From IMG/VR virus record IMGVR_UViG_3300007363_001292, positions 1 to 25,516 of that record: a stretch of 25,516 nt of DNA. The stretch is one strand, 5' to 3'. Made by a program: the position numbers and the translations under genes. Below the pieces are notes generated by a model, which did no database searches, was not told where the DNA came from, and saw only the letters and a list, made by a program, of their open reading frames with translations. Source of the DNA: a virus. Of this stretch, positions 1-25,516 are shown piece by piece. Each line of letters opens with the position of its first letter. The first letter of the stretch is position 1.

Positions 1-2
1 GC

Positions 3-2276
3 GACGCGCAGCAGACGCCCGACTCGGTGCTTGCTCTCTTGCAGCCCACGATGTTGTTGATGGGCTTGCCGGAGACCGAAGTGGACACTGGCGGTATTGG
101 CCCCATGGCACAAACTGCCATGGACGTGCCAGTGCAAGGGGATATGGCAGAGGGGATCATGTCGATGGCCGCCCCCGCGTCGGAAGGAGCGTCGCCCCCC
201 GTAAATTTTAACCAAGGCGGAGAGGTCCTCCGCTTTGAGAACGGCGGCGTCCCACGCTACCAGGGCCTAGTTCCGTATGCCCGGACCACTAGAGGAGAAC
301 TTCCTGTAAGAAGGATAAAGCCCGCTCCTGATATTAACGTAGCCACTACAAGAACAAAGTCTCCTAATTTTCGACAATTAAACCCAGTAGACATTACATC
401 TGCTGTTACCGGCATAAGCACTCCTACAACGAAATCCTCTGCTGGAACGAAGCCAACAATGGATGATTATAGTGGTGGTCAGTACGAGCCCACAAAAACG
501 CTTAGAGAGCTTTATCAAGAAAGGCTTCCTTTGCTCGAAGAGATAACAGCGGCGGGTAAGGATAACACCGCCGCACAAATTCAATTCTTTTCTGACCTTG
601 CAAAAGCGGGGGCCGCCTTTGCTCAACCAACTGCGCCAGGGCAATCGGTGGTTTCTAAGTTGGCTCAATCCTTGTCCGAGTCCGGTATAAGCGAAAATGT
701 TGCCAGACTAGCTGCGTCGAGAGCCGCCACAGAACAAGCTTTAAAGTTAAAAGCTTTTGAAGGCGCTGAGAAAGAATTGTCTGCTGAAGAAGCGACACGT
801 AGGGCCAGCGCCTTACAGGCGCAACAAGCACTTACTAGAGGTATAGAGGCTTTTAAAGGGAGAAAGTTTGAAGTTAAACAAGGAGAAGACGCCTTCGCAA
901 GGCAAAGGGCCTTGAAACAAGAAGAAGCGGCTTTAAACGACCTCACTTCAAGACTTGAGGCCTCAAGGAGTTTCATGTCTCAAGCAGAGATTCTTGCACG
1001 CCAGGGTGAGATAGAAGGCGCAAAGATAAAACTTTCAAAAGCTTTAGAGGCTAACGCCAAAGAGGTCGAGCATCAACGCACCATAGATACTCTAAATTTG
1101 ACTCAAGCTTACAAACTTGAGGCAATGAGCGAACAAGAAGATATTTCCTCTAGGCTTCAAGTTGAAAATAATCTGGCCGCTTCGGCGCTACAACGAAATC
1201 GCCTTGAGCAAGAAAAGACCCTTAAAGATAAAGAGCTTTCTCAAAAGAAGAAAGAGTTTGCTTATAGGAAAGAACAAGACCAGATTTTAAATAAATTAAA
1301 GAAAGACGAAATAGCCATAAAGCAGCATGCCGCAGATCTTAAAAGATTATCAGAAAAGGCCAAACAGTACGAAAAACCCGGAGCTTATGTTCCGGCGCTA
1401 CTGAATGAAGTAGTTCCGTATGTGAGGGGTGCGGGCACGCCTTCAGAACAGAAGGGTGAAGAGGTGTATTACAAACTCTGGGGCTCAGGCGAAGTTCCTG
1501 AAAACGAAAAAAGAGCCCGAGAGATCTCCACGATGCTGGAAAATGCAATGAATCCTAGAACTGTCTACGAGGGTCCTGAAAAAGGCTATGTGTTAAAGCC
1601 CGCTGTTCGATATAGCCCAGAGATCGCCAAAGCTATCGTTGATAGAGGTAATCGGGTAGGCGATATAAGCGAGAGGGTCAGAGCGAACGCGGAAATTCAG
1701 TTGGCTGCGGGGAATAAGAACGCCCTGAACAAGATACTCGAAGAAATGGATAAATCAACAACGTCTATGTTCGACGGTATGGCTAAAATAGCCCAAGAAC
1801 CTGTAAGCATAACAGTAAGCAAAGCGGCTTCCGACCTGAAAGACGCCTTCGGCGCGACAGGGCTGGCTACAAGAGCACTTAACCTCGCGTTGAGGTTTGC
1901 AGATATGCCCGGTACGTCCAGCGCGGACCGCGGCGCGTACATAGCCCGTCGAATTTTTGTCGATGGTCTAACGGCCTCCCTTGCGGCACTTCCCGGAAAA
2001 GAAAACGTCAAGATTCAAGACCTTTTGACGTCAGTCATTCCTGGGGACTTTCTGGTTGCTAATTCGCCCGAGTCGTTTTACTCAAAAGCTCAAACTTATC
2101 TAGGGTCCCTTGAGGCGGGCATTGACCGGCTTGAAAGATCTGCAAAGATCGCCACCATCTCGCCGGAAAATTTGGAGAAGCGCCTGATGGCGCTTAACGA
2201 ACTTTACTCTACGAGAAACGGTGTTTTGGCGCTTATGAAGGAGCTTGACCTACAGAACAATATTACAGGAAAGTAA
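3..2276 (+). CDS. Large coiled-coil virion-type protein, 5' end outside window
   Basis: The frame is open from base 3 with no stop. The first possible start inside the window is a GTG at 27, but the preceding codons (DAQQTPDS) read like protein, so the gene probably begins upstream. At least 749 residues are visible. The N-terminal part carries a Gly-rich motif (FNQGGEVLRFENGG, about residues 60-74 from the GTG). Residues about 240-445 are rich in Glu, Lys, Gln and Ala with heptad-like spacing, as in a long coiled coil. The C-terminal third looks globular and helical. No enzymatic motif was seen. It sits 5 bp before a 1458 aa virion-type protein, so an internal, ejection or tail-associated structural role is inferred. 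The function is not established from sequence. Confidence 0.7.
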   Translation, partial: DAQQTPDSVLALLQPTMLLMGLPETEVDTGGIGPMAQTAMDVPVQGDMAEGIMSMAAPASEGASPPVNFNQGGEVLRFENGGVPRYQGLVPYARTTRGELPVRRIKPAPDINVATTRTKSPNFRQLNPVDITSAVTGISTPTTKSSAGTKPTMDDYSGGQYEPTKTLRELYQERLPLLEEITAAGKDNTAAQIQFFSDLAKAGAAFAQPTAPGQSVVSKLAQSLSESGISENVARLAASRAATEQALKLKAFEGAEKELSAEEATRRASALQAQQALTRGIEAFKGRKFEVKQGEDAFARQRALKQEEAALNDLTSRLEASRSFMSQAEILARQGEIEGAKIKLSKALEANAKEVEHQRTIDTLNLTQAYKLEAMSEQEDISSRLQVENNLAASALQRNRLEQEKTLKDKELSQKKKEFAYRKEQDQILNKLKKDEIAIKQHAADLKRLSEKAKQYEKPGAYVPALLNEVVPYVRGAGTPSEQKGEEVYYKLWGSGEVPENEKRAREISTMLENAMNPRTVYEGPEKGYVLKPAVRYSPEIAKAIVDRGNRVGDISERVRANAEIQLAAGNKNALNKILEEMDKSTTSMFDGMAKIAQEPVSITVSKAASDLKDAFGATGLATRALNLALRFADMPGTSSADRGAYIARRIFVDGLTASLAALPGKENVKIQDLLTSVIPGDFLVANSPESFYSKAQTYLGSLEAGIDRLERSAKIATISPENLEKRLMALNELYSTRNGVLALMKELDLQNNITGK

Positions 2277-2281
2277 GCAGC

Positions 2282-5200
2282 ATGGCTGACGAACCGATTA
2301 AGCTGATCCCGCCTCCGGTGACTGTACAACCGCCCCCCGCCGAAGAAGAACCTGAAGTTCCGGTAGAGGGCCCCGTAGGCGTTGCTTTTGACGAAATGCC
2401 GACGTTTGTCTCAAGTAAATTTGGCGAAAAAGAAATAACCGACACCTTTGAGCGGTGGGGTGACTCCACCCCCGCCGTTCTTGCCCATCGCGTTGTAGAC
2501 GACATTTTGGGGCAAGACGACACTGAGCGGGGTTACTTCATTGGAGGCCTAATGACGGTAGAGGGCCTTCGAGACGGCACCGCACCGTGGTTTGACCTTA
2601 ATCCGAAAACAAGAAACCTTCGGCCCGACCAGCGCAAACTTAGTTTTAGCGACATCGTCCGGGAATTTTCCAACGCGGAAGACCGAGGCTTCTTTGAACA
2701 GTTGGTCTTGGAATCGCCTCGCGTGGCGGGGTCTTTGGCTGGCGCTACGATAGGAGCGGAAGCAACGGCTCCTTTAGCTAGAGTGCTTGCTAAGATTCCC
2801 GGTGTCGGGGGTTACTTGGCAGTGGGAACCGAGATTGCCGGTACGATGATCGGAATGATAGGTGGTTCCGACGTTTTCGGTGGTTTTCTGAAAGACCAAC
2901 TTTTTGGGGAGGTTTCTCCTTATACGCCTCGGTCGCGCATCAATGTTGTTCTGGGAGAGGAAGCGGCAAACGTCCTAGAGGGTATTGGAGGGCTAGAGCT
3001 TTTAAAGCGCTCTCTCGCAAAGAAAGCCCGCAGGGCCGCCGCCGGTGGTGTTGATGTGCCGCTCAGAGGATATAACCCGGACGTAGGGCTTTCTGGCGTC
3101 GCCATGATGAAAGGCATTAATGACATCGCCACTAATCCCGACATTCCGAGAAGCCTGAAGTTCTTGCGGGGATTTGAGAACATAATTGGAAAAACCGCGG
3201 CGACGGCGGCTCAAAGGCCCGCGCTGACTTACGGCACAGAGGCGGCCTTGGGGGCGACTAGTGTTGGTGGCGCGTACTATGCAGAAGAGACTAATCCCGG
3301 GGATACCACTCTCCGAGCAATTTATGCTACGGGCGCACCCATAGCAACATCATCGCTCTACACCCTAAGCCCAAGTCGCCTAATTCTGTCACGAGTTTAT
3401 CAAGCCTTGACGCCTGTCGTCGGCAAAAAAGCAGCGGTGAAGACAGAGCTTGACCGAGCGGTGCCAAAATACGAAGCGGCAAAAGCACAAGATCCTGACG
3501 CAAAGCCGGAAGACTTCAACCTTAGAGAAAGGCCCGGCGGCACGTACGAGTTAATTGAAGCCCCTGGGTTTATTAAACGCTTGGCAGATGTCCCACGAAG
3601 CATTGGCGCTCGTCGGGAGCAACAGGCAGCGCAGGTTTTGGTTGACGAATTTTACAGGTCGATGTCAGAGGCGGGCGAAGACCCGAAGGCCATAGAGGCC
3701 GCTCTTAACGGCATCATTGAGCGCTTTGCCCGAGGGGACGTTCGCCCGCTGTTTAACGTGCCAAGTTTTGCAAAGATGCGCCAAATGTTTGAGAGGCAGG
3801 GTGTTGATTTTTCCGCGCAGGCAAAAGCCGCGCAGGCGGCCACCGACGCTGACGTAGCCAACGAAGTAAATGCTGTAACGGGTATCGTACAGGCGGGTAT
3901 TATGTCCAACTCTCGCGACGGCTACCTGTTAGCGTCTACTTTGGCGCAAAAGACATTTGAGGCGGGCATGGCCGAAAAAATTGCTGACCGTGCAGGTAGG
4001 GTCCTCTCCGCTTATAAACAAGTAGTAGGAAGCGACCAGTTCGATGCAAACCATGCGTCTGAAGCTTTGTTCCGGGCCATAGACCCGCTTATTGAGGCCA
4101 CATCAAATACGGCCTCTAATCTGTACAGAAAGTTTCCGCAGCATCGGATTTTATTCGGCGACGACACCCCTATCCCGGTCAAGGCCTTGGATGAAAGCGA
4201 GCTTATCCCCAAAGACCCGCGTGTCCGGGAGATGCTGCCCGACGGTCTCAAAAAGATAATCAATTATGTCGAAGATATTCGGGCCGATCACGCTGCTTCC
4301 TTGCAGGGACGCCCTGCGATTAGTGACTTGGTTCGTAACGACAAGACCCTGCAAACCGCCGAACAAAAATTTTCAAAAGCTCTCGCTGACAACGAAGGCC
4401 CGACTGCGGACACTTTTCGCAAGAGAATTGCTGACATTGACTTAGACGCTGACGACGCTGTCGAAAAAATAAATAAGATTATAACGAACCGTTATGAGGG
4501 GCGCTATGCACCCAAGGGCGCTGAGGCCACCCGCACTAAAAACCTCCTTAAACAGCAAGTTGCGCTGTTGAACGAGAGGAAAGCTGCGGTAACTCGCGCT
4601 ACCGAAGCGGCGTCCGCCGCACCTGTCCAGGCGGGGGGTATGGACGCCCGGACACTAATCGAGTTCAGAACAGAACTACTGGACATAGCCAGAGACCCTA
4701 ATGTTAGTCGCAGAAATAAGAACCGCGCTTCAGAGCTTGCAGATGCGTTTGAAAGACAACTTATTGATGAAGACGCACAACGTGATCTTCCAGAGGAAGA
4801 ACTCGCAAACTTTATACCAGATCGTTTGGCCGCGAACGCTTACTACAGGGCACGGCAGAATATCTTTAACGACGGAGTCTTTGCCGAAGTCTCGAAGACA
4901 AGCAAGCAGGGTGCGTCTCGGTCTGTTGAACTGCTGCGGGATAAGATGAAGACTCTGGGGTCTCCGACACTCGCTTACATCGAAGACCTTCAGCGAGCGT
5001 CTCGATTCACCATGGAACCGATTGGCGCTCCTACCCTTCGTCCCGGCGCTGCCGCCGCGGGAGATGATGTAGACTTGCGCCCATTTGAATCTCGAATTAT
5101 AGATGACTTGGTTAAACCGGTTGACGCGCCTCCTAGCGCTCAAGCGCTTGAACACCGCATCCTTAGCGAAGTTGAGTCGTTAATTGCGGCTAACCGAGAA

Positions 5201-6658
5201 ATTCCCGGAACGAAACGAGCGGTTGTAGACCCGGCGGATGTAGAGGACGTTACCGAAGCCTCTAAAGAACTTGGTATAACTGTGGCTGAGTCTAACGCTA
5301 TTCAGAAAGTGTTGGATAACTCCCAAAACAACGGCCTAGACCTTCTGCCCGGCCTGAAGCAGAACCTTGAAAACCTTCTAACGGAGGGCCGGTCTTATAC
5401 CTCTTTCCAAAAATCAGTTGCCGAGAATCGTAAAAAATACGCCGACCAAAACCTTTGGTATGCCATGGCGAGTGGAGGCCGCGACGCTGACTTTATTGAG
5501 ATAATTAGAAAAGCTTACACGGCGGCGAACAGGGCGAAAACGGGTGTGCGTCCGGTTTTTGATAACCTTCTTGAACCAATTCGAATTATGGACAAGAAGT
5601 CGAGAGAAAACCCTCGGGATTTTTTAAAAGCGCTGCAACAAGAAGAACTTTTTGATGGCGTAAGAGGCCTTAACATTGATGACCTGAGCGACATCGGCGT
5701 CAAGCGTCTTCTTATACAGGCCCGGCAATCGGCGCAAAGAGGCTTAAAAGAGCTAGTCATCGACTATGCAAAAACAGCTTCCGGCGCAGCAAAAGCAAGC
5801 GGTGTTGATTACAATCAGCTTCGCCGCACACTTTTCGAGCCTCCTAGCGTTCCCGGCTCACAGGTAAGAATGCCCTCTCTCGTAGATTGGATGCGAGAAA
5901 GCGGTCTGATGACCGCCGATCAGGCTAAGAACCTGAAAACCAGCCTAGATAACTACGCCGCCTTCGCGGATGAACTCGCGAAGAACTATCCGGACGTATT
6001 CGAAGGAACGAACCCCGTTGCAAAAGCCACCGCTCGTGTTTTCGGCTCAGCGGTTGGCGGCGGCCTCCACAAAACTCTTTCGCGTCTTACGGGGGGCTTC
6101 CTAGGCGGAACGGGCGGCATTACCGCGGCGGGCGCAGGCGCGACGGCGGCCCAGAACGTGTTGATAAATGCCCGAGTGGCAGCCACTCAGGACGGAATTA
6201 TCAGGCTAATGCAAGACAACCCCGCTGAAATCGCTCGACTTTTGAGGTTGACCAGAAAAGGCGTGAACCCAAAAGCGAAGTTCTCAACGGGCGATGCGCG
6301 GACGTTTATTAACCTCTTAACTCAAATGCAGGTCATAAACGTGCCAAGGACCGCGGCTATTAGGGTCCAAGAAGCAGAGCCGGGCCGTGAGCCTACACCG
6401 GTTGAACCCGCGCCAGCGCTCAAGCGAAGGCTCGACCCTTATGGACAAAAGCCGCCCATAGGAGATCAGTCCTCTCTCGACGTTGAGCAGTTCAACCCCC
6501 CGTCGCAGCAAGCTGGCTTCTTACCGCAACTGGCGCAGGCCGCACAAGCCGGGGCACCCCCTTCGCGGCCCACGGGCCAAGCTAATGCGGAGCAGCGCCA
6601 AGGCTTGGCGGCGTTGTTCCCAGACGATCCAATTTTAGGAGCAGGCCGTGCCGTATGA
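2282..6658 (+). CDS. Very large virion-type protein, candidate internal/ejection protein
   Basis: A 1458-residue protein starting at ATG 2282, with AGGAAA just upstream and a 5 bp gap after the previous stop. The N-terminus is Pro/Glu-rich. Residues about 148-203 form a Gly/Ala-rich hydrophobic stretch (AGATIGAEATAPLARVL and GTEIAGTMIGMIGG) that could insert in a membrane. A second such stretch lies near residues 1252-1293 (GGFLGGTGGITAAGAGATAA). Between them is a long charged, helical region, and the C-terminus is Pro/Gln/Ala-rich. Size, composition and position match internal virion (ejection) proteins of podoviruses, but no catalytic motif (for example lytic transglycosylase) was recognised. 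The gene overlaps the next one by 11 bp. The acyltransferase-like gene directly downstream makes this protein a candidate substrate; that is inference. Confidence 0.7.
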   Translation: MADEPIKLIPPPVTVQPPPAEEEPEVPVEGPVGVAFDEMPTFVSSKFGEKEITDTFERWGDSTPAVLAHRVVDDILGQDDTERGYFIGGLMTVEGLRDGTAPWFDLNPKTRNLRPDQRKLSFSDIVREFSNAEDRGFFEQLVLESPRVAGSLAGATIGAEATAPLARVLAKIPGVGGYLAVGTEIAGTMIGMIGGSDVFGGFLKDQLFGEVSPYTPRSRINVVLGEEAANVLEGIGGLELLKRSLAKKARRAAAGGVDVPLRGYNPDVGLSGVAMMKGINDIATNPDIPRSLKFLRGFENIIGKTAATAAQRPALTYGTEAALGATSVGGAYYAEETNPGDTTLRAIYATGAPIATSSLYTLSPSRLILSRVYQALTPVVGKKAAVKTELDRAVPKYEAAKAQDPDAKPEDFNLRERPGGTYELIEAPGFIKRLADVPRSIGARREQQAAQVLVDEFYRSMSEAGEDPKAIEAALNGIIERFARGDVRPLFNVPSFAKMRQMFERQGVDFSAQAKAAQAATDADVANEVNAVTGIVQAGIMSNSRDGYLLASTLAQKTFEAGMAEKIADRAGRVLSAYKQVVGSDQFDANHASEALFRAIDPLIEATSNTASNLYRKFPQHRILFGDDTPIPVKALDESELIPKDPRVREMLPDGLKKIINYVEDIRADHAASLQGRPAISDLVRNDKTLQTAEQKFSKALADNEGPTADTFRKRIADIDLDADDAVEKINKIITNRYEGRYAPKGAEATRTKNLLKQQVALLNERKAAVTRATEAASAAPVQAGGMDARTLIEFRTELLDIARDPNVSRRNKNRASELADAFERQLIDEDAQRDLPEEELANFIPDRLAANAYYRARQNIFNDGVFAEVSKTSKQGASRSVELLRDKMKTLGSPTLAYIEDLQRASRFTMEPIGAPTLRPGAAAAGDDVDLRPFESRIIDDLVKPVDAPPSAQALEHRILSEVESLIAANREIPGTKRAVVDPADVEDVTEASKELGITVAESNAIQKVLDNSQNNGLDLLPGLKQNLENLLTEGRSYTSFQKSVAENRKKYADQNLWYAMASGGRDADFIEIIRKAYTAANRAKTGVRPVFDNLLEPIRIMDKKSRENPRDFLKALQQEELFDGVRGLNIDDLSDIGVKRLLIQARQSAQRGLKELVIDYAKTASGAAKASGVDYNQLRRTLFEPPSVPGSQVRMPSLVDWMRESGLMTADQAKNLKTSLDNYAAFADELAKNYPDVFEGTNPVAKATARVFGSAVGGGLHKTLSRLTGGFLGGTGGITAAGAGATAAQNVLINARVAATQDGIIRLMQDNPAEIARLLRLTRKGVNPKAKFSTGDARTFINLLTQMQVINVPRTAAIRVQEAEPGREPTPVEPAPALKRRLDPYGQKPPIGDQSSLDVEQFNPPSQQAGFLPQLAQAAQAGAPPSRPTGQANAEQRQGLAALFPDDPILGAGRAV

Positions 6659-7172
6659 TATGGACGATATTGACCTGCGGCATGAGCTTGTCGATGTAAT
6701 TCTTTTAATGTTGCAGTCTGACTTGCACCGTAACTTCCTTATTAAGGATCTTGAGCGGCTGGTCATTCCTCCGCTTATGCACGGCAAAATGTCCGTCATT
6801 TACTCTACGGATTACACCGGCATGAGTGCTACCTACACGCCTCGCGGACTTTACTCTTACGCCTTTTTAGACGAGGAGGCGGAGAAAGGTTACATGGACG
6901 GCAGTCGTAAACTTCAACCAGAAGACTGGCAAAACGGACCGGGGGACGGAACGCTTTGGGTCATAGATTTTATTGCGCCGTACAACAATGCCCGTACTAT
7001 TGCGCGTCAAGTACAAAAGGAACTGACCGAATATTACATTGACACTTATCCGAAGGATGGCGCGTGGTTCCGCCGCCCCGCAAAGGGCGGGCATAAGCGC
7101 TGGACCTCGGGCGTTTTGTTTCAAATAGAAAAACGGAAAAAGAAAAATGCACACCTCCGACTTGTTTCATAA
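6648..7172 (+). CDS. HlyC-like toxin-activating lysine-acyltransferase homologue
   Basis: A 174-residue protein that aligns by eye along most of its length with HlyC/RtxC acyltransferases. These enzymes move a fatty acyl group from acyl-ACP to internal lysines of RTX toxins. The N-terminal catalytic motif SDLHRN (Ser24, His27) matches SPLHRN of HlyC (Ser20, His23). PEDWQNG followed by LWVIDFIAPY (Asp107) matches AEDWTSG and the WFIDWIAPF block holding the catalytic Asp of the family. The length is close to HlyC (about 170 residues). GTG 6648 is chosen because AGGAG lies 6 bp upstream; ATG 6660 is an alternative. It overlaps the genes on both sides, so it belongs to the virion operon. No RTX nonapeptide repeats or type I secretion genes are present, so the substrate is probably a phage protein. 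Family assignment is fairly sure; the substrate is unknown. Confidence 0.8.
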   Translation: MPYDMDDIDLRHELVDVILLMLQSDLHRNFLIKDLERLVIPPLMHGKMSVIYSTDYTGMSATYTPRGLYSYAFLDEEAEKGYMDGSRKLQPEDWQNGPGDGTLWVIDFIAPYNNARTIARQVQKELTEYYIDTYPKDGAWFRRPAKGGHKRWTSGVLFQIEKRKKKNAHLRLVS

Positions 7173-7818
7173 ACAGCCGTGGTCTGACGGCCTCGTCAAC
7201 ATCTACGACCAGCTTGGTGTAGATTATTACGAAAACAAATACCGTTGGGTTCTAGGCGGAGACGGTGGCGGCGATGGCAGTGAAAGTGGGGTATACGATG
7301 AACCCCAAGGACCAGAAGCTTATACCGCAGAAGCGGCCAAAGAAGGCGGCTACTCTACAGCAGAAGAAGCAATGAGCTTTTTTGGAGGTCTTACGGGATT
7401 AAGAGGCACGGACCAAGAGTATGCTAACATGAGGGCCGCACAGGCTGCCGTTGAAGCTGGCTTGCCCACGTTTGTAGACGCAGCCGGGATTACTCAAAAC
7501 GTGCGGGACGGCGTCGCGATGCCTGGAGATAGTTTGAATGACGCAATTAGAGAGTTTAACGAAAACCCCTCAATAGGTCTTTCTACTCTTGGGGCTATTG
7601 CGTCCCTGACAGGTGTTGGTGCCGTACCCGCCGCCGCTATAGGTGTAGTTGGAAAAGCGGCTGGGGTGCCCGACTTAGCGACCGTTGGACTTAAAGACGG
7701 GCAGCTTGAGGTAGACACCCCACTGTTTGACGCCCTAGAGAGACAAGTAACCGGCAAAGCATCCGGGGGTCCGGTTGTACCGCAGGGCGGTATAGGTAAC
7801 TTCTACGGTAGACGTTGA
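7147..7818 (+). CDS. Gly-rich phage protein of unknown function, late module
   Basis: A 223-residue protein with its ATG at 7147, overlapping the acyltransferase gene by 26 bp. Upstream there is only a weak purine-rich site (CGGAAAAAG). The first 45 residues look globular. A Gly/Asp linker follows (GGDGGGDGSESG), then a helical middle. A hydrophobic Ala/Gly stretch lies near residues 145-180 (LSTLGAIASLTGVGAVPAAA). The last 20 residues are a basic, Gly-rich tail (ASGGPVVPQGGIGNFYGRR). The tail resembles the Gly-rich motif near the start of the first gene. The function is not recognised. Position between virion genes and the endolysin suggests a minor structural or lysis-accessory role. Confidence 0.6.
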   Translation: MHTSDLFHKQPWSDGLVNIYDQLGVDYYENKYRWVLGGDGGGDGSESGVYDEPQGPEAYTAEAAKEGGYSTAEEAMSFFGGLTGLRGTDQEYANMRAAQAAVEAGLPTFVDAAGITQNVRDGVAMPGDSLNDAIREFNENPSIGLSTLGAIASLTGVGAVPAAAIGVVGKAAGVPDLATVGLKDGQLEVDTPLFDALERQVTGKASGGPVVPQGGIGNFYGRR

Positions 7819-7820
7819 TT

Positions 7821-8273
7821 ATGCAGCTATCAGATCATTTCTCCCTTGCCGAGTTAGAAAAAAGCGATATCGCAGCGCGTAACAACCTTGACAACTCCGC
7901 TGACAAAGAATCCATCGAATACCTGACCCTTCTGTGCAAAGAGATATTAGAGCCTGTACGGGAACACTACGGAGTTCCGTTCTCACCCTCGTCTGGTTAC
8001 CGCTCTGAGGCCTTGTGTGTATTAATTGGTAGCAGCGCTAAATCGCAGCATGCGAAGGGCCAAGCCGCCGACTTTGAAGTTCCGGGCGTTGACAACTACA
8101 ATCTCGCCACGTGGATTGAGGCCAACCTCAACTTCGACCAACTTATACTAGAGTGCTATACAAAGGGTGACCCCCACTCGGGGTGGGTGCATTGCTCTAT
8201 ATCAGACGAGCCACGGCATGACGTTTTAACTTATACGAAAAAAGCGGGATACGAGAAGGGTCTAATTCGATAA
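7821..8273 (+). CDS. Peptidase M15 family peptidoglycan hydrolase (endolysin)
   Basis: A 150-residue zinc peptidase of the M15 family (D,D-carboxypeptidase or L-Ala-D-Glu peptidase type), which cuts peptide stems of peptidoglycan. The metal motif SxHxxGxAxD is present as SQHAKGQAADF, with His77 and Asp84. The third zinc ligand is His124 in WVHCSI. SGYRSEAL at about residue 60 is the usual family motif before it. There is no signal peptide, so a holin-dependent endolysin or virion-associated role is likely. ATG 7821 is preferred over the in-frame TTG 7815. The gene follows the previous stop directly and converges with the reverse-strand helicase, overlapping it by 12 bp. No holin was recognised nearby. 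Confidence 0.88.
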   Translation: MQLSDHFSLAELEKSDIAARNNLDNSADKESIEYLTLLCKEILEPVREHYGVPFSPSSGYRSEALCVLIGSSAKSQHAKGQAADFEVPGVDNYNLATWIEANLNFDQLILECYTKGDPHSGWVHCSISDEPRHDVLTYTKKAGYEKGLIR

Positions 8274-9710
8274 CCAGCCCTTGACCTCTTCACCCAACAC
8301 CGTTCCCGCCAGTATGTTCTTGTCGTAAAGAGCGTCCAGTATTTTCTCATCAATTGTCTTAGGCGACACCAAGTCGATGTATGTGACAGGTTTGTCTTGT
8401 CCAATCCGGTGAGCGCGGTCCTCTGACTGCAACCGTATCTCTAAGTCATAGCTGTTAGAAAAATATATGACGGTTGTCGCGGCAGTAAGCGTGATGCCGT
8501 AGCCGCCTGTCCTGGGCTGTCCCACAAAGAAACGAAGCGGGTCATCAGGGTCTTGGAACCGTTCGACGGTTGCTTGCCGTTCGTCTTGCGGCGTCTCCCC
8601 ATAGTAGGATGCCACGGAACTCGGACCGTGGACCTCGGCTATGGCCTGCGTAATCTCTCGGATACTGTGCGTAAACGTCGCCCAGATGATAGCCTTGCCT
8701 TGCACCTCTTCTAGCACTTCCAATAGCTCTTTGACCCGGTTGCTTTCAACTTCTTGTAAGGGCGCGTCGTCAGGCTGGGCAAACCCACAGCATATTTGCT
8801 GCAACCGCATAAGCTGGGTCAGGACGCTTTGCGTCGTACTCATAGACCCGTCGCTCAATACAGACAGGGCAAGCTGCCGCATCTGGTCGTACAAGCGCCT
8901 TTGCTCTTTGGTTAGCTCCACGTTCCGACGAATGTAGAGTTTATTGGGTAAGTCCAAGCATTCAGACTTCAAGACCCGCGAAGAGAACTGGTCCAGCTTT
9001 TCGCCAAGCTCATCCAGTCTTCTGTAACCGACAATCTCTTGAAAAGACCTGTGCCCCATTGTGCGACGCTGTACTTGAGCGTAGCGGTTTTGAAAAGCAA
9101 AGTAGCTTTTCGAGTGCAACGCCTTCGGGCTCAAAAAGTTGCACTGCGAGAAAAGGTCCATGGGGCTCTTTGTGATAGGAGACCCTGTCAGGATGCGGCG
9201 ATACTTTGCAATGTCACGGGCTTGCACGATATTTTTTGTACGGAGCGCCTTGCGGTTCTTAATAGTAGTGGACTCATCGACAACCATGATGTTGTCGGGG
9301 TTGCGCTCCAAAAAGACATATGCCGCTTGCGCCCCACGCCCTGAAGAAAACGCTTCGATGTTCATTACAAATACCTTAATTCCATCGAAGGGGCTTAAAA
9401 TTAATTCATGGAGTTCTTCTTCAAACTTCTTCGTCTTAGCTGGCGTCCACCGCACGACCTTACGGTCAATGTAATCTGGCAAATGTTGGGGGATCTCTTT
9501 CTTGACCCAATTGTCGTAGACCCCTTTGGGTGCTACGATTAACGCCGCCTTGATCTTTCCCTCACCGTAAAGTTTGCCAATCGTGTCCACGATAACTTTT
9601 GACTTACCCGTGCCCATCTCCATGAATAGCGCGTGATACTCCTCGGACCACGAGTCCGAAAGAGCGGTAAGCTGATGGTTAAATGGCTCTGTCTTGAAGG
9701 TATATTCCAC
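8262..9710 (-). CDS. SNF2-family DNA helicase/ATPase
   Basis: A 482-residue superfamily 2 ATPase. Walker A is MGTGKS (Lys36), the DExx box is VVDEST near residue 146, motif III is LTGSPITKSP, and the C-terminal motifs are GGYGITL and QSEDRAHRIGQ, the latter diagnostic for SNF2/Rad54-type enzymes. It is compact, without extra domains, as in other phage versions, and probably translocates on double-stranded DNA to support replication or recombination. The start is GTG (9710-9708), with AAGGA about 9 bp upstream on the reverse strand. It is the only reverse-strand gene supported in the window. A promoter facing it lies at 9736-9764. It overlaps the endolysin tail to tail. Confidence 0.92.
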   Translation of the reverse strand: MEYTFKTEPFNHQLTALSDSWSEEYHALFMEMGTGKSKVIVDTIGKLYGEGKIKAALIVAPKGVYDNWVKKEIPQHLPDYIDRKVVRWTPAKTKKFEEELHELILSPFDGIKVFVMNIEAFSSGRGAQAAYVFLERNPDNIMVVDESTTIKNRKALRTKNIVQARDIAKYRRILTGSPITKSPMDLFSQCNFLSPKALHSKSYFAFQNRYAQVQRRTMGHRSFQEIVGYRRLDELGEKLDQFSSRVLKSECLDLPNKLYIRRNVELTKEQRRLYDQMRQLALSVLSDGSMSTTQSVLTQLMRLQQICCGFAQPDDAPLQEVESNRVKELLEVLEEVQGKAIIWATFTHSIREITQAIAEVHGPSSVASYYGETPQDERQATVERFQDPDDPLRFFVGQPRTGGYGITLTAATTVIYFSNSYDLEIRLQSEDRAHRIGQDKPVTYIDLVSPKTIDEKILDALYDKNILAGTVLGEEVKGWLSN

Positions 9711-9724
9711 AATAAAATTCCTTG

Positions 9725-9753
9725 TTGACTATGCGAAAATATGAGCGTATAAG
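9725..9753 (+). promoter_or_regulatory. Sigma70-like promoter for the replication operon
   Basis: TTGACT (9725-9730), a 17 bp spacer and TATAAG (9748-9753) closely match the bacterial housekeeping consensus. It would give a leader of about 45 nt before ATG 9807. The leader holds a small hairpin, AGTCCC-TATC-GGGACT (9764-9779), and the ribosome site AAAGG (9796-9800). It probably drives the block from 9807 to the terminator at 16266. Confidence 0.65.
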
Positions 9754-9764
9754 CGAAAAGTCAA
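9736..9764 (-). promoter_or_regulatory. Sigma70-like promoter for the SNF2 helicase
   Basis: On the reverse strand TTGACT (9764-9759) and TATTTT (9741-9736) are separated by exactly 17 bp, about 25 bp before the helicase GTG. The site overlaps completely with a forward promoter, so the two could exclude each other. Assignment is by consensus only. Confidence 0.55.
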
Positions 9765-9806
9765 GTCCCTATCGGGACTCTAACCACGAACCATGAAAGG
9801 TGAACT

Positions 9807-10394
9807 ATGGAAGAAAAATTTAATCTTCTTGATACTCTTGAAAAAGAGTTTGAAGACTCCGTAACAAGCGGAGTTGAACGGGTAGGGCAAAAAGGTCTTG
9901 CCAGCGTCTCCGAAACAGCAAAACAAATCAGATTGGCGGCTCAAGCGATTGAGGCGGCTCAAATTGATTTAAAAGAGAAGGAAGCGGAACACCGTCGCCT
10001 GACTGACGAAGTCATGCCCGCGCTCTTCGCTGAATTGGGTATGTCCGAGTTTACTCTGGATGACGGCTCAAAGATTACTGTCAAACAAACCTATTCAGCG
10101 TCGCCGCTTAAAGAAAACCGTGAGAAGGTTTACGATTGGCTGCGAAAGAATGGTTATGGCGACATAATCAAGAACACCGTGTTTTGTTCTTTTGGTCAGG
10201 AGGAGGACTCCAAAGCGAAGGAGTTTTACGAAATGGCTGAAGCGCAAGGCTACACGGCGGAAGCTAAGACAGAAGTACACCCCTCAACCATGCGGGCCTT
10301 TGTGAAAGAACGTGTTGAGGCGGGTGATGATTTTCCCACGGACTTGTTTGGTGCATGGGTTGGACAACGAGCCACGATTAAAGGAGGAAAATAA
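9807..10394 (+). CDS. Conserved phage replication-module protein, function unknown
   Basis: A 195-residue acidic protein with its ATG at 9807 and AAAGG 6 bp upstream. Residues about 38-70 form a coiled coil (AIEAAQIDLKEKEAEHRRL). A compact domain follows, with the segments ALFAELGMSEFTLDDG, WLRKNGYGDIIKNTV, VHPSTMRAFVKERVEAG and LFGAWVGQRATI. This organisation looks like a family I have seen beside single-strand-binding-type proteins in phages, but I cannot name it with confidence. No catalytic residues were recognised. It is the first gene of the replication operon, 2 bp from the SSB-like gene, so a role as partner of that protein or as a replication accessory factor is inferred. Confidence 0.7.
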   Translation: MEEKFNLLDTLEKEFEDSVTSGVERVGQKGLASVSETAKQIRLAAQAIEAAQIDLKEKEAEHRRLTDEVMPALFAELGMSEFTLDDGSKITVKQTYSASPLKENREKVYDWLRKNGYGDIIKNTVFCSFGQEEDSKAKEFYEMAEAQGYTAEAKTEVHPSTMRAFVKERVEAGDDFPTDLFGAWVGQRATIKGGK

Positions 10395-10396
10395 TC

Positions 10397-11188
10397 ATGG
10401 CAAATGCAGTAGCTAAAAAAAGTAAAACAGAAATTGGAAATACCGGTGATCTCCTAACAATGTTCGAGGGTGACTCTTTCGCAGGCCTCGAAAATTTGAC
10501 GCAGGACGACCTCGCGCTTCCTTTTCTCAAAATCTTGAGCGGCCTCGATCCTCTATTGGATGACCCTGATATCGACGCACGTAAAGGTGACATTTACAAT
10601 ACTGTCACTGGTCAAGTGTACAAAGGCAAAGACGGTATAAAAGTTGTGCCGTGCGCTTACCAGAAGCGTTTTATCGAATGGGCCCCTCGGGGGTCTGGTT
10701 CTGGCGCACCTATTAACGTCTATACTCAAACAGAAAAACGTCCCGAGACTGAGCGGTCTAAAGAAGACAATAAGGACTACGTTGTAGGTGGCGATGGCAA
10801 CTACATTGAAGAGACCCACCAGCATTTTGTGATGGTGGTTAATGAAGATGGTAGCTCCGAAACTGCTTTGATTGCGATGAAATCTACGCAGTTAAAGAAG
10901 AGCCGGAAGTGGAACTCCATGGTGGCTTCCGTGCAAGTAACCGGGGCAAACGGGAACACGTTTACTCCACCACGGTTCTCGCACCTTTATCACCTTAAAA
11001 CGAGCGCGGAAGAAAACTCCAAGGGCTCGTGGCATGGTTGGGAAATCTCCAGGGACAGCATGATTGACAACGCTCAATTGTACTCTCGTGCAAAAGATTT
11101 CCACGATTCAATCATGTCGGGTGAAGTTGTCGTTAAGCACGAAAACGAATCTAACGCAGGCGACAACTCAACAGACGCACCGTTTTAA
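10397..11188 (+). CDS. SSB-like phage protein with acidic DAPF C-terminal tip
   Basis: A 263-residue protein with its ATG at 10397 behind a strong ribosome site (GGAGG at 10383-10387, 9 bp away). The N-terminus is basic. The body is rich in beta-forming and aromatic residues (GIKVVPCAYQKRFIEWAP, FVMVVNEDGSSETALI). The C-terminus is acidic and ends in DNSTDAPF. Such a tail ending in Asp-x-Pro-Phe is the hallmark of bacterial and phage single-stranded DNA-binding proteins, where it docks partner proteins. The fold is not the classic short SSB OB-fold that I would recognise, so the identification rests on the tail and the location between an unknown partner and the primase. A recombination mediator is the alternative. 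Confidence 0.6.
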   Translation: MANAVAKKSKTEIGNTGDLLTMFEGDSFAGLENLTQDDLALPFLKILSGLDPLLDDPDIDARKGDIYNTVTGQVYKGKDGIKVVPCAYQKRFIEWAPRGSGSGAPINVYTQTEKRPETERSKEDNKDYVVGGDGNYIEETHQHFVMVVNEDGSSETALIAMKSTQLKKSRKWNSMVASVQVTGANGNTFTPPRFSHLYHLKTSAEENSKGSWHGWEISRDSMIDNAQLYSRAKDFHDSIMSGEVVVKHENESNAGDNSTDAPF

Positions 11189-11194
11189 CTCATT

Positions 11195-11216
11195 GGGGGC
11201 GGCGCAAGTCGCCCCC
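11195..11216 (+). terminator. GC-rich hairpin, attenuator or weak terminator
   Basis: GGGGGCG (11195-11201) pairs perfectly with CGCCCCC (11210-11216) around an 8-base loop. No run of T follows (TTCCCTTTAAGG), so full Rho-independent termination is doubtful. It lies between the SSB-like gene and the primase and may lower downstream expression or protect the upstream message end. Confidence 0.5.
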
Positions 11217-11235
11217 TTCCCTTTAAGGAAAGATT

Positions 11236-12768
11236 ATGGACCACGTGAAAGATTTCGCGGCGGCTTTCCAAGGGCTTTCGTCAGCGTATATCACGATGAC
11301 GGCAGCGGGTAAGAACGGCGCAGGTAAGAATGAAGGAACATATCAGACGAGACGCGAGGCGCTGACCTTAGACCACTATGAAGCGCATCTGTCAGGTAAG
11401 TCATCGTTGGGTATTTTTCTTTTAAATGAAGAGTCCCAGGTTAAGTTTGGGTGTATTGACATTGACCAATACCCCTTAGATCACAAAAAGATAATCGACT
11501 TCTTGCTCGAAAAGAAGTTGCCCCTCATTGTAGACCGCTCGAAAAGCGGAGGCGCTCACTGTTATCTATTCAGTAAAGAGTGGATGCCAGCGGCTAAGAT
11601 GAGAGAGGCTCTTCGCAAGATTGCAGCGGGCATGGGCCTTGGGGATGCTGAGATTTTCCCAAAGCAGGAACAAATTAGCGTAGACCGTGGGGACGTGGGG
11701 TCTGCCATCAACCTGCCATATTTTAGCCACGAGGACAGCCTGCGTCACGCTTTCAACGACGACGGCAGTGCTGCGACGCTCGAAGAATTTTTGGCGCTTT
11801 ATAAGAAGAGGGTGCAGACGCCCGAGCAGGTTGAAGCTTTGAGCGTTGTCGAAAAGCAAGACTTCTTGGTGGACGGTCCTCCATGTCTACAGGTCTTATT
11901 GCCTAAGAAGATATCTGAGGGTGGCCGCAATAACGGTCTATTTAACATAGGCGTATACCTACAGAAGGTCTACCCGGACTCCTGGGAAACGGAACTTATG
12001 CAGTGGAACATGGCCTACGTGGACCCACCGCTGGGGCTGACCGAAATAGGTGTAGTGGTAAACCAGTTAAAGAAAAAAGACTACGCTTACAAATGTAACG
12101 ACGCGCCTATCAACTCGTATTGTGACAGGCCCACTTGCCTGATGAGAAAGTTTGGGATTGGCGGCACCGCTTCTGCTGCAATGGCAAACTTGAGGAAGTA
12201 CGACAGTCACCCACCTATTTGGTTCTTAGATGTGAACGGCACACCTATTGAACTTGATACAGAGGCGCTTATGTCGCAGCCCTCTTTCCAGAAAGCTTGT
12301 ATGGAGCAATTGAATTTCTTACCGCCTACCTCTACAAAGCAGGCTTGGGAGACAAGAATTGCAGCGCTGTTGTCAGAACTTCGAGATAATGCCGCCGCAG
12401 TCATACCTGTAGCCGAAGAAGAAAGCACCAAGGGTATCTTTTATGAATATCTTCGTGACTTTTGTGTTCATTTCCAACAAGCCAACAGCAAAGAAGAGAT
12501 TTTGCTGGGCAAGCCCTGGACCGAAGACGAGACCGCTACAAGTTACTTTCGACTAAGAGACTTGGAATCCTACCTGCAACGTAACAAGTTCTTTGAATAT
12601 AAGCGCCAGAAGGTCGCACAAAGATTGAGAGAAATAGGAGGCGTTCACTCAAAACTCCGCATCCAAGACTCAACGGTTAACGTCTACAAAATACCTGCCT
12701 TTGTGTCTGGAAAGGTGGACGTGGGCACACCCTTTGAGCAAAAGGAGTTTGATGATGTCCCTTTCTGA
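11236..12768 (+). CDS. Archaeo-eukaryotic-type primase (TOTE/AEP-like) with DDVPF tip
   Basis: A 510-residue protein. The N-terminal half has AEP primase-polymerase motifs: the catalytic pair Asp75/Asp77 in FGCIDIDQ, then His108 in SKSGGAHCYLF, and AEIFPKQ as in TOTE-type primases. Residues about 235-265 (GRNNGLFNIGVYLQK) look like a primase C-terminal helical domain. A Cys cluster (C287, C296, C301) may bind metal. The C-terminus FDDVPF closely imitates the E. coli SSB tip. It should make primers for the family A polymerase encoded two genes downstream. ATG 11236 has AAGGAA 5 bp upstream. The last bases overlap the next helicase gene. Replacement of the usual DnaG/gp4 primase is unusual but known in marine phages. 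Confidence 0.8.
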   Translation: MDHVKDFAAAFQGLSSAYITMTAAGKNGAGKNEGTYQTRREALTLDHYEAHLSGKSSLGIFLLNEESQVKFGCIDIDQYPLDHKKIIDFLLEKKLPLIVDRSKSGGAHCYLFSKEWMPAAKMREALRKIAAGMGLGDAEIFPKQEQISVDRGDVGSAINLPYFSHEDSLRHAFNDDGSAATLEEFLALYKKRVQTPEQVEALSVVEKQDFLVDGPPCLQVLLPKKISEGGRNNGLFNIGVYLQKVYPDSWETELMQWNMAYVDPPLGLTEIGVVVNQLKKKDYAYKCNDAPINSYCDRPTCLMRKFGIGGTASAAMANLRKYDSHPPIWFLDVNGTPIELDTEALMSQPSFQKACMEQLNFLPPTSTKQAWETRIAALLSELRDNAAAVIPVAEEESTKGIFYEYLRDFCVHFQQANSKEEILLGKPWTEDETATSYFRLRDLESYLQRNKFFEYKRQKVAQRLREIGGVHSKLRIQDSTVNVYKIPAFVSGKVDVGTPFEQKEFDDVPF

Positions 12769-14317
12769 GTCGAAATATTTCCGCATATTTGGTCCGCCCG
12801 GCACAGGTAAGACCACCCGCCTTTTGAACGAAATTGATGACTTAATCATGCAGGGTGTGCAGCCCAATAAGATAGGCTTCTTTGCCTTCACTCGAAAGGC
12901 AGCGAATGAAGCCAGAGACCGCGCTGTCACCCGCTTCGGGCTTGACCATGAGGACCTTGTCCATTTCAGAACCCTGCACAGTTTTTGTTTTCGACACTCA
13001 GGCATCAACTTTGACCAGCTTATGTCGAAGGAAAATTGGAGAGAGTTGTCTGACCAAACCGACTTCGATTTTGGTTGGGATCAAAAAGACCCTGAAATGG
13101 TGGAAAATATCTCCACCGCCTTGCCTGATGTTAAGACAGTGCTTGGTTTAATTACCATGGCCCGCTTAAAACAGATCACAATACGGCAAGCTTATGACAG
13201 TTGGGAAGAGGCCTACAAATACCCTTGGCCTCAGATACTTTACCTTTCAAAGTGCTACGAGGACTACCGCAAAAGCACTCGTTCTTTTGATTTTACAGAC
13301 ATGTTGACTGTCTTTTTAGAGCAAGCAGACCAGCTATGCCCGTCCTTTCACACCGTATTTGTGGACGAGGCCCAGGACTTATCGCGGCTGCAATGGCGTG
13401 TGGTACAGGCTATAGCCGATAAATCTGACCGGGTGATTGTGGCAGGAGATGATGACCAAGCTATCTTTAGGTGGGCAGGCGCAGACGTGGACTCTTTTCT
13501 GGAGCTTCCAGGGGCATCTGAGACGCTTTCTAAAAGCTGGAGAGTCCCTGTCGCCGTTCATGCGTTAGCGGAAACTATCGCGTCTCGCATATCTGACCGC
13601 TACCCAAAAACTTACACACCGCAAGAGCGATACGGGGAGGTGCATTATGTACACTCCATACGCTCAATTATTGACGATCTTGAAGAAGGAACGTGGCTCG
13701 TTCTAGCCCAGTGCGCCTACATGCTTGACGATGCAGAGGAAGAAATAAGGACGGCGGGCTTGTTCTATGAGATGAAAAACCGTAAATCAGTACCAGAAAA
13801 AGTATTAATGGCGATAGCAGCTTGGAAAAAACTGCAAGCCGACAAGGACATAGACGGCAAGGAGGTCCGCGCAATTTACAGTTACCTGCACGTAGGCAAC
13901 GGATTAGCGCGTGGCTTCAAGGCCGCTGCCCAAGTTGAAGACGATGACCTCGTGACCTACGAAGACTTAGTTATGAACGTGGGGTTGTTAGCCGACCATA
14001 CCGAACCGTGGCACACGGTCCTGACAAAAATGCCAGAGGCTCACAGGGTATATCTTCGCGCCGTTGAAAACCGTGGCGAGAACATTAGCGAAAGGCCCCG
14101 CATCACATTATCTACGATACACGGTGCGAAAGGCGGCGAGGCGGATAATGTCGTTCTTTATACCGACATAAGCTATGCTAGCGTCAGGGAGTCCAATGCT
14201 AGCCAGGAGGGAGACAACGATCTCCACCGCACATTTTACGTGGGCGTCACACGAACCAAACAGCAACTTTTTTTAATGTCTCCGCAATCAGTTAAGGAGT
14301 CTTATCTCGTAGAGTAG
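12755..14317 (+). CDS. Superfamily 1 DNA helicase, UvrD/Dda-like
   Basis: About 520 residues. Motif I is FGPPGTGKTT, motif Ia FFAFTRKAANEARDRA, motif II VFVDEAQDLS, motif III GDDDQAIFRWAGAD, motif IV SKSWRVP, motif V STIHGAKGGEADNV and motif VI FYVGVTRTKQQL. All SF1A signatures are intact. It would unwind DNA 3' to 5' or 5' to 3' (polarity cannot be told here) during replication or recombination. Two adjacent in-frame ATGs exist at 12752 and 12755; 12755 is chosen because AAAGGAG ends 7 bp before it. An upstream GTG at 12701 would overlap the primase deeply and lacks a ribosome site. The start overlaps the primase end by 14 bp, indicating translational coupling. Confidence 0.92.
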   Translation: MSLSESKYFRIFGPPGTGKTTRLLNEIDDLIMQGVQPNKIGFFAFTRKAANEARDRAVTRFGLDHEDLVHFRTLHSFCFRHSGINFDQLMSKENWRELSDQTDFDFGWDQKDPEMVENISTALPDVKTVLGLITMARLKQITIRQAYDSWEEAYKYPWPQILYLSKCYEDYRKSTRSFDFTDMLTVFLEQADQLCPSFHTVFVDEAQDLSRLQWRVVQAIADKSDRVIVAGDDDQAIFRWAGADVDSFLELPGASETLSKSWRVPVAVHALAETIASRISDRYPKTYTPQERYGEVHYVHSIRSIIDDLEEGTWLVLAQCAYMLDDAEEEIRTAGLFYEMKNRKSVPEKVLMAIAAWKKLQADKDIDGKEVRAIYSYLHVGNGLARGFKAAAQVEDDDLVTYEDLVMNVGLLADHTEPWHTVLTKMPEAHRVYLRAVENRGENISERPRITLSTIHGAKGGEADNVVLYTDISYASVRESNASQEGDNDLHRTFYVGVTRTKQQLFLMSPQSVKESYLVE

Positions 14318-14325
14318 GTGTAAGC

Positions 14326-16227
14326 ATGACATTACAAATGGCTTTAGATTTGACGGGTAACTTGAAGACTGAGTGGGTTCCTCCTGTGGACCTGCCGGAT
14401 ATCTTTGATGCAAAGCAAATCGCAATTGATCTTGAGACACGTGACCCTAACCTTAAATCACTGGGACCGGGTTGGGCGCGTAAGGACGGGGAAGTGGTGG
14501 GTTATGCCGTAGCCATAGACGGCTGGTCTGGCTACTTCCCCGTCAACCATCTGGGCGGCGGCAATCTTGACCGCAGACTTGTAGAGCGGTGGATGAAGAA
14601 AGTCTGCGAGTGCCCCGCCGAAAAGATATTTCACAACGCTCAGTATGACGTGGGTTGGCTTAGAGCCCATGGCATTGAGGTCAAGGGCAGGATCATCGAC
14701 ACGATGGTCGTCGCTAGTCTGTTGGATGAAAATAGACGGTCCTTCTCTCTAAACAGCGTGGCCTATGACTATTTGAACAAGGTTAAGTCTGAGAAAGAGT
14801 TGATTGAATCGGCACGGGCGTTTGGCTTAGACCCGAAGGCAGAAATGTGGAAAATGCCGTCTATGTACGTGGGGAAATACGCCGAGGTTGACGCCGAACT
14901 GGCCTTGGAACTTTGGAACTATTTTAAAGTAGAGATAGGCAAAGAAGGTCTACATGACATCGTGGACCTTGAACTCAATCTGCTACCGTGCCTCGTTGAT
15001 ATGACATGGCGTGGGGTGCGCGTCGATCTGGATGCCGCAGAGCGCACAAAAGAGGCGCTGATGAAGAGGGAGGCGTCAGTCAACCGTGAAATAAAAAAGC
15101 TTGTTGGAAGGCCCGTGGAGATATGGGCGGCCCAAAGCCTTGCGAGCGCTTTTGACGAGCTATCAATCCCCTACCCAAAGACAGAGAAAGGCGCACCGTC
15201 TTTTACCAAGGGCTTCTTGACGGACCACGAGCATGAACTCGCAAAGCTTGTGGTCGAAGCACGGTCCTTGAATAAAATACAGGGCACGTTTGTCGCAACT
15301 ATACTCAAGCATGTGGGCGACGACGGACGCATTCACGGGCACATTAATCAAATACGCTCTGATGACGGGGGCACCGTGTCGGGACGTATCTCCATGAGCA
15401 ATCCTAACCTACAGCAAATCCCGGCCCGCGATCCTGAGTTAGGTCCTATGATCCGGTCTTTGTTTCTGCCGGAAGAAGGTGAGGAGTGGGCGTCCATTGA
15501 CTTCTCGCAACAAGAACCACGGATCTTGGTCCACTACGCTTCTGTTTTTGGGCGGTCAAGAAACGTCCCGCTTCGAGGCGTCGAGGAGTTTGTGGACGGT
15601 TATAACAATAACCCCGACATGGACTTCCACACAATGGTCGCCGACATGGCCCAGATCAGTCGTAAACAGGCCAAGACAATAAATCTTGGAATGATGTACG
15701 GCATGGGGGTCAACAAGTTATCTGAGCAGTTGGACATCCCGATTGACGATGCCAAGACGTTAATCAACCAATACCATGAGCGGGTGCCTTTTGTAAAAAT
15801 GCTGATGCGGGGCGTAACGGACAGACTTAACGACAAAGCCAGCAAAGGGGCTATCCGGTCATTAAAGGGCCGCAAGTGTCGGTTTGACCTATGGGAGCCT
15901 GATACCTTTGAAATGAACAAGGCGTTGCCGTATCAAGAGGCGGTTCTTGAATATGGTCCAACGGCGCGTCTCAAGCGGGCATACACCTACAAAGCTCTTA
16001 ACCGTCTTATTCAGGCGTCCGCCGCCGACATGACAAAACAGGCTATGGTAAACGTGTACGAAAATGGTATAGTCCCGTTAATTCAGATACACGACGAACT
16101 CGCTATCTCTGTTAAAGACAAGGAGCAGGCGGATTCTGTTGCGAGAATAATGGAAAACAGCATACCTCTTGAAGTACCCAACGCTTGTAGTGTCGAGATT
16201 GGCAAGAGTTGGGGAACCGCGGCCTAG
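14326..16227 (+). CDS. polA: Family A DNA polymerase with 3'-5' exonuclease
   Basis: A 633-residue replicative polymerase. The N-terminal DEDDy exonuclease is intact: Asp35/Glu37 (DLET), Asp108 (HNAQYD) and Tyr185/Asp189 (YAEVD). Polymerase motif A has Asp392 (IDFSQQEPR), motif B has Arg446, Lys450, Leu454 and Tyr458 (RKQAKTINLGMMYG), and motif C has His589/Asp590 (QIHDELA). There is no 5'-3' exonuclease domain, as usual for phages. The residue matching E. coli Phe762 is Leu454, a variant that has been linked in phage surveys with slower replication or temperate life styles. ATG 14326 follows the helicase stop by 8 bp with GTAGGTG upstream. A strong terminator 38 bp after the stop closes the operon. 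Confidence 0.95.
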   Translation: MTLQMALDLTGNLKTEWVPPVDLPDIFDAKQIAIDLETRDPNLKSLGPGWARKDGEVVGYAVAIDGWSGYFPVNHLGGGNLDRRLVERWMKKVCECPAEKIFHNAQYDVGWLRAHGIEVKGRIIDTMVVASLLDENRRSFSLNSVAYDYLNKVKSEKELIESARAFGLDPKAEMWKMPSMYVGKYAEVDAELALELWNYFKVEIGKEGLHDIVDLELNLLPCLVDMTWRGVRVDLDAAERTKEALMKREASVNREIKKLVGRPVEIWAAQSLASAFDELSIPYPKTEKGAPSFTKGFLTDHEHELAKLVVEARSLNKIQGTFVATILKHVGDDGRIHGHINQIRSDDGGTVSGRISMSNPNLQQIPARDPELGPMIRSLFLPEEGEEWASIDFSQQEPRILVHYASVFGRSRNVPLRGVEEFVDGYNNNPDMDFHTMVADMAQISRKQAKTINLGMMYGMGVNKLSEQLDIPIDDAKTLINQYHERVPFVKMLMRGVTDRLNDKASKGAIRSLKGRKCRFDLWEPDTFEMNKALPYQEAVLEYGPTARLKRAYTYKALNRLIQASAADMTKQAMVNVYENGIVPLIQIHDELAISVKDKEQADSVARIMENSIPLEVPNACSVEIGKSWGTAA

Positions 16228-16265
16228 ACTTCTCACCTCCCTGGCGTCTTTGTCCGCTTAAACTT

Positions 16266-16304
16266 CCCTACGTCCGAACTCGACTGAGGACGTAGGGATT
16301 TTTT
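16266..16304 (+). terminator. Rho-independent terminator after polA
   Basis: A perfect 10 bp stem, CCCTACGTCC (16266-16275) with GGACGTAGGG (16288-16297), a 12-base loop and then ATTTTTT. This is a textbook intrinsic terminator ending the replication operon. Confidence 0.93.
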
Positions 16305-16305
16305 C

Positions 16306-16334
16306 TTGCACTGCCCCGACATATCTTATATGTT
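16306..16334 (+). promoter_or_regulatory. Promoter with palindromic operator before the RHH gene
   Basis: TTGCAC (16306-16311) and TATGTT (16329-16334) are 17 bp apart and form a weak promoter. A perfect dyad, ACATAT-CTT-ATATGT (16319-16333), covers the -10 region. The next gene encodes a ribbon-helix-helix-like protein, a class that often represses its own promoter through such dyads. Autoregulation is inferred. Confidence 0.5.
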
Positions 16335-16361
16335 CGCTTATCTATTGAATTGGAGATTATG

Positions 16362-16553
16362 ATGGATACCAACAAATGGAAAAGCGTACTGGTTCCTGTC
16401 CAAACGTACAAAGAAATTAAGAACCGAGCGGTCCGGGAAGGTCGCACAATTAGCGGTCAACTTCGATTAATCCACGCTGAGAGCGAGACTTTTAGGAATC
16501 TTTATCCCGGAAAAGCTTCAGAGGTTGATTTAGAACCTGTAGATCATGGCTAA
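16362..16553 (+). CDS. Small ribbon-helix-helix-like DNA-binding protein
   Basis: A 63-residue protein. The N-terminal segment NKWKSVLVPVQTYKEIK followed by EGRTISGQLRLI has the beta-strand, helix, helix pattern of Arc/CopG-type regulators. ATG 16362 is chosen over ATG 16359 and TTG 16350 because GGAG (16352-16355) lies 6 bp upstream of it. It opens a three-gene cluster in which each gene overlaps the next, and it sits behind a palindrome-bearing promoter. It probably regulates this cluster or phage gene timing. The fold is judged by eye only. Confidence 0.65.
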   Translation: MDTNKWKSVLVPVQTYKEIKNRAVREGRTISGQLRLIHAESETFRNLYPGKASEVDLEPVDHG

Positions 16554-16695
16554 ATCAAATAGCTTAATAGGGCTTATTTATTACAAACCCCTTAAACCAA
16601 GGAAACGCACTTCTATTGGCAATAGCTCTTCTACTCGGCCCCTGAACAAACAGAAACGCCGTAGTTTTAAGAAATATAAAGGCCAAGGGAAGTGA
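16546..16695 (+). CDS. Very basic 49-residue conserved-type phage protein
   Basis: ATG 16546 opens 49 codons. The product is rich in Lys and Arg ([25 protein letters not shown]) and likely binds nucleic acid. It overlaps the preceding stop by 8 bp, and its own stop overlaps the next GTG by 4 bp (GTGA). This tight chain argues that it is a real gene. The C-terminal KKYKGQGK motif is one I associate with small proteins of marine phages, but the function is unknown. Confidence 0.65.
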
Positions 16696-17183
16696 CCGTT
16701 TCTGTGGTTCTTCTGTGTTTGACCCAAGCTATTTTTTTTGAAGCGCGGGGAGAGCCTTTTATTGGCAAGTTGGCGGTCGCTTCGGTTATTATGAACCGTG
16801 TAGCAGATGAGCGTTTTCCAAACGACGTATGTGGAGTCGTATACCAGGGTCCAACATATAAAACACGGCCCGACTTGCCCGTGCGACACCGCTGCCAATT
16901 TAGTTTTTACTGCGACGGTAAGAGCGACGAAATTGACTTCACTAATCAGTCCGCACGAGAGTCTCTACTGGTCGCGTATTTGATTGCATCTGGTATGGTA
17001 TTTGACGTAACAGAAGGCTCTACTTTCTACCATGCTATTTATGTAAATCCTGACTGGGCAGAAACCAAAACCAAAGTGGTTCGAATCCAAAACCACATCT
17101 TCTACAGGTGGGAAGCCTCTAATAAAAAAATTGAAGAGGAAAAGTCTAAAGATGAACTGAGGAAAAGTCTAAAGATGAACTAA
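16692..17183 (+). CDS. SleB/CwlJ-type cell wall hydrolase
   Basis: A 163-residue enzyme of the Hydrolase_2 (SleB) family, which cleaves peptidoglycan glycan strands. Family motifs are visible: the catalytic Glu17 in [36 protein letters not shown] and the late [12 protein letters not shown]. The first 14 residues are hydrophobic and could act as a weak export signal. The start is GTG 16692, coupled to the previous gene by GTGA. The last residues (RKSLKMN) result from an internal 23 bp tandem duplication; the ancestral end would read KDELKT. With the M15 peptidase the phage has two wall hydrolases, one here in a non-late neighbourhood, so entry, early wall remodelling or lysis are all possible. 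Confidence 0.85.
17136..17181 (+). repeat. Perfect 23 bp tandem duplication at SleB gene end
   Basis: Bases 17136-17158 are repeated exactly at 17159-17181. Since 23 is not a multiple of three, the second copy is read in another frame and gives a new C-terminus and stop. With one copy removed, the frame would stop at the TGA inside TTGACG near 17189. The exact identity suggests a recent slippage event. Confidence 0.95.
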
Positions 17184-17187
17184 AGAC

Positions 17188-17208
17188 TTGACGTATGGGA
17201 TATTATTT
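17188..17208 (+). promoter_or_regulatory. TTGAC plus TATGGGATRTTAT regulatory motif, copy 1
   Basis: TTGACG is followed at once by TATGGGATATTAT (17194-17206). The same 13-base block occurs at 17305-17317 and, with one change, at 20683-20695. The spacing from TTGACG to TATTAT here is too short for a standard promoter, so this may be a protein-binding site or an extended -10 type promoter. A small hairpin, CGAGTT-CAA-AACTCG (17224-17238), follows. Confidence 0.4.
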
Positions 17209-17258
17209 CCTACGTTTCCAACGTCGAGTTCAAAACTCGGTTCTCCATTGTTGAAGCC

Positions 17259-17291
17259 AAAACCCTCGCCAAAGATATGGCGAGGGTTTTT
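17259..17291 (+). terminator. Rho-independent terminator after SleB gene
   Basis: AAAACCCTCGCC (17259-17270) pairs with GGCGAGGGTTTT (17279-17290) around loop AAAGATAT, giving a 12 bp stem with a T run. The next promoter begins 2 bp later. Confidence 0.92.
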
Positions 17292-17292
17292 G

Positions 17293-17320
17293 TTGACAAG
17301 TGTATATGGGATATTATAAG
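17293..17320 (+). promoter_or_regulatory. Sigma70-like promoter, motif copy 2
   Basis: A perfect TTGACA (17293-17298) and TATAAG (17315-17320) with a 16 bp spacer. The shared block TATGGGATATTAT (17305-17317) lies in the spacer and -10 region. It directly follows a terminator and precedes a strong ribosome site (AAAGGAG), so it likely drives the small genes from 17344 onward. Confidence 0.7.
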
Positions 17321-17343
17321 TTCTTATTGAAAGGAGAATTAAA

Positions 17344-17409
17344 ATGATGGGTGATTTATTAGTGCAGATTTTTATCGAAGGCCTTCTTCGAGGAATCCTC
17401 GGCGTATGA
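17344..17409 (+). CDS. 21-residue hydrophobic micro-ORF coupled to zinc-ribbon gene
   Basis: ATG 17344 (or 17347) stands 7 bp after GGAG (17333-17336), the only good ribosome site here. The peptide MMGDLLVQIFIEGLLRGILGV is amphipathic or hydrophobic, and its stop overlaps the next ATG (ATGA at 17406). It may be a leader that couples translation, or a real small membrane peptide. There is no homology evidence. Confidence 0.5.
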   Translation: MMGDLLVQIFIEGLLRGILGV

Positions 17410-17615
17410 TAGTCTGTCCAGAGTGTAACGGAAACGGATGGACCGAAGATGAATATTTTGTCGGCGGCTATGCGCCTGATCGGTGGATGGAAATTCGCAC
17501 GCAAAGGGTTGAGTGCGAGGTCTGTCGGGGGTGGGGTGAGATCAAACCCATCCCTGAGAGCGATCAAGGGAGAGTTGATCTTTCTTGGTTGGGGCGTCGC
17601 TCCGATACGTCGTAA
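17406..17615 (+). CDS. Small DnaJ-type zinc-ribbon protein
   Basis: 69 residues with two CxxCxGxG-like knuckles: CPECNGNGW near the N-terminus and CEVCRGWGEI about 30 residues later. These resemble the DnaJ zinc finger, so the protein should bind one zinc and act in protein or nucleic acid contact. It has no ribosome site of its own, and its ATG overlaps the stop of the 21-residue micro-ORF, so translation probably depends on coupling. A frame overlapping its 3' half (17449-17649) has no such motifs and is not considered real. Confidence 0.65.
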   Translation: MIVCPECNGNGWTEDEYFVGGYAPDRWMEIRTQRVECEVCRGWGEIKPIPESDQGRVDLSWLGRRSDTS

Positions 17616-17645
17616 ACGACGGTCTTTTTGGAGGAGGTTATTGAA

Positions 17646-17699
17646 ATGACAAAAGTCACCGTTAGGGCGATTTATTGCATTGAGCGCACAAGCGCATGA
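17646..17699 (+). CDS. 17-residue micro-ORF coupled to second zinc-ribbon gene
   Basis: A very strong ribosome site, GGAGGAGG (17630-17637), lies 8 bp before ATG 17646. The peptide MTKVTVRAIYCIERTSA ends in ATGA, overlapping the ATG of the next zinc-ribbon gene. Such a strong site for a 17-codon frame suggests a leader or coupling peptide. The same layout occurs at 17344-17615. Confidence 0.45.
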   Translation: MTKVTVRAIYCIERTSA

Positions 17700-17863
17700 T
17701 CGAACCTCAAGATTGTCCATGGTGCGGGCAATATAGCACGCGCTTTGATTTAGTTCACGGGCACTACCAATGTCCCGTTTGTAAGAGACCAATCTCAGAT
17801 TGTTGTAATGGAGAGAGAATAGATGAGCAGAAGACATTGCCTGACCGAACGAGTGCCGACTGA
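17696..17863 (+). CDS. 55-residue zinc-ribbon protein
   Basis: ATG 17696 opens 55 codons. The sequence has CPWCG, then GHYQCPVCKRP and DCCNGE, a four-to-six-cysteine zinc-ribbon pattern that is frequent in small phage proteins. It overlaps the micro-ORF before it (ATGA) and runs 41 bp into the next gene. It lacks its own ribosome site. Function is unknown; nucleic acid or protein binding is likely. Confidence 0.6.
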   Translation: MIEPQDCPWCGQYSTRFDLVHGHYQCPVCKRPISDCCNGERIDEQKTLPDRTSAD

Positions 17864-18023
17864 CTTTGGTACATTGTTCGCGCAGGTAGATTTTGATGAT
17901 AGCGGTAATGTTATTGGCTTAAACATAGCCGCCCATAACAAGCATGAAGACAGCGCCGTTAACAAGGCGCTTAATAGTTTAAGCCAGACATTTCGTGACT
18001 TAATCGACACAATTAATAAGTGA
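17823..18023 (+). CDS. Small conserved-type phage protein, unknown function
   Basis: 66 residues, starting at ATG 17823 with GGAGAGAG about 5-8 bp upstream. The segment VPTDFGTLFAQVDFDDSGNVIGLNIAAHNK, then ALNSLSQTFRDLI, has a beta-rich front and a helical end. It resembles small TSCPD-like phage proteins, but I could not see the defining motif, so this is only a suggestion. It overlaps the zinc-ribbon gene by 41 bp in another frame. Confidence 0.6.
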   Translation: MSRRHCLTERVPTDFGTLFAQVDFDDSGNVIGLNIAAHNKHEDSAVNKALNSLSQTFRDLIDTINK

Positions 18024-18033
18024 GATAGACAAA

Positions 18034-18291
18034 ATGGACACAGTCTTCGCTATTATTGTATCCTTCGGCACCATGCTCGTGTCTGACGACACCAAAGAGT
18101 TTTTTAAGACGGCTCTTGAGGAGATGGAGCAAGGTGCCAAGTGGCATTATGTGGGTATGCAGCCCCTGGACCCTACTGCCAAGGCAATACCCGGACGGTT
18201 GTGTGATCCTGAGACGGGCGAATGTGGTGACCCGTACATTATCTGGAAGCTTAAAATGCCGGAGGTCGTTTCCAAAAGAGCAGAAAAGTGA
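18034..18291 (+). CDS. Small phage protein with hydrophobic N-terminus
   Basis: 85 residues, starting at ATG 18034, 10 bp after the previous stop; the ribosome site is weak. The first 16 residues are hydrophobic (MDTVFAIIVSFGTMLV) and could be a signal or membrane anchor. A helical section follows, then AKWHYVGMQPLDP and CDPETGECGDPY with two cysteines. Its stop overlaps the next GTG (GTGA). The function is not recognised; location in the envelope is an inference from the N-terminus. Confidence 0.6.
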   Translation: MDTVFAIIVSFGTMLVSDDTKEFFKTALEEMEQGAKWHYVGMQPLDPTAKAIPGRLCDPETGECGDPYIIWKLKMPEVVSKRAEK

Positions 18292-18569
18292 AAAAGGCTA
18301 AAGGCAAACATCCCTTCAATGCGCTGAATGCGATGCGGGTAAAAAAGATATCGTCTCCGGGACGTTATGCTGATGGAAACTGTCTTTATTTGGTTGTCGA
18401 TCAATCTGGCGCTAAACGCTGGGTGCTTCGCATTATGGTGCATGGCCGAAGAAGGGACATGGGTCTAGGAGGTATAAAAACGGTTACCCTCGCAGAGGCC
18501 CGCGCCAAGGCATATAGATATCGCAAGGTAGCCAGAGAGGGCGGCAACCCTTTTGGGGAGCAACGGTGA
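18288..18569 (+). CDS. Free-standing integrase arm-binding domain (DUF4102-like), copy 1
   Basis: 93 residues matching the N-terminal arm-DNA-binding domain of P4-type tyrosine integrases: KISSPGRYADGNCLYLVVD, SGAKRWVLRIMVHGRRRDMG, GGIKTVTLAEARAKAYRYRK and EGGNPF. The core-binding and catalytic domains (R..HxxR..Y) are absent; the frame simply ends. GTG 18288 couples it to the previous gene; ATG 18333 is an alternative. The domain should bind DNA repeats. Possible roles are a transcription regulator, a directionality factor or a relic. A second copy lies at 19059, just past the methyltransferase. Confidence 0.75.
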   Translation: MKKAKGKHPFNALNAMRVKKISSPGRYADGNCLYLVVDQSGAKRWVLRIMVHGRRRDMGLGGIKTVTLAEARAKAYRYRKVAREGGNPFGEQR

Positions 18570-19075
18570 TGCGTAACTCAAACGACTACTATCCAACCCC
18601 GCATTCAATAATTGAAATTGTAATAGAACACCTGAATTGGGAAAACGTGACTCCCTGGGAACCGTGCGCTGGGGATGGCCGATTTGCTGATGCACTCGAT
18701 CAAAAATACGGATGCAAAACGGTCCGACACGACATAACCACCGGCAAAGACTTTTTTGATTGGGATTACGCACAAACAACGGATCTCATTACCAACCCCC
18801 CGTTTTATTGCATCCGAGATTTTATTGATCATGCGTTTTCCATTGGCGTCTTGAGAATGGCGCTGGTCTGTCCCGAAAGATTGTGGGCATGCAAAAAAGG
18901 CAGCAACCAATGGAAACGACATATGCCGACTAGGTGGATAAATCTTGATTATAGGGAAGATTATTTAGGTAAAGGCGGAAAACCAGATAGGGCTTTGGCC
19001 GTTGGCATTTGGGATACGCCACATGCAGAAAAATGCACGTATGAGATTTGGGGGCGTTATGGCACGGGGGATTAA
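18569..19075 (+). CDS. DNA adenine N6-methyltransferase-like protein
   Basis: 168 residues. SAM-binding motif I is EPCAGDG (residues 31-37) and catalytic motif IV is NPPF (76-79), the order and sequence of N6-adenine methyltransferases. It is short and shows no target-recognition domain. No restriction enzyme lies nearby, so it is an orphan enzyme that may protect phage DNA or mark it. ATG 18569 overlaps the previous stop (TGATG) and has GGGGAG 8 bp upstream; GTG 18566 is the alternative. A DNA-modifying role is likely; the target sequence cannot be told. Confidence 0.78.
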   Translation: MRNSNDYYPTPHSIIEIVIEHLNWENVTPWEPCAGDGRFADALDQKYGCKTVRHDITTGKDFFDWDYAQTTDLITNPPFYCIRDFIDHAFSIGVLRMALVCPERLWACKKGSNQWKRHMPTRWINLDYREDYLGKGGKPDRALAVGIWDTPHAEKCTYEIWGRYGTGD

Positions 19076-19496
19076 TAGACTTTCTGCGAGAGCGGTCGAA
19101 ACCGTAAAAAAACCTGGCCTGCTTGCCGACGGCGGCGGTCTTTATCTCCAGGTATCTAAATCAGGCACCAAATCCTGGCTCTATAAATTTATGCTGAATG
19201 GGCGATCGCGAGAAATGGGACTGGGCTCATTAAAGGGCGTGAGCCTCATGGATGCGCGAGAGAAAGCCGCTGGTTGCCGTTCTTTACTGGCGGAGGGCAT
19301 TGATCCGATTGAAGACAGAAAAACCCGGCAAAATGAATGTAAAGAGGAGGTGTACGTCTCCTTTGTGCGGTCAGGTGAGAGGTCCGGTGATAAGAGAGTC
19401 CTCACCGTCCACCAAGGCAACGCCCTTGTAATTGAGACTGAGCTTACCCAAGGCACAATACATAAATTGTTACGTGAGCTTGTAAAAATAATGTGA
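19059..19496 (+). CDS. Free-standing integrase arm-binding domain (DUF4102-like), copy 2
   Basis: 145 residues. Residues 1-90 closely match the P4-type integrase N-terminal domain (INRLSARAVETVKKPGLLAD, GGLYLQVSKSGTKSWLY, GRSREMGLGSLKGVSLMDA, AEGIDPIEDRKTRQ). The remaining 55 residues are unrelated to integrases and end in a helix (QGTIHKLLRELVKIM). No catalytic domain is present. ATG 19059 is chosen because the domain begins there, and it overlaps the methyltransferase by 17 bp. It shares the domain with the gene at 18288 but the two are quite diverged, so they were probably acquired separately or duplicated long ago. Confidence 0.78.
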   Translation: MARGINRLSARAVETVKKPGLLADGGGLYLQVSKSGTKSWLYKFMLNGRSREMGLGSLKGVSLMDAREKAAGCRSLLAEGIDPIEDRKTRQNECKEEVYVSFVRSGERSGDKRVLTVHQGNALVIETELTQGTIHKLLRELVKIM

Positions 19497-19591
19497 TACC
19501 GTAAGCTGTCACTCACGTTAAAGGACAAAACCTCACAATCAAACGTATCGTAACATAGTTGGTTTAGGTCTAAAGAGCTAAGTGATACCCT
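19497..19591. other. Short noncoding gap before HNH genes
   Basis: 95 bp without a plausible gene. No clear promoter, terminator or repeat was seen. The base composition changes slightly toward AT before the HNH pair. Confidence 0.4.
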
Positions 19592-20140
19592 ATGGATGAT
19601 TTATTATCCTTTTTAAAAGATTCGGTTGACTATGATCCCGAAACAGGCGTCTTTCGCTGGAAGAAAGAGCGCCCCCTTGAACACTTTTCGTCTGAAACGT
19701 ACCGCAAGGCATGGGCTTCTCAGTATGGGTCTAGGAAACTAAACGCCGGGGACAACGGATACGTCTACGTCCAGCTAAACTACCTTGGCAGAAAAAAGCG
19801 CGTCCGAGCGCACCGCCTCGCGTGGGCCCTCGTCCACGGAACGTGGCCCACGGACCAAATAGACCACATCAACGGTGACCGAGCCGATAACCGCATCGTC
19901 AATCTCCGCGTCGTCACCAACGCTGAAAACGGACGGAACCGGAAGCTATCCAAGAACAATTCCTCCGGCTACAACGGCATCTATAAAATAAAACGATCTA
20001 ACTCATTTCACGTCGAAATTCACTACAACAACCGGCGCATCTTCCTGGGGCAGTTTAAAAAACTGGAGGACGCCATCCGAGCGAGAAAAAAGGCAAATCT
20101 AAAGTACGGTTACGCTGAAAACCATGGCCTGCCCCGTTGA
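19592..20140 (+). CDS. HNH endonuclease with AP2-like C-terminus, copy 1
   Basis: 182 residues. The HNH core is HRLAWALVHGTWPTDQIDHI plus NGDRADNRIVNLR, with the usual His-Asn-His spacing of phage HNH homing-type nucleases. The C-terminal part (NSSGYNGIYKIKRSNSFHV, FLGQFKKLEDAIRARKKA) is the AP2-like DNA-binding region often fused to it. It would cut DNA at a specific site and may be a mobile gene. ATG 19592 has only a weak ribosome site. The adjacent gene is a diverged paralogue. It is not inserted in an intron as far as can be seen. Confidence 0.88.
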   Translation: MDDLLSFLKDSVDYDPETGVFRWKKERPLEHFSSETYRKAWASQYGSRKLNAGDNGYVYVQLNYLGRKKRVRAHRLAWALVHGTWPTDQIDHINGDRADNRIVNLRVVTNAENGRNRKLSKNNSSGYNGIYKIKRSNSFHVEIHYNNRRIFLGQFKKLEDAIRARKKANLKYGYAENHGLPR

Positions 20141-20633
20141 GGTAGTCTTCGATAAATTTGGATGCGACACCCGAACCGGGTTGGTGTACCGCGCCTGCAA
20201 GGACGGGCCCCTGGTAGTTTGGAAACCCTTCCTAACCATCAATGAAGAAGGCTACATCGTTACCTACCTACGTTGGGAAAAGAAGACATATTACGTCTAC
20301 GCCCACCGTGTGGTGTGGGCCTTTGCTCACGAATCTTGGCCCTCGGGCCTAATCGATCACATCAACGGCAATCGCTCCGATAATCGTATCGCTAATCTTC
20401 GCGACGTTCCCGCAGGCGCTAACAGCAAGAACAAAGCTCGATACAGAACAAATATCTCTGGTGTGACAGGCGTCAGTTGGTGCAAGGCACGCCGGAAATG
20501 GAGAACCAAAATAACCTCCAATTATGTGACCACGCTCCTCGGACACTTCGAGGACTTTGACGAGGCCGTGCGGGTGCGCCGCAAAGCCGAGCGCGAGAAA
20601 AACTTCCATCCAAACCATGGCCGCAAAAAGTGA
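20124..20633 (+). CDS. HNH endonuclease with AP2-like C-terminus, copy 2
   Basis: 169 residues, a paralogue of the preceding gene. The HNH core is HRVVWAFAHESWPSGLIDHI plus NGNRSDNRIANLR, and the AP2-like tail is SGVTGVSWCKARRKWR and LLGHFEDFDEAVRVRRKA. It overlaps copy 1 by 17 bp in another frame; both proteins end in a similar NHGR/NHGL segment. The pair probably arose by tandem duplication followed by strong divergence. ATG 20124 is the first start; there is no clear ribosome site, so coupled translation is likely. Confidence 0.87.
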   Translation: MACPVEVVFDKFGCDTRTGLVYRACKDGPLVVWKPFLTINEEGYIVTYLRWEKKTYYVYAHRVVWAFAHESWPSGLIDHINGNRSDNRIANLRDVPAGANSKNKARYRTNISGVTGVSWCKARRKWRTKITSNYVTTLLGHFEDFDEAVRVRRKAEREKNFHPNHGRKK

Positions 20634-20657
20634 TCTTGTAGACGTTAGAATAAATAA

Positions 20658-20714
20658 TTGACACCTATGTCGTAAGGGTCTATATGGGATGTTATAGGCC
20701 CTTACACATAGGAG
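20658..20714 (+). promoter_or_regulatory. Promoter inside a long inverted repeat (operator), motif copy 3
   Basis: TTGACA (20658-20663), a 17 bp spacer and TATATG (20681-20686) form a good promoter. An imperfect inverted repeat flanks the -10: the arm at 20664-20678 matches the arm at 20699-20712, 14 pairs with one extra C. The inner part is also nearly symmetric. The shared block TATGGGATGTTAT (20683-20695) lies in the middle. The right arm touches the ribosome site AGGAG (20710-20714). A repressor such as the XRE protein of the same operon is the natural ligand (inference). Confidence 0.65.
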
Positions 20715-20721
20715 AACTTAA

Positions 20722-20973
20722 ATGGCTAGACTAAACAACGATGAGCGAAAAATTATCTTTGACGCCATCAACTGCATGCGCGGTGTAAACCGCGAACTGC
20801 TCGACACTTACACCGTTGGGCTTCGTACAATCCAAGAAACGGAAGAAGCCTGGATTAAAATGGAGCGTCTCTTCAACGACGGGTGCTGGAAAGCTGCCGA
20901 CTATTGGTGCGATTACGTGTACAAGGCCGCCGATAAAATTGTCGAGGAGGCTGAGACCAATGAAACTAAATAA
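20722..20973 (+). CDS. Small helical protein upstream of XRE regulator
   Basis: 83 residues, starting at ATG 20722 with AGGAG 7 bp upstream. It is all-helical in appearance, with several Cys and Trp residues (NCMRGVNRELL, GCWKAADYWCDYVYKAA) and an acidic end (KIVEEAETNETK). It overlaps the XRE gene by 14 bp, so the two are co-translated. The function is not recognised; a co-regulator or antitoxin-like partner is conceivable but unsupported. Confidence 0.65.
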   Translation: MARLNNDERKIIFDAINCMRGVNRELLDTYTVGLRTIQETEEAWIKMERLFNDGCWKAADYWCDYVYKAADKIVEEAETNETK

Positions 20974-21421
20974 TGTACCCATCTCAGCGCCACAATTCCA
21001 TCGAAGAGGTTTAGTGCCACTTGGTCGTTACTCCACGTTTGGAGAACGGCTCCGTGTCGCAATGTATTGCGCCCAAACTACCCAGTCGCGGCTAGCACGC
21101 AAATTGGGCGTCGCACAATCATCCATAAACGGTTGGATAAACAACAGGTCAATGCCGAGCAGCAATTTCATCAAACCGATGACCAAGGCCCTTAATGTAA
21201 GTGCTGACTGGCTCTTGGACATTGACCAACCGGAACCGGGAAAAGACCCCGTCGATTACTCCATAGGACACTTTCTAAAGCAGACTGCCGCTGACTTGGA
21301 CAAGGCCATAACCCGCCTCGAAAGGATAACGGGCAAAGCTACCAGCTTAAAAGCCGATAGGTGCCTCGGAGACCTCGTGACCAACGACAAATCTGCGGTT
21401 TGGAGCGACGACGATGCTTGA
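20960..21421 (+). CDS. XRE-family (CI/Cro-like) transcriptional regulator
   Basis: 153 residues. A helix-turn-helix domain spans about residues 26-85: FGERLRVAMYCAQTTQSRLA, RKLGVAQSSINGWINNRSMP, KPMTKALNVSADWLLDI. This is the typical lambda-repressor-like pattern. The C-terminal third is a short helical tail without the S24 self-cleavage motif (no Ser/Lys pair recognised). ATG 20960 is chosen for the strong site GAGGAGG (20944-20950), 9 bp upstream; longer frames lack one. It likely controls the dyad-bearing promoter in front of its operon and may set a lysogeny or delay decision. Confidence 0.82.
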   Translation: MKLNNVPISAPQFHRRGLVPLGRYSTFGERLRVAMYCAQTTQSRLARKLGVAQSSINGWINNRSMPSSNFIKPMTKALNVSADWLLDIDQPEPGKDPVDYSIGHFLKQTAADLDKAITRLERITGKATSLKADRCLGDLVTNDKSAVWSDDDA

Positions 21422-21632
21422 TATGATAACAAAAGGTTATGACACGGTCCTCAAGTGGCAAAAAGCGGACCCCATGAACCCACAAACGTGGCCCACGGGC
21501 CTGGAACTACGAAAGGACCTCTTGCGCCAAGCTAACGAAATAGAGTGGCGCTCGAAAGATTTTGCTAGAGCCGACGCCCTGCGGAAGCAGGCCGACGAAA
21601 TAGAGGAGGACAAGCTCTACCCACCATTTTAA
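21414..21632 (+). CDS. Small phage protein, unknown function
   Basis: 72 residues, starting at ATG 21414, 8 bp before the end of the regulator gene, with GGAG 8 bp upstream. The central part is helical and charged (RKDLLRQANEIEWRSKDF, RADALRKQADEIEEDK) and ends in YPPF. It is the third gene of the regulator operon. No known family was recognised. Confidence 0.6.
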   Translation: MLDMITKGYDTVLKWQKADPMNPQTWPTGLELRKDLLRQANEIEWRSKDFARADALRKQADEIEEDKLYPPF

Positions 21633-21774
21633 GTTGAGGCCCTCACCGCCCTCTGACATGAAGGGCCGTGCCTCGCTTTCTCTTAACGGTGCGAAAGCCA
21701 TGAAACATTCCTGAAGTGCCGTGGGCCTCCTAAGTTCAGTAGCGGCCAAGGATGTAACCGTATCCTTTTTAGGA

Positions 21775-21811
21775 ATAACCCCACCAGTTTTCTCCATACT
21801 GGTGGGGTTAT
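21775..21811. terminator. Long perfect hairpin without T-run
   Basis: ATAACCCCACCAGT (21775-21788) pairs with ACTGGTGGGGTTAT (21798-21811), 14 perfect base pairs around a 9-base loop. Neither strand shows a proper T-run after it, so it may be a weak terminator of the regulator operon or an RNA-processing or protein-binding site. Confidence 0.6.
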
Positions 21812-21815
21812 GCGT

Positions 21816-21843
21816 TTGACGCATAGCTGGTATGCAATAATAC
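21816..21843 (+). promoter_or_regulatory. Candidate promoter after hairpin
   Basis: TTGACG (21816-21821) and TAATAC (21838-21843) with a 16 bp spacer. Two small dyads, ATGCGT-TTG-ACGCAT and GCATA-GCTGG-TATGC, overlap it and may be operators. Support is by consensus only. Confidence 0.45.
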
Positions 21844-21851
21844 CCTAACTC

Positions 21852-21947
21852 TTAACTAGATATAAGTTAACTCTCTCAATTCCGTTAACCTTTTGTTAAC
21901 CTTTATATGCGATAATTCTTATATCGAAAGAACGGGGCCAACCCCGT
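21852..21947. promoter_or_regulatory. Repeat-rich control region before peptidase-like gene
   Basis: The noncoding stretch 21633-22021 has no supportable gene. Here it holds TTAACT and AGTTAA as a dyad, two direct copies of GTTAACCTTT (21884 and 21895 onward), an extended -10-like block TATATGCGATAAT (21904-21916), a dyad CGATA/TATCG and the hairpin ACGGGG-CCAA-CCCCGT (21932-21947). GTTAAC is itself a palindrome. This looks like a regulatory region with a promoter for the gene at 22022. Confidence 0.5.
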
Positions 21948-22021
21948 CACGCTCTTACACATTGTGAATATGCTTGGGACGGTTTAAGCGGACCGAGATG
22001 CTCTAACGATTGGAGAATCGA

Positions 22022-22558
22022 ATGAAGCTTAAACTGAAAGCCGTCAACCACGGCAAAGACAAAAACCGATTTTGCGGTCCTTCCGTAATATCCGCCGTCA
22101 CCGATCTGACTACCGGAGAGGCTGCACGGCTAATCCGAATGAAAACCGGAAAACGCATGGTCACGGGTACGCATGCAAGCGAGGTCGAGAGTGTCCTCAA
22201 CGACTGCGGTATCCAAATGACCACGCTACCCCCGCCCGAAGGTTGCAAGTTTGGGCGGTCCAAGGGCATCACCCTGGCGCACTGGCTTCGACTTACACAC
22301 GGCCAGCGCAAAGACCGAATATTCTTGGTCGTCGCAGGGTGGCACTGGCAATTGATTAGTGGCAATCGTTACGTGTGTGGCCGTATTTCATCCGAGGGTA
22401 TTGTCTCTATCAATCACCCAGAAGTGAAACGACGGGCACGTGTCGCTGAAGTCTTTGAACTAACCTCAGATAACGTCAAAATGCCAGACACAGATGTGTC
22501 GAAGCCTAAATACCCTAATGCCGCTATCCGAGCGAGAGATGGTCGCTTAGACCAATAA
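22022..22558 (+). CDS. Papain-like cysteine peptidase-type phage protein
   Basis: 178 residues. The segment RFCGPSVISAVTDLTTGEAA puts Cys18 at the start of a helix, and GWHWQLISG places His108 before a strand, as in papain-fold (C39- or NlpC-like) cysteine peptidases. The helix after Cys, the Leu/Val-rich strand IFLVVAG and the distance of 90 residues fit that fold. A third catalytic residue (Asn or Asp) is not obvious. ATG 22022 has GGAG 6 bp upstream; the in-frame TTG 22010 overlaps that site and is rejected. It may process a phage or host protein. It stands alone with its own control region. Family assignment is by motif only. Confidence 0.62.
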   Translation: MKLKLKAVNHGKDKNRFCGPSVISAVTDLTTGEAARLIRMKTGKRMVTGTHASEVESVLNDCGIQMTTLPPPEGCKFGRSKGITLAHWLRLTHGQRKDRIFLVVAGWHWQLISGNRYVCGRISSEGIVSINHPEVKRRARVAEVFELTSDNVKMPDTDVSKPKYPNAAIRARDGRLDQ

Positions 22559-22602
22559 CCATAAACCACGGCTCTCGGTCCACTTAAACTGTTCCAGGCA
22601 AA

Positions 22603-22757
22603 TCGCTATATATATATAGGGGAGAAATTATTTTTTTTGAAAAAAATTATTTTTGGGGTGGAACACGTGGAACAAATGGAACAAAGCTCTGTATCCCTTA
22701 TTGGAGTTCAAAAATCGTGTTCCACTAAGTCCAAAAAGTGTTCCATTTGTTCCACCC
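22603..22757. repeat. TGGAACA iterons and AT-rich tract, candidate origin or packaging site
   Basis: Within the gene-free region 22559-22868 there are three direct TGGAACA copies with a 9 bp period (22659, 22668, 22677) and three inverted TGTTCCA copies (22718, 22739, 22748), the last two again 9 bp apart. GGGTGGAACA and TGTTCCACCC close the array as a dyad. Just before it lies an AT-rich tract with alternating TA and long T and A runs (22606-22654). This is the pattern of a replication origin or of a TerS recognition (pac/cos) site; TerS follows directly. Confidence 0.7.
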
Positions 22758-22813
22758 AAGGTGATTGGATGCCATCTGAGAGCGTAAATTTCTTAAAAAT
22801 TTGGTTGAACCCC

Positions 22814-22827
22814 CCTTATATATAAGG
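22814..22827. promoter_or_regulatory. 14 bp perfect palindrome before TerS
   Basis: CCTTATATATAAGG is perfectly symmetric and lies 42 bp before the TerS start. It may be an operator or part of the packaging or origin region. No protein ligand can be named. Confidence 0.45.
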
Positions 22828-22868
22828 CAGAAAACTTGTAGGCCTCATGTAAATTAACGGTGAAGAAA

Positions 22869-23534
22869 ATGGGCAAACATGCTGTAAAGAAAAAAGACGC
22901 TGATCCTGATTGGGTTGAGACCCGTGGTCGGAAACCGCTGACCGCAAATACTAAGCTAACCCGTAAGCAGGAGCTTTTCGTAAAGGAACTTGTCAGCAAG
23001 GACGGGCAGATAACATTGCGGGAGGCGGCCATTAATGCAGGCTACCCTGCTAGCAGCGCCCACAGTAGGGCTTATGAGCTTACTAATCCCGATAAGAGCC
23101 CCCACGTAGTAGCTGCTATCCGGGCGTACCGCGAGGAGCTAGACGTAAAATTTGGGGTAACCTATCAAAGGCATCTGCGCGACCTCCAGACAATTCGTGA
23201 CATGGCATTGCAAAACGGTGCTTACTCCGCCGCCGTCCAGGCCGAGTATCGACGTGGGCAGGCCCAAGGAGACATATATGTGAACAAGTCCGAGATCAGA
23301 CATGGGTCCATCGATTCCATGTCTAAAGACGAAGTGTTAAAAGCCTTAGAGGAGATCAAGCAGAGCTATGCCCCCATCACCATCGATATCACTCCCGAAG
23401 AGCCGGACAATACCGCGAACCGCAGCAAAGCGAGAAAGCGGCTTGTGGAAGCTAATGAAGGAAGGGGTGACGAAGAGCCAGAGGAAACTATTGATGACGA
23501 GGCTGGAGACCTGGGCGACGCCGGGGATACCTGA
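22869..23534 (+). CDS. terS: Terminase small subunit
   Basis: 221 residues. The N-terminal basic segment (HAVKKKDADPDWVETRGRK) leads into a helix-turn-helix domain typical of Terminase_2: LTRKQELFVKELVSKDGQIT, REAAINAGYPASSAHSRA and SPHVVAAIRAYREELD. It continues with a central oligomerisation-type helical part (LRDLQTIRDMALQNGAYSAA) and ends in an acidic tail. TerS binds the packaging site and feeds DNA to the large subunit. ATG 22869 is preferred; GTG 22860 is possible. The acidic tail overlaps the next gene for 167 bp in another frame. The large subunit is not in the window. Confidence 0.8.
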   Translation: MGKHAVKKKDADPDWVETRGRKPLTANTKLTRKQELFVKELVSKDGQITLREAAINAGYPASSAHSRAYELTNPDKSPHVVAAIRAYREELDVKFGVTYQRHLRDLQTIRDMALQNGAYSAAVQAEYRRGQAQGDIYVNKSEIRHGSIDSMSKDEVLKALEEIKQSYAPITIDITPEEPDNTANRSKARKRLVEANEGRGDEEPEETIDDEAGDLGDAGDT

Positions 23535-23826
23535 TGTCATCATACAAGATGAGAACGGCTTGTTTCATTTTGTGGAGCTAAAACATACTGGCGGTAGAGC
23601 GATAGAGCTATCTCCCCATCAGATAACTTGGATGGATAACCATAAGAACGGCAGCGCCTGGATTTTGGTTAGACGGTCTACCCGCAAAGAGAAAGACACA
23701 ATCCGAGTCTACCATGCGTCCAAAGCTATTGACGCCAGAATGGAAGGGATAAACTGCCCGCCAAATCTTTTAGTTGAGGAGCCATTTAATTGGGATGAAA
23801 TTATGGGGTTGATTTGTCCTAGATAA
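23368..23826 (+). CDS. VRR-NUC-type PD-(D/E)xK nuclease
   Basis: 152 residues. GIPDVII (Asp56) and FVELKH (Glu70, Lys72) form the PD-(D/E)xK active site, with SPHQITWMDNH as the following family motif. Such VRR-NUC proteins act as structure-specific or Holliday junction nucleases in phage DNA processing. The segment KRESGLWKLMKEG before the core also looks family-like, so ATG 23368 is chosen, with AGAGGAG 13 bp upstream. This gives a 167 bp overlap with TerS. Shorter starts at 23455 and 23494 (GAGGAAA 6 bp upstream) are possible but would cut into the conserved part. It may resolve concatemers before packaging. Confidence 0.78.
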   Translation: MPPSPSISLPKSRTIPRTAAKRESGLWKLMKEGVTKSQRKLLMTRLETWATPGIPDVIIQDENGLFHFVELKHTGGRAIELSPHQITWMDNHKNGSAWILVRRSTRKEKDTIRVYHASKAIDARMEGINCPPNLLVEEPFNWDEIMGLICPR

Positions 23827-23867
23827 TCGCATACAGTGCCCGCTCCTTAACACAACGGAGAATCGAG

Positions 23868-24080
23868 ATGGGCATTCTTAGAGAAGGCTTTGAAATGGAT
23901 CATACGACGATCTGGAATAAAGGCACTACGCTGGAGCTTGGAATGGTCGGGTTCCATCATGAAAGTCAGACGGCTTTTGTTGAGTGGTATGATGATCAGG
24001 CAAAATTGACGAAGGCCGAGGTGGACCGCCTGATTAAAGCGCTTCAAGCGGTAAAGAGGAAATTCCCAGACGATGCCTAA
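23868..24080 (+). CDS. Small phage protein, unknown function
   Basis: 70 residues, starting at ATG 23868 behind GGAGAATCGAG, a leader nearly identical to the one before 22022. The front is beta-like (TTLELGMVGFHHESQTAFVE) and the end is a basic helix (KAEVDRLIKALQAVKRKF). The function is not recognised. The near-identical leaders suggest shared translational control or local duplication. Confidence 0.6.
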   Translation: MGILREGFEMDHTTIWNKGTTLELGMVGFHHESQTAFVEWYDDQAKLTKAEVDRLIKALQAVKRKFPDDA

Positions 24081-24110
24081 ATCAATCAACGAACGCCAAG
24101 CCGACCTGGC

Positions 24111-24165
24111 CGGCCACTAGGCCCCAGCCCTGGACGCACACCTGGCCAGGGCTTTGGGGTGCAAA
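24111..24165 (+). repeat. Structured intergenic repeat, copy 1
   Basis: CGGCCACTAGGCCCCAGCCC opens a hairpin: AGCCCTGG (24126-24133) pairs with CCAGGGCT (24146-24153), with an outer CCCC/GGGG helix (24122-24125 with 24156-24159) and a TT bulge. GGGTGCAAAC closes the unit. A second copy at 24446 has a U-A to C-G change in both arms, so pairing is preserved. An RNA function such as processing, attenuation or stability is likely. Confidence 0.72.
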
Positions 24166-24192
24166 CTACCACCTAACCGAAGGGATAAAGAC

Positions 24193-24423
24193 ATGATTTA
24201 CCATCACACAGAAACAATCCCGCATCCTCGCCGTCATGGCTGGACCGTAAAAATAAAATTTTACGTCCCGCCCAAGGCAGACGGAACACCCGATAAAAGG
24301 TCAGCGCCCCGCGCAAGCCGTGGGGTTGTCCATTATCACCAGAATGGCCACAAGCGAATTTATTTTGACAATGTGTTGCGTTTTGAGCGGTACGCCAGGC
24401 GCGGGGAGAATAGGCAAAATTGA
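24193..24423 (+). CDS. Small basic phage protein, unknown function
   Basis: 76 residues, starting at ATG 24193 with AAGGG about 9 bp upstream. It is rich in His, Arg and Lys (YHHTETIPHPRRHGWTVKI, GVVHYHQNGHKRIYFDN) and probably folds as a small beta-rich unit that could bind nucleic acid. It sits between the two copies of the structured repeat. A longer frame from TTG 24154 runs through the first repeat and is not favoured. No family was recognised. Confidence 0.58.
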   Translation: MIYHHTETIPHPRRHGWTVKIKFYVPPKADGTPDKRSAPRASRGVVHYHQNGHKRIYFDNVLRFERYARRGENRQN

Positions 24424-24445
24424 CCTAGGAGTACGCCCCCAACAT

Positions 24446-24502
24446 CGGCCACTAGGCCCCAGCCCCGGAGCGTGAAAACGTGGCCGGGGTTTCGGGTGCA
24501 AA
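24446..24502 (+). repeat. Structured intergenic repeat, copy 2
   Basis: CGGCCACTAGGCCCCAGCCC is shared exactly with copy 1. AGCCCCGG (24461-24468) pairs with CCGGGGTT (24484-24491). Compared with copy 1 both partners of a stem pair have changed (T-A to C-G). GGGTGCAAAC is again at the end. The loop differs in sequence and length, as expected when only the helix matters. Confidence 0.72.
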
Positions 24503-24503
24503 C

Positions 24504-24537
24504 GTCCCGGCGAAGCGCTGCAACGCCAAGCCGGGAC
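24504..24537 (+). other. Second hairpin attached to repeat copy 2
   Basis: GTCCCGGC (24504-24511) pairs perfectly with GCCGGGAC (24530-24537). The 3' part contains AACGCCAAGCCG, which also occurs at 24091-24102 before copy 1, so the two units share modules in a different order. Confidence 0.6.
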
Positions 24538-24569
24538 TGATCACAACAACGAGAGAAAGGAGAATAGAG

Positions 24570-24776
24570 ATGTCTTGGAAACCCGTGTTCATTATGAACG
24601 ACAACGAAAGGGCCTATAACGGCCAGCGTTTTGCCACCCAGGAGGAGGCGCGGCTTAGTGCTGACCGTAGGTTTGGGGTCTGGACCATGCCTGTTGATTT
24701 CACAACTGAGGAAAGTGATGATCCGGTAAACTATGTGTTTGATCCAATCAAAGGAGACGTCAGTGTTTCTACTTAG
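24570..24776 (+). CDS. Small conserved-type phage protein, unknown function
   Basis: 68 residues, starting at ATG 24570 with AAAGGAGAA about 7 bp upstream. The middle part RFATQEEARLSADRRFGVWTMPVDF followed by ESDDPVNYVFD is a pattern I associate with small proteins of marine phages. No catalytic motif is visible. A longer frame from 24480 runs through the structured repeat and lacks a ribosome site. The next small frame begins 14 bp before its end. Confidence 0.65.
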   Translation: MSWKPVFIMNDNERAYNGQRFATQEEARLSADRRFGVWTMPVDFTTEESDDPVNYVFDPIKGDVSVST

Positions 24777-24950
24777 TTTACTTGGACGCCTGTTGTACGG
24801 GCCAGATTGGAAAAAGTACGCCAACATATCACCCCCAAAAAAGATGCGGACAAGGTCCCGCCGCCGTAGGAGTTTTTAAGGGGCACTGCTAAATCTTTTG
24901 ATGAGGCGTATGACCTTCTAAAGAAAAGGGATGACGCTAAGAAAAAATAA
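24763..24950 (+). CDS. Small membrane-anchored/basic protein, likely frameshifted
   Basis: GTG 24763 stands 6 bp after AAGGAG (24751-24756). The first frame gives 38 residues: a hydrophobic N-terminus (MFLLSLLGRLLYG) and an Arg-rich end (KKMRTRSRRRRSF), then a stop at 24877. In the -1 frame, coding-like sequence goes straight on as LRGTAKSFDEAYDLLKKRDD to the stop at 24948, but has no start of its own. The switch point is a run of five T. Either a -1 frameshift is used, or an indel broke the gene (or the assembly). The joined product would have about 62 residues. Confidence 0.45.
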
Positions 24951-24956
24951 AACTTG

Positions 24957-24980
24957 ACCCGGGCTTGACCCGGGTTTTCT
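24957..24980 (+). terminator. Rho-independent terminator
   Basis: ACCCGGG (24957-24963) pairs with CCCGGGT (24969-24975) around loop CTTGA, followed by TTTCTTTTCT. A-rich sequence precedes it, so it could also work on the reverse strand. Confidence 0.9.
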
Positions 24981-24993
24981 TTTCTGTCATAAC
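24965..24993 (+). promoter_or_regulatory. Weak promoter overlapping the terminator
   Basis: TTGACC (24965-24970) and CATAAC (24988-24993) are 17 bp apart. The -35 lies in the terminator hairpin, like the terminator/promoter junction at 17259-17320. It may restart transcription for the last genes. Confidence 0.4.
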
Positions 24994-25028
24994 GTATGCG
25001 CTTTAACCCATACATAGGAGATATGACT

Positions 25029-25364
25029 ATGACTTACTTACTATCTGACTTGAGAGATATTTATGACCCTTATGCGATTTTCGTCGGGCAGCCAAACTCT
25101 AAGCATACTGTCCCTTGGATTGGCACTTTAGAACAGCGCGTTTTGCAAGCATATGAGCCGCCGGAGGATGAAGATAAAAACCCCCGCCATGCGGCGTGGT
25201 TTATTGCAGGCCGTGCAGGCCGTTCGGATGGTACATTTGGCCGCTGGGAGTATGGCGACACATATCGCGAGAACATACTAGACACGATGCATCTCAAATA
25301 TGCCTCCCCAGAATTTATAGAGGCTTACCGGAACTATCCTTTCACTTTTAACGGTGCGGCATAA
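25029..25364 (+). CDS. Small conserved-type phage protein, unknown function
   Basis: 111 residues. ATG 25029 is chosen because AGGAG (25016-25020) lies 8 bp upstream; ATG 25023 is too close and 24996 too far upstream. The protein is rich in aromatic and charged residues (DLRDIYDPYAIFVGQP, HAAWFIAGRAGRSDGTFG, RWEYGDTYRENILDTMHLKY). No family was recognised. The stop overlaps the next ATG (TAATG), so the last genes form an operon. Confidence 0.62.
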   Translation: MTYLLSDLRDIYDPYAIFVGQPNSKHTVPWIGTLEQRVLQAYEPPEDEDKNPRHAAWFIAGRAGRSDGTFGRWEYGDTYRENILDTMHLKYASPEFIEAYRNYPFTFNGAA

Positions 25365-25507
25365 TGGATACCATCACCGTAATTATTGAGGCGGGTTGCG
25401 TGGTTGATGTTAGAAACCTTCCGCCCGGCTGGCTTTACGAGATTGAAGATAGGGACGTAACCCCAGATGATGAGGAGGCCGAGCATGAAAACCATCGTCC
25501 ACGTTAA
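25364..25507 (+). CDS. 47-residue acidic phage protein
   Basis: ATG 25364 overlaps the preceding stop. The product starts with a beta-like segment (TITVIIEAGCVVDVRNLPPG) and ends very acidic (DRDVTPDDEEAEHE). Small proteins of this IIEGGxVxDV type are common in phages; the function is unknown. Coupled translation is likely, since no separate ribosome site was seen. Confidence 0.6.
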   Translation: MDTITVIIEAGCVVDVRNLPPGWLYEIEDRDVTPDDEEAEHENHRPR

Positions 25508-25516
25508 CCAGCACGT
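25485..25516 (+). CDS. Start of a further small gene, cut by window end
   Basis: ATG 25485 follows GAGGAGG (25472-25478) by 6 bp, a strong ribosome site inside the preceding gene. Only MKTIVHVNQH is visible, which looks like the start of a small phage protein. The rest lies outside the window. Confidence 0.5.
   Translation, partial: MKTIVHVNQH

What the first reader, a model, noticed from the sequence alone, without database searches (positions are those of the whole stretch)
24091..24537. Duplicated intergenic RNA hairpin with compensatory base change
Two copies share CGGCCACTAGGCCCCAGCCC and GGGTGCAAAC. In the stem, CCCTGG/CCAGGG in copy 1 becomes CCCCGG/CCGGGG in copy 2, while loops differ. 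Covariation within one genome indicates selection on RNA structure. A further shared module AACGCCAAGCCG changes place. This may be a new phage RNA element.
Basis: seen in the sequence. Interest (0 to 1): 0.68.

Follow-up and report, generated by a model that had tools for sequence, protein, structure and literature searches.

The report
Repeated gene-end hairpin in marine phage
A marine bacterial virus carries a small GC-rich RNA hairpin, three times over and starting right after a UAG triplet, between tiny genes it recently picked up; it looks like a worn-down transcription-stop signal that travelled with those genes, not a new class of RNA.

Summary
The two copies are real (24106-24166, 24441-24503; 335 nt apart) and the compensatory change (U-A to C-G) is there. 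It is a single event, however: on the three clear copies 10 of 12 pairs never vary and 182 of 500 shuffles do as well. The better-supported fold is one extended hairpin that begins directly after a UAG triplet (z -2.8, -2.9, -3.7). In two copies the UAG ends a short ORF (...LAGH*).

I found a third copy and a related fourth 4-5 kb downstream in an overlapping contig of the same phage. The fourth is a canonical intrinsic terminator before the large terminase gene; a relative has it without the added hairpin. Copies 1-3 share its stem and GGCCCCAG head but have a broken U-tract and score below the terminator threshold.

Copies 1 and 2 lie inside a 702-bp insert holding two ORFan genes. A 99.65%-identical relative lacks it precisely. 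No other homologue was found in 2.9 million viral contigs or 84,980 genomes.

Best reading: a terminator-derived gene-end hairpin that spreads with small accessory-gene cassettes, comparable to but not a member of T4-type mobile regulatory cassettes (PeSLs). 'New phage RNA element' is partly supported; selection on structure is not proven.

The parts
23857..23870 (+). Left edge of insert: GGAGAATCGAGATG (ribosome-binding site and start codon)
   Evidence: Matches the right edge at 24559-24572 in 13 of 14 bases; single copy GGAGAATAGAGATG in L015
23868..24558 (+). Lineage-specific insert (702 bp between equivalent start codons 23868 and 24570)
   Evidence: Absent in L015 (99.65% identical upstream, 97% downstream) and in L016-L020 by DNA comparison; protein positions leave no room for it in L021-L023 and L031
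23868..24080 (+). ORFan gene, 70 aa
   Evidence: Relatives only in the same phage; no Pfam or PHROGs match
24073..24120 (+). Possible 15-codon ORF MPKSINERQADLAGH*, start overlapping the end of the 70-aa gene; its stop is the TAG of copy 1
   Evidence: Read from sequence; the coding end CTGGCCGGCCACTAG is shared with copy 3, where it ends a 34-aa ORF
24106..24166 (+). Element copy 1 (type A 5' flank CTGGC)
   Evidence: 81.8 bits with R2
24121..24160 (+). Extended hairpin of copy 1, beginning directly after TAG 24118-24120
   Evidence: MFE -24.7 kcal/mol, z -2.78
24092..24103 (+). 12-mer AACGCCAAGCCG, first occurrence
   Evidence: near chance, not near copies 3 and 4
24193..24423 (+). ORFan gene, 76 aa
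   Evidence: Relatives only in the same phage
24441..24503 (+). Element copy 2 (type B 5' flank CCAACAT, shared with copy 4)
   Evidence: 80.2 bits; flank match to copy 4, 84% over 36 nt, E 1.3e-5
24456..24497 (+). Extended hairpin of copy 2, beginning directly after TAG 24453-24455
   Evidence: MFE -26.1 kcal/mol, z -2.87
24504..24537 (+). Separate strong hairpin GTCCCGGC...GCCGGGAC after copy 2 only
   Evidence: MFE -22.0 kcal/mol, z -4.35
24522..24533 (+). 12-mer AACGCCAAGCCG, second occurrence, inside the hairpin above
24559..24572 (+). Right edge of insert: GGAGAATAGAGATG, start of the conserved gene 24570-24776
   Evidence: conserved 68-aa gene in L015-L023 and L031

Best explanation
The element is a gene-end hairpin, descended from or sharing ancestry with the phage's own intrinsic terminator upstream of terL, that sits between small accessory genes and has been copied or acquired together with them. 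Shown: three copies plus a terminator-type relative at two places of one phage; copies 1 and 2 inside a recent insert; hairpin directly after UAG; stem kept while the apex changes. Inferred: in the transcript the hairpin forms as soon as ribosomes leave the UAG and acts as a weak or leaky transcription stop and/or 3'-end protector that insulates one small gene from the next; at the DNA level the repeats and the ribosome-binding-site repeats at the insert edges give homology by which cassettes are gained and duplicated.
For: Copy 3 found outside the window (L112:732-792, 56.9 bits, E 3.9e-13, different apex). L112 overlaps a contig of this phage by 520 nt at 100%. Copy 4 (L112:1092-1156) shares GGCCnnTAGGCCCCAG and the stem AGCCCCGG...CCGGGGTT, has a U-tract (TTTTCTTTT) and scores +48.9; its L018 homologue scores +46.6, against -21.6, -12.7 and -7.8 for copies 1-3. 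Flank types A then B occur in the same order at both places around unrelated ORFs. Insert with precise empty site. Copies 1-3 absent from 80 TerS-relative loci and from 32 relatives' whole records, one of them 54 kb with only the terminator form. Other phages of the group also repeat hairpin, promoter or terminator modules before accessory genes, e.g. L031:6525 and 6886, a post-stop hairpin without U-tract.
Against: Copies 1-3 score below the terminator threshold and no expression data exist. The direction of descent (terminator to gene-end hairpin) is inferred from one relative. Hairpin 1 and the tail GGGTGCAAAC are conserved between copies 1 and 2 without an explanation in this model, although copy 3 departs in the tail (GTAGGAAC). 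Recent duplication alone could explain the conservation.
Confidence: 0.5

Rival explanations
1. Neutral by-product: the sequence was duplicated by recombination with the inserted genes and is conserved only because the copies are young; the hairpin is a decayed terminator without function.
For: Only one compensatory change and 10 of 12 pairs invariant; broken U-tracts; restricted to one phage species.
Against: Flanks and loops have diverged completely (loops) while stems stay fully paired, and the hairpin is more stable than shuffles in all three copies.
Confidence: 0.27
2. A dedicated cis-acting regulatory RNA (for example a protein-binding or put-like antitermination element, or a translation-coupled switch between hairpin 1 + hairpin 2 and the extended hairpin).
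For: Two alternative folds of similar energy (copy 2: -28.0 vs -26.2 kcal/mol; copies 1 and 3 favour the extended hairpin); conserved loop ACTA and conserved 3' tail in copies 1 and 2.
Against: No Rfam family at gathering score or E up to 10 over the element. The ACTA block in copy 3 is the end of a coding sequence; copy 4 has CATA; the tail is not kept in copy 3. Two copies only 335 nt apart in one operon are not expected for an antiterminator.
Confidence: 0.13
3. A recombination site of gene cassettes (integron attC-like or other site-specific site).
For: Element at the 3' side of small ORFan cassettes, repeated in direct orientation.
Against: No GTTRRRY box beside any copy; the empty site in L015 has no element; the insert edges are ribosome-binding-site repeats, not the element; no integrase catalytic domain seen among the window proteins searched, only Arm-DNA-bind_3 proteins.
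Confidence: 0.06

Closest known systems
Mobile regulatory cassettes / PeSLs (promoter early stem-loops) of T4-type phages (Arbiol 2010, Comeau 2014; known here through PMC4503421, and own knowledge)
   Same: Repeated intergenic stem-loop modules at the borders of shuffled small genes; proposed to give homology for cassette exchange
   Different: No promoter in copies 1-3, no good terminator tail, different phage group; hairpin abuts a UAG
Intrinsic (rho-independent) terminators, in particular the one upstream of terL in this phage group (L112:1092-1156, L018:10272-10337)
   Same: Shared head GGCCCCAG and stem AGCCCCGG/CCGGGGTT, GC-rich hairpin at a gene end
   Different: Copies 1-3 have only 3-4 U followed by GGG(G); score below 0
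Integron gene cassettes with attC sites
   Same: ORF followed by a structured repeat
   Different: No attC boxes, no integron integrase seen, element absent from the empty site

Membership tests
Intrinsic terminator | Stable GC-rich hairpin | tested here: met
Intrinsic terminator | Uninterrupted U-rich tract after the stem, score above threshold | tested here: not met
   Copies 1-3 score -21.6, -12.7, -7.8; copy 4 +48.9. Copies 1-3 are not filed as terminators
Mobile regulatory cassette / PeSL | Early promoter joined to the stem-loop | tested here: not met
   No plus-strand sigma-70-type match in 21500-25516, and none on either strand in the element regions; other promoter types not testable
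Mobile regulatory cassette / PeSL | Repeated copies at borders of shuffled genes | tested here: met
   Copies at two places beside ORFan genes; insert absent in relatives
Integron attC | GTTRRRY and RYYYAAC boxes flanking an imperfect inverted repeat | tested here: not met
   No GTTRRRY at any of the three copies
Any Rfam RNA family | Covariance-model match | tested here: not met
   None at gathering score; none over the element up to E 10
Selected RNA structure (covariation) | More compensatory changes than shuffles | tested here: inconclusive
   One pair; 182/500 shuffles equal
Transcribed, functional RNA | RNA-seq ends or abundance | not testable with these tools
   No expression data

The most novel reading that the evidence does not exclude
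A mobile 'gene-end' RNA module, comprising the last few codons, the stop codon and an abutting bistable hairpin, is copied from gene to gene within a phage and couples translation termination to transcript fate for newly acquired ORFans.
Probability: 0.1. Interest if true: 0.55.

Novelty: new variant of a known kind. Interest (0 to 1): 0.27.

Why it matters
It gives a clean case (empty site in a 99.65%-identical relative) of how uncultured marine phages gain tiny ORFan genes, and shows that the gained genes come with repeated hairpins related to a terminator. It also cautions that one compensatory change between two copies in one genome is weak evidence for a new RNA.

Tried and rejected
Rfam at gathering score and at E up to 10: nothing on the element. 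DNA pattern scans of viral contigs for the whole element, relaxed 3' tail, variable hairpin 1, tail only, and GGCCNNTAGGCCCCAG and of genomes: apart from this phage all hits lack a matching hairpin 2. blastn of copy 2 against plasmids and phages: no homologue. Homology of the two ORFs between the copies (76 aa vs 88 aa): not convincing (shuffle p 0.02 on 7 residues). Homology of the intergenic flanks beyond the element: none. attC, antitermination and sigma-70 promoter readings: not supported. A first pair count with a misplaced structure line was discarded.

Full report
What was checked. The window is a 25.5-kb IMG/VR record from an uncultured tailed phage: family-A DNA polymerase, UvrD- and SNF2-type helicases, and a terminase small subunit related to those of Pelagibacter phages HTVC023P/HTVC027P and phage DSL-LC04. 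Both copies exist as described. They lie after the stops of two small genes (70 aa, 23868-24080; 76 aa, 24193-24423) that have no relatives outside this phage.

The insert. A contig that is 99.65% identical to the window up to 23870 (L015) continues directly with the gene at 24570. It lacks 702 bp that hold both ORFans and both copies, and GGAGAATMGAGATG stands at both edges in the window and once in L015. L016-L020 lack the insert too, and the protein positions in L021-L023 and L031 leave no room for it. So the finding is part of a recent, lineage-specific insertion.

Further copies. Scans for the hairpin with its inner pairs left free found L112, a contig that overlaps L006 (the same phage) by 520 nt at 100% identity and continues it. 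Placed end to end, its first base would be position 27601 of the window's numbering. It holds copy 3 (L112:732-792; 56.9 bits, E 3.9e-13 with the model from copies 1 and 2), with an unrelated apical loop (TTTGCGAAAGCATT). It also holds a relative, copy 4 (L112:1092-1156), with GGCCCATAGGCCCCAG and the stem AGCCCCGGCACG...CGTGCCGGGGTTTTCTTTT, upstream of terL. Copies 1 and 3 share the flank CTGGC; copies 2 and 4 share CCAACAT. The order A-ORF-B is the same at both places (335 and 360 nt), but the ORFs between are not convincingly related.

What the conserved 5' block is. In copy 3 CTGGCCGGCCACTAG encodes the end (LAGH*) of a 34-aa ORF that follows the VDL(V) gene by a TAATG overlap. L024 has a 29-aa membrane-type ORF in the same place (sequence). 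In copy 1 the same letters end a 15-codon ORF, MPKSINERQADLAGH*. The perfectly conserved first hairpin GGCC-ACTA-GGCC therefore overlaps coding end plus stop codon in copy 3 and possibly in copy 1, and its four pairs never vary, so they give no evidence for structure.

Fold. From the base after TAG, copies 1-3 fold as one extended hairpin, GCCCCA-GCCCYGG...CCRGGGY-UU-UGGGGU, with z -2.78, -2.87 and -3.71 (boundaries chosen after seeing the folds). With hairpin 1 included, copy 2 prefers two hairpins (-28.0 vs -26.2 kcal/mol) and copies 1 and 3 the extended one. Covariation amounts to one two-sided and one one-sided change; 182 of 500 shuffles reach the same, and random substitutions would spare all pairs in 1.4% (any change) or 17% (transitions only, as seen) of trials.

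Relation to terminators. Copy 4 scores +48.9 on a d'Aubenton-Carafa-type scale (formula written from memory), its L018 homologue +46.6, other operon ends +21 to +64; copies 1-3 score -7.8 to -21.6 because three or four U are followed by GGG(G). L018's version lacks hairpin 1, and its 54-kb record has no other copy. I infer that copies 1-3 derive from, or share an origin with, this terminator, and that hairpin 1 and the flanks were added by recombination at gene ends.

Context. In the same phage group repeated modules before accessory genes are common: terminator + hairpin + ribosome-binding site (window 24943-25021 and L004:7311-7390), promoter-like + hairpin + T-run (L057, L080, L083), and a hairpin right after a stop codon without T-run (L031:6525-6571 and 6886-6932). 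This resembles the PeSLs said to mediate gene shuffling in T4-like phages (PMC4503421; the original papers were not held), but the promoter that defines a PeSL is missing here.

Conclusion. Most likely this is a terminator-derived gene-end hairpin that came with small accessory genes, with a probable but unproven role as a leaky stop or stabiliser.

Noticed in passing
L112:1441-1456; L018:10633; L021:9458; and 18 further loci: A perfect TGTTTCACGTGAAACA, which matches the bacterial chromosome-partition site parS (own knowledge), lies in the long intergenic region before terL in 21 loci of this phage group, within a block conserved across distant members.
   Followed up: partly
22656-22757: Direct and inverted repeats of GGAACA (GGTGGAACACGTGGAACAAATGGAACA ... 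TGTTCCATTTGTTCCACC) just upstream of the small terminase gene; relatives have inverted A/T-rich repeats (TATATATA) at a similar place.
   Followed up: no
18288-18569 and 19002-19496: Two proteins whose only recognised domain is the integrase arm-binding domain (Arm-DNA-bind_3), without a recognised recombinase catalytic domain.
   Followed up: partly
24943-25021 and L004:7311-7390: Second repeated intergenic module of this phage: canonical terminator CCCGGGCTTGACCCGGGTTTTC + small hairpin GTATGSG..CCCATAC + ribosome-binding site, before two different genes.
   Followed up: partly
L031:6525-6571 and 6886-6932: Independent case of a hairpin directly after a stop codon, repeated 361 nt apart between small genes, with altered stem ends and loop and no U-tract.
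   Followed up: partly
L040, L054, L068, L076 upstream of terL: Long low-complexity GC-rich stretches of short repeats (GTGATGCGCGGGGC and similar) between the accessory genes and terL.
   Followed up: no
19808-19914 and 20301-20407: 74%-identical DNA in two neighbouring genes of 182 and 169 aa that look like HNH-type endonucleases by eye: a tandem duplication of a probable homing-type gene.
   Followed up: no
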